Of a stretch of DNA of 64,000 nt, positions 1 through 64,000 are shown one piece after another (the stretch's first letter is position 1; every line of letters starts with the position of its first letter). The DNA is from Maricaulis maris MCS10 (GTDB lineage Bacteria; Pseudomonadota; Alphaproteobacteria; Caulobacterales; Maricaulaceae). The notes under the pieces are model-generated. The model was not told the origin of the DNA, did no database searches, and saw nothing but the letters and a program-made list of their open reading frames with translations. Position numbers and translations under genes: made by a program. The DNA lies in contig NC_008347.1 of the NCBI RefSeq assembly GCF_000014745.1, forward strand, positions 2,186,001 through 2,250,000, written 5' to 3'.

Positions 1-803
1 AATACCAGCGCTTCATAGGGGTCGAGGCCGAGCACACGCATGGCGTCGATTTCCTGTTGCATCTTCATCGCCCCGATCGAGGCGGTGAAGGCACTGTCGG
101 AACGGGCCGCCAGCATGATCGCGGTAATCAAGACACCGAACTCGCGCAGGACGGCGAGGCCGACCAGGTCGACCGTAAACACGGACGCGCCGAAGCTCTG
201 CAACAATGTGGCACCCATATAGGCAACCACAGCGCCGATGAAGAAGGTCAGGGTGGCCACAATCGGCAGCGCATTCACGCCCACCTCTTCCATGGCCCAG
301 ACCGTCGGGGTCAGACGAAAACGCCAGGGCTGGATGAAGCAACTCAAGCCGGTGGTCAGAGTTTTGCCAAAGAAGGCGAAGGTGTCGACGGCTTCCTGAT
401 AGGCGACTTCAATCCCTGCCCCTAGCCTGGCGAGCGCCTTGATAAAGCCGAAGGTCGGGACTTCGTCCGGACCGCAGACCTGGGTCCGCATCCGGACTTC
501 CTCGATCAGACGCCTGACCGTGCGATGTTGGCCGACAAAATGGAAATCCGCATCTGGCGTGGGGCACTTGCGGGTTGCCCGGCCCAGCAAGTAGGCGCCC
601 GCTGTATCGACACGTCCCAGATGGCTGACATCCACGACGATACTGCACGGGTCGGCGCTGGCCTCGACGGCGCGTATGGCGTTGTCGTGACGGCCGATCG
701 TATCGATGACCCAATCACCATGGGGCTCAAGGATCGTGCGCTCGCCTTCCTCGCGCACAACCAGCTCCGCTCTCGCCGGCGATTCGTCCCGCATTCCCCT
801 CAT
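1..803 (-). CDS. STAS-fused MlaE-type ABC transporter permease, 3' part cut by window edge
   Basis: Partial gene; its 3' end lies beyond base 1. The visible 267 residues start with a STAS-like domain (about 1-100; GRVDTAGAYLL is the anti-sigma-antagonist-type core) followed by the MlaE/DUF140 permease domain, with hydrophobic segments from about residue 150 and the conserved stretch LREFGVLITAIMLAARSDSA near 215. This family forms the inner-membrane permease of ABC systems that move phospholipid between inner and outer membranes; N-terminal STAS fusions are common in alphaproteobacteria. The ATPase and MCE genes would be expected further left. The ATG at 803 is used; an in-frame ATG at 794 is an alternative. 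The MFS gene upstream on the same strand ends 10 bases before it, so the two are probably co-transcribed. Family is secure; substrate is inferred. Confidence 0.87.
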   Translation of the reverse strand, partial: MRGMRDESPARAELVVREEGERTILEPHGDWVIDTIGRHDNAIRAVEASADPCSIVVDVSHLGRVDTAGAYLLGRATRKCPTPDADFHFVGQHRTVRRLIEEVRMRTQVCGPDEVPTFGFIKALARLGAGIEVAYQEAVDTFAFFGKTLTTGLSCFIQPWRFRLTPTVWAMEEVGVNALPIVATLTFFIGAVVAYMGATLLQSFGASVFTVDLVGLAVLREFGVLITAIMLAARSDSAFTASIGAMKMQQEIDAMRVLGLDPYEALV

Positions 804-813
804 CGCTTCGATC

Positions 814-1986
814 CTAATCGATATTTTCCCGACGCGGGAGTAAAGAAACACGACGCAACAAGACGGCTGCAGCGAGCCCGAGCAGGCCCGGCACCATCAT
901 GAAAGCGAAGCCGCCAACGCCAAACCGGGCATAGGCATAGCCGGACAGGGTCGACACCGCTGCCAGTACAATGCCGCCCGAAAGGGCTGAATTGAGGCCT
1001 TGCGACAAGGCCGTCTGATCGTCCGGCATGTCATTGGCCGTAAAGCGCAGGAAGCCGACATAGGTCGCGGCAAAGGTCAGGGCGTGCAATGCCTGCAGGG
1101 GGAAGAGTGCCCACAAGGGCGGGGACAGGGCTGTCAGCCCCCAGCGCAGCAATGATGCCAGGCCACCGATGATCATCAGGTTTGCGGGGCTGAGCCGCCC
1201 CAGCCAACCACGACCTGACAGCCACAGAAAGGCGATCTCGAAAGCGACCGCGAAGGCCCAGAGCGTGCCGACCATGGCGCCACTGATCCCCTGAGCGGTC
1301 CAGGCATTGGCGGAAACGACATAGTAAAATCCATGGCCGGCCTGGATCAGGGCCGAGGCGGCCAGTGCCAGACCAAGCGGCCCCGCCAGCATGCGCGCCA
1401 GACGCGACCACTCGTCGGGCCGGGGAATATGGGCAGTCGGGCGGTGTCCCGGCGGCAGCCAGGCCGCCGCAAGGGCCATCAGACCGCCGGCGATAATCAT
1501 CCAGGCCAGCACGCTTTCCGTGCCGAGCCGGTCGATCAGAGCGCCGGCGCTGAAATTGGCGACGATGAAAAGGGCCGAACCGAAGGCCCGCACCGGTCCG
1601 AACTCGAAAGTGTGGTCGCGCGCGGCCCGGATCGCGAAGGCGTCGGTGACGGGGATCTGGCCAAAGACCAGCGCCCCGGCCGCAAAGGACAGGACCAGCA
1701 GGATCCACGGTGTCGAGACAGGCAGATGCAAGGCGAAGACGATCACGCTGCCGATAGCGAAAGCCAGGATCGGGTCGCGGTGACGCACCGCACGATCGGC
1801 CCAGCGCGCACCGATCGGCGAGACCAGCGTTCGCCCGATCATTCCGGCCGCCAGTATCCAGCCAATCCATTCCGGCGACAGGCCGCGCCCGTCGAGCCAA
1901 CGCGGAAAATAGGGCAGAAACGCCCCGAACATCAGATAGAAGGCGCCATAATAAGTCGCAAAGCGCAGGGCTGTCGGTTTGACCAT
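814..1986 (-). CDS. MFS transporter, HcaT/phenylpropionate-permease-like
   Basis: 390-residue integral membrane protein with about 12 hydrophobic segments. The N-terminus (ATYYGAFYLMFGAFLPYFPR) and the loop GARWADR after TM2 are typical of the MFS_1-like group that contains E. coli HcaT and nucleoside permeases. These are secondary transporters of the inner membrane, usually proton symporters; the substrate cannot be read from the sequence. The start is taken at the ATG at 1986; a GTG one codon upstream (1989) is possible. It ends 10 bases before the STAS-permease gene on the same strand, suggesting one transcript. It diverges from the glycosyltransferase gene. Confidence 0.85.
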   Translation of the reverse strand: MVKPTALRFATYYGAFYLMFGAFLPYFPRWLDGRGLSPEWIGWILAAGMIGRTLVSPIGARWADRAVRHRDPILAFAIGSVIVFALHLPVSTPWILLVLSFAAGALVFGQIPVTDAFAIRAARDHTFEFGPVRAFGSALFIVANFSAGALIDRLGTESVLAWMIIAGGLMALAAAWLPPGHRPTAHIPRPDEWSRLARMLAGPLGLALAASALIQAGHGFYYVVSANAWTAQGISGAMVGTLWAFAVAFEIAFLWLSGRGWLGRLSPANLMIIGGLASLLRWGLTALSPPLWALFPLQALHALTFAATYVGFLRFTANDMPDDQTALSQGLNSALSGGIVLAAVSTLSGYAYARFGVGGFAFMMVPGLLGLAAAVLLRRVSLLPRRENID

Positions 1987-2132
1987 CACTCAATCCTGTC
2001 GCTCCGGGCGCGTGGAAATTGCCGACCCGACGCATCTCCGCATCGCCGTAATTTCGCGACACGACCCGCTTGGCGAACAATGTTCACTTCTATAGGTTCG
2101 CCACTCAATTGCCACCGCCGGAATCACGCGTC

Positions 2133-3428
2133 ATGGACGGACATACCCTTGTTTCCACAAGGATGGAAAAGGAGAGTGACGTTACGCCGGTGCGGCCGCT
2201 GCGCGTGCTCGTCACAGGCTATCGCTCGCACCCCCATGTCGGTGGACAGGGCGTTTATCTGCGCGAGCTCACACGGGCGCTGAAGGCTCTGGGGCATGAT
2301 GTCTCGGTCGCATCCGGCCCGCCCTATCCCGAGCTGGACGATGGCATCCCCCTGCATGAACTGCCATCTCTCGACCTGTTTGCCGAGGACAATGCCTTTC
2401 TGGCCTTCCGTCCGCGTTATCTGAAATCCTGGTCGGACCTGTCGGAATGGCTGGCCCACAATTCCGGGGCCTTCGGGGAGTTGTACGCTTTCGGGCGCCG
2501 TCTCGACCGTTTCCTGACCCGGCATGAGGGCGACTTCGATGTCATCCACGACAATCAGACACTGGCGGCGCCGATGGTCCGCATCAATGCGCGCATTCCG
2601 GTGATCACCACCCTTCACCACCCCATTGCCATTGATCGCGACTATGCCATTGCTGCCGGTCGCAAATGGTGGGAGCGCCTTTTGACCCGGCGCTGGTATC
2701 GCTTCATCGGCATGCAGGCGAAGACCGCTCGCGCTCTTCCACGGCATCTTGCGGTTTCTGACGCCGCTCGCCGGACCCATGCCGAACGCTATGGCGTCGA
2801 TGCGGGCCGCGTCCGGGTTGCTTTCAACGGCCTCGACCACGACACCTTCCGGCCAGACTCGTCGATACAGCGCGAAGCGGGCCTGATCGTGACCACAGCC
2901 AGTGCTGACGTTCCGATCAAAGGCCTGGACGTTCTCATCGAAGCCCTTGGCCGTGTCGCGGCAGCCAGACCCGCCGCCCGCCTGCACATCATCGGCACCC
3001 TGCGTGACGGCCCGGCCAAGCGCATGCTGGCCTCGCATGGACTGTCCGACCGGGTGACGACCTCATCTGATCTCAGCCGTGATGAAGTCGCGAACCTATA
3101 CCGTCGCGCCCATATCGTTGCCTGCCCGGCTCGCTTTGAAGGCTTCGGCTTTCCCGCCGCCGAGGCCATGGCCTGCGGCGCGGCCGTGGTTGCCAGCGAT
3201 GGCGGTGCCCTGCCGGAAGTGGTTGGCGATGCCGGTCTGGTCTCTCCGGCCGGAGATGCCGACGCCATGGCCGGGAATATTGCCCGCCTCCTCGATAGCC
3301 CGGACGTCGCTGCGCGGCTGGGCGAAAGGGCCGCCGAACGGGCCCGGGCCGAGTTTTGCTGGTCCAAACACGCGCTGGCCGCCTCCCACCTCTATGTCGA
3401 AGCGCTCTCGGAACAGGGCAGGACCTGA
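2133..3428 (+). CDS. GT4-family glycosyltransferase
   Basis: GT-B fold glycosyltransferase of family GT4. Seen: an N-terminal Rossmann start with a glycine-rich loop (RVLVTGYRSHPHVGGQG) and the C-terminal EX7E-type motif ARFEGFGFPAAEAMACG, followed by GGALPEVVGDAG, which binds the sugar nucleotide. It transfers a sugar from a nucleotide donor to an unknown acceptor. Start is uncertain: ATG at 2133 is listed, ATG at 2163 is close to the first conserved strand, and neither has a convincing ribosome binding site. Three bases separate it from the methyltransferase gene, and that gene overlaps the toroid protein gene, so the three form an operon, probably for modifying a lipid or a surface or secondary metabolite. 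Confidence 0.9.
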   Translation: MDGHTLVSTRMEKESDVTPVRPLRVLVTGYRSHPHVGGQGVYLRELTRALKALGHDVSVASGPPYPELDDGIPLHELPSLDLFAEDNAFLAFRPRYLKSWSDLSEWLAHNSGAFGELYAFGRRLDRFLTRHEGDFDVIHDNQTLAAPMVRINARIPVITTLHHPIAIDRDYAIAAGRKWWERLLTRRWYRFIGMQAKTARALPRHLAVSDAARRTHAERYGVDAGRVRVAFNGLDHDTFRPDSSIQREAGLIVTTASADVPIKGLDVLIEALGRVAAARPAARLHIIGTLRDGPAKRMLASHGLSDRVTTSSDLSRDEVANLYRRAHIVACPARFEGFGFPAAEAMACGAAVVASDGGALPEVVGDAGLVSPAGDADAMAGNIARLLDSPDVAARLGERAAERARAEFCWSKHALAASHLYVEALSEQGRT

Positions 3429-3431
3429 TCG

Positions 3432-4151
3432 ATGCAAACCATCCAGATCGACAGCCTGGCGCTGGAGCCCGGCATGCGCGTCCTCGACCTGGGCTGCGGC
3501 CAGGGCCGGCACTTGCATGGTCTCTACTGGAACGAGACACCGGTCACGGCGGTTGGCCTGGACCTGAGTTATGAGGACGTCTGCATCGCGCTCGACAAAT
3601 TCTTCGAACTGCCGCCGCCCGAGCCAGCCTCGGACCAGCGCGGCGCGGTCCTGACGGCGGGGACCGGCGAACACCTTCCTTTCCCCGACAATACATTTGA
3701 CCGGGTCATCTGCTCGGAAGTCCTGGAACATGTGCCGGATCCCGAGCGATTCCTGACCGAAATCAGACGGGTGTTGAAGCCCGACGGCATATTCGCCGCC
3801 TCCGTGCCTCGCTACTGGCCCGAAACAATCTGCTGGTGGCTGTCCTTCGGCTACCAGAACTCACCAGGCGGCCATGTCCGCATCTTCAAGCCTCATGCCT
3901 TGCGGCATGATGTCGAAAAGCAGGGGTTCCGCCGCTTCCGCCGCCACTGGGCCCATGCCCTGCACAGCCCATATTGGTGGCTGCGCTGCGCGTTCTGGGA
4001 AACACAGGAAGAGAACCGCCTGGTCGCGCTCTATCGCCGCTTCCTGGAATGGGACCTGATCAAGCGCCCCTGGCTGACACGGGCAATGGAATGGCTCCTT
4101 GATCCGGTCATGGGCAAATCGGTCGTGATGTATTTCAGGAAGACGAGCTGA
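3432..4151 (+). CDS. class I SAM-dependent methyltransferase
   Basis: 239-residue protein with the Rossmann SAM-binding motif I MRVLDLGCGQGRH at residues about 15-27, motif II region near LTAGTGEHLPFPDNTFDRVI, and post-motif EVLEHVPDPERFLTEIRRVL, as in UbiE/Methyltransf_11 proteins. It methylates an O, N or C atom of a small molecule or lipid; the substrate is unknown. It has no signal peptide, so it is cytoplasmic. It begins 3 bases after the glycosyltransferase stop, and its own stop overlaps the start of the next gene by one base, so expression is probably translationally coupled. Confidence 0.9.
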   Translation: MQTIQIDSLALEPGMRVLDLGCGQGRHLHGLYWNETPVTAVGLDLSYEDVCIALDKFFELPPPEPASDQRGAVLTAGTGEHLPFPDNTFDRVICSEVLEHVPDPERFLTEIRRVLKPDGIFAASVPRYWPETICWWLSFGYQNSPGGHVRIFKPHALRHDVEKQGFRRFRRHWAHALHSPYWWLRCAFWETQEENRLVALYRRFLEWDLIKRPWLTRAMEWLLDPVMGKSVVMYFRKTS

Positions 4152-5248
4152 TGAGCCCCTCCGTCGACATCAAGGCCTGCGCCGACCACATCACCTCCCT
4201 GCAACGCAGTGACGGCACCATCCCGTGGATCGAGGCCGGAGTCTGGGACGCCTGGAACCATGGTGAAGCGACCATGGGACTGGCCATTGCCGGGCGCGAG
4301 GCGGAAACGCTCAAAGCCCTCACCGCGCTGATGGACCGGCAGGAAGGTGATGGCGGCTGGACCGGCGACCTTGGCGCCTCGGTGCCGCTCGATGATGCCA
4401 ACAGGCACCTTGTCCCGGGAACCCCGAAAACCGCCCGCGACACCAATTTCACCGGCTATGTCGCGGTCACCGTGCTGCGCAGCCTGTCGTCCCTGAACAG
4501 GCTCGACACCCTGCCGCGCTATTGGCCGATGATCGAACGGGCGATGGCCTTCATCCTCGAGCACCAGACCCCGCACGGCGATGTGGTGTGGCGGGCCCGC
4601 GGCGACGAGCAGACGCTGACCGAAATCGACAGTCTGCGCGCCGGCAATGCCAGTCTCTACAAGGCACTTGAGTGCGCCTGCCTGATCGGCCGGCGGTTGG
4701 GCAAACCGATCGATGCCTGGGTCGAAGCCCGCCGGCGCATCGGCGCGGCCCTGCGCGAGAATGATGCCCGCTTCGACCGCAAGGGCACGGACCGGCGCGG
4801 CTTTGCCATGGACTGGTATTATCCGGTGCTGGCCGGCGTCCTGCCGACCGATGTCGGACGCGCCCGCCTCTATGCACGCTGGACCGAGTTCGTCGAACCC
4901 GGTCTGGGCTGCCGCTGCGTCTCCGATCAGCCCTGGGTCACTGCCGCGGAAACCGCCGAGCTGGCCCTCGCCTGTCAGGCGGTCGGCCAGACACGGCAGG
5001 CCCATGAACTGATTGCCAACCTGGCGCCACTCGTCGCCCGCGACGGCGGCTACTGGATGGGATGGCAGTTCGAAGAGTCGATCATCTGGCCACGCGAGCG
5101 ACCCTCCTGGACATCAGGCGCGCTGATCATGGCCGCGGATGCGATCGACAATCTGACCAAGGGCAGCGACCTGCTGGTCAAGAACCACCTGCCGGAATAC
5201 CCGGCCGCTAAAAGCGCCGCAAAACTTCCAGCGTTCCTGTACGCCTGA
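4151..5248 (+). CDS. prenyltransferase/squalene-cyclase-like alpha-alpha toroid protein
   Basis: 365-residue protein with the helical-repeat look of the terpenoid cyclase/prenyltransferase toroid fold. Seen: DRQEGDGGWTGDL near residue 60 resembles a QW-type repeat, and DGGYWMGWQFEESIIWPRER near 300 resembles another. I do not find a DXDD acid motif as in squalene-hopene cyclase, so a class II cyclase reaction cannot be assumed; it may bind or modify an isoprenoid lipid or be non-catalytic. No signal peptide or membrane segment is obvious. It is coupled to the methyltransferase upstream (TGATG) and its last 41 bases overlap the 3' end of a convergent methyltransferase gene. Similar gene trios occur in other phyla without an assigned product, as far as I know. 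Confidence 0.75.
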   Translation: MSPSVDIKACADHITSLQRSDGTIPWIEAGVWDAWNHGEATMGLAIAGREAETLKALTALMDRQEGDGGWTGDLGASVPLDDANRHLVPGTPKTARDTNFTGYVAVTVLRSLSSLNRLDTLPRYWPMIERAMAFILEHQTPHGDVVWRARGDEQTLTEIDSLRAGNASLYKALECACLIGRRLGKPIDAWVEARRRIGAALRENDARFDRKGTDRRGFAMDWYYPVLAGVLPTDVGRARLYARWTEFVEPGLGCRCVSDQPWVTAAETAELALACQAVGQTRQAHELIANLAPLVARDGGYWMGWQFEESIIWPRERPSWTSGALIMAADAIDNLTKGSDLLVKNHLPEYPAAKSAAKLPAFLYA

Positions 5249-5810
5249 CCGGTTCGAACAGGCCGGATGCGCAGGCCAGTTTCCAGATTTCATAAGGCGG
5301 CCGCCCCCCATCTTCCGGATTGGGGAAAACGTCATGGATGGCCAGGATGCCGCCAGCGACCACGCGTCCGGCCCAGCCGCGGTAATCGGCCAGCGCCGCT
5401 TCCATCGAATGCCCGCCATCTATGAAGACCATGCCGAGCGGCGTCGTCCAGTTGGCGGCGATGACGGCCGAACGACCGACCAGCGGAATCACGCAGTCTT
5501 CCAGCTCACCGCGAAACAGGGTTTCGCGCAGGGCCGGCAGGGTTTCGACAGCACCAAGCTTGGTGTTGAACAGATCGGGGTCGTGATACTCTTCGCCCGG
5601 CTGGTGTTCTTCGGAGCCACGGTGATGATCGAGCGTGTAGAGAACCGTCCCGGCCTGGCGAGCGGCCGGGCCGAGATAGAGCGCCGACTTTCCGCAATAG
5701 GAACCGATTTCCAGCACCGGGCCCAGGCGTCCGGCCTCGGCGGCCAGCTGCGCCAGCTCCTGCCCTTCCCCGGGGTCGAGGAAGCCCTTTACCTCATCCG
5801 GATGGATCAT
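5208..5810 (-). CDS. class I SAM-dependent methyltransferase (Methyltransf_24 type)
   Basis: 200-residue protein with SAM motif I LGPVLEIGSYCGKSALYLG at about residues 30-48, an acidic loop TLDHHRGSEEHQPGEEYH after strand 2, and GMVFIDGGHSMEAALADYRG, matching the Methyltransf_24 group in which Asp-Gly-Gly-His-Ser follows strand 4. Some members modify sugars or natural products; the substrate here is unknown. The ATG overlaps the stop of the lipoprotein gene upstream by one base (TGATG on the minus strand), so the two are coupled. Its 3' end overlaps the 3' end of the toroid-protein gene by 41 bases, an unusually long convergent overlap. Confidence 0.87.
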   Translation of the reverse strand: MIHPDEVKGFLDPGEGQELAQLAAEAGRLGPVLEIGSYCGKSALYLGPAARQAGTVLYTLDHHRGSEEHQPGEEYHDPDLFNTKLGAVETLPALRETLFRGELEDCVIPLVGRSAVIAANWTTPLGMVFIDGGHSMEAALADYRGWAGRVVAGGILAIHDVFPNPEDGGRPPYEIWKLACASGLFEPVRRTGTLEVLRRF

Positions 5811-6466
5811 CAGGAAATCGACGGATTGCGCATCTGGCGACGCAGCTCGGCGAGTTCATCCGCCCGGTCGCGCAGATCATTGACGCGGAGCGCCAGCAGG
5901 TCGCGTTCAACGCGCAGACCCGCCAAAGCGTCTGCATCGTGAAGAGATGTCATTTCAAGAATAACAGTCTCGAACACCGATTGCGCCGTCAGGGCGTTCG
6001 CCATGGCTTGTTCTACCGAGCCCAGAGCATCGGTCACGTCACCACGGGACAGGCCGATCGTCGCCTCCAGCAATGTGCGTGACGCGGCATCTATGCCAAC
6101 GGCACCCTGCCAGACATGAATGACGTCCGCCCGCACCCGGTCCGGTGCACCCGCATCGGATAGCGTGATCGCCTGTGTGTCCAGATAGACCGTCAAGGCA
6201 TCCGGTTCATCGACGTCGGACTGGCCGGACAACTGGTTCATCCAGCGCATCGCCTGTTGCATCGAACTGGCTTCGCGAATTAGGCCGCGCATTTCGAGGT
6301 CGTCATTGAAGTGATCAACTGCCTCGTCAAGTCGACGATGGACATCGCTACCCGGCGCGCCCGGGGCGGAAAAACTGGATCCGGCAATCGAAATCGGCGC
6401 GCTGGCACAAGCGGACGCAAGACTGCAAAAACAGATGGCTAGCACGGCTCGCCCGAATGCGATCAT
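5810..6466 (-). CDS. predicted lipoprotein of unknown function
   Basis: About 218 residues. A signal peptide with a lipobox is visible at the N-terminus (LAICFCSLASAC, cleavage before the Cys), so the mature protein is probably lipid-anchored in the periplasm. The remainder is helical, with charged heptad-like stretches near the C-terminus (LRVERDLLALRVNDLRDRAD) suggesting a coiled coil. I recognise no family. The start could be the GTG at 6469 or the ATG at 6466. It is coupled to the downstream methyltransferase gene, but nothing in the sequence shows that the two functions are linked. The following 117 bases up to the divergent peptidase gene contain no evident feature. Confidence 0.75.
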   Translation of the reverse strand: MIAFGRAVLAICFCSLASACASAPISIAGSSFSAPGAPGSDVHRRLDEAVDHFNDDLEMRGLIREASSMQQAMRWMNQLSGQSDVDEPDALTVYLDTQAITLSDAGAPDRVRADVIHVWQGAVGIDAASRTLLEATIGLSRGDVTDALGSVEQAMANALTAQSVFETVILEMTSLHDADALAGLRVERDLLALRVNDLRDRADELAELRRQMRNPSIS

Positions 6467-6583
6467 CACACAGCGTTTCCCAAGATCAATAGTCTGCCCA
6501 AACCGTTGATGACGATATAGGCTGAAGGGTCGCTAGGCTATGGTTTATTGTGTTTATCACTGGCTAACGGCACAGTATTCGAC

Positions 6584-7549
6584 ATGGATGCTTCCTACTC
6601 ACGCCGCCTGCTCTATCCGCCGATCCGGCCCTTGCAGGCCTCGCGATTGGCGGTCGGCAACGGACATGACCTCTACATTGAGGAGTGCGGCCGGCCGGAT
6701 GGCCTGCCAGTCGTGACCCTTCACGGCGGTCCCGGTGGCGGCGTATCGCCGGCGCTCAGACGGTTTTTCGACCCCCGGCGCTATCGTGTCATCCTGTTTG
6801 ACCAGCGCGGTTGTGGTCGTTCGACACCGCATGGCGGGCTCGAGCACAACACCACGCAGGACCTGATCGACGACATCGAGCGCATCCGCGAGGTGATGGG
6901 GATCGACAAATGGGTCGTCTTCGGCGGCTCCTGGGGAGCGACACTCGCTCTTGCCTATGCCCGTGCCCATCCGGACCGTTGCATCGGCCTGATCCTGCGC
7001 GGCATCTTCACCTGCTCCCAGCGCGAGCTGGACTGGTTTTACAAGGACGGCGCCAACATGTTGTTCCCGGATGCCTGGGAACGACTTGTCGACCCGCTCA
7101 GCCCGGAAGAGCGCGGCGACATCATCCGCGCCTATTACGAACGCCTCGCCGAGCCGGACATCATCCGCCGCCGGCCGGATGCGCTGGCCTGGGCGCGATG
7201 GGAAAGCGCCCTGATCTCGATGACCGGCGACCCGTCGGCACCGCTGGCCGATCCGGTCCGCTCGGACGCCCTCGCCCGGCTGGAAAGCCACTACTTCTTC
7301 CACAAGGGTTTCTTCCAGCGAGATGGAGAGCTGATCGAGGATGCCGAGCGCTACAATCACCTGCCCGGCGTGATCGTGCAGGGACGCTATGACGTCGTGA
7401 CTCCGCCCCAAACAGCATGGAGCCTCGCCCGGGCTTGGCCGCGAGCGAGGCTCCACATGATTGGCGATGCCGGCCATGCGGCCGGCGAGCCGGGCGTGGT
7501 CGACGCGCTGGTGCGCGCGACCGACGCCTTTGCCGACAAGTTCGCCTAG
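6584..7549 (+). CDS. pip: proline iminopeptidase
   Basis: About 321 residues, the usual length for the alpha/beta-hydrolase peptidase family S33. It removes N-terminal proline from peptides in the cytoplasm. Seen: oxyanion-hole motif HGGPGGG near residue 47, nucleophile elbow GGSWGATLAL (Ser) near 118, DQRGCGRS, and late Asp and His in QGRYDVVTPP and GDAGHAAGE, completing the catalytic triad. The ATG at 6584 is used because it matches the family N-terminus; a TTG 36 bases upstream is in frame but adds no conserved sequence. The stop overlaps the stop of the convergent transporter gene by 4 bases. Confidence 0.95.
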   Translation: MDASYSRRLLYPPIRPLQASRLAVGNGHDLYIEECGRPDGLPVVTLHGGPGGGVSPALRRFFDPRRYRVILFDQRGCGRSTPHGGLEHNTTQDLIDDIERIREVMGIDKWVVFGGSWGATLALAYARAHPDRCIGLILRGIFTCSQRELDWFYKDGANMLFPDAWERLVDPLSPEERGDIIRAYYERLAEPDIIRRRPDALAWARWESALISMTGDPSAPLADPVRSDALARLESHYFFHKGFFQRDGELIEDAERYNHLPGVIVQGRYDVVTPPQTAWSLARAWPRARLHMIGDAGHAAGEPGVVDALVRATDAFADKFA

Positions 7550-8898
7550 CCGAGGCCGAGCAGCGAACCGATATTGCCGCCGTTGAACTTGGCATCGAGG
7601 CCCAGCAACAGGATGAAGCCGATGGCCGGCGGCACGATGAACTTCACACTGAAGTGGAAGAAGGCGAACAGGCCATTGGAGGCATGGCTCAATTCGTCCC
7701 GCATCAAGGCTTTGGGAATGACCCAGCCGGTGAACACGGCGACCAGCAGGCCACCAAGCGGCAACAGGAAGCTTCCGGACAGCCAGTCGACGAAGACGCC
7801 ACCGAACTCCGATGACCACACCGCTCCGGCGCCGATCATGAAGGCGAAGAAGCCCAGCAGCCAGGCTGCGGTCGGGCGAGAGAAATCGGAGTGCTCTTCA
7901 ACGAACGCCACTGTGCCTTCCAGCAGGGAGATCGACGAGGTGATTGCGGCGATAAAGGCCAGCGCGAAGAAGGCGCCACCGATGATATTGCCGGCCGGCA
8001 TGTCGGCGAAGACAGCCGGGAGCGCCGTAAAGATCAGGCCCATGCCTGCGCCCGGGTCGATACCCACCATGAACACGATCGGGAAGATCATCAGGCCCGC
8101 GATCAGCGCCACCGCAGTATCAGCGCTGGCGATCAGGATCGAGGACGATCCGATATTCGTGTCCTTGGACAGATAGGAGCCATAGGTGATCATGATGGCA
8201 GACGCGACCGAGACCGAGAAGAAGGCCTGACCAAGCGCTGCGACGAAGGTATTGCCGGTCACCGCGGTGAAGTCAGGCGTGAACAGGTAGGTTATGGCTT
8301 CGCCGGCCGCGCCGGAGATAAGGGAGTAGATCGTCAGGCCGATGAGCATGACGAAGAAGAGCGGCATCAGGAAGGTCGCAACCTGCTCGATCCCGCCTTT
8401 CAGGCCACGCGCCACGATCAGGATGGTGATCAGCATGAAGCCGGCATGCCAGGCCAGCTGAATGAACTCACCCTGATAGAAGAGATTGGCGCCATCCGGC
8501 TGGGCAAAACCACCGGCAAAACCCGATGCCGCATAGGCCATGACCTGGCCCGCGATCACCGAATAGGTGGTCAGCACAAGGAAACCACCTGCCGTACAGA
8601 CCCAGCCGACGATCGCCCAATTGGCCGATTTGCCGGCCTCCTGGGCCATTTTCCGGGTCGAAGAGATGGCTGATTGTTGCGCGTGCCGGCCAATCGCGAT
8701 TTCCGCAATCAGGACCGGCAGGGCGAACAAGACCACGCAGCCAATATAAATCAGGACAAACGCCGAACCGCCATTTTCACCCGTCTGGAACGGGAAACGC
8801 CAGAGATTGCCGAGACCGACCGCGGAGCCAACCGCGGCAAGAATGAATGCGAAGCGCGATGACCAATGCGCGTGCTGACCGGCTGGTACTGCCGCCAT
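7546..8898 (-). CDS. sodium-dependent neurotransmitter-symporter (NSS) family transporter
   Basis: 450 residues with about 11-12 membrane segments. Seen: the NSS signature near the N-terminus, WSSRFAFILAAVGSAVGLGN, immediately followed by LWRFPFQTGENGGSAF, which lines the sodium and substrate sites in LeuT-like proteins. It imports amino acids or related amines with Na+ across the inner membrane; the substrate is not predictable. The start at 8898 is chosen because AGGGGAGA lies 4 bases upstream of it (8903-8910); an in-frame ATG at 8937 lies upstream of that ribosome site and is rejected. It is convergent with pip. Confidence 0.93.
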   Translation of the reverse strand: MAAVPAGQHAHWSSRFAFILAAVGSAVGLGNLWRFPFQTGENGGSAFVLIYIGCVVLFALPVLIAEIAIGRHAQQSAISSTRKMAQEAGKSANWAIVGWVCTAGGFLVLTTYSVIAGQVMAYAASGFAGGFAQPDGANLFYQGEFIQLAWHAGFMLITILIVARGLKGGIEQVATFLMPLFFVMLIGLTIYSLISGAAGEAITYLFTPDFTAVTGNTFVAALGQAFFSVSVASAIMITYGSYLSKDTNIGSSSILIASADTAVALIAGLMIFPIVFMVGIDPGAGMGLIFTALPAVFADMPAGNIIGGAFFALAFIAAITSSISLLEGTVAFVEEHSDFSRPTAAWLLGFFAFMIGAGAVWSSEFGGVFVDWLSGSFLLPLGGLLVAVFTGWVIPKALMRDELSHASNGLFAFFHFSVKFIVPPAIGFILLLGLDAKFNGGNIGSLLGLG

Positions 8899-9012
8899 GA
8901 GATTCTCCCCTGAAACAGGACGCGAAGGCGCGTCCACCCCTTACTGAATTGCCGCGCACACTTCCCCAACCGGACTTTCCGGTCAAGCGCGCGACGTTGC
9001 TGCACTGCGGTG

Positions 9013-10170
9013 TCAGCCGAACAGCCCGGCCCCGCGCGCCGGCTCGGCATTGCGATGGATATGGGCACCCAGGATCAGACCGAACCCGGCCATGACTGCC
9101 AGCACGACCGTGCCACCATAGGAAATCAGCGGCAAGGGCACGCCAACCACCGGCAGAAGACGCGACACCATGCCGATATTGATGAAGACATAGGAGGCAT
9201 AGGTTGTGATGATCCCGATCGTCATCAGGCGCAGGAAGGGGCTTTTGCAGCTGATCGCGATGATCACGCCCTGGGCCATGATCAGCGCATTGACCGCCAG
9301 CACGGCGATACCACCAACGAACCCGAACTCCTCACCCAGTGCGGTGAAGATATAGTCGGTCTGCATCTCCGGCAGATAGCCAAGCTTCGACTGTGTCCCT
9401 TCGAGAAATCCCTTCCCTGTCATCCCGCCGGACCCCAGCGTGATCATTGCCTGATTGGGGTGATAGTTGATGCCGAGCGGGTCAAAGTCCGGGTTCAGGA
9501 AGGCATGGACCCGGTCCATCTGGTATTCGGCCAGGATGTTTTCGAGGCCATAAAACCCGATCCCGATCACCCCGGCCAGTCCGACCCCGGCAACGGCCAG
9601 GATGAACCACCAGCTCAAGCCAGCCATGAAGATGACCATGACGCCGGTCGCCGCCAGCAGCAAGGTTGTGCCGAGGTCAGGCTGGCTGACAATCAGGATC
9701 GCCGGCAGACCGATGATCATCAGCGGCGGCAACAGGCCCGAAATCGTGGTGACCTTCTCGTCGGGCAGGTCGTGGTAGAAGCGAGCCAGTGCCAGTACCA
9801 GGGCCAATTTCATGATCTCTGCCGGCTGCAGGCGGATCGGCCCCAGATCGATCCAGCGCTGGGCGCCATTGATGGTGACGCCGCCGATCTCCACCAGTAC
9901 CAGCAGGACCAGCGCCCCGACATAGACCGGATAGGCCAGTCCCATCCAGAAGCGTGGCGGGAACATCGCGATGACGATCATGCCGACAAAGCCGAGCGCA
10001 AAGCGGATGGCGTGATTGATCGCCCACGGCTCCCAACTGCCACCACCCACCGAATACAGCATGCCGACACCGGCGGCGCCGAGCAGGACCAGCAACAGGA
10101 CCAGCGTCCAGTTGAGCTCCATCATCTTGTCCGGCAAACCGCGCGGGACGCTTTCACGGAAGACAGCCAT
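9013..10170 (-). CDS. rodA: rod-shape SEDS glycosyltransferase RodA (MrdB)
   Basis: 385-residue SEDS polytopic protein of the inner membrane. It polymerises lipid II into glycan strands during lateral wall growth, working with PBP2. Seen: about ten hydrophobic segments, the conserved stretch NGAQRWIDLGPIRLQPAEIMKLALV (quoted here only as landmarks NGAQRWI and QPAEIMK), and the C-terminal GVPLPLISYGGT loop typical of RodA/FtsW. The ATG overlaps the mrdA stop by one base, so translation is coupled. It is the last gene of the mreBCD-mrdA-rodA operon. The 114 bases on its far side before the NSS gene's start show no clear terminator. Confidence 0.96.
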   Translation of the reverse strand: MAVFRESVPRGLPDKMMELNWTLVLLLVLLGAAGVGMLYSVGGGSWEPWAINHAIRFALGFVGMIVIAMFPPRFWMGLAYPVYVGALVLLVLVEIGGVTINGAQRWIDLGPIRLQPAEIMKLALVLALARFYHDLPDEKVTTISGLLPPLMIIGLPAILIVSQPDLGTTLLLAATGVMVIFMAGLSWWFILAVAGVGLAGVIGIGFYGLENILAEYQMDRVHAFLNPDFDPLGINYHPNQAMITLGSGGMTGKGFLEGTQSKLGYLPEMQTDYIFTALGEEFGFVGGIAVLAVNALIMAQGVIIAISCKSPFLRLMTIGIITTYASYVFINIGMVSRLLPVVGVPLPLISYGGTVVLAVMAGFGLILGAHIHRNAEPARGAGLFG

Positions 10171-12044
10171 CAGGCGCCTCCGGAACGGGCGCGGCCGACA
10201 TCGGCGAATACACCGGCACGGCTGGACGGATCCCGGGCAACGACGCGCTGGAGAATGTCCCGCGCCGGACGGGTCGCGGCGGACGAGCCACCCCCGTGTT
10301 CAATGACAACCACACAGGCATATTTGGGCTGGTCGGCCGGAGCGTAGCACATGAAAAGACCATGATCGCGCAGCCGCCAGGGCAGGTCCGCCTGATCACG
10401 CACGCCGCTTTCGCGTTCCGCCGCCGTGATCGAATAGACCTGGGCCGTACCGGTCTTGCCCGCCATCTCGATATCGCCCAGCCCCAATCCGCCCAGCGAA
10501 TAGGACGTGCCACCGGGTTCCTCGACCACCGCCCGCAAACCGTCGCGAACGCTGGCCAGAGCCGCATCGCTGACGCCGATATGCGATGCCGGTGGCATCA
10601 TGGCATTGCGGTAGAGCGTCGGAGATACCGCACGACCGGACGCCACACGGGCCGTCATCACGGCCAGCTGCAAGGGCGACGCCGTCACATAACCCTGGCC
10701 GATCCCGGTATTGTAAGTGTCACCGGTCGACCAGCCTTCGTTATAGCGTGCGCGCTTCCAGGCCGCGTCGGGCATCGTGCCGCGGCGAACACCGGAAATT
10801 CCGATATCGAATTGCTCGCCGATGCCAAACCGCGTCGCCATCGCGTGCAGGCGGTCAATGCCGAGGCGTTCGGCGATCTCGTAGAAATAGATGTCACAGG
10901 AGGTCTTCACTGCATCGCGCAGATTGACGGGGCCATGCCCACGGCGGCGCCAGCAATGGAATTCGCGATTGCCCAGGCGCACCGAGCCCGTGCAGTTGAT
11001 ACGCTCGGTCGGAGGAATGACCTCATGTTCCAGCGCCGCTGCCGCGACGACCGCCTTGAAGGTCGAGCCGGGCGGATAGGTCCCCTGGATCGATTTCTGG
11101 AACAGCGGATTGCGGTCATTCTCGCGCAAGGCGGCGTAGTCGGCCGTGGAGATGCCGCCGACAAACAGATTCGGATCGAAACTGGGCGTCGACACCATGG
11201 CGATCAGTTCACCGGTATTGACGTCCATCACGACTGCCGACCCGCTTTCCTGTCCGAGACGCTCATGCGCGTAGCGCTGGATATCCGCATCAAGGGTCAG
11301 CACGACATCACGACCCGAGACAGGTTCGGTGGATTGTTCCGGCAGTTCGCGGATGACCCGGCCGCGGGCATTGACCTCTGTTTTCAGGGCCCCAGCCTGT
11401 CCACGCAAGTCCATCTCGCGCGCCACTTCGACCCCGGTCTTGCCGACCCGGAAACCGGGATGGCGCAACAGGCGTTCTGCATCGCGCGGATTATTGGCGA
11501 TGTCTTCGTCATTGGGCGGCTGCACATAGCCGATCACATGGGCGAAAGATGGCCCATAGGCATAGGACCGCACTTCGCCCACATCCGGTGTCACCCCGGC
11601 CAGATCGGGCGCATTGAGATTGATCGAGGCGAAGGTGTGCCAGTCGAGGTCATCCGCCACGGTGATGGCGTGGAAACTGCGCTGGCTGCGGGCCGTGCGC
11701 AGGATTCGTTCGCGCTCATAATCGCCCAGCGGCAGGAAGGGCTGGAGCCGGTCGAGCGCCGAGGCGACATCGCCCGCCTGCTCGGGCACCAACAGGACGC
11801 GATAGCTGTCGCGGTTGTCGGCAACGGCGACCCCGAACCGATCGAGGATCCGACCACGGGACGGCGGCAGGAGATTGAAATTGAACTGATTGTCCTCGGA
11901 CATCAGCCGGTAGCGCTCGGTCTCCAGCACCTGCAGGGAGTAAAGGCGCGCGCCCAGACACAGGAATGCAAGCCCGCCCGCCCCTGCCATCAGCAGGGCG
12001 CGCCGGGTGAATTTCAGATCCTGTTCCTGTCGGTCAGCACGCAT
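10170..12044 (-). CDS. mrdA: penicillin-binding protein 2 (elongasome transpeptidase)
   Basis: 624-residue class B PBP with an N-terminal membrane anchor (ALLMAGAGGLAFLCLGARLY) and a periplasmic body. Catalytic motifs are visible: SxxK as GSTFK in TYPPGSTFKAVVA, the second motif as SCD in TSCDIYFYEIAERL, and KTG in MAGKTGTAQVYS. It crosslinks peptidoglycan during cell elongation with RodA, MreC and MreB. It follows mreD after 12 bases and overlaps rodA by one base, an arrangement found in many Proteobacteria. Confidence 0.97.
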   Translation of the reverse strand: MRADRQEQDLKFTRRALLMAGAGGLAFLCLGARLYSLQVLETERYRLMSEDNQFNFNLLPPSRGRILDRFGVAVADNRDSYRVLLVPEQAGDVASALDRLQPFLPLGDYERERILRTARSQRSFHAITVADDLDWHTFASINLNAPDLAGVTPDVGEVRSYAYGPSFAHVIGYVQPPNDEDIANNPRDAERLLRHPGFRVGKTGVEVAREMDLRGQAGALKTEVNARGRVIRELPEQSTEPVSGRDVVLTLDADIQRYAHERLGQESGSAVVMDVNTGELIAMVSTPSFDPNLFVGGISTADYAALRENDRNPLFQKSIQGTYPPGSTFKAVVAAAALEHEVIPPTERINCTGSVRLGNREFHCWRRRGHGPVNLRDAVKTSCDIYFYEIAERLGIDRLHAMATRFGIGEQFDIGISGVRRGTMPDAAWKRARYNEGWSTGDTYNTGIGQGYVTASPLQLAVMTARVASGRAVSPTLYRNAMMPPASHIGVSDAALASVRDGLRAVVEEPGGTSYSLGGLGLGDIEMAGKTGTAQVYSITAAERESGVRDQADLPWRLRDHGLFMCYAPADQPKYACVVVIEHGGGSSAATRPARDILQRVVARDPSSRAGVFADVGRARSGGA

Positions 12045-12056
12045 GGAAACCTGTCA

Positions 12057-12578
12057 TCACCCCCCGATAAAGCCGGAACTTCGGGAGCGGCGGCGCCGCA
12101 AGACCAGATAGGCCGGAAGGGGGAACATCAGGATGGAGGCCACAACCTCGATCGCCAAGGGCTGGAAGTCTGCCAGTTGTTCGAGCGCAAAACTGCCAGC
12201 CGCAAAGGCGATCGCGTGGGCCAGCAGCAAGGTCGCACCGAAGCGGAGCAGAACCGGCGGCAGATCGCGCGGCATGCCGTCTTCACCGCGGAACCGGAAG
12301 ACCGAGATCGCGACCAGATAGGACAGGGCCCACACACCCATGGGCGCGCCGGTCAGCAAGTCCTGGGTCAGGCCGATCGCGAAGACGGCAATCGGCGGCA
12401 TGAATTGCGGCCGGACACCGGACCACAGGAAAATCGCCATCAGCGTCCAGGTCGGCATGATGGTCAGCCCGTCAACCAGACGCGTCGGCGAGGCCTGGAC
12501 GATCAACGCCACCAAGACAGAGGCAATACAGCCGGACGCCGCAAGCCAGGGCGAGCTTCGGTCGGTCGGTTTTCTCAT
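12057..12578 (-). CDS. mreD: rod shape-determining protein MreD
   Basis: 173-residue small membrane protein with about five hydrophobic segments, including the MreD-typical TWTLMAIFLWSGVRPQFMPP and LTQDLLTGAPMGVWALSYL. It is part of the elongasome that links cytoplasmic MreB to periplasmic MreC and the wall synthases. Sequence conservation in MreD is low, so the assignment rests on size, topology and position between mreC and mrdA. Its start overlaps the mreC stop by four bases. Confidence 0.92.
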   Translation of the reverse strand: MRKPTDRSSPWLAASGCIASVLVALIVQASPTRLVDGLTIMPTWTLMAIFLWSGVRPQFMPPIAVFAIGLTQDLLTGAPMGVWALSYLVAISVFRFRGEDGMPRDLPPVLLRFGATLLLAHAIAFAAGSFALEQLADFQPLAIEVVASILMFPLPAYLVLRRRRSRSSGFIGG

Positions 12579-13579
12579 TGCCCTGCCTCCGGCTCATCGT
12601 CTTCGGTAGCGACATCATCGGTTGCGACATCATCGACTTCGGCCCCTTCGACAGGCGTGTCGACGGCAGGGACAGGCGCGACAGCATTATCGACAATAGC
12701 AGGATCCGGCCCGACAGGGTCTTCGGCAGCCTCCTGATCGGGCGGTGTTACACGGCGATAGGGCCAGACCCAGACGAAATCGACCGGCGCCTGGTCGGAA
12801 TAGAGCCGCACACGCCAGCCACCATCGCGGGTCGCAACCGCCTCGCCGATCGGCAGGCCCCGGGGAAGGATGCCGTCATCACCGGACGAGACGATGCGGT
12901 CACCGGCTTCGATGTCAGGCGCCCGGCCAACATAGTCCAGTCGCGGAAACTCGGAATTGTCGCCCACCAGGATGGCGCGGGCATTCGACCGGTCGGCCAT
13001 GACCGGAACGCGGGAATTGAGATCTGTCAGCAAGAGGACGCGCGCTGACCGCCGCCCGGTTTCATAGACCCGGCCGACCAGGCCATAGAGGTTGATCACC
13101 GGATAGCCGTCGCTGATACCGGCATCGCTGCCGCGACCGATCAGCCGGGCGCGCACGAAGGGGCCGCGAGGATCGGCCACGGTCCAAGCCCCGATGCGGT
13201 CTTCGATCGCCGCGCTCTCGATATCGAGCGCCTCTTCATAAACTTCGATCCGGTCACGTTGGCGATAGGCGAGGTCTTCCCAGTAACGCGCCTCGATCAA
13301 TTGCTGGCGCAAGCTGGCATTTTCTTCCGCGAGCTCGCCCTGGCGGCGCCAATAGGGACCGATATTCTTGATGCCGCGCAGGGGCTGGGCAGCGAGGTCG
13401 AGCAAAGGCGCCGACACATCGGTGAAGCCGGCGCGAAAACTGGCGAAGGGCGCGGATCGGGACCCCGGCCGGTCGAAGGCGATCAGCGCGCCGGAAACGA
13501 CCAGAAGGGCAATGAACAGCGTCCGCGAAAAGCGTACGCCGTGCTCACCATCCTGTCGTGTTGAGCGTCGCGACGCCAA
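12575..13579 (-). CDS. mreC: rod shape-determining protein MreC
   Basis: 334 residues: one N-terminal membrane segment (LFIALLVVSGALIAF), a coiled-coil stretch around residues 60-100 (GELAEENASLRQQLIEARYW), then the beta-rich MreC core with GDRIVSSGDDGILPRGLPIG. MreC is the periplasmic scaffold of the elongasome and activates PBP2/RodA. After the core the last 60 or so residues are low-complexity and acidic (repeats of DDVATDDVATEDDEPE), longer than in E. coli and probably disordered. It sits 36 bases downstream of mreB and overlaps mreD by 4 bases. Confidence 0.95.
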   Translation of the reverse strand: MASRRSTRQDGEHGVRFSRTLFIALLVVSGALIAFDRPGSRSAPFASFRAGFTDVSAPLLDLAAQPLRGIKNIGPYWRRQGELAEENASLRQQLIEARYWEDLAYRQRDRIEVYEEALDIESAAIEDRIGAWTVADPRGPFVRARLIGRGSDAGISDGYPVINLYGLVGRVYETGRRSARVLLLTDLNSRVPVMADRSNARAILVGDNSEFPRLDYVGRAPDIEAGDRIVSSGDDGILPRGLPIGEAVATRDGGWRVRLYSDQAPVDFVWVWPYRRVTPPDQEAAEDPVGPDPAIVDNAVAPVPAVDTPVEGAEVDDVATDDVATEDDEPEAGQ

Positions 13580-13615
13580 CGCCTCACTCCTTCTCCACCG
13601 TTGCGATGGTGGAGA

Positions 13616-15563
<1,948 letters not shown>

Positions 15564-15626
15564 TGCGAAGCAGGCTCGATCAAAGCGTCAGGGCGCCTAA
15601 CTAAGCACGCTTTGCACGACGGGCAA

Positions 15627-16151
15627 TCACGCAGCGCCGTTTTCATCGACGACCGGATGGCCAGCCATGTCGACCGCTTCACCGGACGCGATGGCGGCCA
15701 GTTTCGCGCGCTGGATTGCAAGAACACCCAATTGTTCGTCGAGCACCTTGAGAATATCGCGTGCTTCATCCTGGTCGATGCGGCCGGGCGACTTCTCGGT
15801 CTCGCTCAGGCTCTCCATGATCGCGGAAATATTGCGGGCATTGCGACGGCTGGCCTCGCCAGCCAGGGCCAGCCAGTTGGCATCGTCGGCTTTCTCGATC
15901 GGCAGGAAAAGTCCCCCGGCCAGGGCGGCCAGATGCTGGGCAGCAGCGGTCGCTCCGGACTCGGTCAGCTTGGCGATCCGGGCGTAGGATATCTCATTGG
16001 TCGAATCCGGATCGGCCAGCGCATAGACGCGGGTGCGGCTCAGATCGAGCAATTCCATGACCGTCGGAATGCCGCCCGCTTCCTCGAATACCCGCGCAAC
16101 AACTTCCTTGGGTTCGCCGTAGCGCCGAACTTTGACCGGATTGAATGACAT
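15627..16151 (-). CDS. small putative DNA-binding regulator, phage CII-like helix-turn-helix
   Basis: 174 residues. The first 70 residues contain a helix-turn-helix-like block (GGIPTVMELLDLSRTRVYAL followed by ISYARIAKLTESG) reminiscent of phage regulatory CII-type proteins of Proteobacteria. The C-terminal half is helical and charged. No phage genes lie nearby, so this is probably a chromosomal regulator rather than prophage. The ATG at 16151 is preferred over a start 15 bases upstream because conservation appears to begin there. It lies between ilvC and the TVP38-type gene on the same strand. Function is not known; the DNA-binding assignment is an inference from pattern. Confidence 0.6.
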   Translation of the reverse strand: MSFNPVKVRRYGEPKEVVARVFEEAGGIPTVMELLDLSRTRVYALADPDSTNEISYARIAKLTESGATAAAQHLAALAGGLFLPIEKADDANWLALAGEASRRNARNISAIMESLSETEKSPGRIDQDEARDILKVLDEQLGVLAIQRAKLAAIASGEAVDMAGHPVVDENGAA

Positions 16152-16213
16152 TCCACGCCCCCGCACGCGATTCTCGATTGAATATGTCTATTACAGGTGG
16201 CGCGGCAAGTTGG

Positions 16214-17218
16214 CTATTTCGTGGCACCGTAAATCCGGTCGCGCAATTCAGCGCCGACGGTTTCGATGCGCAAGGCCCGATCTGCGGCGCGGTCAGCGAC
16301 CATCGCGTCGCCAGCCTCATATGTTTCGACCCATTTCCGGGCGAAGCGGTCACTCTCAATATCCGCCATGGCCTCATCGAAAACGCGCTTCAGTTCCGGA
16401 CCGGCAATCTTGTCCTCGATCTGGCGGGCACCGAATTCCGCCGTGTCGGATATTGCCTCATACATGCCGGCAATACCGCGCGCCTGGATCAGGTCCGCGA
16501 GATATTTGATCTCGTGAACGCAGTCGATATAGGCCATGCGCTCACTGACACCGGCGGCCACCAGGCGCTCGAAACTGGCCTTGGCCAGGGCGACCATCCC
16601 GCCGACCAGAACGACCTGCTCGCCAAACAGGTCAGACACGGTTTCCTCGCGAAAACTGGTCGGGAAGATCCCGACTTCGCCGGATCCGATCGCCGCCAGA
16701 TAGGCCAGGGCCAGCTCCCGCGCCTGCCCCGACGCGTCCTGGTGCACGGCCCAGAAACCGATCAATCCCCGGCCCTTCTCGAACTCCTCGCGCACCGCGC
16801 CGCCCGGCCCCTTGGCGGCCGCCAGGATCACATCGGCATCGGCGGGTGGCCTGATCAGGTCGTAATGGATGGAAAACCCATGACAGACGATCAGGGCCTG
16901 CCCCGGCTTTCTGTGGGGCAGGATCGCCTCCTCCCAGATCAGCCGATGCGCCTCGTCAGCGGCCAGCAGGGAGATCGCATCGGCCCAGGCCGCCGCCTCG
17001 GGCAGTGACACCACCTCGAACCCGTCCGCCTCGGCCTTGATGCGCGAGGGCGAAGTCTCGCGCAGAGCGATACGGATATGGGCAACCCCGCTATCGCGAA
17101 GGCACAAGGCATGGGAGCGGCCATGATTGCCATATCCGACGATCGCCAGGCGGCATGACCGGATCGGCGCGAGATCAATGTCCCGTGTGTAAAGTGGTTC
17201 GTCCATTTCATCCGTCAT
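16214..17218 (-). CDS. ilvC: ketol-acid reductoisomerase (class I), divergent
   Basis: 334 residues, class I KARI length. KARI isomerises and reduces acetolactate or acetohydroxybutyrate in valine, leucine and isoleucine synthesis, using NAD(P)H and Mg2+. Seen: Rossmann motif IVGYGNHGRSHALCLRDSG near residue 28, the Mg-binding acidic pair in SDLFGEQVVLVGG (Asp and Glu), and the helical-domain Glu in YIDCVHEIKYLADLI followed by ISDTAEFGA. The substrate-loop motif, usually PKGPGHTVR, reads AKGPGGAVR, so the usual His is Gly. No other ilv gene is in the window. The next gene upstream is miaA. Fold and catalytic acids support the assignment; the altered loop leaves some doubt about substrate. Confidence 0.85.
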   Translation of the reverse strand: MTDEMDEPLYTRDIDLAPIRSCRLAIVGYGNHGRSHALCLRDSGVAHIRIALRETSPSRIKAEADGFEVVSLPEAAAWADAISLLAADEAHRLIWEEAILPHRKPGQALIVCHGFSIHYDLIRPPADADVILAAAKGPGGAVREEFEKGRGLIGFWAVHQDASGQARELALAYLAAIGSGEVGIFPTSFREETVSDLFGEQVVLVGGMVALAKASFERLVAAGVSERMAYIDCVHEIKYLADLIQARGIAGMYEAISDTAEFGARQIEDKIAGPELKRVFDEAMADIESDRFARKWVETYEAGDAMVADRAADRALRIETVGAELRDRIYGATK

Positions 17219-17301
17219 TTCGCGACTCGCTCCCGGGCTGGATTGGGGGTGATAAGGCGGATCATCAACGGGCCTGTCCAGCCATCGGGCAGGTCAATGC
17301 C

Positions 17302-18228
17302 CTAACCAGGCGGCTGATCAAGGATATCGGCCAGGGCGCTGATCGCCGCCTCGCTGTCGAGCGTTCCGATACGCGACCAGCTGGCCGCCTGATTGCGAAA
17401 CCAGGTCCCCTGCCGCTTGGCATAGCGGCGGCTGTCACGCTTGGCGTTGTCCCTGGCCTCGTCCAGCGACATCTCACCGCGCAGGTGGGCGATCAGGGGC
17501 GGCACGCCGAGCGCCTTGCTGGCCGGCAGGTCCGGATCGAGATCGCGCTGCATGAAAGCCGCCACCTCATCAAGCGCGCCGGCCTCCAGCATGTGCTCGA
17601 AGCGCTGATCGATCCGGCGATAGAGGGCCTCCCGATCGGGCTCGATGACAATGCCGCGCCACGCTGCAGGTTCGAGCGGCGGCACGGTGTCGGCCTGGAA
17701 AACACTCAAGGCGGTCCCGGTTTCAAAACCCACTTCGACGATCCGTAACAGACGTTGGCGGTCTGCCGCGTCGACGCGATTGGTCGCGACCGGGTCCAAG
17801 CGCAAGGCTTCAGCGCGCAGGCCGGCCAGACCGTCGGCGTCGAGCAAGGCCGCCGCGCGGGCCCGGGCCGCGTCACCGATCTCGGGAACCGGTGCCAGAC
17901 CGCGCGTCAGGGCATTGAAATACAACCCCGTTCCACCAACCAGGATGGGCACATTCCCGCGACCCCGAATGTCGGAAATCAGGGCCAGCACATCGCTGGT
18001 CCACTGGCCGACCGAATAGCGGATGGCCGGATCAATACTGCCAAACAGATGGTGCGGCGCCCGGGCGCGCTCGGCGGCGTCAGGCTGCGCGGTGATCAGC
18101 GGCAGACCGGCATAGACCTGCATCGAGTCGGCATTGATGATCTCTCCACCGACGCGCTCCGCTGCCGCCAGTGAGAGCGCGGTCTTGCCGGCGGCCGTCG
18201 GGCCTGCAATCAGCAGGCAGGGCGTCAC
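17302..18228 (-). CDS. miaA: tRNA dimethylallyltransferase
   Basis: 308 residues. MiaA transfers a dimethylallyl group to N6 of A37 in tRNAs reading UNN codons. Seen: P-loop GPTAAGKTALS at residue 8, NADSMQVYAGLPLIT (DSxQ substrate motif) and LVGGTGLYFNALTRGLA, all standard. GTG start at 18228 overlaps the stop of the upstream protease gene by 4 bases (GTGA), so expression is coupled. In many other proteobacteria miaA neighbours hfq and hflX; here it follows a DegP-type protease downstream of hflKC. Confidence 0.96.
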   Translation of the reverse strand: MTPCLLIAGPTAAGKTALSLAAAERVGGEIINADSMQVYAGLPLITAQPDAAERARAPHHLFGSIDPAIRYSVGQWTSDVLALISDIRGRGNVPILVGGTGLYFNALTRGLAPVPEIGDAARARAAALLDADGLAGLRAEALRLDPVATNRVDAADRQRLLRIVEVGFETGTALSVFQADTVPPLEPAAWRGIVIEPDREALYRRIDQRFEHMLEAGALDEVAAFMQRDLDPDLPASKALGVPPLIAHLRGEMSLDEARDNAKRDSRRYAKRQGTWFRNQAASWSRIGTLDSEAAISALADILDQPPG

Positions 18229-19604
18229 GACCGGATCGATTGCAGCACATACTGGCCGCCGCGATTGATCTGGAAGCGCACCGGCCCATTGCCCTGCCCC
18301 TCAACGATCTCCCGGATGGCGGCAATGCTGTCGACGCGCGTGAACTCGACTTCCTCGATGACATCACCCGGACGAACCTTGCCGGACGCGTCACTGGTCT
18401 GGTCAACCTCGGTCACCAGAACCCCCTCGGCATCCGGATGGACCCGGAAACGGCGGCGGGAGGCGGCGTCCAGCGTGCCGAATGTCATGCCCATCACGGT
18501 ATTGCCGCTGCCCGTCACCGGTGCGACCACTGCGGCATTGGCTGTCTCGCCTTCGCCGTCGGCATCGTCCTCGGCCAGGTTGCCAACGGTGATATTAATC
18601 GTCATCGGCCGGTCACGGCGGATGATGTCGAGCTCGATCTCGCGGCCGATCTCGGTTTCGGCGACCATGCGCGGGAAGGAACGGCTGTCACGGACCCGGC
18701 GGCCATCAAAGGCCAGCACCAGATCCCCGGTCCGGATACCACTATCCGCCGCCGGACCATCCTCCTCGATGCGCGAGACAATGGCGCCATAGGGCGTCGC
18801 CAGTTCAAAGCTTTCGGCCAGTTCCGGCGTCACGCGCTGGACCGACACGCCAAGCCAGCCGCGACGGGTCTCACCGAACTCGACCAGCTGGTTGACGACC
18901 ACATTGGCCAGGTTGGACGGGATGGAGAGCGAAATGCCGACACTGGCCCCGGTCGGTGACAGGATCAGCGTGTTCACGCCGACCACTTCGCCATCCATGT
19001 TGAACAACGGACCGCCGGAATTGCCGGTATTGATGGCAACATCGGTCTGGATATAGTCGTCATAGCGACCACCCGCCTCGCGGCCCCGGGCTGAGACGAC
19101 GCCGGCGGTCAGCGTGCCGCCCAGTCCGAACGGATTGCCGATCGCAATCACCCAGTCGCCGACCCGTGCCGCATCGCTGTCGCCAAAGGCGACGAAGGGC
19201 ATGGGCTCATTGACCTCCATGCGCAGGACGGCGAGGTCAGTGACACTGTCGATGCCGACCACTTCGGCGCGGAAGACGCGACCATCCGGCAGCGACACCT
19301 CAACCTCGTCAGCCCCGTCGATGACGTGATTATTGGTCACCACCAGGCCGGAGGCGTCGATGATGAAGCCCGAACCAAGCGAGTTGGCGATCCGCGGCGC
19401 CGAGCCGAAAATATCGTTGAAGCGTTCCAGCGGCGAACCCTCCGGGAATTCCGGCAGACCGTCCTCGCTGTCGAGCCGCTGGGCGGCCGAAATATTCACC
19501 ACAGCCGGCGACAGGCGCTCGGCCAGATCGGCGAAACCATCCGGATGAGCCTGGCTGACCGGTGTCGCCACCAGGAAGAGGATGAGAACTAGGAAACGCT
19601 GCAT
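18225..19604 (-). CDS. periplasmic DegP/HtrA-type serine protease with two PDZ domains
   Basis: 459 residues from an ATG at 19604. N-terminal signal peptide (FLVLILFLVATPVSQA) exports it to the periplasm. Catalytic triad visible: His in VVTNNHVIDGADE, Asp in VTDLAVLRME, Ser in NTGNSGGPLF. First PDZ starts at RRGWLGVSVQRV; a second, weaker PDZ-like region near the C-terminus contains EGVLVTEVDQTS. This is the Do/DegQ quality-control protease that degrades misfolded envelope proteins. An in-frame ATG-less extension upstream to 19718 has no signal peptide and is rejected. It lies downstream of hflKC behind a terminator, consistent with the envelope protein quality theme of this cluster. Confidence 0.93.
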   Translation of the reverse strand: MQRFLVLILFLVATPVSQAHPDGFADLAERLSPAVVNISAAQRLDSEDGLPEFPEGSPLERFNDIFGSAPRIANSLGSGFIIDASGLVVTNNHVIDGADEVEVSLPDGRVFRAEVVGIDSVTDLAVLRMEVNEPMPFVAFGDSDAARVGDWVIAIGNPFGLGGTLTAGVVSARGREAGGRYDDYIQTDVAINTGNSGGPLFNMDGEVVGVNTLILSPTGASVGISLSIPSNLANVVVNQLVEFGETRRGWLGVSVQRVTPELAESFELATPYGAIVSRIEEDGPAADSGIRTGDLVLAFDGRRVRDSRSFPRMVAETEIGREIELDIIRRDRPMTINITVGNLAEDDADGEGETANAAVVAPVTGSGNTVMGMTFGTLDAASRRRFRVHPDAEGVLVTEVDQTSDASGKVRPGDVIEEVEFTRVDSIAAIREIVEGQGNGPVRFQINRGGQYVLQSIRS

Positions 19605-19760
19605 CGAAATCCGCCGTCTTGAAAGAGTGGCCCTGTCATGGGTCGGGCTGTGTGCAAATTCTGGTCCGTCAACGTGAATACCGCCTTGCGCGGGTCGGCG
19701 GCAACCGCACTGACACAATCGTCATGCGAATGACCGGCCTGTCACGCCTATCGCGGACCG

Positions 19761-19802
19761 AAACGAAAAGGGCCCGGCCCGCTATCGCGGAGCCGGGCCC
19801 CT
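19761..19802 (-). terminator. rho-independent terminator after hflC
   Basis: Perfect 9-bp stem GGGCCCGGC (19770-19778) / GCCGGGCCC (19792-19800) with a 13-base loop. Read on the minus strand it is followed by TTTTCG. It lies 20 bases beyond the hflC stop and separates hflKC from the DegP-type gene. Confidence 0.85.
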
Positions 19803-19821
19803 GTCATTCCGATGTCGGCCG

Positions 19822-20700
19822 CTATTCGCCGGTCTCGCTACGGAAGTAGCGGAAGAACTCCGAATCCGGCGGGATCACGATCGGCGTCCCGCTCTGAACC
19901 GCCTGCTCATAGGCGAGCATGGAGCGGTAGAAGGCGAAGAATTCCGGGTCGCGATTATAGGCTTCAGCGTAGATCTGGTTCTGACGGGCATCCCCTTCAC
20001 CACGCAAACGCTGGGCATCAGCCCGGGCCTGGGCCCGGATGATCGAGGCCTGGCGATCCGCATCGGCGCGAATCTCCGTTGCCCGCTGCTCACCTTCGGC
20101 CCGGTATTGCGCGGCTTCCTGCTGACGCTCGGACCGCATCCGTTCGAAGACATTGTCGGCAATCTGCGGCGGCAGGTCTGCGGCCAGGATGCGGACATCA
20201 ATGACCTCAATGCCGAAACGACCGGTCAGGACCTGGGCTTCCACCGCGGCCTGGACCCGCGTCATCAGGTCGGCGCGCTGGCCGGAGATGACGTCGGAGG
20301 ACGGGATGGAGGCGATCACGCCGCGCAGGCTGTCATCCATGATCTGCTCAAGGCGCACTACTGCGCCGCGCTCGTCGCGGAAGGTCTGGTAAAAGCGCAG
20401 CGGATCGGTGATCCGGTAGCGCAGGAAGGCGTCGACGATCAGTCGCTCCTGGTCGGAAGCGAGGATTTCCTCGGCATCCAGATCCAGTTCCAGATTGCGC
20501 TTGTCGAAGATCAGGACATCCATGATGAAGGGTGTCTTGAAATGCAGGCCCGGATCGGGTTCCGAAGTTTCATTGACGGCATCAACCGGCTCGCCGAGAC
20601 GCAGGATAAGCGCCTGTTGGGTTTCCGAGACGATGTAGACACTCTGGAGACCGATGAAGACGGCAACGACCAGAATGATGATTCCAAGTGTGCGGATCAT
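19822..20700 (-). CDS. hflC: HflC, SPFH-domain regulator of the FtsH protease
   Basis: 292 residues: one N-terminal membrane anchor (LGIIILVVAVFIGLQSVYIV) and a periplasmic SPFH/band-7 domain. HflC pairs with HflK in a large membrane complex that surrounds and modulates FtsH. Seen: TQQALILRLGEPV near the start of the SPFH domain and a long Ala/Glu/Arg/Gln-rich helix with RMRSERQQEAAQYRAEGEQR, characteristic of HflC. The ATG overlaps the hflK stop (ATGA). A strong terminator follows the gene. Confidence 0.96.
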   Translation of the reverse strand: MIRTLGIIILVVAVFIGLQSVYIVSETQQALILRLGEPVDAVNETSEPDPGLHFKTPFIMDVLIFDKRNLELDLDAEEILASDQERLIVDAFLRYRITDPLRFYQTFRDERGAVVRLEQIMDDSLRGVIASIPSSDVISGQRADLMTRVQAAVEAQVLTGRFGIEVIDVRILAADLPPQIADNVFERMRSERQQEAAQYRAEGEQRATEIRADADRQASIIRAQARADAQRLRGEGDARQNQIYAEAYNRDPEFFAFYRSMLAYEQAVQSGTPIVIPPDSEFFRYFRSETGE

Positions 20701-21833
20701 TGGTTGCCTCCTTGGGCACGGCCCCGGTTCTGACCGAGCTGGTCCAGCGGCAGATATGGCAAGGCACCGGCGTCACCATCCAGGATCATGAGATCGGATT
20801 CGCCGAGCACGCGCTCCATCGTTTCCAGATACATCCGGCGACGCGTGACATCGGGCGCCTGGACATATTCCTCGTAGATCGCGACGAAGCGGTCGGCATC
20901 ACCCTGGGCTTCTGCGATGACATTGTCCCGATAGGCTTGCGCTTCCTGGGTCAGCTGGGCGGCCACACCGCGTGCTTCCGGGATGACCCGGTTGGCGTGG
21001 GCGGTGGCGTCCAGCTGGGCCCGCTCGGCTTCCTGCTGGGCGATATCAACGCCGCGGAAGGCGTCGATGACCCGTTCCGGCGGCTCGGCATTACGCAGGT
21101 TGACCTGCAGGATCTCGATGCCGGCATCATATTCGTTCAGCGTTGCCTGCAGGATCTCACGGGTGCGGCGAGAGACTTCGGCGCGACCTTCCGTGATGAT
21201 GAATTGCAGGTCCGATGTGCCGACGACTTCCCGCATGGCACTTTCAGCAACGGCCGCGACCGTTCCTTCCGGATTACGGACATTGAACAGGAAATCGCGG
21301 ACACCTTCCTGGTAACCCAGGTCGACGCGCCACTGCACGGCAAAATCGATGTCGACGATATTCTCGTCACGGGTCAGCATCTGGCCGGCCGGACCCTGAC
21401 CAATCGTGATCGAGTTGGTCGTGGTCACTTCCGGCAGCTCGACAGTTTCGATCGGGCTGGGCAGCTTGAAGTGGAAACCCGGTGAGGTCGTGCGGGTATA
21501 TTCGCCAAAGCGCAGCACGACGCCGGCCTGGTTGGCGCCGACCTGATACCAGCCTGTGGTCGCGAACCAGATCCCCACCAGGATCAGGACGATCAGGCCG
21601 AAGCCGAAGGCACCGGCGCCGCCAGAGCTGCCGGAGCCGCCCTTGCCGGAACCGCCGCCACCGAACATGCCGCGAATCTTGCGCTGCATGTCGCGGACAA
21701 CCTCGTCGAGATCGGGGCCATCCGGCCCGCCTCCGCCCTGCGGGCGCTGGCCCCAGGGGTTTTGCCCGTTGTTATTGTTGCCGCCGGAGCCCCATGGGCC
21801 TCCGCCGCCTCCGCCCTGATTGTCGTTCCATGA
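20697..21833 (-). CDS. hflK: HflK, SPFH-domain regulator of the FtsH protease
   Basis: 378 residues. The cytoplasmic N-terminus is very Gly/Asn-rich (NDNQGGGGGGPWGSGGNNNN), followed by one membrane segment (FGFGLIVLILVGIWFATTGW) and a band-7 domain with QAGVVLRFGEYTRTTSPGFHF, as in HflK. It forms hetero-oligomers with HflC around FtsH. The ATG at 21833 gives the usual MSWNDN start; an upstream TTG at 21857 is in frame but unlikely. GAGAGG lies about 13 bases upstream of the ATG. It is coupled to hflC by a 4-base overlap. Confidence 0.95.
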   Translation of the reverse strand, partial: SWNDNQGGGGGGPWGSGGNNNNGQNPWGQRPQGGGGPDGPDLDEVVRDMQRKIRGMFGGGGSGKGGSGSSGGAGAFGFGLIVLILVGIWFATTGWYQVGANQAGVVLRFGEYTRTTSPGFHFKLPSPIETVELPEVTTTNSITIGQGPAGQMLTRDENIVDIDFAVQWRVDLGYQEGVRDFLFNVRNPEGTVAAVAESAMREVVGTSDLQFIITEGRAEVSRRTREILQATLNEYDAGIEILQVNLRNAEPPERVIDAFRGVDIAQQEAERAQLDATAHANRVIPEARGVAAQLTQEAQAYRDNVIAEAQGDADRFVAIYEEYVQAPDVTRRRMYLETMERVLGESDLMILDGDAGALPYLPLDQLGQNRGRAQGGNQ

Positions 21834-21967
21834 CATGTGCTGGATCGATCCTCTCAATTAACCTTGCCGCATAAATGAACGTATGCGGCTTGCGGTTCAA
21901 GGGTAATCGGGAGGGACAAGGCAGCAGCCCATTCCCCTCCCGTCCCCTTCACGGGGCGGCGACCGGT

Positions 21968-22489
21968 TCAGATACGGTCCAGCACGCGCAGCATGAAGGC
22001 GTGATCATCGCCCGGTCCGGCCGGATAGAGCTCGCGACGGGTTTCGCGCCACAGCGCTTCGTCGATCTCCGGCAGGCAGGTCTCGCCCTCGGGCGCGGCC
22101 TCGACCTCGGTCAGATAGAGCCGGTCGGCGCGCTCCAGCGTCGCGGCATAGATTTGCGCACCGCCGATGACACAGACTTCGTCGACACCGTCCGCGTCAG
22201 CCCGCATGAAGGCCGCGTCCATCGCCTCGCCGAGATCGCCGGCGACATGCCCGCCTTCGGCGACATAGCCGTCCTGACGCGTGACCACGATATTCAGACG
22301 TCCCGGCAGCGGCCGCCGCGGCAGGCTCTCCCAGGTCTTGCGCCCCATGATGATCGGTTTGCCGGAGGTGATCGCCTTGAAATTCCTGAGGTCCGACGAC
22401 AATCGCCAGGGCAGGTCGCCATCCACGCCGATGACGCCATTCATGCCGCGCGCGACGACGAGGACGAGTTTGGGAATGGTGGTGGTCAT
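21968..22489 (-). CDS. folA: dihydrofolate reductase
   Basis: 173 residues, typical DHFR size. It reduces dihydrofolate to tetrahydrofolate with NADPH, restoring the cofactor consumed by thymidylate synthase. Seen: NGVIGVDGDLPWRLSSDLRN (active-site loop with the DHFR-typical LPW and acidic Asp), KPIIMGRKTWESLPRRPLPG and VIGGAQIYAATL. The ATG at 22489 overlaps the stop of the MazG-like gene by 4 bases; an upstream extension to 22558 lies entirely within that gene and is rejected. thyA is two genes upstream in the same operon, a common pairing. Confidence 0.96.
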   Translation of the reverse strand: MTTTIPKLVLVVARGMNGVIGVDGDLPWRLSSDLRNFKAITSGKPIIMGRKTWESLPRRPLPGRLNIVVTRQDGYVAEGGHVAGDLGEAMDAAFMRADADGVDEVCVIGGAQIYAATLERADRLYLTEVEAAPEGETCLPEIDEALWRETRRELYPAGPGDDHAFMLRVLDRI

Positions 22490-22842
22490 GACTGACCTGC
22501 CTCCCCGACCGCGCTCGGCTCCATCACGGCGCTGTCGCGATCGAGCCAGTGCAGCCATTTGTCCTGCATGGCCTGGTCGATATCGATGCCTTCGGCCTTC
22601 GCCATGATCAACAGCATGCCCAGTGCGTCGGCCATTTCCAGAGCCAGCTGCTTGCGCGCCGCCTCGTCGGCGGGACGCCGGGTGCGGCCGGTCGTGGTCA
22701 GATAGGCCTGGGTCAGCTCGCCGACCTCTTCCTGGAGTTTCAGGAGCGGCCAGTCGCCCGAGCGATCAATGTCGAAATGCGCGGCATAGATGTCGGACAC
22801 GCGGACGATCTTCTCGGCGAGCTCATCAAGCGGTCCGGACAT
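22486..22842 (-). CDS. MazG-like nucleotide pyrophosphohydrolase
   Basis: 118 residues, single MazG-like domain of the all-alpha NTP pyrophosphatase superfamily. The metal-binding motifs are present: EEVGE at residues about 37-41 and EMADALG (ExxD) near 70. These enzymes hydrolyse (d)NTPs to NMP and pyrophosphate, often as house-cleaning of odd nucleotides. It sits between thyA (11-base gap) and folA (4-base overlap), so it is co-expressed with thymidylate synthesis and may limit dUTP, dCTP or damaged nucleotides; that link is inferred from position only. A ribosome site CTAGGAG precedes the ATG. Confidence 0.85.
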   Translation of the reverse strand: MSGPLDELAEKIVRVSDIYAAHFDIDRSGDWPLLKLQEEVGELTQAYLTTTGRTRRPADEAARKQLALEMADALGMLLIMAKAEGIDIDQAMQDKWLHWLDRDSAVMEPSAVGEAGQS

Positions 22843-22853
22843 GCCCCCGGCTC

Positions 22854-23711
<858 letters not shown>

Positions 23712-24251
23712 GTCGCACTCCTCCTGCCAAGGGCCAATCAGCCCCGCGTGATTCTCGGATCCCTATCATGGCAGGGAAGGCGAACGGGATGAACCGAGGG
23801 TTCCAGATCAGTCGGGGAAAGGCGCGGCAAGTATCTGGTGACGTTGCGGTGAATCGGGTGTGGGTATTGGCCCACCTGCCTGTCGTAAATGCCGCCACTC
23901 GCCCGGAGACCCATCACTTTGCGGATGGTCTCATAGGCCCCGGGTCTTCGCCCGGGGAAAAGGGAGTGTGTGGGACGGGGTGTGTGGGACGAAAGAGGCC
24001 TTTCACCAGGCGCACGGGCGCCCGCTAAACCATAAATCCCTTGCCGAGAGAAAGCCGTATCCGGTTCTTGAGCTGAAGGGTGAAACCGCGCCAAGCGCGA
24101 AAATACGTGCTTACCCCCGATTGGTCACCCAGTTTTCGGCGCCGATTATGGCGAGTGTCCCCAATTGTTCCCAAGCTGCGCGATCGCGACTTAACAAGCT
24201 GGATCGGCTTGTTAAGAATATGCCTTTTCCCCAACGTGCCAGGGCGTACAG
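23712..24251. other. 540-base intergenic region between divergent thyA and a LytTR gene
   Basis: No convincing gene. It contains a GC-rich hairpin (CCCCGGG-TCTTCG-CCCGGGG, 23938-23957) with no U-run on either strand, two 12-bp copies of GTGTGTGGGACG at 23966-23977 and 23980-23991, and a 10-bp-arm dyad at 24190-24216 described separately. Promoters for both flanking genes should lie here, but no clear -35/-10 pair stands out. Short open frames have poor codon use for this genome. Confidence 0.6.
24190..24216. promoter_or_regulatory. perfect inverted repeat upstream of the LytTR regulator gene
   Basis: CTTAACAAGC (24190-24199), 7-base spacer, GCTTGTTAAG (24207-24216). It ends 35 bases before the ATG of the LytTR gene, the right place for an autoregulatory operator. 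Protein and function are not shown by the sequence. Confidence 0.5.
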
Positions 24252-25094
24252 ATGGTTCACATCAATATTTCACGGCTTGCCGGTGCCAATGCGCTTGCGG
24301 CGGCGATCTTCGCGCTGCTGTTCTTCGAGCAGGGCATCGAAATCCCCAGAGCCGGCAGCGATTTCGCCCTGCTGGCGGTATGGACCGCCCTGTTCGGTTA
24401 TTCCTCGATCATTTTCACGGCGGTCTTTCTCCTGACCTACAAGGCGTTCGCGTCCCTGCGTACGTCGCGCTTGGCTAAAGCCGGTCTGGCCTGGCTCGCC
24501 GCCCTGATACTGTCGCTGCCGGGCGTGTCGTTCATGAGCGTTTCGATCGAAAGTTTTCAGGGCGAGCTCGATCCGGTGCAAACGGCCGCAGGTGCCGGCG
24601 CGGTAGCCCAGTTCACGCACACCTGGTTTGTCGAGGCGATCGATATCAGCCCGACCGCTGCCCTCTTCTACCTGGTAGCGAGCGGCGGCGCCTATCTCTT
24701 TGGCGGGCTCCAGTTCGGGCCGGGCCGGTTGATCCGGGAAACCGCCGGCGATGGAGACCAGACGGGACAGGCCGGTGAGACCATTCCCAATCTCAAAACC
24801 CGTATCGTCTGGGCGCTCCAGGCCGACGAACATTATGTGCTGGTGCACGGGCCGCGCTCGGCGCAACAAGTGCTAGGGCGGTTGAAGGACGCCATCGCCC
24901 AGGTCGGGGAGATTGCGGGCATGCAGGTACACCGTTCCTGGTGGGTCGCGCGAGAGGGGATCGAGCGCGTGGAGACCGGTGCCAAGCAGATTTCCATCAT
25001 CCTCAAGAACGGTACCGAAGTGCCGGTCAGCCAGCGGCGGTTCAAAGCCTTCCTCGCCTGGCATGACAGCGCCGCCGCGCCGCCTCCGGACTAG
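24252..25094 (+). CDS. membrane-anchored LytTR-domain transcription regulator
   Basis: 280 residues. The N-terminal 165 residues contain four hydrophobic segments (for example AAIFALLFFEQGIEI, AVWTALFGYSSIIFTAVFLL, AGLAWLAALILSLPG and ALFYLVASGGAYLFG). The C-terminal 100 residues form a LytTR DNA-binding domain: ALQADEHYVLVHG, IAGMQVHRSWWVAREGIERV and NGTEVPVSQRRFKAF. Such proteins sense a membrane or extracellular signal and bind DNA directly, without a separate kinase. A perfect dyad lies just upstream and may be its operator. The next gene, encoding a MipA-type outer membrane protein, follows 142 bases later on the same strand and is a plausible target. Confidence 0.87.
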   Translation: MVHINISRLAGANALAAAIFALLFFEQGIEIPRAGSDFALLAVWTALFGYSSIIFTAVFLLTYKAFASLRTSRLAKAGLAWLAALILSLPGVSFMSVSIESFQGELDPVQTAAGAGAVAQFTHTWFVEAIDISPTAALFYLVASGGAYLFGGLQFGPGRLIRETAGDGDQTGQAGETIPNLKTRIVWALQADEHYVLVHGPRSAQQVLGRLKDAIAQVGEIAGMQVHRSWWVAREGIERVETGAKQISIILKNGTEVPVSQRRFKAFLAWHDSAAAPPPD

Positions 25095-25236
25095 GTCCGC
25101 CTCGGCGATTGCCCGTCGCGTTCATTCATTCGTTCGCTGAACGGACGCGATCGCATGCACTCAAGAAATCAGCATTGCAAACAAGCCTTTGGAACCGAAC
25201 TTTCAGGCCAGTTCAGTAACCAGAGAGGCTTGTCAG

Positions 25237-26091
25237 ATGAACTTACATCCCGGTCGCAATCTATTCGTCGTCTTGGGTCTGGCGCTTGTGCCCAGCGTCC
25301 TTCTCGCCCCCATGGCGAGCGGTCAGGCGCTGGCCCCTGTCGAGGCCCGCAAGGAAGCCGCGCTTAACACGAACGGTACCGGGCTGAGCGGCATGATCGG
25401 TATCGGCGTCGATTCAGGCACCGCCTATGCCGGCAGCGACACCCGAGAGAGCGGGGCCGCCCCGGTGCTTTACGGCATGTATCACGACCTCTTCTACCTC
25501 ACGCCCGGCGAGATCGGCGTCTACTGGCCGGTCAATGGTTCGGACTGGCGTATAAAGGCCGGGCTGGGATATGAGCCCGGCCGCGATCCTGGCGATCATG
25601 CGGCGCTGGCCAATTTGAACACGATCGAAAACACGGCCGTGTTTGCCGGCGGGCTCTATCGACAGTTCGGCACCTCTGCCATCGGTGTCGGTTTCGAGGC
25701 CGATATCGGCGGCGAGGGCAAGGGCGTGGTGACCTTCATCGGCGGTTCCTATGACTGGCATTTCGCCGACAATGCCTGGACGCTCACCGCCTATGGCGAC
25801 ATCAGTTTCGCCGACGAGGAACATCTGCGCACCGAGTTCGGCATCACCGAGAATGAAGCCCTGGCCAGCCTCGCCGATATCGATCCGCAGTACCGTTACA
25901 CCGCCTACACACCGTCCGCCGGCCTCAAGTCCTTTGGCATCGGCGCCGGCGCGCGCTATCGCTTCGCCGAAAACTGGATCCTCTTGGGCAATGTGAGCGG
26001 CGAATTCTTCGGCTCGGAAGCCACCAGCAGCCCGCTGGTGCGCGAGGATTATGAGGTAGAGGCCTTCCTGGGCATCGCCTACACGTTCTGA
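25237..26091 (+). CDS. MipA/OmpV family outer membrane protein
   Basis: 284 residues from the ATG at 25237, preceded by AGAGAGG at 10-15 bases. A signal peptide (LFVVLGLALVPSVLLAPMASGQA) is followed by a beta-rich mature part with alternating hydrophobic residues and a terminal aromatic residue (GIAYTF), the usual end of an outer membrane barrel. The family signature region is AYAGSDTRESGAAPVLYGMY near residues 55-80 and GAGARYRFAENWILLGNV near the C-terminus. MipA/OmpV proteins include the MltA-interacting scaffold protein and porin-like proteins; the specific role here is unknown. It may be regulated by the LytTR protein encoded upstream. Confidence 0.87.
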   Translation: MNLHPGRNLFVVLGLALVPSVLLAPMASGQALAPVEARKEAALNTNGTGLSGMIGIGVDSGTAYAGSDTRESGAAPVLYGMYHDLFYLTPGEIGVYWPVNGSDWRIKAGLGYEPGRDPGDHAALANLNTIENTAVFAGGLYRQFGTSAIGVGFEADIGGEGKGVVTFIGGSYDWHFADNAWTLTAYGDISFADEEHLRTEFGITENEALASLADIDPQYRYTAYTPSAGLKSFGIGAGARYRFAENWILLGNVSGEFFGSEATSSPLVREDYEVEAFLGIAYTF

Positions 26092-26230
26092 TCCCCACCC
26101 CGCGAGCACTGGACCAGCGGCCGACCCCGTTGGAGGTCGCAGAGTCTCTCCTGATCCCCCGGAACCCAAGCCAAAAGACGGGGGAGAAACCGGGAGACGC
26201 TGCGGCTTTTTTCCAGCCATCAGGCCAGCA

Positions 26231-26300
26231 GGAATAAATGGGGACAGACACCAATTTCAGTTTGTGGAATAAATGGGGACAGACACCAATTTCAGTTTGT
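26231..26300. repeat. two exact tandem copies of a 35-bp sequence
   Basis: Copies at 26231-26265 and 26266-26300 are identical and abut. Each contains AATGGGGACAGACACC. A related sequence in the opposite sense, GTGCCTGTCACC, occurs at 26329-26340 next to the doxX stop. The tract lies between the converging MipA and DoxX genes; the rest of 26092-26349 holds nothing recognisable. Confidence 0.9.
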
Positions 26301-26349
26301 ACAGAAGCGCCAAATCTGCCCGAAAATAGTGCCTGTCACCATTTTTTCG

Positions 26350-26919
26350 TCACGCCGCTGACCGGGGAGCGCCGAACCTGGCGCCCAGCAGGGTATCCAG
26401 GCTGAAGCGGCCGGGCCCGTGCGCGGCAAGGCCGAGCGCGATCGTCATCCAGAGCGCATGGGTGGACCACCATGCTTCGGGATAGACGAATATCTGGATC
26501 ACCAGCGTCATGCCAACCAGCGCGAGGGCCGACAAGCGCGTGAACACGCCCAGTACCAGCGCAATCGGCAGGGAAAATTCTGCCAGCGTTGCCAGCCATG
26601 CGGCCAGCTCCGGTGGCAGGAGCGGAAGGGCGTAGTCCTGGCTGAACAGGGTATGGGTCGAGGGCTTCATCTCCAGCGGGAAGGCGGGGAGTCGCAGATG
26701 ATGCCGGATGACCTCGTGCCCGTTCACCGTATCTGTGTAGGCCAGCGCCCGGACCGTCTCGACTTTGGTCAGCATGGAGCGCCAGAAGATTCCGGCCAGG
26801 GTCAAACGTGCCAGTGCAGCCAATGTGTCGGCCATCCAGGGACGACTGGCGAGTGCGATCAGCTGATTGTGAAGGTCGCGGGCGTGGTCGAGCGCACGGT
26901 TTGCAGGCGATGCGGTCAT
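26350..26919 (-). CDS. DoxX-family membrane protein of the bufferin operon
   Basis: 189 residues with four hydrophobic helices after a 35-residue cytoplasmic N-terminus. DoxX-type landmarks: ARLTLAGIFWRSMLTKVETV and LATLAEFSLPIALVLGVFTR near residues 40 and 115. DoxX-like proteins are common in bufferin operons, where they are thought to support membrane redox or RiPP export; the exact role is not established. The start overlaps the bufC stop by 4 bases, so it is the last gene of the bufA-bufB-bufC-doxX operon. The final codons run into a T-tract and the repeat region beyond 26350. Confidence 0.85.
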   Translation of the reverse strand: MTASPANRALDHARDLHNQLIALASRPWMADTLAALARLTLAGIFWRSMLTKVETVRALAYTDTVNGHEVIRHHLRLPAFPLEMKPSTHTLFSQDYALPLLPPELAAWLATLAEFSLPIALVLGVFTRLSALALVGMTLVIQIFVYPEAWWSTHALWMTIALGLAAHGPGRFSLDTLLGARFGAPRSAA

Positions 26920-27674
26920 GGGGTTGTTCCTTTCAGAATCCCGTCGGACAGGGCGGCCGCGAAGGCCGCACCGGGGTCGAAGTTTTCATGCGCGGCCAGG
27001 ACTGTATTTGCGGCCTCGCCGATCATGTGGCCGTCGCCGAGCGCCAGCAGGAAGGCGTAGCCGGCAGCATCAAGCGCGCAATGGCACACCTCGCCGCGGC
27101 GGCGCCAGATGATCGCGAACGAGGCGCCGGGGACGGCCATCAGCGAGGCCGGCTCGGACTCGAAACGGTTGCGCCGCCAGATCTCGCAGGCCGGCCAGCC
27201 GGACATGAGGAGGCGGACGGAGGGGTGCAGGCCAGGGGCAAGGATGGCCAGGCTTTCAGGATCGTGGGCAGCGGCAGCGGCGGCGCCCAGGATTGCGTGT
27301 TCCTTGGCATGGTGCGCTTCCAGCCAGGCCCGGTCGTGCCGAGCCACATCGGCCAGCCAGGGCAGGCTGGACGCAGGGGCATAGGACCGGATGAAGTCGG
27401 CAAAGCCGGCACCGTAAAGTGACAAGCTGGGTTCGCGAGGCGGGTGTGTTGCCCAGTATGCCTTTGCCATCGGCGAGAAAAAATCGGCACCTACAAGGCG
27501 TTCCACGGCCGGATAGGCGGCGCGTAGGGCGTCGATCGCACCGCGCACGACAGTGTTTCGGTAGACGGCAATTCTTGACGCCGATGCAGCCGATGCCAGA
27601 TGCGGCAACACGATCTGCGCGTCGCCGCCACGCAGCGCCGCGGCAAAATCGTCGAAGAATGAGTCAGTCCGCAT
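26916..27674 (-). CDS. bufC: BufC/HvfC-type DUF2063 partner of the MNIO enzyme
   Basis: 252 residues with the DUF2063 N-terminal DNA-binding-like fold: FFDDFAAALRGGDAQIV, SRIAVYRNTVVRGAIDALRA and ERLVGADFFSPMAKAYWATHPPREP (cited in pieces). In MNIO systems this protein pairs with the DUF692 enzyme, acting as a recognition partner for the precursor peptide. The start at 27674 overlaps the bufB stop by about 11 bases; a longer in-frame start at 27719 lies inside bufB and adds no conserved residues. Placement next to bufB strongly supports the assignment. Confidence 0.85.
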   Translation of the reverse strand: MRTDSFFDDFAAALRGGDAQIVLPHLASAASASRIAVYRNTVVRGAIDALRAAYPAVERLVGADFFSPMAKAYWATHPPREPSLSLYGAGFADFIRSYAPASSLPWLADVARHDRAWLEAHHAKEHAILGAAAAAAHDPESLAILAPGLHPSVRLLMSGWPACEIWRRNRFESEPASLMAVPGASFAIIWRRRGEVCHCALDAAGYAFLLALGDGHMIGEAANTVLAAHENFDPGAAFAAALSDGILKGTTP

Positions 27675-28521
27675 GGATGGCCTCCGGGCGCGTGGCCGTG
27701 TCCAGCACGGTCCGGGCAAGGTCGCGTTCGGCGAGCAGGCTTGCGAAGGGAGGGATATTGTTGTCGCGTTCGATCAGTGTCGGGCGCGGGCCGATCCGCT
27801 CGACCGCCTTGGCGTACAAGTCCCAGACAGGCTGCACCACCGGCGCGCCATGGGTGTCGATGAGAAGCGCGTCGCCGAGCTCGGTGTCGGCCTCGTGGCC
27901 GGCCAGGTGAAATTCTCCCACGGCCTCGCCGGGTATGGCGTCAAGATAGTCCAGCGCATCGAAGCCGAGATTATGGGCACTGACGTGAATATTGTTGATG
28001 TCGACGAGGAGGCCGCACCCGGTACGCTGGACCGTTTCGGCCAGAAAACAGGCTTCGGGAATCTCGTCGCGCATCGCGAGATAGCGCGACGGGTTTTCGA
28101 CAAGGACTTGCCGACCCAGCGCCTCCTGCATCTGATCGACATGATCGCAGAAGCGGTCGAGCGCATCGCGTGTCATTGGCACAGGCAGGAGATCGTTGAA
28201 ATACTGTCCGGAATGAACGGACCAAGCGAGATGTTCGGAGACCAGCGCCGGCTCGAAGCGCCGGACAAGCGCCTTCCATCGTGCCAAGTGATCGCGGTCG
28301 AGCGGCCCGGGGCCGCCGAGCGACAGGCCGACACCGTGAAATGAGAGAGGGTGTTCGGAGCGAATGGCATCGAGCCAGGCAAGACGCGGCCCGCCGTCGA
28401 CCATGTAGTTCTCCGGATGGATTTCGAACCAGAGGCCATCCGCGCGCACGTCCAGGGCAGGACGATAGTGCTCGGGCTTCAGACCGAGACCCGCTGTCAG
28501 GCTGGGGGGACAGACAGTCAT
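27664..28521 (-). CDS. bufB: BufB, DUF692/MNIO multinuclear iron-dependent oxidase
   Basis: 285 residues of the MNIO (DUF692) TIM-barrel family. Metal-binding residues typical of the family are visible: WFEIHPENYM (Glu, His, Asn), LVENPSRYLA (Glu), LLVDINNIHVSA (Asp, Asn, His) and GEFHLAGHEAD (His, His). MNIO enzymes use an iron cluster to modify Cys residues of a precursor protein; BufB converts Cys in BufA to thiooxazole, giving a copper-binding product. The start at 28521 has an AGGAGG ribosome site 11 bases upstream; an ATG at 28551 is in frame but lacks one. It follows bufA by 70 bases and precedes bufC. Confidence 0.9.
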   Translation of the reverse strand: MTVCPPSLTAGLGLKPEHYRPALDVRADGLWFEIHPENYMVDGGPRLAWLDAIRSEHPLSFHGVGLSLGGPGPLDRDHLARWKALVRRFEPALVSEHLAWSVHSGQYFNDLLPVPMTRDALDRFCDHVDQMQEALGRQVLVENPSRYLAMRDEIPEACFLAETVQRTGCGLLVDINNIHVSAHNLGFDALDYLDAIPGEAVGEFHLAGHEADTELGDALLIDTHGAPVVQPVWDLYAKAVERIGPRPTLIERDNNIPPFASLLAERDLARTVLDTATRPEAIHAD

Positions 28522-28591
28522 GGTGCGGATGGCCTCCTGCCGAGCGCGCATAAAGGGGGACAGAGATGCTCGCTCGGCTGTTCGAATGGGC

Positions 28592-28885
28592 TTACGGGCG
28601 TTCGATCGGGGTCAGGGAACCGGGACCGTAGGGCGTCTCGATCGAGGTGCAGGTGCCCTCGGGAACATAGGTCCAGGCATTGCCCTGATAGTCGACCGTG
28701 GACGTGCCGGCACAGCTGGTGCCCGGACCGGCGGCGCAGTCGTTCTCGCCGGCCAGCGCAATGCCGTAGCATTGCTCATCGGAAGCCGTTGAACTTGTCG
28801 TCGTGGCGGCATGGGCCGCAGCGGCTGCCAATGAGATGGCCAGGGCCGAGGCGGCGAAGGTAGCGATCTTGATTTGCGGTTTCAT
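28592..28885 (-). CDS. bufA: BufA1-type bufferin precursor (DUF2282)
   Basis: 97 residues. The N-terminal signal peptide ([20 protein letters not shown]) is followed by a short Ser/Thr-rich linker and a Cys-containing core. Four Cys are seen, in [22 protein letters not shown] and EGTCTSI, matching the DUF2282 bufferin pattern. In characterised bufferins the two inner Cys are converted to thiooxazoles and the product is exported to the periplasm to bind copper. A ribosome site AAAGGTG lies 4 bases before the ATG. The gene is transcribed from a sigma-F-type promoter at 28948-28973 and heads the operon. Family and context agree; the modification is inferred. Confidence 0.9.
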
Positions 28886-28947
28886 GTTTCACCTTTGCTT
28901 GAAGTCTGTGTCAGGACCGTTGCTCCCGCTCGGGTCACATGATCAAC

Positions 28948-28973
28948 TTCGCGCCAGATCAGCGAAAGGTTAC
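28948..28973 (-). promoter_or_regulatory. sigma-F-type promoter of the bufferin operon
   Basis: On the minus strand: GTAACC (28973-28968), 16-base spacer, CGAA (28951-28948). It matches the GTAACC-N16-CGAA form reported for Caulobacter SigF targets. It lies about 60 bases upstream of the bufA ATG. Confidence 0.75.
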
Positions 28974-29007
28974 GGGGGTGATGCAAAAACTTTGCGCCGC
29001 CGGATCT

Positions 29008-29033
29008 GTAACTTTTCCCGGTCAAGCGACGAA
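29008..29033 (+). promoter_or_regulatory. sigma-F-type promoter of sigF-nrsF (autoregulation)
   Basis: GTAACT (29008-29013), 16-base spacer, CGAA (29030-29033): same elements and same spacing as the divergent buf promoter, with one change in the -35 element. It lies 21 bases before the sigF ATG, implying a short leader. Confidence 0.75.
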
Positions 29034-29054
29034 CTCGTTTGGGCAAGGGCAATC

Positions 29055-29597
29055 ATGATCGAGACGGAAGCTGTCCTGCGCGAACTGATGATCGCCGGCC
29101 AGTCTGGCGGCGCGACGGAATACCGGCGCCTGCTGACCGCGTTAAAAACCCGACTCGAGGTCTATTTCCGGCGACGGCTCGCCGACCGGGCGGCCGCCGA
29201 GGACCTGGTGCAGGAGGCGTTGATGGCCATCCATGTCAAGCGCGACACCTATGACCCGGCTCAGCCGTTCACCGCTTGGGCCTATGCCATCGCGCGTTAC
29301 AAGCTCATCGATCATTTCCGCCGCAACCGGTTGCGAACGCATGTGCCGCTCGATGAGGCCGAATTCCTCGGCGAAACCGATACCGGATTTGCAGAGGCGG
29401 AGGCCCGGATGGACGTCGGCCGCCTTATGGAAACACTGCCGGAAGGTCAGGCTCAGGCCCTGCGGCTGACCAAGTTGGACCAGCTCTCTGTCGCTGAAGC
29501 AGCCGAGAAGAGCCATAGCGGAATTTCTGCGATAAAGGTGAGTGTTCATCGCGGCATGAAGGCGCTCATGGCAAAGCGCGGAGCGCAGAAAGACTGA
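29055..29597 (+). CDS. sigF: ECF sigma factor SigF
   Basis: 180 residues from the ATG at 29055. Sigma-2 region: DLVQEALMAIHVKRDTYDP and FTAWAYAIARYKLIDHFRRN at about residues 47-90; sigma-4 region: METLPEGQAQALRLTKLDQL and AEAAEKSHSGISAIKVSVHR at about 125-172. An earlier in-frame start near 28803 runs through the bufA promoter region and is rejected. Immediately followed by nrsF, its membrane anti-sigma partner. In Caulobacter, SigF/NrsF responds to heavy metals and drives bufferin operons; the divergent matching promoters here indicate the same circuit. Confidence 0.9.
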   Translation: MIETEAVLRELMIAGQSGGATEYRRLLTALKTRLEVYFRRRLADRAAAEDLVQEALMAIHVKRDTYDPAQPFTAWAYAIARYKLIDHFRRNRLRTHVPLDEAEFLGETDTGFAEAEARMDVGRLMETLPEGQAQALRLTKLDQLSVAEAAEKSHSGISAIKVSVHRGMKALMAKRGAQKD

Positions 29598-29598
29598 C

Positions 29599-30243
29599 AT
29601 GAACGACCCGCTCATCGATACGCTCGCTGCCGGTCTTGAGCCTGTGAGGCGTCGCCGGTTCAGCTACTGGATCGCCACCGGCGTCGGTGCCGGCCTGGCT
29701 GTTGGAGCCCTGGCTTTCTGGCTCGCTCCGGATCTCGCTGTGAGGCCCGACATCGGCACCGCTATCCTCGACATCCCGTTCTGGATGAAGGTCGCATTTA
29801 CGCTGACGATCGCCATCGTCGGAAGTTTTGGCCTGCTGCGGCTTGTTCGCCCCAGTGGCCGATCGAAAGCCTTGATCTGGATCCCGCCCGCAATATGGGC
29901 GGTTTTTGCTTTGATGGCCGCGCGAGACCTGGCCACGCATCCGGTCGATCTCTGGGGCGCCCGCATCCTCGGGGAGACCGCGCTTCGCTGCGTCACCTAT
30001 ATCGCCCTGATTTCAGTGCCGATCCTCGCCGTGCTCACGCTGGTGGTGCGCCGCGGCGCACCGACCGAGCTGACTCAGGCCGGATGGGCATTGGGGCTGG
30101 CAGCCGGCGGGATGTCGGCGACGATTTATGCCTTGGGGTGCCCGGAGGCCTCTCCCGTCTTCTTGATCGTCTGGTACGCTCTCGGCATTGCCTTGGCGGG
30201 TGCCGCCGGCGCGCTTGGCGGTCGGTACCTGTTGCGCTGGTAA
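29599..30243 (+). CDS. nrsF: NrsF, DUF1109 membrane anti-sigma factor
   Basis: 214 residues with six hydrophobic helices, beginning LIDTLAAGLEPVRRRRFSYW as in DUF1109 proteins. NrsF holds SigF inactive at the inner membrane until metal stress; conserved Cys residues are implicated in the related Caulobacter protein, and Cys are seen here in TALRCVTYIALI and YALGCPEASPVF. It starts 1 base after the sigF stop, so the pair is co-expressed from the sigF promoter. No terminator was found directly after it; 183 bases later lies the VOC gene on the other strand. Confidence 0.88.
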   Translation: MNDPLIDTLAAGLEPVRRRRFSYWIATGVGAGLAVGALAFWLAPDLAVRPDIGTAILDIPFWMKVAFTLTIAIVGSFGLLRLVRPSGRSKALIWIPPAIWAVFALMAARDLATHPVDLWGARILGETALRCVTYIALISVPILAVLTLVVRRGAPTELTQAGWALGLAAGGMSATIYALGCPEASPVFLIVWYALGIALAGAAGALGGRYLLRW

Positions 30244-30321
30244 GGTTTCATCGGACGCGAGTGAGCAGGTGGTTGCAGAAGCGCGTACGCTTTACGACCG
30301 CCTGGACGAACCCATCTTCGA

Positions 30322-30357
30322 ACAAAAATGGTCGGTGATCGAAGCGATCACCGACCA
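30322..30357 (-). terminator. rho-independent terminator for the VOC gene
   Basis: 12-bp perfect stem TGGTCGGTGATC (30329-30340) / GATCACCGACCA (30346-30357) with loop GAAGC. On the minus strand it is followed by TTTTTG. It is about 70 bases beyond the VOC gene stop. Confidence 0.85.
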
Positions 30358-30426
30358 CATTGTAACAGGGGGAAGAGACACAGCGCTTCACCTTCAATAT
30401 GTCCCTTCCCAACAAGACGACGGGAA

Positions 30427-30795
30427 TTACATGCAAAATACGTTCAACTTGTTCCCGTCCGGATCGCGGAAATAGCCGGCGTAGAAGCCTTCGCCGCGGG
30501 GGCCGGCCGGGCCTTCGCAGGGGGCGCCGAGTTCTTCGACGGCCATCTTGTAGACCTTGTCGACCTGTTCCTTGCTGTCGGCCTGGAAGGCGGCCATGAC
30601 GCCATTGCCGATGGTGGCCGGCTCGCCATTGAAGGGTTTGGTCAGCCCGATGCCGGCGCCGCCATCGGGCTTGCCCCAGGCGATGAAATTGTCGTCGCCC
30701 ATCATCCGGCCGACGCCGAATTCGGCACAAAGCCGGTCGTAAAAGGCGGCGGCCTTTTCGAGATCATTGGTCCCCAGTGTCACATATCCAAGCAT
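30427..30795 (-). CDS. VOC (glyoxalase/bleomycin-resistance) superfamily protein
   Basis: 122 residues, one VOC domain. Family landmarks: MLGYVTLGTNDLEKAAAFYD at the N-terminus and GFYAGYFRDPDGNKLNVF at the C-terminus, in which the final Asn-Lys-Leu-Asn replaces the more frequent E/H metal ligand pattern. VOC proteins bind divalent metals and act on diverse small molecules or as antibiotic-binding proteins; no specific substrate is indicated. Stand-alone gene with its own terminator. Confidence 0.87.
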   Translation of the reverse strand: MLGYVTLGTNDLEKAAAFYDRLCAEFGVGRMMGDDNFIAWGKPDGGAGIGLTKPFNGEPATIGNGVMAAFQADSKEQVDKVYKMAVEELGAPCEGPAGPRGEGFYAGYFRDPDGNKLNVFCM

Positions 30796-30958
30796 ATTGT
30801 CCTCCGCTTATGGGTTTGAAGTTCTGTCTTTGTTCCAGTAAGCAGCCTACCGGCTTCCCCCGACAAGACAAGCCCGAAATCGCGGATCGGACGTTCAAGC
30901 TTTTGTGACGCCAGACGGTTCGGTTCGCGCCGGGCAGGACGGCCGGCGACGCCGCCCC

Positions 30959-31543
30959 CTAGCCTGCCAGCGCTTCAAAAAAATGCTTGCGGCAGAGCGA
31001 GACATAGTCGGCCTTTTCCACCGCGACCTGCTCGCCCTCGGCGACGGCGCGGCCATCGGGCTGGCGGCGCAGGTTCATGGTTGCCTTGCGACCGCAATGG
31101 CAGACGGTGCGAACCTCGCGCAGATGATCGGCCAGGGCCAGAAGCTCTGCCGATCCGGGGAAGAGCGCGCCGCGAAAATCCGTGCGCAGGCCGTAGCACA
31201 GGACAGGCAGCCCGAGCACGTCGACTACGCGGGCCAGGTCACGGACCTGGCTGGCGGTGAGGAATTGGGCTTCATCGAAGAAAACAGCGTCGAGCGCCGC
31301 AGCCCCGGCCTGCGCCTTGATCGCTGCAAAAAGGTCGGTCTCAGGCGCGAAGATCCGGGCGGGGGCTTTCAAGCCGATCCGGGACTCGATCTGGCCTGTC
31401 CGGGCGCCCGGGTCAGCGGCGTGGTGGACCGAGGTCCACAGCATGGCAGACATGCCGCGTTCGCCGTAATTGTGGGCCGCCTGGAGCAGGATCGCCGATT
31501 TTCCGGCATTCATGGCGCTGTAGGTAAAATAGAGCTTGGACAT
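30959..31543 (-). CDS. tdk: thymidine kinase
   Basis: 194 residues, type II (TK1-like) thymidine kinase. It phosphorylates thymidine in salvage. Seen: P-loop YSAMNAGKSAILLQ near residue 9, DEAQFL (metal/Walker B), LPVLCYGLRTDFRGALFPGS and a zinc-binding pair CHCG near residue 145, with a further Cys in YVSLCRKHF. Complements de novo thyA elsewhere in the window. The gene stands between the VOC gene and the DUF3667 gene; no clear operon partner. Confidence 0.95.
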   Translation of the reverse strand: MSKLYFTYSAMNAGKSAILLQAAHNYGERGMSAMLWTSVHHAADPGARTGQIESRIGLKAPARIFAPETDLFAAIKAQAGAAALDAVFFDEAQFLTASQVRDLARVVDVLGLPVLCYGLRTDFRGALFPGSAELLALADHLREVRTVCHCGRKATMNLRRQPDGRAVAEGEQVAVEKADYVSLCRKHFFEALAG

Positions 31544-31851
31544 GTCAGCTTGCTAGGACGATTCCGGTCAGGTGGCAGGGCAGAAGTTGCAGTCGTGCCA
31601 GGAGCGAAAGCTGTGCCGCCGCGTCGGCAACAAGGCCGCGCGCAAAAGGTTTGTGCCGCCCGGCGGCTGCCAGGCCAGAGTGCCGGATTGCGCCGGTCTC
31701 AGCGCACGATCCATCCCGATCCTGATCGGACAGCGTTGTGGCCCGGCATGAATGCCTGATCGGAGTTTCACTCGCCGTCGCCCCCCCCCCGATCACCGGA
31801 CGTTGACCTCGAACAATGCGTGACGCTTAGTGCGCCAGACAGGGGCTTGGC
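31544..31851. other. 308-base intergenic region with a C10 tract
   Basis: No gene supported. The notable element is a run of ten C residues at 31781-31790, 61 bases upstream of the DUF3667 start. The rest has ordinary base composition and no obvious hairpin with U-run. Confidence 0.6.
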
Positions 31852-32907
31852 ATGACAAATCAATCTTCGGCAAACCTCCCGTCGGGGACGTGCGCCAATT
31901 GCGGCGCCGCGCTCGACGGACCCTTTTGCGGACAATGCGGCCAGTCGCGCGAGGAAATTCGCCGCCCGGCCTGGATGCTGGTCACCGATACGGTCGGCGA
32001 TGTTCTCGTCTGGGACGGTCGGTTTCTGACGACCCTGCGGGCCCTTTTCGCCGGCCCGGGCACGTTGGCACGGTCCTATGCCGACGGGCAGCGGGCTCGC
32101 TGGACACCGCCAATCCGGCTTTACCTGCTGGTCAGCCTCGCTTTCTTCGCGGCCATGGGCCTGGCTGGCGTGCGGGTCATTGCCGTGGCCCCCTATCCTG
32201 CAGCCGAGACTGTTCGCGCCCAGGACGAGGACGACATCCAGCGCCGCATGGCGTCGATTGAGACAGCCCGCGCGCGCGGCGGCACGGATGTGGCGTCAAT
32301 CTCCTGCGGTGTGATGCCTGGCCCCGACGAGATCAACGCCGACGGCCAGCTCGTCTACGCGGCCGATGGCGGCGTCAATGTCACCATGATGCAACGCGGC
32401 GCCAGCCCCGAACCTCGACGGATCGACCGGGCGACCGCCGACTGCCTGCGGGCTGTCATGGCGGATGCGCAGGTGCCTGCGATCATCGCCGAGCTGACCA
32501 TTGGCGCGATCCGTGACCCGGCCGGTTTCGAGGCGAGTTCATCGGCCGCGGCGGCCCAGGCGTTGATCCTGATGGTCCTGGCCATGGCCCTGATCAACCT
32601 GCTGCTCCATCCCAAGCGCACGGTGATCGAGCATGTGATCCTGTCGCTCTATTTCCACGCCGCCTTGTTGCCGGGCTTTGCGATTGTCCTGCTGCTGGCA
32701 AATCTTGTGGCCGGCAGTATCGGTGCCTCTGTGGGGGTCGCGATTCTCGCCCTGGCCGGGCAGTTTGCCCTGACCTGGTTGTGCGACCGGCAATTCTACG
32801 GGTCGAGCTGGTATGGCGCCCTGCTGCGACTGCCCGTGCAGATAACCGGCTATGCAGCCGCTCTCACAGCCGCCGCACTGGGCCTCATCCTGCTGCCTGC
32901 CCTTTAG
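31852..32907 (+). CDS. DUF3667 zinc-ribbon membrane protein
   Basis: 351 residues. N-terminal zinc ribbon with two CxxC pairs (CANCGAALDGPFCGQCGQ, residues about 13-30), then the DUF3667 conserved block with RFLTTLRALFAGPGTLARSY and WTPPIRLYLLVSLAFFAAMG, a soluble insert of about 140 residues, and four C-terminal hydrophobic helices. Function of this family is unknown. No signal peptide; an inner-membrane protein with a cytoplasmic zinc ribbon is likely. It is convergent with the chemoreceptor gene, 56 bases apart. Confidence 0.85.
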   Translation: MTNQSSANLPSGTCANCGAALDGPFCGQCGQSREEIRRPAWMLVTDTVGDVLVWDGRFLTTLRALFAGPGTLARSYADGQRARWTPPIRLYLLVSLAFFAAMGLAGVRVIAVAPYPAAETVRAQDEDDIQRRMASIETARARGGTDVASISCGVMPGPDEINADGQLVYAADGGVNVTMMQRGASPEPRRIDRATADCLRAVMADAQVPAIIAELTIGAIRDPAGFEASSSAAAAQALILMVLAMALINLLLHPKRTVIEHVILSLYFHAALLPGFAIVLLLANLVAGSIGASVGVAILALAGQFALTWLCDRQFYGSSWYGALLRLPVQITGYAAALTAAALGLILLPAL

Positions 32908-32963
32908 TCGGTCAGCCCGCCTGTCCTGGCATCAGCCAACGAGACTTGCCATCAGATGGCCGA

Positions 32964-34442
32964 TCAACCGGCCAGAGACTGGGCCGCCCGGGAGATTTCA
33001 TCGGCGGAGGTCTTCAGCGCCTCATTGCCGCGGGCAATGTCGCCGACGGCTTCGGACACATGCGACACATCGGTGGCGGCCTCGCCCATATTGCGGCTGA
33101 TATCCTGGGTGACGGCAACCTGCTCCTCGACCGCCGCGGATATGCCCGACGCGATTTCCTCGATCTGTCCGATCACGCTGCCGATCCGGGTGATCGCATC
33201 GACTGCCCCGGCGGTATTGTCCTGCACTGCTGCGATCTGCCTGGTGATGCTCTCGATGGCATTGGCCGTCTGGCCGGCGAGATTCTTGACCTCGGAGGCG
33301 ACGACCGCAAAGCCTTTGCCAGCCTCGCCGGCACGGGCCGCCTCGATGGTGGCGTTGAGCGCGAGGAGATTGGTCTGCTCGGCGATCGAATTGATCAGCT
33401 CGACAACCTGGCCGATCGACTGGGCCGCCGTTGAGAGCGTATTCATGACACCCGCCGTCTGCCGGGTCTCGGACACGGCCTCCTTGGCGACATCGAGCGC
33501 GCCCGACACCTGCTGACCGACTTCCTGGAAAGAGGCCGACAATTCCTCTGCCGCGGCGGCAACGCTCTGCACCATCTGGGCAGCCTTGCCGGAGGCGCTC
33601 GACGCCTCGCCGGTCTTGTGTCCAGCCTCGGCGATATTCCGGGTCACGGTCACCAGACCTCGCCCGACCTCCTCACGCACCTTGTTGCGGTGCAGGCGGG
33701 CATTGACCGACGCCGTCACGTCGATCGCCAGCTTGATGACGCTGACCGGAGTCCCGGCCAGATCGAAGACCGGATTATAGGTGGCCTGCAGCCAGATCTC
33801 GCTGCCATCCTTGCGGAAACGCTGATACTCACCGGCCTGGAACCGGCCCTGCCGCAGATTGTCCCAGAAATCCCGGTAGGTCTGCGATTTGGCGAATTCC
33901 GGATCGCAGAACATTGAGTGATGTTGGCCGATGACGCTGTCAGGGGAATAGCCCATGGCCTCTCCGAACACGTCATTGGCGGCCAGCACATGGCCCTGCA
34001 TGTCGAAACGGATCATCGCCTGAGACCGCTCGATTGCTTCCATCGTGCTCTGGTACATGTAGCGCCGCACCCGGCTTTCGGTGATGTCGGAAGCCAGCTT
34101 GACGATACGGACCACCTTGCCCGAAGCATCGAGAACAGGATTGTAGGACGCCTGGATCCACACGGTTTCACCATCCTTGCGCACCCGCCGAAACTCCTCC
34201 GAGTGGAACTTCCCGCGTCGCAGATCATCCCAGAAGGCCGCGTAGTCCGGCGTGTCAGCCTCGCCCTCCAGCACGAACATGCGGTGCTTGCGGCCAACGA
34301 TCTCCTTGGGCTCATAGCCCATCACCCGGCAGAAATTTTCGTTGGCCTCGAGGATGGTGGCATCCGGCTTGAAGCTGATGATGGCGTAGGACTTGTGCAG
34401 CGCGTCGAGCACGGTGCGATCCTGAGACGGGAAAATTTTCAT
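32964..34442 (-). CDS. soluble methyl-accepting chemotaxis protein with two PAS domains
   Basis: 492 residues without any hydrophobic segment, so a cytoplasmic receptor. Two PAS domains in tandem at about residues 15-125 and 140-250 ([20 protein letters not shown] and [20 protein letters not shown] mark each); both end in a PAC-type [18 protein letters not shown]. The signalling domain follows, with hairpin tip region [20 protein letters not shown]. Such receptors usually sense redox, ligands or energy state and control CheA. The ATG at 34442 has AAGGA at 10 bases; a longer frame to 34508 is rejected. A CtrA-like site lies 66 bases upstream. Confidence 0.92.
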
Positions 34443-34507
34443 GTGCGACGTCCTTGCAAAGGGACCAGTGCTGACTGGCCCGGCGTATGTCCGATTGAAA
34501 CGGGGCA

Positions 34508-34522
34508 TTAACCATAACCTAA
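34508..34522. promoter_or_regulatory. CtrA-like binding site upstream of the chemoreceptor gene
   Basis: TTAA-N7-CTAA, one mismatch from the TTAA-N7-TTAA CtrA consensus, 66-80 bases upstream of the receptor ATG. CtrA controls motility and chemotaxis genes in this lineage; the call rests on a single near-match. Confidence 0.4.
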
Positions 34523-34785
34523 GCGGGTATTCGCGAATGAGTCGTTAATCGACGCGATAGCGTCATTGGTCATATTGTATTACGAAACAGACGCTACAGA
34601 ACGCAAATCGGGACATGTTCGCCGGAATTTCTGACGTGAAAATTCGAGCCCGAAGCACAACCTTGCATAATTTTCACGAAACCGGATCAAACAGTAGCGC
34701 GTAACCAGTCCGGTCGTGGGGACGGTCAAACGGGACAATGCCCAAGCCCCGCCACGATCATTTCCGTCCAAACTGGACACACCCC

Positions 34786-34814
34786 TTCAATGCACACCCG
34801 CGATCCCCTATATT
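34786..34814 (+). promoter_or_regulatory. candidate sigma-70-type promoter of ssrA
   Basis: TTCAAT (34786-34791), 17-base spacer, TATATT (34809-34814). The start point would fall at about 34820, just before the hairpin that begins the acceptor piece. Confidence 0.5.
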
Positions 34815-34817
34815 GAG

Positions 34818-35140
34818 GGGGTCGGCTTGCCGACTATGGCGATAAACGCGCTCGTAATAACCGGACCGGACCCGGGGGCAGTACCCGGCGGCTCCACCAT
34901 AACTGTTCTGCGTTGGCGGACATGCTTGGGGCCGAAACAGGATCGACGGACGGGTAAAGGGGATGGCTTTCGCCGGGGTGAGGCCCCTTACAGGCTCATT
35001 TTCAGAGTTGCCAACGACAACTTTGCTGAAGAGGTCGCTCTCGCTGCGTAGTCAGCGCGGGTAATCTCGCACTAAACTCCTATTCCCTTTAGCCGGAATA
35101 GGCGGGGCCCGGAGGCGCCTGGCAACAGAAGCCTCCACTT
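34818..35140 (+). ncRNA. ssrA: tmRNA, circularly permuted two-piece form
   Basis: Alphaproteobacterial two-piece tmRNA. The acceptor piece comes first and ends in GGCTCCACCA with CCA at 34897-34899; the coding piece begins at 34928 with GGGGCCG. GGGGCCG pairs with CGGCTCC over seven base pairs, with a G-U at pair 3, the alanyl-tRNA synthetase identity element. The tag reading frame at 35010-35051 encodes ANDNFAEEVALAA then TAG, close to the Caulobacter tag. Stems CCTATTCC/GGAATAGG (35079-35102) and GGAGGC/GCCTCC (35111-35136) follow. The segment between 34899 and 34928 is presumably removed during processing. The outer ends are approximate. tmRNA rescues stalled ribosomes and tags products for ClpXP. 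Confidence 0.95.
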
Positions 35141-35320
35141 ATCTCCCCTCCCAATGGACCGCCCTGATAGCCGCCACGGAAGTTTGGCCGGGCCGGCACG
35201 CCCGTTGCGACACGCAACATCTCTGACGTGCCACAGCCAGGAAATAACTTTACGGTTGACCGGAAAATTCATTGAACCCAATCTCCCGACCGCCCCATGG
35301 AGGGGCCTATTGGGGGAAAT

Positions 35321-35644
35321 ATGAAAACGTCTGCACTTTTCGCCGCCGGCCTGGCGGCGCTGTTCGCTTCTGCCTGTACGTCCACACCCAAAGTCGACGT
35401 CCGCCAGCCCGGCGACCGCAACATGAGCTGCGCCCAGCTGGAAGCTGAAATGGAAGCCCTGGATGACATCCAGGAAGAAGCCGAGAACAATCAAGGTGTG
35501 AACACCGCAAATGTTGCGGCCGTTGTTTTCTTCTGGCCGGCCGCCGTCGGCAATTACATGGAAGCTGACCGCGCCATGGATCTGGCTGAAGAGCGCCAGG
35601 ACCATCTGATGGACATCTACACCGAAAAGAATTGCGACGGCTAA
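35321..35644 (+). CDS. small predicted lipoprotein
   Basis: 107 residues. Signal peptide with lipobox LAALFASAC, then a short charged region and one hydrophobic segment (ANVAAVVFFWPAAVGNYM) near residue 65, followed by a helical charged tail. No family recognised with certainty; it resembles small metal- or stress-associated lipoproteins only in size. The ATG at 35321 has a GGGGGAA ribosome site; a strong terminator follows at 35668, so it is a single-gene unit between ssrA and sspB. Confidence 0.8.
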   Translation: MKTSALFAAGLAALFASACTSTPKVDVRQPGDRNMSCAQLEAEMEALDDIQEEAENNQGVNTANVAAVVFFWPAAVGNYMEADRAMDLAEERQDHLMDIYTEKNCDG

Positions 35645-35667
35645 GCCTTCGGAAATTCACCGACACC

Positions 35668-35703
35668 AAGGGCGCGCGCCGGCAAGGGGCGCGCCCTTTT
35701 TCG
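35668..35703 (+). terminator. rho-independent terminator after the lipoprotein gene
   Basis: 10-bp stem AAGGGCGCGC (35668-35677) / GCGCGCCCTT (35689-35698), then TTTTTCG on the plus strand. It ends the lipoprotein transcript before sspB. Confidence 0.85.
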
Positions 35704-35796
35704 TTTGGCCACGCCATATGCAGTCGTACCGCCCTTGCTCGTTGACCTGCCTAGCGCTTGGAGTACCCTTCACAGCGTTACCGGGGGAGTTGAAAC

Positions 35797-36294
35797 ATGG
35801 CCAAAGACCTGATGCGCTATGATCTGATGGCGCAGGACGCACTTCGCGGCGTCGTGCGACAGGCCTTGCTCAAGGCCGGCGCCCCGGAAGGCCTGCCCGG
35901 CCCGCACCATTTCTACATCACCTTCCGCACCACGGCTCCCGGCGTCGATATCGACCCGACCCTGCTGGAAAAATACCCGGAAGAGATGACGATCGTGCTG
36001 GAGCACCAGTTCTGGGACCTCAATGTCACCGAAACCGGTTTCGAGGTGACGCTGAAATTCTCCGGCGTGCCGAAATACCTCAAAATGCCCTATTCCGCGA
36101 TTTCCCGCTTCCACGACCCCAGCGTCGGCTTTCACCTCCAGTTCGAGCATGATGGCGCCGAGGACGAAGCCGGTTTTCCGGACGACGACCCCAAGCCCAA
36201 AAAGGGCAACAAGTCCGGTTCCGGGTCTGCCTCATCTGGTGATGGCGGCGATGGTGCCCAGGTGGTCAGCCTCGACAGCTTCCGCAAGAAGTGA
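35797..36294 (+). CDS. sspB: SspB-alpha type ClpXP adaptor
   Basis: 165 residues. Matches the alphaproteobacterial SspB family (DUF1321): LMRYDLMAQDALRGVVRQAL at the start, HHFYITFRTTAPGVDI, and LEHQFWDLNVTETGFEVTLK, with the substrate-binding fold, then an acidic linker (FPDDDPKPKKGNKSGSG) and a C-terminal ClpX-binding tail VVSLDSFRKK. SspB tethers ssrA-tagged proteins to ClpX. It lies about 0.66 kb downstream of ssrA. Its stop overlaps the next start by 4 bases (GTGA). Confidence 0.93.
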   Translation: MAKDLMRYDLMAQDALRGVVRQALLKAGAPEGLPGPHHFYITFRTTAPGVDIDPTLLEKYPEEMTIVLEHQFWDLNVTETGFEVTLKFSGVPKYLKMPYSAISRFHDPSVGFHLQFEHDGAEDEAGFPDDDPKPKKGNKSGSGSASSGDGGDGAQVVSLDSFRKK

Positions 36295-36788
36295 GCGAAC
36301 ACCCGTTTTTGCTGGCACCGGATCTGGTTGACGGTCCGCCACCGGACCCGTTGAGCGAGGACGAGATCCGCGACCGCCTCGTGGTTCGCGGCGTCCGGAC
36401 CAATGTCTCCACCCTGCTCGGTTTCGAACTGGTTGACCTCTCCATCGAGGGGCGCTGGATCGAGGCCCGTTTCAATCCGACACCGCAACTCGCCAATCTG
36501 CGGGGCAGCGTGCAGGGCGGGATCATCACCGCCATGCTCGACGAGGTGATGTCGCTCTCCGTGCTGGTGGCCGAGCGCTTTACCTGCGGCGTACCGACGC
36601 TGGAAATCAAGACCAGCTATTACAATCCCCTGCCGGTCGAGCCCTGCCGGGCCCGCGGCGAGGCGATGCGGATCGGCGGCCGGGTCGCCTTCATGGAAGG
36701 CACGGTCTGGACACCGGCCGGCGAGATCGCCGCCAAGGCCAGCGCCACCTGCCAGGTTCGCCGGGTCAAGCCAGCCGCCAAGCCGTGA
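36291..36788 (+). CDS. PaaI-family hotdog thioesterase
   Basis: 165 residues, hotdog fold of the PaaI/DUF4442 group. Landmarks: LGFELVDLSIEGRWIEARFN, GSVQGGIITAMLDEVMSLSV (active-site Asp/Glu region) and FTCGVPTLEIKTSYYNPLP. It probably hydrolyses acyl-CoA thioesters; the acyl group is unknown. GTG start overlaps the sspB stop, and its own stop overlaps the next MFS gene by 4 bases, so the three are translationally coupled. Confidence 0.87.
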   Translation: MSEHPFLLAPDLVDGPPPDPLSEDEIRDRLVVRGVRTNVSTLLGFELVDLSIEGRWIEARFNPTPQLANLRGSVQGGIITAMLDEVMSLSVLVAERFTCGVPTLEIKTSYYNPLPVEPCRARGEAMRIGGRVAFMEGTVWTPAGEIAAKASATCQVRRVKPAAKP

Positions 36789-38002
36789 GTGGCAGCGCCA
36801 GCCTTCCCGGCAAGGCGACCGCACTTGCCCTGATCGCCACATCGCAAGTCCTCGCCCTGTCCATCTGGTTCGCCGGAGCCGCCGCCCTGCCCGCCTTGAT
36901 GGCCGCTACCGATATCGGGCCCATGCGACAGGCCGCCCTGACCAGTTCGGTCCAGCTCGGCTTTGTCATCGGCGCCGTGCTCAGCGCCGTGACCGGGCTT
37001 GCCGACCGCTTGCCGCCGCAGCGCCTGTTCGCACTCGGCAGTATCATTGCCGCCCTGGCCAATATCGCCGCCCTGCAGCTGGAACCAGGCGGCTGGAGCC
37101 TGATCGCCAGTCGGGCTCTGGCCGGTGCCGCTCTGGCCCTGGTCTATCCGGTCGGCATGAAGCTGGCGGCCAGCTGGGCACGAGGCGATGCGGGCTTTCT
37201 GGTCGGGTTGCTGGTCGGTGCGCTGACCCTGGGCTCGGCCCTGCCCTTCATGTTCAACCTGGCTGGCGACATCGCCGACTGGCGCCTGCCCTTCATGGCG
37301 TCAGCGATGGCCGCCCTGATCGCGGCCAGCCTGATCCTGCTGGCCCGCGGCGGGCCGGGCCTGCGCCCGGCCGCCCGGCTGGACCCCGGCGCATTCACAC
37401 TGTCTGTCCGCGACCCGGCCTTGCGTCTCGTCAATCTGGGCTATCTCGGTCACATGTGGGAGCTGTACGCCATGTGGGCCTGGATCGGCCCGTTTGCTCA
37501 CGCCTATTGGACGCGGCTGGGCGGTGATGCCCGACTGGGTGACCTGACCGCCTTTGCGGTCGTCGCCAGCGGCGCCATCGCCTGTCTCGCCGCCGGCCGC
37601 CTGGCTGACCGGTTCGGCCGCACACGCATCACCATCATCGCCCTGGGCATTTCCGGCAGTTGCGCCCTGCTGGTCGGCCCCGCCTTCGCGCTGGCGCCCT
37701 GGCTGATGATCCCGCTTTTGATTGTCTGGGGCATGGCGGTGATCGCCGACAGCGCCCAGTTCTCCGCCGCCATCACCGAGCTGGCGCCGCCGGAACGGAC
37801 CGGCACCTTGCTGACCATCCAGACGGCGATGGGCTTTACCCTGACCGTGATCATGATCCAGGCCTTGGGCTATTGGATCGAACTTGTCGGTTGGGCATGG
37901 GCCTTCACGCCGTTGGCGATCGGACCGGCTGTCGGAGTTTGGGCGATGGCCCGCCTGCGCGCCCGACCGGAAGCGGCCAGGCTCGCAGGCGGCAATCGCT
38001 GA
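36785..38002 (+). CDS. MFS transporter
   Basis: 405 residues with 12 hydrophobic helices and the MFS loop motif GRLADRFGRTRITI after TM8. Other segments include LAGAALALVYPVGMKLAASWA. It is a secondary transporter of the inner membrane; substrate unknown. GTG start overlaps the thioesterase stop. Its stop (38000-38002) abuts the stop of the convergent exported-protein gene with no gap. Confidence 0.87.
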   Translation: MSGSASLPGKATALALIATSQVLALSIWFAGAAALPALMAATDIGPMRQAALTSSVQLGFVIGAVLSAVTGLADRLPPQRLFALGSIIAALANIAALQLEPGGWSLIASRALAGAALALVYPVGMKLAASWARGDAGFLVGLLVGALTLGSALPFMFNLAGDIADWRLPFMASAMAALIAASLILLARGGPGLRPAARLDPGAFTLSVRDPALRLVNLGYLGHMWELYAMWAWIGPFAHAYWTRLGGDARLGDLTAFAVVASGAIACLAAGRLADRFGRTRITIIALGISGSCALLVGPAFALAPWLMIPLLIVWGMAVIADSAQFSAAITELAPPERTGTLLTIQTAMGFTLTVIMIQALGYWIELVGWAWAFTPLAIGPAVGVWAMARLRARPEAARLAGGNR

Positions 38003-38704
38003 TCAGTTGGCAGGCCGGGTTGATCCGCTGGCCAGGGCCGCATCAACAGACGGCGAAGCGGCATCGACCACCCACACCGTGCCGCTGGCACAATCATGAT
38101 CGGCCGCCAGCCGATCGGCCATCTCACGAGCGATTTCATTGGCGCCCGACACGGCCGTCGCGTCAACCAAACCGACATGGCAGGAGGTCGGAGAACCGCC
38201 CGGCCGCAATGCGGTGACAATCAGGGTTTCCTGCCGCACGGCATCCCCGGTCTCGAAGGTGGCCGAGACATAGCGATGTATGGTGGCGTAGGGCGCTCCA
38301 TCAAGAACGCGCCACTCGATCACCGTGTGAAACTGGCCAAAATTACCGAGATAGCCGCCATACTGGCCTTGGACTTCCGGATCATTGCGGTCGCTGAAGC
38401 GGCTGGTCTGGCCATGCTCGCTCGCCTCGGCATACCAGCGCCAGCCGGCCACGCCGTCACAGGCCTGGACATAGGTCACACGCTCATCCTCGGAGACCTG
38501 CTCTTCGCCGCTGCATGTGCCGCGTTCGTCGGTGTAGGAGAGCAACGTCTCCGGTGCGGCCGCCGGTGTGACGCCGCCGCTATCCGCCGGCCCATCGACC
38601 GGGCCCGCAGCTGGCCCCTCATCGGGCGCACCGCCCGGCATGAAATAAACACCGGCCACTCCCGCAGCCGCGACGACCAGCGCCGATACAAACATCTGTT
38701 TCAT
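38003..38704 (-). CDS. exported protein of unknown function, paralogue of 42325-42957
   Basis: 233 residues from an ATG with AGGGGGAAG upstream. N-terminal hydrophobic signal or anchor (FVSALVVAAAGVAGVYFM), a Pro/Gly/Ala-rich linker, then a Cys-containing domain: CDGVAGWRWYA, FHTVIEWRVLDGAPYATIHR, TALRPGGSPTSCHVGLVDAT and LAADHDCASGTVWVVDA. The same conserved blocks occur in the protein encoded at 42325-42957, including paired Cys likely to form disulfides in the periplasm. No family recognised. A frame extending upstream to 38881 is rejected, as it overlaps the RusA-like gene. Confidence 0.75.
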   Translation of the reverse strand: MKQMFVSALVVAAAGVAGVYFMPGGAPDEGPAAGPVDGPADSGGVTPAAAPETLLSYTDERGTCSGEEQVSEDERVTYVQACDGVAGWRWYAEASEHGQTSRFSDRNDPEVQGQYGGYLGNFGQFHTVIEWRVLDGAPYATIHRYVSATFETGDAVRQETLIVTALRPGGSPTSCHVGLVDATAVSGANEIAREMADRLAADHDCASGTVWVVDAASPSVDAALASGSTRPAN

Positions 38705-38756
38705 CTGACTTCCCCCTAAACACCCAACAATAACTACACAGCAACACCGCCCGGCG

Positions 38757-39095
38757 TCATGCATCCTCCAGGATGCGCACCTCTTGCATCGGGCGGGCAG
38801 TAACAGCGATGCGCGGCCGGTCGCCCTCAACCCTGGTGACCAGCAAACGCTCCACCTGGCTGTCGTCATGGAAGACCACACCGGTCAGAGCGTCGAGAAC
38901 CGCCTTGGCGACGCCATCGACGTCATGGTCCGGACTAGCCGGATCGCGCGCAACCTCGATACAGACCTCATAAGGGCCCCATTTGGGCTGGGTCCGCTTG
39001 AACTCGAGACGGAAGAACTCCCCGATCAGCGATTTGAATCGCCGTGTCTGGGTCGTCACCGCGTCAACGCGCAAATTGAGTTCATCGCCAGACAT
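38757..39095 (-). CDS. RusA-like endodeoxyribonuclease family protein
   Basis: About 112 residues with a RusA-type catalytic block, SPDHDVDGVAKAVLDALTG followed by VFHDDSQVERL: the acidic residues and Lys match those that bind Mg2+ in RusA Holliday-junction resolvases. The start could be at 39095 (AAGGGAAGG upstream) or 39137. RusA genes are often of phage origin, but no other phage gene is near. Activity is inferred from motif only. Confidence 0.8.
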   Translation of the reverse strand: MSGDELNLRVDAVTTQTRRFKSLIGEFFRLEFKRTQPKWGPYEVCIEVARDPASPDHDVDGVAKAVLDALTGVVFHDDSQVERLLVTRVEGDRPRIAVTARPMQEVRILEDA

Positions 39096-39266
39096 GTGCG
39101 CCTGAACCTTCCCTTGGCCGATCTCGGCCTTGCCCAACCGGTTTTTGCGTCATGCCCCCGGCGATGCGCATCATCATCTTGATCGCCCATGTGCGAGTGA
39201 TACACGTTCGAATCAACCGTTACCATCATCGACCCGCGCCCATGGCGCTGCAAGGAGCCTCCCCTG

Positions 39267-40661
39267 ATGAGCGAGATGCGCACCGAAACCGACAGCTTTG
39301 GACCGCTGGAAGTCCCGTCCGAAAAACTCTTTGGTGCGCAGACGGCGCGCTCGCTGATCAACTTCCCGATCGGCGTCGAAACCATGCCGGTTCCGCTGAT
39401 CCGGGCCCTGGGCATCGTCAAGCGCTCGGCCGCCCTCGCCAACAAGAAGCTGGGCAATATGGAGGCCCGCGAAGCCGACGCCATTGCGGCAGCGGCGCTG
39501 GAAGTCGCCGAAGGCAAGTGGAATGACCATTTCCCCTTGTCTGTCTGGCAAACCGGCTCCGGCACCCAGTCCAACATGAACACCAATGAAGTGGTCTCCA
39601 ACCGCGCCATCCAGATGCTCGGCGGCGTGGTCGGTTCAAAGGATCCGATCCACCCCAACGACCATGTGAACCGCTCGCAATCGTCCAACGACACCTTCCC
39701 GACCGCGATGCATATCGCCGCCGCCGAAGAGATCACCCACGCCCTGCTGCCGGCCTTGCAGAAGCTGCACAATGCACTCAACGACAAGGCGAATGCCTTC
39801 AAGGACATCATCAAGATCGGCCGGACCCATTTGCAGGATGCAACGCCGCTGACGCTGGGCCAGGAATTCTCCGGCTATGTCGCCATGGTCGGCAATGCCA
39901 TCCGCCGCATCGAGGCGGCCCTGCCGGCCCTGCTGGAACTGGCCCAGGGCGGGACCGCCGTCGGCACCGGCCTCAACACGCTGCCGGCCTTTGCCGAAAC
40001 CTTCGCCGATGAAGTCGCGGCCCTGACCAAGCTGAAATTCGTCACCGCGCCGAACAAGTTCGAGGCGCTGGCGACCAAGGACGCGCTGGTCGAGGCGCAC
40101 GGCACGCTCAATTCGGCCGCCGTCTCCCTGTTCAAGATCGCCAATGATATCCGCCTGCTGGGCTCCGGCCCGCGCTCAGGCCTGGGCGAGATTGCCCTGC
40201 CGGAGAACGAGCCGGGCTCGTCGATCATGCCGGGCAAGGTCAACCCGACCCAGTGCGAGGCGATGACCATGGTCTGCGCCCAGGTGATGGGCAATAACAC
40301 CACGGTGAGCTTTGCCGGCAGCCAAGGCCATTTCGAGCTCAATGTCTTCAAGCCGGTGATCATCTTCAACGTGCTGCAGTCGATCCGCCTGCTGGCCGAC
40401 GCCGCCAACACCTTCACCGACAAATGTGTGGTCGGCATCACGGCGCGTGAGGACAACATCACCGCGCTGATGGAACGCTCGCTGATGCTGGTGACCGCGC
40501 TCAACTCGACCATCGGCTATGACAACGCCACCATCGTCGCCAAGACCGCCCACAAGAACGGCACCACACTGCGCGAGGAAGCGGTCAAGCTGGGCTTTGT
40601 GACCGGCGAGCAGTTCGACGAGATTGTGCGTCCGGAAAAGATGATCGGCCCGAAGGCCTGA
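39267..40661 (+). CDS. fumC: class II fumarase
   Basis: 464 residues. It interconverts fumarate and malate in the TCA cycle without an iron-sulfur cluster. Seen: [60 protein letters not shown] and the superfamily signature [16 protein letters not shown] containing the catalytic Ser loop. ATG with AAGGAG ribosome site. Small genes for DUF4169 and ribbon-helix-helix proteins lie nearby, an association I recall from other alphaproteobacteria. Confidence 0.97.
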
Positions 40662-40672
40662 TTCCGTACTGA

Positions 40673-40699
40673 CGGGGCGGCCGCAGAGAGGTCGCCCCG
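40673..40699. other. 10-bp hairpin between fumC and the DUF4169 gene
   Basis: CGGGGCGGCC (40673-40682) / GGTCGCCCCG (40690-40699), one G-U pair, 7-base loop. No U-run follows, so it is not a canonical terminator; it may protect the fumC transcript end or partly separate the two genes. Confidence 0.5.
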
Positions 40700-40724
40700 C
40701 CGACATCCACCGGGACCCCGCGCC

Positions 40725-40904
40725 GTGACCAAACCCGTCAATCTTCGCCAGTACCGCAAGCAAAAGGCCCGCAAGGACAGGGCGGCTGTGGCCGAGACTA
40801 ATCGCGTCGCCCATGGCACGCCGAAAGCCCTGCGCGATGCGGCTGAGGCCGAGCGCCTGCGCCGGCTGGCTGAGCTGGATGGCAAGAAGCGCGACGACAG
40901 CTGA
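40725..40904 (+). CDS. small DUF4169-family protein
   Basis: 59 residues from a GTG at 40725. Basic protein starting with the DUF4169 core VNLRQYRKQKARKDR, followed by a helical KALRDAAEAERLRRLAELDG. The function is unknown. Genes of this family are typically found just downstream of fumC in alphaproteobacteria, as here (63 bases), which supports the call despite the short length. Confidence 0.8.
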   Translation: MTKPVNLRQYRKQKARKDRAAVAETNRVAHGTPKALRDAAEAERLRRLAELDGKKRDDS

Positions 40905-40930
40905 GCCAGCGCGCACCCCGGGACCCGCCC

Positions 40931-41236
40931 CTAGTATTGTGAGTTCATCGGCGGCGGGCGCCCGTGCTTGCGCTTGTAGGCCACGATCAGGCGCTGGGCC
41001 TCTTCGGCATCGGCCCAGGTCTCGGCAAACATCATGGCTTTCGGATGCAGGCCCCGCCCCTTGTCCGGGATGGCCAATTCACGCTCGAACATGGCGCGCA
41101 AGGAGCGCGCCGGACCAATTTTGAGAACGCTGGAAATGTCGTCCGGTTCACGCAGGAGCACATAAACGCCCGGCATGTCCGGCACGTCTGTCATACGCAA
41201 TTTCGACAGATGGACAGGTTTGTACCAACGCAGCAT
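40931..41236 (-). CDS. degenerate GIY-YIG-like small protein
   Basis: 101 residues. The N-terminal part has the GIY-YIG layout: PGVYVLLREP for GIY, then LKIGPARSLRAMFERE where YIG reads KIG. The usual catalytic Arg/Glu context is weak (DAEEAQRLIVAYKRKHGRPP), so nuclease activity is doubtful. Convergent with the DUF4169 gene. Not closely similar to the GIY-YIG protein at 46854-47195. Confidence 0.6.
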   Translation of the reverse strand: MLRWYKPVHLSKLRMTDVPDMPGVYVLLREPDDISSVLKIGPARSLRAMFERELAIPDKGRGLHPKAMMFAETWADAEEAQRLIVAYKRKHGRPPPMNSQY

Positions 41237-41326
41237 TCAGCGACTCGCTCGACGGATCCGACCTGACGGGAAATGAGCCAGGTTGCCTTCCAATACCAGA
41301 GGGAAAGGTCAGTGCGGCACAATTAT

Positions 41327-41995
41327 CTAACCGACGCTCAGCGCCAGGATACGGCTGACCTCGCTGTGTGAGCGCCCACTTTCCCTGGCCCAGGCCGCAA
41401 TGGCCTCGGCTGATCTGGCAATGGCAGACTTTGAAGTCGGCGCCTTGTCGACAATGCCCTCGCGCACCAGGGCCGCACCGACATCTCCGGACAGGATCCA
41501 GGCATCCCAGCCGGAAAAGCGCAGGAAATACTGGCCGGTCATGCCGGATACGCGCGATCCCCGGGACTTGAGGAGGGCGAGCAAGCCGGCCTGGTCCTCG
41601 CGCGGCCAATCGGCCATGAAGGCTCCGAAACCGCCATGCTCTGCCGACAGGTCGGCGACCATGCGGGCATTGGCCACGGTCGCCGTGATCTTCTGGCCAT
41701 TGCGAACAATCCGCTCATCCGACACGAGGCGGGCGATATCATCATCAGACCAGAAGCTGATCCGGCTGGGATCGAACCCTTCGAAAGCCGCCTCGAACCC
41801 CTCCCACTTGGCCTCGATCACCTTCCAGACAAAGCCGGCCTGAAACACGCAGCGTGTCATTTGCGCCAGCCAGCGATCGTCCGGAACCGCCCTCAGCTGG
41901 TCGGCTGGTTTTGGTGACGGGTGGGCCGCCAGACGCTCGTCGAGGTCGGGATGATGTTGCAGGGCCCGGGCGTGGATCTCGTCGAATGGGGTCAT
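41327..41995 (-). CDS. DNA-3-methyladenine glycosylase I-like protein
   Basis: 222 residues from the ATG at 41995. Resembles the Tag-type adenine glycosylase family: MTRCVFQAGFVWKVIEAKWE, FDPSRISFWSDDDIARLVSD, NGQKITATVANARMV and a late MTGQYFLRFSGWDAWILSGD helix-hairpin-like part. These enzymes remove alkylated bases from DNA in base excision repair. The E. coli Tag zinc-site residues are not evident, so substrate is uncertain. A longer open frame to 42145 is rejected because it overlaps the ribbon-helix-helix gene. Confidence 0.78.
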   Translation of the reverse strand: MTPFDEIHARALQHHPDLDERLAAHPSPKPADQLRAVPDDRWLAQMTRCVFQAGFVWKVIEAKWEGFEAAFEGFDPSRISFWSDDDIARLVSDERIVRNGQKITATVANARMVADLSAEHGGFGAFMADWPREDQAGLLALLKSRGSRVSGMTGQYFLRFSGWDAWILSGDVGAALVREGIVDKAPTSKSAIARSAEAIAAWARESGRSHSEVSRILALSVG

Positions 41996-42106
41996 GACTG
42001 AAACTCCTCTTTCCATAGATGGCCAGTCTGGCGGCGGGTGCAAGTCGCGCGAACTGGCCAGCCAATGCCCCTTGCCATTTCCGGGCTGACCGCCAAGTGT
42101 CCGGCC

Positions 42107-42328
42107 ATGCCCTTGCTCAAACGCTCCCTCTCCCTCGCCGGCCACCGGACCTCGATTTCGCTGGAACCTGACTTCTGGGCCGAGCTGGACCGGTTGGCCC
42201 GCGACCAGGGCCAGTCTCTGGCCAGCCTGATCGGCGAGATTGACGCGGCACGCGAGGGCGAGCCGCTGGCCTCATCGGTCCGGATCTGGGTGCTGCAGGC
42301 CCTGCGCCGCGAATTGGACGGCGCCTAG
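42107..42328 (+). CDS. ribbon-helix-helix domain protein
   Basis: 73 residues, a single RHH_4-type domain: LSLAGHRTSISLEPDFWAEL (ribbon plus first helix), then ARDQGQSLASLIGEIDAAR. Such proteins bind DNA as dimers and often repress nearby genes. ATG at 42107; target unknown. The 3' end overlaps the stop of the convergent exported-protein gene by 4 bases. Confidence 0.8.
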   Translation: MPLLKRSLSLAGHRTSISLEPDFWAELDRLARDQGQSLASLIGEIDAAREGEPLASSVRIWVLQALRRELDGA

Positions 42329-42957
42329 CCGGCCCGCTTGCGGCCCAGCGAGACGAAATAGGATTCCACATCAGGCATGGCGTCGTTGAAGAGAACCGGC
42401 TCATTGCCGCAATCCCAGCCGCGCGCCAGCTCATCGGCGACCGCTCGGGCGATCAGATTGGCGTCGGGCAAAACCGAGGCGTCAACGAAGGCGACCGGAC
42501 AGACCATATAGCCCCCTTCCGCCGCCAGCGCCGTGACGATCAGCGTATTGGGTTCTTCGATACCCTCATAGAATTCCACGACATCCGGTGTGTTGTAATG
42601 GACATAGCGGTGGATCGTGGCGAAGGCCCCGTCCGCATCAAGGCGCCACTCGATGACATCATGGAAACCGCCGAACAGGCCGCGCGTCGGCGCATTGATA
42701 TACTCCGTACGGGCGCTGCCAGGGCGGGCGTAGGCAGAGGCCGACCCATGCTCACCCGACAGGATGTGGACCATCCAGCCGCCGAGTCCGGGGCAGACCG
42801 CCTCATAGACCGGTTCATCGGGGAGTTGGCTTTGCACGCAGGCCTCGTCGATCTGCGTGTATTGGCTATTGAGCGCTTCGTCCTGCGCGGCAATTGCGCC
42901 GCCACCGACCATGGAGAGTGCCAGCAGACTGGCTGAAACGATCTGTGATTGACGCAT
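42325..42957 (-). CDS. exported protein of unknown function, paralogue of 38003-38704
   Basis: 210 residues from an ATG with a GGGGGG ribosome site. Signal peptide (VSASLLALSMVGGGAIAAQ) and a periplasmic domain sharing the blocks GGWMVHI, FHDVIEWRLDADGAFATIHR, LIVTALAAEGGYMVCPVAFV and ADELARGWDC with the protein at 38003-38704; the Cys positions agree. The two copies are 3.6 kb apart in the same orientation. No known family. Probably a disulfide-stabilised periplasmic protein. Confidence 0.77.
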   Translation of the reverse strand: MRQSQIVSASLLALSMVGGGAIAAQDEALNSQYTQIDEACVQSQLPDEPVYEAVCPGLGGWMVHILSGEHGSASAYARPGSARTEYINAPTRGLFGGFHDVIEWRLDADGAFATIHRYVHYNTPDVVEFYEGIEEPNTLIVTALAAEGGYMVCPVAFVDASVLPDANLIARAVADELARGWDCGNEPVLFNDAMPDVESYFVSLGRKRAG

Positions 42958-43016
42958 GATACCCCCCACATTGAACCGCCAGCTTACCGGCTCGATGTGG
43001 GGGGACAAGCGCCAAC

Positions 43017-43454
43017 TCAGGCCGTGGCGGTTTCTGCTTCCATGACCCGTTCACGCAGCTTGGCGAAATGCTCGTCCCAGCCGGCATCATGGTCACACAG
43101 GCTGTCGAAGACATCGACTTTTGCGCCGGCGAACCCGTCATGGACAAGTTTCAGCAAGGTGCCATTGGCGACTGCCGACAAGGTCCATTCGACCCGGGTC
43201 TCATGCCCCTCCAGCCAATTGTGCGTGAAACTGTAGACCAGCCGGGTTGGCGGCTCTGCTTCCAGCACCTCGCCCCAGCACACCTTCGACCCGTCGCCGC
43301 TATTGCTGAGCAAGGCGTAAGCCTTGCCCACCGTCAACTCGGTGTCGGACGGATGGAACCATCGGGCCAGCAATTCCGGCCGGGTCAGATGATCCCAGAC
43401 CCGCTGCGGGCTGGCTTTCAGGAAGACCGATTTTTCAATGCGGGCTTCAGTCAT
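43017..43454 (-). CDS. SRPBCC/AHSA1-family protein
   Basis: 145 residues of the START/SRPBCC (AHSA1) fold: EKSVFLKASPQRVWDHLTRP at the start, LLARWFHPSD, and TRVEWTLSAVANGTLLKLVH, ending in the helix AGWDEHFAKLRERVME. These proteins have a hydrophobic ligand pocket; specific ligand unknown. It overlaps the ArsR-type gene upstream by 8 bases. The ArsR-SRPBCC pairing is a frequent bacterial two-gene unit in which the regulator controls the pair. Confidence 0.88.
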   Translation of the reverse strand: MTEARIEKSVFLKASPQRVWDHLTRPELLARWFHPSDTELTVGKAYALLSNSGDGSKVCWGEVLEAEPPTRLVYSFTHNWLEGHETRVEWTLSAVANGTLLKLVHDGFAGAKVDVFDSLCDHDAGWDEHFAKLRERVMEAETATA

Positions 43455-43767
43455 GTGTCGTCTCCACTTCTTTCTTGAGAGCTGCGAGGCGCTGATCCCA
43501 GAACACCTCGAACCGGGCGACCCAGTCGGCCACCTGCGCCAGCGGCTCCGGATTGAGACGATTGATGCGCTCCCGGCCGCGAGCCTCGACCGTCACCAGA
43601 CCGCCATCGCCAAGCACTTTGAGATGCTTGGCCACGGCCGGCCGGGTCATGTCGAAACGGCTCGCCACCTCACCGACCGTGAGATCTCCGTCTGCCAGCA
43701 GCAGAAGAATGGAGCGCCGGGTCGGATCGGCGAGCGCCTTGAATACGGGATCGGGAATCATCATCAC
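43447..43767 (-). CDS. ArsR-family winged-helix transcription regulator
   Basis: 106 residues. The ArsR/SmtB fold is clear: FKALADPTRRSILLLLADGD, then recognition helix region SRFDMTRPAVAKHLKVLGDG and wing LVTVEARGRERIN. No CxC metal-binding motif, so it probably senses something other than a metal. It overlaps the SRPBCC gene downstream. Two matching 15-bp boxes in the promoter region upstream (43778-43816) are likely operator sites. Confidence 0.92.
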   Translation of the reverse strand: MMMIPDPVFKALADPTRRSILLLLADGDLTVGEVASRFDMTRPAVAKHLKVLGDGGLVTVEARGRERINRLNPEPLAQVADWVARFEVFWDQRLAALKKEVETTHD

Positions 43768-43774
43768 CCCTCAT

Positions 43775-43816
43775 GAAACCAACTGGTTTCGCTTATATGG
43801 TACCAAATGGTTTCAC
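43775..43816. promoter_or_regulatory. probable ArsR operator, two 15-bp boxes
   Basis: ACCAACTGGTTTCGC (43778-43792) and ACCAAATGGTTTCAC (43802-43816) differ at two positions and are 24 bases apart. The first box sits within the dyad GAAACC-AACT-GGTTTC (43775-43790), 8 bases upstream of the ArsR gene ATG. Confidence 0.65.
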
Positions 43817-43896
43817 GTCAAGCCCGCCGCGGCTTGACCGCATCTGCCAACCCGCGCCACACCGGGAGACGAGCTGAGTCTTTCGGGCGGAATGAA

Positions 43897-45504
43897 GTGA
43901 TTAACCAGATCGGACAGGCCTTTCGCGACGGCCGCGGACCAGCCCTTTGGGGGCTGGCCATCCTGGTCGGCATCTGTGCCGGCTACGCCACGCTGGGCCT
44001 GCGTCTCGGGATCGGCTTCGTCGAGCAATTCGCCTTCGGTGCGACCGAGGAGCAGCTCGCCAGTGCCGCCTCCGACCTGCCGGCCTGGCGGATCGTGATC
44101 ATCCCGCTCGTCACTGGCTGCATCATCGCTGTCATGCTGGGGCTGGGACGCCGGTTCGGCCTGTCGCCCGACGGGCGCGGCCTTGGCGTCGCCGACGTGC
44201 TGGAAGCGCGCGCCGTGAAATCGGGCCGGATCGATCTGAAAGCCGGACTCTATTCGGCGGTCATGTCAGCGATCTCGCTGGGCGGCGGCGCCAGCGCCGG
44301 GCGGGAAGGTCCGGCAGTCCATCTGGGCGCCACCCTCGCCGCCTTCTTCGGCAGCCGGTTGGGCATGGCGGCACGCGGCTCACGCATCCTGCTGGCCTGC
44401 GGCGCAGCGGCGGCAGTCTCGGCCAGCTTTAACGCCCCGGTCGCCGGCGCATTGTTCGCCTTCGAAATTGTCCTTGGCCATTACGCCCTGCGCTCGATCG
44501 CGCCGGTCGCCACTTCCAGCGTCGTCGGCGCCCTCATCGTGCGACACCATTTCGGACAGGCGCCGGTCTTCGGTGTGCCGGAAATGGCCGCGGCCAGCCT
44601 GTGGGACTTCCCGGCGGCGGCCCTTCTCGGCGTCGCGGCGGCAGGCCTGGTCATCATCTTCAATCGCGGCGTCATCCATTTACCGCCCCTGTTCGCCAGC
44701 TGGACCGACAAGCTCAACCTGCCCAACTGGCTCTTGCCCATACCCGGCGGTCTGGCGGTCGGCCTGATCGCGCTGATGGCGCCGGAAATCCTCGGCGTCG
44801 GCTATGAAGCCACCTCGAACGCACTGACCAGCCAGTACACATTCAGCCTGGTTGTGCTGTTGCTGGTCCTCAAGACCGTCGCCACCATCATCACGCTGGC
44901 CTGCCGCTTTCCCGGAGGAGTTTTCTCGCCCTCCCTCTATCTGGGCGCCATGCTGGGATCAGCCTTCGGGCTGTCGCTGGCGGTACTGGCGGGAGACCAG
45001 ACTGCAGGGCCAGGGTTTTTCGCCGTGATCGGCATGGGGGCAGTGGCCGGCGCCGTGCTGGGCGCACCGCTGTCGACCACGCTGATCGTGTTCGAGTTGA
45101 CCGCCAGCTACGAGGCCTCCGTGGCCGTGCTCGTAGCGGTCTCGCTTGCGACCGTATTATCCCAGTCGGCCTTGGGCGGTTCCCTCTTCCAGCTGCAGAT
45201 GCGCCGGCGCGGTTATGACATCGCTGGAGGCGCCAGCCGCCTTGTCCTGCAGATGGTGCGTGTGCGCGATGTCATGGAACCGCTGGGCAGCTGGGGGGAA
45301 TCCGCCAGCCCCGATGGCACTTGCGTCTATGAAGACGACACGCTGGGCCGCGCTTTAGCGGTTCTCGACGCGGAACAGCTGGACAACGCCATCGTTCGTG
45401 AGCGATCGGATGCCCAGACGATCACCGGCGTCATCACCAAGGCCGACGCGCAAGCTGCCTATGCCCGGCGCCTGGCAGAAATCAGCGAAGAAGAGCACCG
45501 CTGA
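43897..45504 (+). CDS. CLC-type chloride channel/antiporter with C-terminal CBS domain
   Basis: 535 residues. CLC signatures: GGGASAGREGPAVHLGATLA (filter-region GREGP with the gating Glu), ACGAAAAVSASFNAPVAGAL and GAVAGAVLGAPLSTTLIVFE. About 10-18 membrane helices, then a CBS-like domain over the last 90 residues beginning at VRVRDVMEPLGSW. It moves Cl- (or exchanges Cl- for H+) across the inner membrane. The GTG at 43897 is chosen; an ATG at 43807 is in frame but overlaps the ArsR operator region. The operator placement suggests possible joint control with the ArsR unit. Confidence 0.9.
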   Translation: MINQIGQAFRDGRGPALWGLAILVGICAGYATLGLRLGIGFVEQFAFGATEEQLASAASDLPAWRIVIIPLVTGCIIAVMLGLGRRFGLSPDGRGLGVADVLEARAVKSGRIDLKAGLYSAVMSAISLGGGASAGREGPAVHLGATLAAFFGSRLGMAARGSRILLACGAAAAVSASFNAPVAGALFAFEIVLGHYALRSIAPVATSSVVGALIVRHHFGQAPVFGVPEMAAASLWDFPAAALLGVAAAGLVIIFNRGVIHLPPLFASWTDKLNLPNWLLPIPGGLAVGLIALMAPEILGVGYEATSNALTSQYTFSLVVLLLVLKTVATIITLACRFPGGVFSPSLYLGAMLGSAFGLSLAVLAGDQTAGPGFFAVIGMGAVAGAVLGAPLSTTLIVFELTASYEASVAVLVAVSLATVLSQSALGGSLFQLQMRRRGYDIAGGASRLVLQMVRVRDVMEPLGSWGESASPDGTCVYEDDTLGRALAVLDAEQLDNAIVRERSDAQTITGVITKADAQAAYARRLAEISEEEHR

Positions 45505-45569
45505 CTGTCAACTCCGGGACGACAGAACGGTTATCCAACTGGAAAGAATGTCCAAGATATGGTCGCGGC

Positions 45570-46100
45570 ATGAGACTGACCGGGGATGAAAATCTGGATT
45601 CTGGCCGCGCTGTCCTCGGGGAATCCCCGCTGACGGCGGAAGCCCTGCGTGCGGCCAACATCAACCCTGTAACCGGGCTGGCGACCGATTATCTCAACCA
45701 CTTCAACGAGGTGGTAATGCTGATGGAAATGCTGCCGGACATGCCCGATTGCGCCGAAGACGTGCTGGAGTGGGCGCCGGCCGACTATCCGACACACTTC
45801 GCCAATTCCACCTTCAAGGACAAGGAATTGGCCATCCTCGCCTATCGTTCGGCCCCGAATGCCGTGCGCGCGCATCTGGAAACCCTGATCCTGCAGATCG
45901 ATGACGAGGTGCTCAAGGCCCAGGCGGTGCTGCGCGAAACCACCAGCCCGGAAGCCTGCGCCCATATCTCACGGCTGGCCAGCGAAGAGATCAAACCGCT
46001 CATTGCCGCCGCTTCGGGAACCATCAACGGCCATGCCGACACCGAGGATGAACTCGATGACGAAGCCGCCCAGGCCAATGTGGACGCGCTGTTCGGCTGA
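45570..46100 (+). CDS. conserved hypothetical protein
   Basis: 176 residues, soluble and largely helical, no signal peptide. Recognisable blocks: NINPVTGLATDYLNHFNEVV, LEWAPADYPTHFANSTFKDK and an acidic C-terminus (TEDELDDEAAQANVDALFG). I recall similar proteins in Caulobacterales but no assigned function. Codon use fits its neighbours. The 65 bases separating it from the CLC gene show nothing notable. Confidence 0.72.
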   Translation: MRLTGDENLDSGRAVLGESPLTAEALRAANINPVTGLATDYLNHFNEVVMLMEMLPDMPDCAEDVLEWAPADYPTHFANSTFKDKELAILAYRSAPNAVRAHLETLILQIDDEVLKAQAVLRETTSPEACAHISRLASEEIKPLIAAASGTINGHADTEDELDDEAAQANVDALFG

Positions 46101-46199
46101 GCCGTGACTTTGGCGCGCCTTTGAGTCATATTATATGACCTAAAATGAGCGATAGCGTCCCGCCGCACCTGCATGGTCGCCGGAGAGGGCGTCGACCGA

Positions 46200-46562
46200 G
46201 TGAGCGTGATGATCGAGTTACAAAAGCCCTCCACCAAACCCCGCGACTTCACCGCCTATCGGATCCGTGAATACACAGCACTCGTCGAAGCCTTGGTCGC
46301 GGCGCGCCAGCGCCTCGCCAGCGGTCCCGAAATCCTGTCGCTGGTCAATGAGCTGGTCATCGTGACCGAAGAAATCCTCGACTTCACGGACAGCTGTGGC
46401 GAAGCCGGCAAGGCGCGCGCTTGCTGCGCCGAGGCCGAACACTTCATGGCCGGGCTGATCGAACACGCCGAAGCCATCCGCGCCGCCAATGGCGCCTTCG
46501 GCTCCCGCTTCATCGATTTCATCCAGCACATGCCAATCGAAGCCCCTCGCCGGGCGGCCTGA
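46200..46562 (+). CDS. hypothetical helical protein
   Basis: About 120 residues from a GTG with GGAGAGGG upstream; an ATG at 46209 or 46173 could also start it. Helical, with VEALVAARQRLASG, LVNELVIVTEEILDFTDSCG and Cys-containing GKARACCAEAEHFMAGLIEH. No family recognised. It ends directly before a GIY-YIG gene remnant, the start of the repeat region. Confidence 0.6.
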   Translation: MSVMIELQKPSTKPRDFTAYRIREYTALVEALVAARQRLASGPEILSLVNELVIVTEEILDFTDSCGEAGKARACCAEAEHFMAGLIEHAEAIRAANGAFGSRFIDFIQHMPIEAPRRAA

Positions 46563-46567
46563 TCGAA

Positions 46568-46648
46568 ATCAAGAAGCAACTCGGCTGGTTCGACAACCGG
46601 GGTGAATTCGACGAGCAGGTGCCGATCGTGACCCGCCTCAAAGACTGA
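46568..46648 (+). pseudogene. GIY-YIG nuclease remnant 1 (internal deletion)
   Basis: Reads IKKQLGWFDNRGEFDEQVPI then VTRLKD and stop. This joins the middle (KQLGW) and the end (FDxRGxFDEQVPIVTRL) of the protein encoded at 46854-47195. The missing part lies between TGGTACGA and TGGTTCGA in the full gene, suggesting deletion by short homology. A 124-bp element follows 25 bases later. Confidence 0.85.
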
Positions 46649-46673
46649 GAATTTTCTGCAATGATGAGCTAAA

Positions 46674-46797
46674 CGTCGGTCCCGGATCGCGCTTCGCGCG
46701 TCCGGGAAAAATTTGTGTGTGACGCGTCAAACAACCCGGCTCATTTCCCCCGGACGAAGCCCGGCTAAAGCCGGGCGCAGATCCGGGGCCGACGGGA
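46674..46797. repeat. 124-bp double-hairpin element, copy 1
   Basis: Starts CGTCGG and ends CCGACGGGA; inverted ends. First hairpin TCCCGGA-TCGCGC-TTCG-CGCG-TCCGGGA, second built on GCCCGGC/GCCGGGC within CCCCGGA/TCCGGGG. Follows GIY-YIG remnant 1. Confidence 0.92.
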
Positions 46798-46853
46798 CGA
46801 GCAGCAAAACTCTCCCATTGCGATAAATCACGCATTAAGCAATTATAGATTGC

Positions 46854-47195
46854 ATGACGATGCTCGCGCCGGAAGCCGTCTATCTCTTGTTCAGCCGCCC
46901 GCACGGCGCGCTCTATGTCGGCCGCACGAAGGACCTGATCTGGCGAACCTGGCAGCATCGTACCGGCGCAATTCCCGGTCACACCAAGCGCCATGGCATC
47001 AAGCAACTCGGCTGGTACGAATGGCATGACGGCTTCGAATCCGCCGCCCACCGCGAATACCTGATCAAGCGCTGGCGACGCGCCTGGAAGATCGCCCTGA
47101 TCGAAGCGATGAACCCCGGCTGGAAAGACCTCTGGTTCGACATCCGCGGTGATTTCGACGAACAGGTGCCGATTGTGACCCGCCTCGAAGATTGA
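46854..47195 (+). CDS. GIY-YIG nuclease family protein (complete copy)
   Basis: 113 residues, UPF0213/YhbQ-like. GIY-YIG block: VYLLFSRPHGALYVGRTKDL, with catalytic-type Arg in IWRTWQHR and Glu in AHREYLIKRW. The C-terminal KIALIEAMNPGWKDLW is typical of the family. Single-domain GIY-YIG proteins have unclear roles; some nick DNA. Here a 124-bp palindromic element starts 25 bases after the stop, and two truncated copies of the same gene flank it with the same downstream element, so gene and element appear to travel together. Confidence 0.92.
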   Translation: MTMLAPEAVYLLFSRPHGALYVGRTKDLIWRTWQHRTGAIPGHTKRHGIKQLGWYEWHDGFESAAHREYLIKRWRRAWKIALIEAMNPGWKDLWFDIRGDFDEQVPIVTRLED

Positions 47196-47220
47196 GCGTT
47201 TTCTGAGTCGATGAGCTCAA

Positions 47221-47344
47221 CGTCGGTCCCGGATCGCGCTTCGCGCGTCCGGGAAAAATGTGTGTACAAAACTTCCAACATCCCAGCTCATTTCCCCCGG
47301 ACGAAGCCCGGCGAAAGCCGGGCGCAGATCCGGGGCCGACGGGA
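47221..47344. repeat. 124-bp double-hairpin element, copy 2
   Basis: Same structure and ends as copy 1, with differences mainly between the two hairpins (GTGTACAAAACTTCCAACATCC region). Follows the complete GIY-YIG gene. Confidence 0.92.
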
Positions 47345-47401
47345 TGTGCAGCAGTCGCTCCGACCCAAGGCGGTCGACGGCACCTCCGCCAGGTGAGCCT
47401 T

Positions 47402-47464
47402 CAATTCGACAACCGGGGTAAATTCGACGAGCAGGTGCCAATCATCTCACCCATCGAGCACTGA
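47402..47464 (+). pseudogene. GIY-YIG nuclease remnant 2 (3' end only)
   Basis: Reads QFDNRGKFDEQVPIISPIEH then stop: the last 20 or so codons of the GIY-YIG gene, more diverged than remnant 1. The element copy 3 begins 25 bases after its stop, the same spacing as in the other two units. Confidence 0.82.
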
Positions 47465-47489
47465 GACTCGTCTGCAATGATGAGCTAAA

Positions 47490-47613
47490 CGTCGGTCCCG
47501 GATCGCGCTGCGCGCGTCCGGGAAAAATTTGTGTGTGACGCGTCTATCAACCCAGCTCATTTCCCCCGGACGAAGCCCGGCAAAAGCCGGGCGCAGTTCC
47601 GGGGCCGACGGGA
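47490..47613. repeat. 124-bp double-hairpin element, copy 3
   Basis: As copy 1; the loop of the first hairpin reads TGCG rather than TTCG. Follows GIY-YIG remnant 2. Confidence 0.92.
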
Positions 47614-48038
47614 TGTGCAGCAGCCAATTCAACGCCATAAACTTGGCAGTCACCCGGTGCGTGTCTTCAAGACGCCCATCTAGCCGGAACGGCCCCGGTG
47701 CGAGCACATTCCTGCTCAAGTCCACAACGACTGTATGTTTCCAATCTAAGATGCACCTGCAGGGCACCATCTGCGGCTCTCGGCAAATCGGACAACTGAA
47801 CAGTCTGCACAAAGTAGCACGGCTCCTTTTGACCGAGCAGGATGCCAATTTCACTTTGCCCTGCCATCACGATCCAAATTCCATAAATCGGTCGTTCAAA
47901 CGCTTGTCCCAACCCCACAAGCAGCTCTTCGGTCGAATTCACAGTCCCGAGCGACAACCGCTCCGCATGGGGAAGCCCAGCCTCCTCCGCGGCACAAATA
48001 CTGTCTCGGGTGAGACTAACTTTTGTTCCCGAGTTCAT
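47614..48038 (-). pseudogene. hypothetical gene, possibly frameshifted and truncated by element copy 3
   Basis: The frame starting with an ATG at 48038 (AGGGGGA upstream) gives 123 residues to a stop at 47667: NSGTKVSLTRDSICAAEEAG and PIYGIWIVMAGQSEIGILLG look coding. After about residue 100 (near 47745) the next frame looks more protein-like (VVVDLSRNVLAPGPFRLDGR then LEDTHRVTAKFMAL), so a single-base shift is likely. That second frame runs on into the repeat copy 3, which may have replaced the true 3' end. GC is lower than in neighbours, suggesting transfer. No family recognised. Confidence 0.45.
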
Positions 48039-48108
48039 GCGAAAGTCCCCCTGGCGAAAGCTGCCCGCTAATCGTTCGAGTACCGGGATTGCCAATCATT
48101 GTGCCGAC

Positions 48109-48230
48109 CGTTGGTCCCGGATCGCGCTGCGCGCGTCCGGGAAAAATATGTGTGTGACGCGTCTAACAACCCGGCTCTTTTCCCCCGGACGAAGCCCGGC
48201 AAAAGCCGGGCGCAGATCCGGGGCCGACGA
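48109..48230. repeat. 122-bp double-hairpin element, copy 4 (solo)
   Basis: Same element without any GIY-YIG sequence upstream; the left end reads CGTTGG instead of CGTCGG and the right end is GACGA. Confidence 0.9.
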
Positions 48231-48267
48231 GCGGGTCAACCACTCGCCTGTTCAACACCCACCCCAC

Positions 48268-48360
48268 GCGAACAAAAACCGAACAATCACACATCCCTCC
48301 CTTGGGATCGGGCGCCAATCGGTCCAGTATGTCGCATTGAATCGGTTCGACAAAAAGGGG
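48268..48360. repeat. 93-bp direct repeat, left copy
   Basis: Near-identical to 49093-49185, which holds the start and ribosome site of the exported-protein gene. Read on the minus strand this copy keeps AGGGAGGG and GTG and encodes VIVRFLFAWGGC before a stop, so it looks like a truncated duplicate of that gene start. The rest of 48039-48368 apart from element copy 4 holds nothing else. Confidence 0.88.
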
Positions 48361-48368
48361 CGGCGGCC

Positions 48369-49115
48369 CTATCCGTCACAGATTGCGGATGCACCTGCGT
48401 CCGCCAGTCTTGATGCCAGGCGGGCCAGGGCCTCCTCCCAGCCTGACGGGCTGGCGAGAAAGACAGTGCCGAGCGGTCGGCCAATCAGATCGCCCTGCCC
48501 GGCACCATGACCGCAACGCCCCGGTGTTCGCGTCGCCCCATCGATCGAAGCGCCATCGCGCCAATGCCAGCAGGTTTCCTCGCCCGAGGCATCTCGCCCC
48601 CAGACGCTGGTAACTCCACCTTCTTGTACAAGACCGACCCGGCTCTCTACCCCGAGCACTGTGAAGCCGGTCGCAGACAGGATTGTCCGCCACCGGCCAT
48701 CCTCACTCTGACTGAGCAGCCAGTGCTCGGCCCCATGCCAGCGGAGATTGGCTATCACCAACTCGTCCTGCCCGTCGGCATTGAAATCCCGGACCCCCAG
48801 GCGGAGCAAACCGCCCATCGTCTCATAGGTCGTAGCCACAGACCCGTTCCAGACCGGCTCCAGTCGGACCTCACCATCGCGCCTTGCATACAGCAGCACA
48901 CGCACATCGCCAGCGACACGCTGGGCACTGACGATCAATTCCGTCTCATCATCCAGCTGAAAGGAGCGCGGCCCGACAAGGCAGTGAAACGGGTTCAGGG
49001 CGGCACCAGAACCCGCCGGCACCGTGAGTATCTCAATAGTCGGCGCATCCTGAGCGCCGACCTGCCCTGCCACTGAGGCCAGCATCACCCATGCGAACAA
49101 AAAACGAACAATCAC
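48369..49115 (-). CDS. exported protein with FG-GAP-like repeat, unknown function
   Basis: 248 residues from a GTG with AGGGAGGG just upstream. Signal peptide (FLFAWVMLASVAGQVGA) then a beta-rich domain; DFNADGQDELVIANL is the calcium-binding-like motif of FG-GAP/VCBS repeats. Two Cys in EETCWHWR and PGRCGHG may pair. Probably periplasmic. Its start region is duplicated at 48268-48360, so the gene is bracketed by 93-bp direct repeats. It diverges from the helicase gene. Confidence 0.75.
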   Translation of the reverse strand: MIVRFLFAWVMLASVAGQVGAQDAPTIEILTVPAGSGAALNPFHCLVGPRSFQLDDETELIVSAQRVAGDVRVLLYARRDGEVRLEPVWNGSVATTYETMGGLLRLGVRDFNADGQDELVIANLRWHGAEHWLLSQSEDGRWRTILSATGFTVLGVESRVGLVQEGGVTSVWGRDASGEETCWHWRDGASIDGATRTPGRCGHGAGQGDLIGRPLGTVFLASPSGWEEALARLASRLADAGASAICDG

Positions 49116-49185
49116 ACATCCCTCCCTTGGGATCGGGCGCCAATCAGGTCAGTATGACGGATTGAATCGGTTCGACAAACAGGGG
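49093..49185. repeat. 93-bp direct repeat, right copy (gene start of 48369-49115)
   Basis: Contains the GTG start and ribosome site of the exported-protein gene and about 70 bases upstream. Pairs with 48268-48360 in the same orientation. Confidence 0.88.
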
Positions 49186-49217
49186 TTGCCCCCGCCGTCC
49201 AAGCAGCAGGGAATTGC

Positions 49218-51509
49218 ATGTCCGGTCTTTCCATCTCCGACATGGCGCGGCCCGCGCCGCCGACGCCCTATCTTGACGGGCTGAATGCCGAGCAGCGCGC
49301 GGCCGTGGAAGCCATGGATGGTCCGGTCCTGGTTCTGGCGGGCGCCGGCACCGGCAAGACCCGCGTTTTGACCACACGACTTGCCCATATCCTTGCCACC
49401 GGTCGCGCCCGGCCGTGGGAGATCCTTGCTGTCACCTTCACCAACAAGGCGGCGCGGGAGATGAAGGAGCGGGTCGGCAAGATCATTGGCGAGGCGGTCG
49501 AGGGCGTGCCCTGGTTGGGCACATTCCACTCGGTGTCGGCCCAGATCCTGCGCCGCCATGCCGAGCTGGTGGATCTGAAATCCTCCTTCACCATTCTCGA
49601 CACTGACGACCAGCTGCGCCTGATGAAGCAAATCATCCAGGCCGAAAATATCGACGAGAAACGCTGGACGCCGCGCCATCTCGCCAGCCTGATTGATGGC
49701 TGGAAGAATCGCGGGCTGATGCCGGACCAGCTGGGCGAGGACGACAAATGGGCCTTCGCCGAGGGGCGCGGGCAGGACCTCTACCGCATCTACCAGTCGC
49801 GCCTGAAGACACTGAACGCCTGTGATTTCGGCGATCTCTTGCTGCACACGCTGCACATTTTCAAGGACAATCCCGACGTCCTGAAATTCTATCACGACAA
49901 GTTCCGCTATCTCCTCGTCGACGAGTATCAGGACACCAATATCGCCCAGTATCTCTGGCTGCGGCTTTTGGCCCAGGGGACGGGAAACATCTGCTGTGTG
50001 GGTGATGACGACCAGTCGATCTATGGCTGGCGTGGCGCCGAGGTCGACAACATCCTCCGCTTTGAAAAGGACTTTTCCGGCGCCACCGTGATCCGGCTGG
50101 AACGCAATTACCGCTCGACCGCGCATATCCTGGGCGCCGCCTCGGGCCTGATCGCCGCCAACCGCTCCCGCCTGGGCAAGACGCTGTGGACCGATGATGC
50201 CGAGGGCGAGAAGGTCCAGGTGCGCGGCATCTGGGATGGCGAGGCCGAGGCCCGTTTTGTCGCCGAGGAGATCGAGAACTGGGTCTCCGGTCAGCGCGCC
50301 TATTCCGACAGCGCCGTGCTGGTCCGCGCCGCCTGGCAGATGCGCGCCTTTGAAGACCGCTTCATCATGCTGGGCCTGCCCTACAAGGTGATCGGCGGGC
50401 CGCGCTTTTTCGAGCGCGCCGAGGTCCGCGACGCCCACGCCTATCTGCGCCTGGTGCGCTCGCCGGAAGATGATCTCGCCTTCGAGCGCATCGTCAACAC
50501 GCCCAAGCGCGGCATTGGCGACACCACCGTCCAGAAGATCGCCGTCACCGCCCGCGCCATGGGCGTGCCGATGACCGAGGCAACCCGGGTCATGCTGGGA
50601 ACCGACGAGATCCGCGGCAAGGCCCGCACGGCGCTGGGCGTCTTCCTGCGCGATGTGGAACGCTGGCGCGAACAGTCCGAACAGAGCCGTCTGGACGAGC
50701 TGGCCGAGATCATTCTCGACGAGAGCGGCTATACCGCCATGTGGCGCGAGGACAAGACGCCCCAGGCCGCCGGCAAGCTGGAAAACCTCAAGGAGCTTGT
50801 CCGCTCCATGGGCGAGTACGACACGCTGGAAGCCTATCTCGAACACGTCGCCTTGTTGACCGATGCCGATCGCAAGCCGGACGAGGACGAGATCTCGCTG
50901 ATGACGCTGCACGGCGCCAAGGGCCTGGAATTCCCGCTCGTCTTCCTGCCCGGTTGGGAAGAGACCGTCTTCCCCTCGCAGCGCTCGCTGGATGAGGGCG
51001 GCACGCGCTCGCTCGAGGAAGAACGCCGTCTCGCCTATGTCGGCATTACCCGCGCCCGCGAACGCGCCATCATCACCTTCACCGCCAACCGCATGATCTA
51101 TGGCCGCTGGCAGACGGTCATCCCGTCGCGCTTCATCGATGAAATGCCCGTCGACCATGTCGAGGCGCGCTCGGAAACCGGCTATTATGACAGCGGTCCG
51201 GGCTTTGAAAGCGTCAGCCAGCAACCCGACGCCATGGCGTCCAGTTATTCCAGCCCGGGCTGGAAACGCTATCAGGCCAACCAGCAATCCGGCCGCCGCT
51301 CCGCCCCGCCCACCATCAATGCCAAGGCCACGCTCATTGAGAGCGGCGGGTCCGACACCCAAGGCACCTGGCGCGCCGGCGACCGCGTCTTCCACGACAA
51401 GTTCGGCTACGGCACGGTGAAAAAGGCCGATGGCTCGAAATACACCGTGAAATTCGACAAGGCCGGCGAGAAAAAGGTGGTGGAGAATTTCTTGCGGGAA
51501 TTGCCATAG
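49218..51509 (+). CDS. uvrD: UvrD/PcrA-type superfamily 1 DNA helicase
   Basis: 763 residues. SF1A 3'-5' helicase acting in nucleotide excision and mismatch repair. Motifs in order: Q-motif LNAEQRAAVEA, Walker A AGAGTGKTRVLTTRLAHILA near residue 38, motif II LLVDEYQDTN, motif III DQSIYGWRGAE, motif IV LERNYRS, and late VGITRARERA. The C-terminal 45 residues (GDRVFHDKFGYGTVKKADGS) form the PcrA/UvrD Tudor-like domain that binds RNA polymerase. ATG at 49218. A very long open frame on the opposite strand is a codon-bias shadow. Confidence 0.95.
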   Translation: MSGLSISDMARPAPPTPYLDGLNAEQRAAVEAMDGPVLVLAGAGTGKTRVLTTRLAHILATGRARPWEILAVTFTNKAAREMKERVGKIIGEAVEGVPWLGTFHSVSAQILRRHAELVDLKSSFTILDTDDQLRLMKQIIQAENIDEKRWTPRHLASLIDGWKNRGLMPDQLGEDDKWAFAEGRGQDLYRIYQSRLKTLNACDFGDLLLHTLHIFKDNPDVLKFYHDKFRYLLVDEYQDTNIAQYLWLRLLAQGTGNICCVGDDDQSIYGWRGAEVDNILRFEKDFSGATVIRLERNYRSTAHILGAASGLIAANRSRLGKTLWTDDAEGEKVQVRGIWDGEAEARFVAEEIENWVSGQRAYSDSAVLVRAAWQMRAFEDRFIMLGLPYKVIGGPRFFERAEVRDAHAYLRLVRSPEDDLAFERIVNTPKRGIGDTTVQKIAVTARAMGVPMTEATRVMLGTDEIRGKARTALGVFLRDVERWREQSEQSRLDELAEIILDESGYTAMWREDKTPQAAGKLENLKELVRSMGEYDTLEAYLEHVALLTDADRKPDEDEISLMTLHGAKGLEFPLVFLPGWEETVFPSQRSLDEGGTRSLEEERRLAYVGITRARERAIITFTANRMIYGRWQTVIPSRFIDEMPVDHVEARSETGYYDSGPGFESVSQQPDAMASSYSSPGWKRYQANQQSGRRSAPPTINAKATLIESGGSDTQGTWRAGDRVFHDKFGYGTVKKADGSKYTVKFDKAGEKKVVENFLRELP

Positions 51510-51553
51510 GGGGGAGGTCCTCGCCCTTGATGGGGAAAGGCCTGCCGGTATTT

Positions 51554-51694
51554 TCCTCCCCACGCGTGGGGAGGTGGATCGCCCGCAGGGCGAGACGGAG
51601 GGGTGACGCCGCAGGCGGCATGGGCCGCTCCTCGCTGCGCTCGCCCCCTTCGACCCGGCGCGACGCGCCGGCCCACTTCCCCCGCGAGCGGGGG
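51554..51694. repeat. intergenic palindromic repeat block between uvrD and prmA
   Basis: Contains CCTCCCCACG-CGTGGGGAGG (51555-51574, perfect), GCCCGCAGGGC, and CCCCCGC-GA-GCGGGGG (51679-51694). The text resembles repeats found in many alphaproteobacterial intergenic regions. It is not related to the 124-bp element. Confidence 0.75.
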
Positions 51695-51791
51695 CAGAAA
51701 GCGGAACAGGGTCCCGCGCCCCACACCCCTCCCCGCTTGATTTCCCGTCCGTCAGCGTCCACACCCGCCGCCTGATCCGGAGACCTTGCCC

Positions 51792-52652
51792 ATGACCACG
51801 CTTTGGCGCCTGACGGCCCTGTCCGATTTTGCCACCCTTGCCGATGTTGTCGAACGGCTCGACGAGGCCCATCCGGCCGTCGCGCTCAGCTGGGCGATCT
51901 TCGAGGAGAGCGATGGGGCGCGGCTGGACGTGCTGTTTCAGTCCATGCCGGACGAAGCGGCCTTCCGCCGCGCCTCGGGCCTCGCCGAGGATATCCTGGT
52001 CGAGTTCGGGCCACTGCCGGAAGAGGATTGGGTTCGCCTGTCACTGCAAGGCCTCAAGCCGGTCGAAGGCGGGCGTTTCACCCTGTTCGGTGCCCATGAC
52101 CGCGACGCCGTTGCCGCCGGCCAGATCGGCATCGAGATCGAAGCCGGACCGGCTTTCGGGACCGGCCATCACGGCACCACACGTGGCTGCCTGATCGCCT
52201 TTTCAGAAATGCTGGACGCCGGCGCCGATCCGAAGACGGTGTTCGATCTGGGCTGCGGCACCGCTGTCCTGGCCATCGCCGCCGCCAAGGCGCTGCCGGC
52301 CGCCGAAGTGCTGGCATCGGACATCGACCCTGAAGCCGTCGATGAAAGCACCGAGAACTGCACGAAGAACGCAACGCCCGGCATTGACTGTTTCGTCGCC
52401 GAAGGGCTCGACCATGCCAAGCTGGCCGGGCGTCAGTTCGAGCTGGTCTTCGCCAACATCCTCGCCGGCCCGCTGGTCGAACTGGCGCCCGGCGTCGCAG
52501 ACATCCTGGCACCCGGTGGCAAGGTCATCCTGTCCGGCCTGCTGACCGAACAGGAAGCCATGGTCCGGACCGCCTATGAGGCCGCCGGACTCACCGTCCA
52601 CCGCCAGCCGCCGCTGGAGGGTTGGGAAACCCTGGTCGCGACAAAGGGTTAG
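51792..52652 (+). CDS. prmA: ribosomal protein L11 methyltransferase
   Basis: 286 residues. PrmA trimethylates ribosomal protein L11. Seen: the catalytic-domain entry GPAFGTGHHGTTRGCLIAF, SAM motif I VFDLGCGTAVLAIAAAKALP, DIDPEA and the NPPY-equivalent VFANILAGPLVELAPG. An N-terminal alpha/beta L11-binding domain precedes it. ATG at 51792 with GGAG upstream; the TTG two codons earlier is not used. Confidence 0.95.
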   Translation: MTTLWRLTALSDFATLADVVERLDEAHPAVALSWAIFEESDGARLDVLFQSMPDEAAFRRASGLAEDILVEFGPLPEEDWVRLSLQGLKPVEGGRFTLFGAHDRDAVAAGQIGIEIEAGPAFGTGHHGTTRGCLIAFSEMLDAGADPKTVFDLGCGTAVLAIAAAKALPAAEVLASDIDPEAVDESTENCTKNATPGIDCFVAEGLDHAKLAGRQFELVFANILAGPLVELAPGVADILAPGGKVILSGLLTEQEAMVRTAYEAAGLTVHRQPPLEGWETLVATKG

Positions 52653-52655
52653 GCG

Positions 52656-53690
52656 CTACTCTTCGGCCTCTTGCAGACCGGCGAACAGGTCGGCCAGCTC
52701 GATCGACAGCGCCTGGAGGTTTTCGCTGTCGGCATTGCCGGCCAGCGCCACTGACACGCGTGGCTCGACATAGACGAGCAGGAAGGAGCGGCCGCCCGGC
52801 GAACCACCGGAATGCGCCGCATAACGCAGATCGATGTCGGACGCATAGCCGGCCCAGGGGCCCGGCAGATCGGTCCATCCTGCCAGCTCGATCATCTCAC
52901 CCGCGGCCAGGGCCTGCCCCATCGCAGCCAGCTCACGTGAGCTGGCCAGCAGACCACCCGCACCGAATTTGCACTCGGCCGACAGGCCGTCGATGATTTG
53001 CGGGCCCTCCCCGAGATCGACCCAATTGCTGGCCTTGTCGGCACCTTCCAGATCACGCCTGGCCAGATAGGTGTCGCCGAGCGCCACCTGCATGGCGGCA
53101 TCAAAACCCGTCGTCTCCGTCAGCTGCACCAGCAAATGACTCAGCAACACATAGCCATAGGTCGAGTAGGCCATTTCGCCGGTTGAAGACTGGGAAAGCG
53201 GTTCGTCGATGAAGTGACCCAGCGCGTCGGCCGGGGTTTCGCAGCGGCGATCCGAGAAGCTGATCCAGTCGGCCCGCGAAGTGTAGTGGCGAACGCCTGC
53301 CCGGTGCTCGAGCAGCGCGCGCAAGGTGACGGCGTCATAATGCGCCGGCAGGTCCGGGTCGATCTGCCGGACCGGTGTGTCGAGATCGAGGCCACCGGTC
53401 TGTTCAAGACGAACATAGGCCAGCGCTGTCAGCATCTTGGCCACCGAATAGACATTGTAGGGGCGGTCGACACCATCCGCATCATCGCGCTGCCAGCCGC
53501 CTTCGGCTTCCCAGACAATCCCGCCATCCACCATGACGGTGGCGTTGAGCGCAGGATAGGTTTGCGCCAGCGGGTCGAAGGCCGCCTGGGCCTGCTCGGC
53601 AAGCGAGGGCGCAGCAACCTGACCGGCCATACCCAGCCAGAGCGATGCGGCACTGGCGCTTGCGGTCAGAAAACTTCCAATCATGAACAT
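52656..53690 (-). CDS. beta-lactamase-fold serine hydrolase (class C/EstB family)
   Basis: 344 residues with a signal peptide (FLTASASAASLWLGMAGQVA). Serine-hydrolase motifs: SxxK as SVAK in YNVYSVAKMLTALAY, second motif YSTYGY in TGEMAYSTYGYVLLSHLLVQ, and late HSGGSPGGRSFLL in place of the KTG. Such proteins are periplasmic D-amino-peptidases, esterases or carboxypeptidases; not necessarily resistance enzymes. Its stop falls 4 bases after prmA's stop (convergent). It diverges from the LytTR regulator gene, with an 82-base shared promoter region. Confidence 0.88.
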   Translation of the reverse strand: MFMIGSFLTASASAASLWLGMAGQVAAPSLAEQAQAAFDPLAQTYPALNATVMVDGGIVWEAEGGWQRDDADGVDRPYNVYSVAKMLTALAYVRLEQTGGLDLDTPVRQIDPDLPAHYDAVTLRALLEHRAGVRHYTSRADWISFSDRRCETPADALGHFIDEPLSQSSTGEMAYSTYGYVLLSHLLVQLTETTGFDAAMQVALGDTYLARRDLEGADKASNWVDLGEGPQIIDGLSAECKFGAGGLLASSRELAAMGQALAAGEMIELAGWTDLPGPWAGYASDIDLRYAAHSGGSPGGRSFLLVYVEPRVSVALAGNADSENLQALSIELADLFAGLQEAEE

Positions 53691-53772
53691 CTGTGATCCT
53701 GTAGTTGACTTGCCCCCCGGCAAAGGGGGCACATGCGGTGAATTCCCGGGCTCGACCATCGCAAAAGGACGA

Positions 53773-55251
53773 ATGGCTCACATGATGGCTGGATGGCTCA
53801 AAGCGATCGCAGACCGGCGACCCGGCCTGGAAAGTGTCAGCCTGATGCTGCTGGCGCTCGTCTTTCTGCTGACCGCGCCCCAGCCCCGGATCGAGGCCCG
53901 CACGCCGCAGTCCGTACGCTATGTCGATGCGGATGTCGGGTTGGCGGCCCTGCTCGCTGATCCTGCTGCGGGCGAACCGGTCGCCTATCGCGCAATCGGG
54001 CGTCCGGCAACTGCGGGCTGGCTGGTCTGGGATGATGTGCCGATCTCCCGTGACGGACCGCCACCGGCGATCAGCACGTCAGGCCCCTTCTCGGCCACCT
54101 TGTGGTTCAATGGCGAGAGGATCGGTGAAAAAGGCCGTCCCGGTGCGGACGCGGCCGAGGAGACAGCGGGGCCGATTGACAGCCTGTTTGCGGTGCCCGC
54201 CGACCTGATCAGGCCCGACAGCAACCAGCTCGTGATGCGCCTGTCCAGCCATCGGGCCGGCTATACGCCCTACAGCCTGGTCCAGTCCCTCTTCGTCCTG
54301 CCCTACAGTGCCGAAATCCGCCGACCGGTGCGCTATTATCTGCCGCTGGTCAGTCTCGGCGCCGGCCTGGTGGCGCTGGCGATCGCCTTTGCGCTCCGGG
54401 CCCGGCGAACTGGCGACGGAAGAGGCCTCTGGCTGACGCTGTCACTGGCAGGGCTGGCGCTGGCTGGCCTGGCCGAGATTTCCCGCGCGATGATCAATTA
54501 TCCCTATGACTGGCATCAGCCCCGCCAGGCGCTCAGCCTGTTCGGCCTGACGGTCTTCGGGGCCGCCCTGCTGCGCTTTGCCCAAGTGCGCTGGCCCGCA
54601 CCCGGCCAGGTCGCGCGGGCATGGATTGGTGTGACCGGCCTCGCCGCCCTGGCCAGCTTTGTCTTGATGACCGGCTATGACGCCCGGTCTGCGGCCGTGA
54701 CCGCCTGCCTGACCGGTTCGACCGCCCTGTGGATGGCATGGCGGGGCGACGCACAGGCCCGGATGCTGGCCATCGGGATGGCAGCCATACCGGTCTATGC
54801 GCTCTTTCTGCCGGCAGACCTGATCGATCGGGGCGTCCATGCGCTTGTGCTGGGACTGTTGGCAATACCCGCCATTCGATGGCCCGACCTGCTTCAGCCA
54901 GAACCCGCGGCGGCGCCCGCCATCCTGGCATTGCAGTCCACCGGGCGCCTGACCCGGCTGAGCTGCGCCGAGATTGCCCATCTCACCGCGGCAGGCAATT
55001 ACACCGAGGTCCGCACCCGGGACGGCGTAACGCATCTGGACAATCGCAATCTGAGTAGCCTGCTCGAGATCCTGCCGGGCGACTTCATCCGCATTCACCG
55101 CTCGCACGCGGTCAATCTCGATCATGTCGAGGCGCTGACCAGCGAAGTGGGCAGTCGCTACCATCTGGTTCTCACCACCGGCGCGCAGATACCCGTCAGC
55201 CGGCGGGAGGTCGCTGGCCTGCGCGAACGCCTCGCCGGTCGCAAAGCCTGA
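53773..55251 (+). CDS. 7TM sensor with C-terminal LytTR DNA-binding domain
   Basis: 492 residues from ATG at 53773. Order: one N-terminal hydrophobic helix (LMLLALVFLLTAPQP), a periplasmic beta-rich domain of about 150 residues resembling a 7TMR-DISM extracellular jelly roll (FSATLWFNGERIGEKGRPGA), seven membrane helices at about 190-385, then a LytTR domain (AEIAHLTAAGNYTEVRTRDG and FIRIHRSHAVNLDHVEAL). It probably senses a periplasmic ligand and binds DNA directly. The divergent serine hydrolase gene is the obvious candidate target. Confidence 0.88.
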   Translation: MAHMMAGWLKAIADRRPGLESVSLMLLALVFLLTAPQPRIEARTPQSVRYVDADVGLAALLADPAAGEPVAYRAIGRPATAGWLVWDDVPISRDGPPPAISTSGPFSATLWFNGERIGEKGRPGADAAEETAGPIDSLFAVPADLIRPDSNQLVMRLSSHRAGYTPYSLVQSLFVLPYSAEIRRPVRYYLPLVSLGAGLVALAIAFALRARRTGDGRGLWLTLSLAGLALAGLAEISRAMINYPYDWHQPRQALSLFGLTVFGAALLRFAQVRWPAPGQVARAWIGVTGLAALASFVLMTGYDARSAAVTACLTGSTALWMAWRGDAQARMLAIGMAAIPVYALFLPADLIDRGVHALVLGLLAIPAIRWPDLLQPEPAAAPAILALQSTGRLTRLSCAEIAHLTAAGNYTEVRTRDGVTHLDNRNLSSLLEILPGDFIRIHRSHAVNLDHVEALTSEVGSRYHLVLTTGAQIPVSRREVAGLRERLAGRKA

Positions 55252-55413
55252 TCAGGCGCGCCTGCCCTTGACGCCGAAGGCGGCGAGGAAGGCGTTGACG
55301 TCGTTGGTGCGCGGCAGGGTGCGCACACCGGCGCGAGACCGGTTGCGATCCATCGTGCGGGTGAGCATGTCGTTGGCGTTCATGGCGCGCCAGTCATCGA
55401 TCCCGTACAACAT
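55252..55413 (-). CDS. small hypothetical protein (53 residues)
   Basis: 53 residues: MLYGIDDWRAMNANDMLTRT then MDRNRSRAGVRTLPRTNDVN, AFLAAFGVKGRRA. AGGAG lies 6 bases before the ATG, the best ribosome site in the area. The stop directly abuts the LytTR stop. Basic, no signal peptide or membrane helix. The remaining 188 bases up to the aminopeptidase gene hold nothing else. Function unknown. Confidence 0.6.
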   Translation of the reverse strand: MLYGIDDWRAMNANDMLTRTMDRNRSRAGVRTLPRTNDVNAFLAAFGVKGRRA

Positions 55414-55601
55414 GGGAAACTCCTGTGATTTCCCCGCGCTTTAGCCATGGAAGTGCGCGCGTGCGAAGACGCGGTTCAGCAAGCCCGGCCTGCGCAAATG
55501 CATGGCCCGTGTCATATGCCCGCAACAGAGTCAGCCGCGCCCCTGTCACCGCCCCGGACACAGGCATTGAACCGCTCCCGTGACGGGCATACCTTGCGGC
55601 C

Positions 55602-57440
55602 ATGACCCAGATGATTTCCCAGACTTTCGACGTTAAGGGCGGCCCGCATTATGGCCGCGAGAACCTGCCCAAGCTGCGCGCCGCGCTTACCACGCTTGGC
55701 CTGGACGGCTTCCTCATCCCGCACGAGGATGAGTACGACAATGAATACCTGCCGGACTGCAATGAGCGGCTCCTGTGGGCGACCGGCTTTTCCGGCTCTG
55801 CCGGTGCCGCGATTGTCATGGCCGACCGTGCCGCACTGCTGGTCGATGGCCGCTATACCGCCCAGGGGCGCCAGCAGACCGACACCGCGCTGTTCGACCA
55901 GTGCGATCTGGTCGGCCAGGGCCTGTATGGCTGGATCGAGGAGAATGGCCGCAAGGGCGAGAAGATCGGCTATGACGCCCGCCTGCACAGCCCGGCCGCG
56001 CTCGACCTGCTTGAAACGGCCGCCATGCGGGCCGGTGTCGAACTGGTCTCGGTTGAGCAAAACCCGATCGACGTCGCCTGGACCGACCGTCCGGCCGCGC
56101 CCAAGGCCGACATCATCCCGCACCCGATCGAGTTTTCCGGCGAAGAGCACAGCTCCAAGCGCCAGCGGATCGGCATCGCCATCGAGCGTGGCGGTGCAGA
56201 CGCGGCCGTGATCACCGCACCGCCCTCGATTGCCTGGCTGTTCAATGTGCGCGGCGGTGACGTCTCCCGCTCGCCGCTGCCGCTGTCTGCCGCTCTGATC
56301 CACAAGGACGGGACGGCGACCTTCTTTGTCGACCCGGACAAGCTGACCGACGAGACCCGCTCACACTTGGGCAATGAGATCGCGGTGCGGCCGGAAAGCG
56401 AATTCGGCCCGGCCCTCGCCGAGCTGGACGGCAAGACCGTCCGCGTTGACCCGACCACGGCCTCGGCCTGGGTGTTCGAGACGCTCAAGTCCGGCGGTGC
56501 CGAGGTGCAATCGCTGGAAGACCCGGTGATGCGTCCCAAGGCTGCCAAGAACCCGGCCGAAGTGGAAGGCTCGCGTCAGGCCCATATCCGCGATGGCGGC
56601 GCCATTGCCCGCTTCCTGCACTGGCTCGACACCGAAGCCCAGTCCGGCGAGGTCGATGAAATCCAGGCGGCGCAGAAGCTGGAAAGCCTGCGCAAGGAAT
56701 TGCCGGAACTGCGCGACCTCTCCTTTGACACGATCTCGGGCGCCCAGGGCAATGCGGCCTTTGCCCATTACCGTGTGTCCGAGGCCTCGAACCTCAAACT
56801 GGCCAAGGGCTCGCTCTTCCTGGTCGATAGTGGCGGACAGTATCCGGACGGTACGACCGACATCACGCGCACGGTGCCGATTGGTGATCCGACGGCCGAG
56901 ATGAAGACGCAATACACCCGTGTCCTCAAGGGCCATATCGCCCTGTCGATGGTCCGCTTCCCAAAGGGCACGACCGGCACCCAGCTGGACATTCTCGCTC
57001 GCTTCCCGCTGTGGCAGGCCGGCTTTGACTATGACCACGGCACCGGTCATGGCGTCGGCAGCTTCCTCGGCGTGCATGAGGGCCCGCAGCGAATTTCCAA
57101 GGCCCCCAATTCGGTGGCGCTGGAACCGGGCATGATCCTGTCGAACGAGCCGGGTTATTACAAGGAAGACGGGTTCGGCATCCGGATCGAGAACCTGCAG
57201 GTTGTCACCGAAGCCGCCGACATTCCCGGCGGCGAACGTCCCATGCTCGGCTTCGAAACGGTCACCGTCGCCCCGATCCACAAGGGCCTGATCGACACCC
57301 ACCTGCTTACCGCCGATGAGATCGCCTGGCTGGACAACTATCACGCCCTGGTGCGGAGCAAGGTCATGCCGCTCGTCGACGGAGATGTCGCCGACTGGCT
57401 GATCAGGGCCACCGAGCCCATGGCGGGAGCGACGCCCTAG
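55602..57440 (+). CDS. aminopeptidase P family metallopeptidase (Xaa-Pro aminopeptidase)
   Basis: 612 residues, the long three-domain type. It removes N-terminal residues preceding proline. Metal ligands of the pita-bread fold: Asp in LVDSGGQYPDGTTDITRTV (two Asp), His in DHGTGHGVGSFLGVHEGPQ, Glu in SNEPGYYKEDGFGIRIENL (two Glu). The first two domains are creatinase-like. ATG at 55602. The next gene starts inside its stop codon (TAGTG). Confidence 0.95.
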   Translation: MTQMISQTFDVKGGPHYGRENLPKLRAALTTLGLDGFLIPHEDEYDNEYLPDCNERLLWATGFSGSAGAAIVMADRAALLVDGRYTAQGRQQTDTALFDQCDLVGQGLYGWIEENGRKGEKIGYDARLHSPAALDLLETAAMRAGVELVSVEQNPIDVAWTDRPAAPKADIIPHPIEFSGEEHSSKRQRIGIAIERGGADAAVITAPPSIAWLFNVRGGDVSRSPLPLSAALIHKDGTATFFVDPDKLTDETRSHLGNEIAVRPESEFGPALAELDGKTVRVDPTTASAWVFETLKSGGAEVQSLEDPVMRPKAAKNPAEVEGSRQAHIRDGGAIARFLHWLDTEAQSGEVDEIQAAQKLESLRKELPELRDLSFDTISGAQGNAAFAHYRVSEASNLKLAKGSLFLVDSGGQYPDGTTDITRTVPIGDPTAEMKTQYTRVLKGHIALSMVRFPKGTTGTQLDILARFPLWQAGFDYDHGTGHGVGSFLGVHEGPQRISKAPNSVALEPGMILSNEPGYYKEDGFGIRIENLQVVTEAADIPGGERPMLGFETVTVAPIHKGLIDTHLLTADEIAWLDNYHALVRSKVMPLVDGDVADWLIRATEPMAGATP

Positions 57441-57970
57441 TGCGCACCGCCGCGATCATCGCGATGGCAGCCGCCCTTCTGGGCGGCTGCTTCTATTCGG
57501 AGGATGCGCTGATCTCGCGCGGCCAGGCCGATTATCCGCTTGAGGAAGGCGTCTACAGCCACACGCCTTATCTGGCCGACGGCGTGACCCCGTTCGACCG
57601 CCCGGCCTGGACCGGCGAAATCGAGCGCAGTTGGGGACGCTATGTCTCCGATGATGAGGGCTTTCCCCATGATGGCGCCCGCCTGAAGGAGATTGCCGAC
57701 GGGCTCTACATCGCCATGCGGCGCGATGAGGACAATTGGAGCTATGGCCTGATCCGGGTCTTCCCCGGCGGGGTTGCCACCTATCACGCGCCCGAATGCC
57801 AGAATGTCGAGGCCGCCATCCTCGACCGCTATGACGTGACCGAGCACGAGGAAGAACGCGGCTATTGCCGGGTCGACGATTGGGACCGGCTGGTCGGCGT
57901 CATGCTGAGCTATGTCGATATGATGGGTGCTGACCTGCCGATCGATGGTGTGTACCGGCGCGTCGAATAG
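57440..57970 (+). CDS. predicted lipoprotein of unknown function
   Basis: 176 residues, GTG start overlapping the aminopeptidase stop by one base. Lipobox AAALLGGC at the N-terminus. The mature part is acidic, with YIAMRRDEDNWSYGLIRVFP and a late CRVDDWDRLVG; two further Cys (PECQNVE, GYCRVDD) may pair. No family recognised. Coupled to the peptidase gene but with no evident functional link. Confidence 0.75.
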   Translation: MRTAAIIAMAAALLGGCFYSEDALISRGQADYPLEEGVYSHTPYLADGVTPFDRPAWTGEIERSWGRYVSDDEGFPHDGARLKEIADGLYIAMRRDEDNWSYGLIRVFPGGVATYHAPECQNVEAAILDRYDVTEHEEERGYCRVDDWDRLVGVMLSYVDMMGADLPIDGVYRRVE

Positions 57971-58027
57971 GCAGGTTTTCTTTAACCCTGCGAGGCTTAG
58001 TGTACCGACCATACGGGAGTTGGGCCG

Positions 58028-59845
58028 CTGAGCATCTGGACACCCCTCGATCGACTTATAGGCTGTAGCGGATCCGACGATCTGAAGGCGACCCTGCGGG
58101 CGCGCATCGCTCTGGTGTTTGCGGCCATGCTCACACTTATTTCGCTGGCCAACACATCATTGCTTGTATTGTCGGACCAGGCCCGCCCCGGCATGGCGCT
58201 GCTTGGCGCGGCGGCGGCGGCTGCATTCGCCGCCAGCGGGCTGATCGGCATCTGGCTGCGCCGCCCCTCAATCACCATGGTCTTCATCGCTGTCAGCACG
58301 ACACTCGTCTATGCCGGTGCCATCTACGGCAATCGCGGCGTCGTGCCGCCGGCTTTCGCGTATCTGCCCTGCATACTGCTCGGCTTCTACCAATTCTGGG
58401 GGCCGCGCAGCCTGTATGCGGCACTACCGGTGGTCGGCGCGGCCTTTGCCGGCGTTATTGCTCTGGCCGACATTGCGGACACTCCGGCTGCATACCCGTT
58501 GGTGACCCACAGTGTCGCTCTCATGCTCGCCTGCATCTGGCTGATATCCCTGGCTGCGGTATTCGGATCAGTCCAAAAACTCGCCGAGTCGCAATTGCGG
58601 CAGGCCAATGCCGACCAGGCCGCTGCCCTGTCGTCCAGCCGGGCGGCCCAGCGCGCGAAGAGCGAATTCCTCGCCAATGTGGGCCATGAAGTTCGAACCC
58701 CGCTCAATGGCATGCTCGGGATGGCCGACGTTATGCATCAAGTCGGCGGCCTGTCTCCCGACCAGGATGAACGGCTGCAACTGATCCGGGATTCCGGTGC
58801 CACTCTGCTGGAATTGCTCAATGAGATTCTTGACCAGTCGAAGATCGAAACTGGCCAGGTCATGGCGGAACGGATCGATTTCGACCTCGGGAAACTGGTT
58901 GAAAAAGCAGCCTCGAGCTGGCGTCCGGAGGCGGAGAGCCGCGGTCTCGACCTTCACCTTGATCTTGCCGCCTTGCATCACCCGGTCCTTCAGGGGGATC
59001 CCTTGCGAATCCGGCAGATCCTCAACAATCTCGTGTCGAATGCGCTCAAATTCACCAAGACCGGCCATGTAGCGCTGAAGGTCGAACAGTCACCCGGTGC
59101 GACCGCTACGACTTGGAATACCCGGATCGAGGTCACTGACACCGGCAGCGGCATTCCGAGCGAAAAGCTCGAGGCGATCTTCGAAGCCTTCCACCAGGCC
59201 GATGCCTCGATCACGCGGCGCTATGGCGGCACAGGCTTGGGCCTGTCAATCAGCCGCCAGCTGGCCCATTTGATGGATGGCACACTCGATGTCACCTCGA
59301 CGCCCGGACGCGGCAGTTGTTTTGCCCTCAACCTGCCATTGGCAGCGGGCGAGCTCGCGCCGGCTGACACGGCCGAGCGGGCTGGCACCAACATGCCGGG
59401 CGCTCTATCGAACTTCACCCAGCCAATACGCGTGCTGTCCGTGGATGACGTAGCGACCAATCATATTGTGCTGAGGGCATTGCTCGAACAGGCCCTGGCC
59501 GAGACCCCCCTGTCGATCGAAAGGGCCAATTCCGGCGCCGAGGCTATCCAGGCTGTCAGCGAAACGGCGTTCGATCTGATCTTCATGGATATCCAGATGC
59601 CGGACATGGACGGTGCGACAGCGACCGGGGCGATCCGCCAGACCCCCCTCGGCAAATCTGCCTGGATCATTGCCGTGTCAGCGCTGGAGGCGTCCCAACG
59701 CGCCAGCATCCTGCCGACCGGCCTGTTCCAGAACGTCCTGCCCAAACCGACATCCATGGCCGCCTTGCATGGCGTCCTGTCCGAATGGCAACGGGCCCGC
59801 CTGTCCGGCGCCTTCCCGCCCGAGACCGGTCCGGTGACCTATTGA
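58028..59845 (+). CDS. hybrid sensor histidine kinase
   Basis: 605 residues if started at the CTG at 58028 (GGGAG 8 bases upstream); the first GTG, 58115, lies within the first membrane helix, so a start upstream of it is more likely. Order: about six membrane helices (to residue 200), a short coil, DHp with phosphoacceptor His in [20 protein letters not shown], ATPase domain with N box [10 protein letters not shown] and G boxes [11 protein letters not shown] and [14 protein letters not shown], then a C-terminal receiver domain with phosphoacceptor Asp in [14 protein letters not shown] and Lys in NVLPKPTS. Ligand unknown. No cognate regulator gene adjacent. Confidence 0.9.
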
Positions 59846-59859
59846 CGCGACTGGCGCCC

Positions 59860-61983
<2,124 letters not shown>

Positions 61984-62002
61984 TCAATTCGGGAGCGGCA
62001 GT

Positions 62003-63700
62003 CTAGGCGTCCACGGCCATCAGTGCATCGGCCTGGGCCCGTGCCGCGTCAGTAATGTCAGCGCCGGACAGCATGCGGGCAATCTCCTCGCGCCGCGCCG
62101 CTCCATCCAGCTTGACCAGTGTCGTGCGCATGCCGCCCTGCCCGTCATCGGTCTTGACGATCTGCCAGTGATGATCGGCCAGCGCCGCCACTTGCGGTGA
62201 GTGGGTAACGACCAGTGTCTGCCCCTTGGCGGCCAGCCGCTTGAGCCGCCGACCCACCGCATCGGCCACGGCCCCGCCAACGCCCTGGTCAACTTCGTCG
62301 AAGACCAGAACCAGACCGTCATCCTCGCCAGCCAGCGCCACTTTCAGGGCCAGGCCGAAGCGCGACAGCTCACCCCCCGACGCGATCTTGTCCAGTGCTC
62401 CGAAAGGCGATCCCGGATTGGTGGCAACCTCGAAAACGACCTGGTCGCGGCCATCAGGTCCGGCCCGGTCATCATCCGAGGTAATGGCGACGCGGAAGCG
62501 CGCCCGGTCCATTTTCAGCGGCGGCAGTTCGGCCGCGACCGCGTCGGTCAGCGCCTTGCCGGCCTTCATGCGACTGCGTGACAGGGCATGGGCAGCGTCG
62601 TCATACCGCGCCTGGGCCGCCTTCACGGCCTTTTCGGCCTCGGCAATCCGGTCCGACGCGTTCTCGATACCGTCGAGCTGGTCGGTCAGCCGACCATGCA
62701 GGGCCGCCAGCTCGTCTGCGGCGACATGGTGCTTGCGGGCCAGGCCACGCAGGGCGAACAGCCGCTCCTCCACATCATTGAGACGGCCCGGCTCAACATC
62801 GAATGCCTTGGCGGCGTCCGAGAGGGCATCTTCCGCCTCGGCAAATTCGATCAAGGCCCGGTCGATCGCCGTCGAGGCGCGCTCGAGCGCGGGCCCGGCC
62901 TCACCACCGCCCGACCCGATATGATCACGCACTCGTTCCAGCCCACGCAGCGCCGCATTCAGACGCGCCTCCAGGCCTCCGCCCTCACCGGCGAGAGCCT
63001 GCTGGGCGTCCTGCAAATCCCCGATGGCGCGCTCGGCGCCTTGCAGGAATTGGCGTTCCTCAGCCAGTTCCGCCTCCTCGCCGGCACGCGGATCGAGCCG
63101 GTCGAGTTCCTCGATGGCATGACGCAGATAGTCCTGCTCGTCATCCGAGGCCTGATTGGCGTCCACCAGGGCATCGAGTTGCTTGCGAGCGGCGCTGACT
63201 TCGCGCCAGGCCGCACGACAGGTCGCCAGCTTGCCATCATGCCCGGCATAGGTATCGAGATAGGTGCGGTGGCTTTTGGGGTCCATCAGTCCGCGGCCGT
63301 CATGCTGGCCGTGAACTTCAACCAGTACATCGCCCAGTCCGCGCAACAGCCCGATGCTGGCTGCCTGGTCATTGATATGAGCGCGACTGCGGCCGTCCTC
63401 ACCAAGACGCCGGCGCAGGATCAGCGGCTCACCCGGCTCGACCATCAGGCCGGCCTCGTCCAGCAAGCCCCAGGCGGGGTGGCCGGCGGGCAGGTCAAAG
63501 GCGGCAACAGCCTGGGCCTCGTCAGCGCCGCTGCGCACCTGGGCGCGATCGGCACGCTCGCCAGCAGCCAGTCCCAGAGCGCCAAGCAGGATCGACTTGC
63601 CGGCACCGGTCTCGCCGGTCAGTGCACACAATCCACCGTCGAACGTCGCCTCAAGCGCGTCGATCAGGACCACATTTCGAATGGAAAGGGAGAGCAGCAT
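62003..63700 (-). CDS. recN: DNA repair protein RecN
   Basis: 565 residues, SMC-like ATPase in double-strand break repair. Walker A ALTGETGAGKSILLGALGLA at residue 27, signature region ASGGELSRFGLALKVAL, Walker B LVLVFDEVDQGVGG near residue 475, with a long coiled-coil middle rich in Glu, Ala and Arg. It precedes ligA and follows bamD, an arrangement known in other alphaproteobacteria. No LexA site of the GTTC-N7-GTTC form was noticed immediately upstream. Confidence 0.96.
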   Translation of the reverse strand: MLLSLSIRNVVLIDALEATFDGGLCALTGETGAGKSILLGALGLAAGERADRAQVRSGADEAQAVAAFDLPAGHPAWGLLDEAGLMVEPGEPLILRRRLGEDGRSRAHINDQAASIGLLRGLGDVLVEVHGQHDGRGLMDPKSHRTYLDTYAGHDGKLATCRAAWREVSAARKQLDALVDANQASDDEQDYLRHAIEELDRLDPRAGEEAELAEERQFLQGAERAIGDLQDAQQALAGEGGGLEARLNAALRGLERVRDHIGSGGGEAGPALERASTAIDRALIEFAEAEDALSDAAKAFDVEPGRLNDVEERLFALRGLARKHHVAADELAALHGRLTDQLDGIENASDRIAEAEKAVKAAQARYDDAAHALSRSRMKAGKALTDAVAAELPPLKMDRARFRVAITSDDDRAGPDGRDQVVFEVATNPGSPFGALDKIASGGELSRFGLALKVALAGEDDGLVLVFDEVDQGVGGAVADAVGRRLKRLAAKGQTLVVTHSPQVAALADHHWQIVKTDDGQGGMRTTLVKLDGAARREEIARMLSGADITDAARAQADALMAVDA

Positions 63701-63727
63701 TCAGTGCGTAGGCACCCCCGGGCCAGA

Positions 63728-64000
63728 TCAGCCAAACAGCCGCTGCATGGCCCGCCGCATAAAGGACGGGTCGGCCTGTTCGATCGATTCGCCGATCGAG
63801 ATCCCCTCACGGGTGAGGAGATCATAGCTGGTCTCATACCAGTCACTGCCCGGGAAATTGTAGCCCAGGACCGATGCGACCTGACGGGCTTCCTCGTCAA
63901 TGCCGAGCGAGACATAGGATTCGACCAGGCGATGCAGGGCTTCCGGCACGTGCGATGTGTTGCCGTATTCGCGCAAGACATTCTGGAAACGGTTGATGGC
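63728..64000 (-). CDS. bamD: outer membrane protein assembly factor BamD, C-terminal part
   Basis: The last 90 residues only; the gene continues past base 64000. TPR-like BamD blocks: AINRFQNVLREYGNTSHVPE, ALHRLVESYVSLGIDEEARQ and VLGYNFPGSDWYET, as in ComL/BamD lipoproteins of the BAM complex. The complete gene would carry a lipoprotein signal further right. Confidence 0.9.
   Translation of the reverse strand, partial: AINRFQNVLREYGNTSHVPEALHRLVESYVSLGIDEEARQVASVLGYNFPGSDWYETSYDLLTREGISIGESIEQADPSFMRRAMQRLFG

Follow-up and report, generated by a model that had tools for sequence, protein, structure and literature searches.

Small GIY-YIG nuclease genes in Maricaulis maris MCS10 and its relatives lie beside or between palindromic repeats that carry a terminal CGTC-type tag, and each gene tends to have a repeat family of its own. 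We lean, if only slightly, towards reading nuclease and hairpins as a pair of the RAYT/REPIN kind built around another enzyme, in which the nuclease would nick its tagged hairpins and repeat dimers would be moved. This pattern points to the enzyme as the partner so far lacking for a widespread class of bacterial repeats.

One array of this kind occupies positions 46568-48230 of the window, the 64,000-nucleotide stretch of M. maris contig NC_008347.1 that was analyzed. Four elements fall within a span of 1.6 kb (46674-46794, 47221-47341, 47490-47610, and 48109-48229), all of them REPIN-like dimers of two CGTC-tagged hairpins arranged as inverted pairs (4/4). They start with CGTCGG or CGTTGG (the left tag of the fourth element), are 88-95% identical to one another, and have inverted ends (CGTCGGTCCCGGATC ... 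GATCCGGGGCCGACG in copy 1); each half forms a hairpin with a second hairpin nested in its loop. Folded as single strands with DNA parameters and compared with 200 dinucleotide shuffles per element, the elements gave z scores of -4.1 to -6.7, with 0/200 shuffles equaling any of them. The fourth element is solo, with no GIY-YIG sequence adjoining it. An earlier, sequence-only reading of this locus had described the four copies, their inverted ends and internal hairpins, and the isolated fourth copy, all of which we recovered; its element length of 124 bp becomes 121 bp, in every copy, when measured from tag to tag.

The other three elements each follow GIY-YIG sequence on the forward strand. An intact gene of 113 aa occupies 46854-47195 (+), and two remnants occupy 46574-46648 (+) and 47405-47464 (+). 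The second remnant is reduced to the 19 terminal codons plus the stop, and the first to a KQLGW stretch and the 20 terminal codons. The earlier reading took this first copy for a gene with an internal deletion, and it lacks its 5' end and start codon as well as an internal stretch, so the array comprises one whole gene, as had been described, and two remnants rather than the end-only one alone. The left edge of the first remnant also matches a 32-nt stretch in a relative lacking a GIY gene at that place. Stop codons ending at 46648, 47195, and 47464 precede elements starting at 46674, 47221, and 47490, and the intervening spacers (46649-46673, 47196-47220, and 47465-47489) measure exactly 25 nt in 3/3 units, which bears out the constant spacing claimed for them. 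No strand is assigned to the elements, the spacers, or the palindrome described next.

An AT-rich palindrome (GCAATTATAGATTGC, 46839-46853), a possible promoter or operator, abuts the start codon of the intact gene. Palindromes of this type (TGCAATTATAAATTGCA-like) end 1-6 nt before the start codon at 11/105 GIY-YIG genes and at 0/640 control ORFs, by a pattern written after examples had been seen; besides the window gene, the genes preceded by one include those of L005, L067, L083, L092, L093, L103, L106, L110, and L183. With their TATAAT-like boxes, they may represent leaderless promoters subject to autoregulation. Separately, the window contains a 98-bp direct repeat (48263-48360 and 49088-49185, 92% identical) that brackets a 248-aa reverse-strand ORF (48369-49115) upstream of uvrD. 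Four relatives (G018, G015, G016, and G006) have a single copy of this repeat at the site, so the ORF may have come with the duplication.

The product of the intact gene belongs to the GIY-YIG superfamily (PF01541, 39.4 bits against a cut-off of 22.6; Y10, Y21, R31, E68, and N87). It carries all ten of the residues conserved at 97% or more across 106 proteins, namely Y10, Y21, G23, R31, H35, E68, K72, R76, K79, and N87, and we take its conserved Tyr, Arg, Glu, and Asn positions to be catalytic-type GIY-YIG residues. The nearest solved structures by sequence are the UPF0213 proteins 1zg2 (E 5.9e-7) and 1ywl (E 4.9e-4), which share the GIY-YIG domain with the window protein and are labeled hypothetical proteins in the PDB. 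NCBIfam returned no family for the window protein at E<=0.001.

We searched the genome that holds the window (G000, one contig of 3,368,780 bases) with the PF01541 profile and found matches at 8 places. Two were excluded from the window gene's family count: L004 (G000:C1:1973511-1976714), where the match lies in a 221-aa frame with no phmmer match to the window protein, and L007, a 664-aa frame whose product we infer to be UvrC-like. A lack of the element at most family genes had been named beforehand as the outcome that would speak against a nuclease-repeat module; near all six remaining genes, the window gene included, lies a palindromic element some 115-160 bp long (6/6), though mostly from repeat families other than the window's. 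Elements lie on both sides of L002, L005, L006, and the window gene, on the 5' side only of L001, and on the 3' side only of L003. These families are mostly separate, as the sequence following the tag illustrates: GGTCCCGG in the window family, ATCCTGACG at L001 and L003, ATCCCCGTC/ATCCCTGAT at L005, ATCCCGGAC at L002, and ATCCCACGG at L006. The repeats of L006 escape our tag rule, though the L006 sequence begins CGTCATCCCACGG.

Copies also occur away from the genes. Outside the array, the window element has one near-full-length copy in G000 (73% identity) and partial matches consisting of 25 left halves and 4 right halves (E<=0.01). The L005 repeat, family C, is found at 36 places or more over at least 100 bp, by a hand count that includes the two gene-flanking copies; such dispersal, like the two inverted hairpins with spacer seen in the window elements, is a REPIN trait. 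Nearly all of its copies share their two end points to within a few bases, and two copies stop short at query position 105. Of the 36 full-length family-C repeats so listed, 24 fall at about 835-1137 kb of G000:C1, a 0.3-Mb stretch that also includes the family-C GIY-YIG gene, at 971 kb. Window-type (family-A) half-repeats are common there too (10/30), so this stretch may be a generally repeat-rich region and not the product of local hopping.

To assess the association in relatives, we assembled two sets of loci. The order-level set began with 118 loci, of which 113 had a match, yielding 108 distinct ORFs, 106 that scored at least 60, and 102 with full flanks; drawn from the top of a longer list, it leans toward proteins nearer the window's. 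The named set comprises the best 80 of 525 confirmed loci, with titles that include alpha-, beta-, gamma-, and deltaproteobacteria, Chloroflexota, Nitrospirae, and Nitrospinae; 76 had enough flank, and L322, L339, L342, and L357 were dropped. Controls were mechanically called ORFs of at least 90 aa from forty 20-kb stretches, 20 in G000 and 20 in relatives, and one control match proved to be a nuclease gene itself (DUF559, L123).

Among these top-ranked order-level loci, the same repeat occurs upstream and downstream of 79/102 genes, compared with 12/637 controls (Fisher p about 1e-71) and 7/224 noncoding-rich controls (p about 1e-45). The corresponding figure in the named genomes is 53/76 testable genes from the best 80 of 525. 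No two-sided repeat was seen at 23/102 order-level and 23/76 named genes in these top-ranked sets. An inverted repeat scoring at least 14 lies within 300 bp of 49/102 order-level genes from the same top-ranked loci, 27/640 control ORFs, and 21/227 noncoding-rich ORFs. Both flanks bear tagged repeats in a Neisseria MAG (L279), Rhodanobacter (L281), and a Dehalococcoidia MAG (L287), and Bergeriella (L343) has a clear tagged repeat on the 3' side and a degenerate one on the 5' side. Across 101 genomes, with at most 8 candidates scored per genome, a close gene and a window-type repeat co-occur weakly: G006, G015, G018, and G087 have window-element matches (E<=1e-8) and no close gene, and the reverse is true of G008 and G012.

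The repeats share a tag. In a census of every tetramer directly outside a hairpin of at least 7 bp, CGTC was the commonest at the named loci (48/80, the best 80 of 525), with CTGG (27) and ATGG (22) next; the latter two are the reverse complements of CCAG and CCAT, and most loci have a CCA-type tail. In the order-level set of top-ranked loci, GTCA (51/106) and TGGG (45) lead. The stem there is counted one base late because the outermost pair is often mismatched. We give counts under two rules. When CGTC or TGTC is allowed within 2 nt of a hairpin of at least 7 bp, a tagged hairpin lies within 350 bp of 64/76 named-set genes (from the best 80 of 525), with 11/74, 15/74, and 10/73 in the next outward bins, and of 62/102 top-ranked order-level genes, with 14/99, 13/99, and 15/92 outward; the value near control ORFs is 79/637. 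Hairpins are thus concentrated beside GIY-YIG genes and not in the outer bins, contrary to the possibility, also raised from the window, that elements are distributed without relation to these genes. When the tag must lie directly outside the stem, the counts are 57/80 for the named set (best 80 of 525), 18/106 for the top-ranked order-level loci, and 21/637 for controls.

This tag is that of the CGTC REPs, surveyed by Di Nocera et al. in 2013 (PMC3733652), and the repeats are to that extent already on record, contrary to the earlier impression that no published description existed. As the retrieved portions of that survey describe them, CGTC REPs consist of a CGTC/TGTC tag, a hairpin, and a CCA tail, are mostly paired in opposite orientation, are widespread and predominant in Alphaproteobacteria, and include dRS3 as CGTC-1 (PMC3733652). 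Families 1-4 follow a stricter rule, comprising a terminal unpaired CGTC (or TGTC/CCTC) tag, an 8-9-bp stem starting with A-T pairs, a 4-5-nt loop, and the CCA tail, in the same portions of the text (PMC3733652). L108 (CGTCATCCCGACGAAAGTCGGGACCCA) fits the stem, loop, and tail parts of this rule. The window elements resemble CGTC REPs in their terminal CGTC-type tag (CGTCGG or CGTTGG) and inverted pairing, but they have GG after the tag, a 7-bp outer stem, a long loop with a nested hairpin, and a GGGAAAA tail in which the CCA tail is absent. Since they break the published stem, loop, and tail rules, we call them CGTC-tagged and do not assign them to families 1-4. The survey's verdict, in its retrieved text, was that CGTC REPs "apparently lack a dedicated transposase" (PMC3733652). 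That text links no transposase to them, names no GIY-YIG gene, and contains the string "giy" 0 times (PMC3733652), whereas here a GIY-YIG gene lies between the repeats. With this arrangement in most of the cases tested, the question of the missing transposase becomes directly testable.

The repeats are also private to their genes. For tagged-repeat heads, agreement between both flanks of the same gene is 0.88 (n=36), compared with 0.55 for different GIY genes of one genome (n=30 pairs, some of the loci having been assigned to genomes by hand) and 0.54 for pairs from different genomes. A general background of REP sequences, considered as the cause of the association, is rejected by these gene-private repeats and by the control ORF counts. 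Across 133 genes, repeat identity can be predicted from that of the proteins (Mantel rho 0.31, against at most 0.15 in 500 permutations). This co-variation fits recognition of a cognate repeat by each protein, and joint inheritance would give the same pattern.

Comparison of related species, which had been proposed as a check on element presence and absence, revealed gain and loss of whole units at four sites, those of L002, L005, L006, and the window. The L002 site has element-gene-element in G000 and G015, a single element and no gene in G010 and G018, and neither in G016; the sequence past the one element of G018 continues as does that past the second element of G000, such that at this site the unit boundaries are the element ends. 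The L005 site has element-gene-element in G000 and G010, a solo element in G016, a broken element in G018, and none in G015, with the gene in opposite orientation at a contig end in G006. At the L006 site, the cassette is present in G000 and G018, G013 and G014 have the gene with partial one-sided elements, and G016 has a solo element in a displaced position. The comparison is truncated by a contig end at the L002 site for G006 and G009, at the L005 site for G006 and G008, and at the L006 site for G015 and G007.

The window site was compared across 15 genus members. The array recurs in G010, where it has two intact genes, four elements, and a 546-bp period, whereas a 3' relic of the gene and a single split element are present in G018. 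In G001 and G012, inverted half-repeats surround the gene; in G014 the gene lies beyond uvrD; and the other ten have neither gene nor element. Element identity is higher within genomes (0.88-0.95 in G000 and 0.91-0.94 in G010) than from one of these genomes to the other (0.84-0.89), so the arrays have been homogenized or re-made. Comparison of occupied with empty sites revealed no target-site duplication or insertion footprint, and direct-repeat recombination explains the presence and absence of units equally; the turnover is consistent with both movement and recombination.

A second nuclease family shows a parallel arrangement. DUF559 (PF04480) genes have the same repeat on both flanks at 39/71 loci, compared with 12/637 controls (p about 6e-34); examples include L123:12375-12746 in G000, L254, L405, and further genes of relatives. 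Among the 71 are the gene from which this search started, namely the control match noted above, and a few close orthologues. A first screen by regular expression, which recognized 10/30 loci and scored 1/10, was replaced by homology-based calls that gave 17/29 and then the present figure. The DUF559 repeats belong to another class, of CCCCTCAYCC type: the 10-mer CCCCTCATCC is found at 19/71 loci versus 5/637 controls, and the YGTC tag at 2/71. At L438 (G025:C1:813600-817600), two DUF559 genes stand in tandem, each with flanking repeats of more than 300 bp, in a window-like array. This looks like a second nuclease-repeat pairing, and it doubles as a specificity control for the GIY-YIG pairing. 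Among the best-ranked matches of our literature search, nothing concerned DUF559 genes with flanking repeats.

The explanation we lean to would run as follows. Each family gene and its own CGTC-tagged palindromic repeats, often head-to-head REPIN-like dimers, would form one unit. The nuclease would recognize its own family's tagged hairpin, most likely in single-stranded form, as on the lagging-strand template or in incoming DNA, and would nick it at or near the tag. The nick would then allow a dimer, or a gene between dimers, to be copied or moved to new sites, with dispersed repeats mobilized in trans. Later recombination between direct repeats would generate tandem arrays such as that in the window, or remove the gene and leave a solo element. 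The RAYT/REP-like module proposed from the window extends, as a pairing, far beyond that locus (79/102; 53/76), and cleavage and mobility are what its arrangement would predict. Against this explanation stand L001 and L003, which have an element on one side only, and the strict tag rule, under which just 18/106 top-ranked order-level genes qualify (controls 21/637). A broader version, in which GIY-YIG nucleases would be the mobilizing enzymes of the CGTC REP superfamily through non-HUH chemistry, DUF559 may serve another class, and the strategy would have arisen repeatedly, is one we put forward tentatively and at somewhat less than even confidence.

A sequence-specific single-strand nuclease whose repeats are target sites that tune transformation or ssDNA traffic, and are not themselves moved, is the alternative that survives best; we regard it as doubtful, if by no means far-fetched. 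A 2025 study in Nature Communications, "Discovery of the widespread site-specific single-stranded nuclease family Ssn," reportedly describes such a GIY-YIG nuclease with a cognate repeat. Its target sequence in Neisseria is said to be the NTS, with thousands of homologues reportedly having target sequences of their own, and the nuclease is reportedly presented as acting on transformation and as a tool. The same domain and the same repeat class recur here, Neisseriaceae loci included (L279, L343; dRS3 is CGTC-1). G000 also has a ComEC-domain gene, a weak point in favor since 10/14 control genomes have one, and we set ComEC aside as uninformative support for a transformation model. Repeats that serve as targets only leave unexplained why the gene lies between copies of its own repeat, why the families are private, and why full-length copies are dispersed. 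A target-site role and mobility may both be true.

Passive linkage we consider improbable. Here the gene would have landed between repeats, and recombination would duplicate, delete, and homogenize the units while the protein acted independently of them. The clean loss and gain of one gene-plus-element unit at direct repeats, and the greater similarity of arrays within than between genomes, are as this model would have them; yet genes in many lineages are flanked (79/102 and 53/76), each by its own family and with one common tag, and DUF559 genes of the same genomes pair with another repeat class. Still less probable, in our judgment, is that the repeats act at the RNA level as terminators or mRNA stabilizers of the gene. 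Three window elements do lie 25 nt behind a stop codon and fold stably (with DNA parameters), but the same repeat also occurs 5' of most genes, for which reason a terminator-only role is rejected, and gene-free dispersed copies exist. The idea that a RAYT (Y1 HUH transposase) moves the repeats, with GIY-YIG genes nearby for other reasons, is hardly credible: it accords with the REPIN-like dimers and with Y1 matches in 23/101 genomes, but G000 has no Y1_Tnp (PF01797) match at E<=0.001, which rules out a RAYT as resident mover there save for a divergent Y1 protein that could escape the profile, and the 2013 survey, in its retrieved text, reports no tyrosine-transposase gene flanked by CGTC units (PMC3733652).

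These readings can be tested on a small scale, with short oligonucleotides and a protein about 110 residues long, and the presence/absence series within one genus offers ready-made strain pairs. Should the enzyme move its repeats, REP mobility would have a second chemistry; should it only cut them, the repeats would be a genome-wide code for single-strand cleavage. A GIY-YIG nuclease with a cognate repeat is probably a known kind already, given the Ssn work, in which, as in the window family, a GIY-YIG gene is reportedly accompanied by a repeated cognate sequence. To Ssn as reported, the window locus would add cassettes of the element-gene-element form, arrays in tandem, solo elements, and turnover of whole units. 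Among the best-ranked matches in the open-licence literature, no title concerned GIY-YIG genes with palindromic repeats, and the term "giy" is absent from the retrieved text of PMC12306157, PMC6006769, and PMC5082802. As far as this literature search reaches, the link that would make these nucleases the enzyme lacking from CGTC REPs is new, as are the dimer cassettes, the tandem arrays, and the unit turnover. RAYT/REPIN systems, in the portions of their descriptions retrieved (PMC2817692, PMC3116915), resemble the window system in having a small enzyme gene between its own palindromic repeats and dispersed inverted pairs; the window system differs in having a GIY-YIG enzyme in place of an HUH Y1 enzyme, a CGTC tag in place of GTAG, and a host genome, G000, with no Y1 match.
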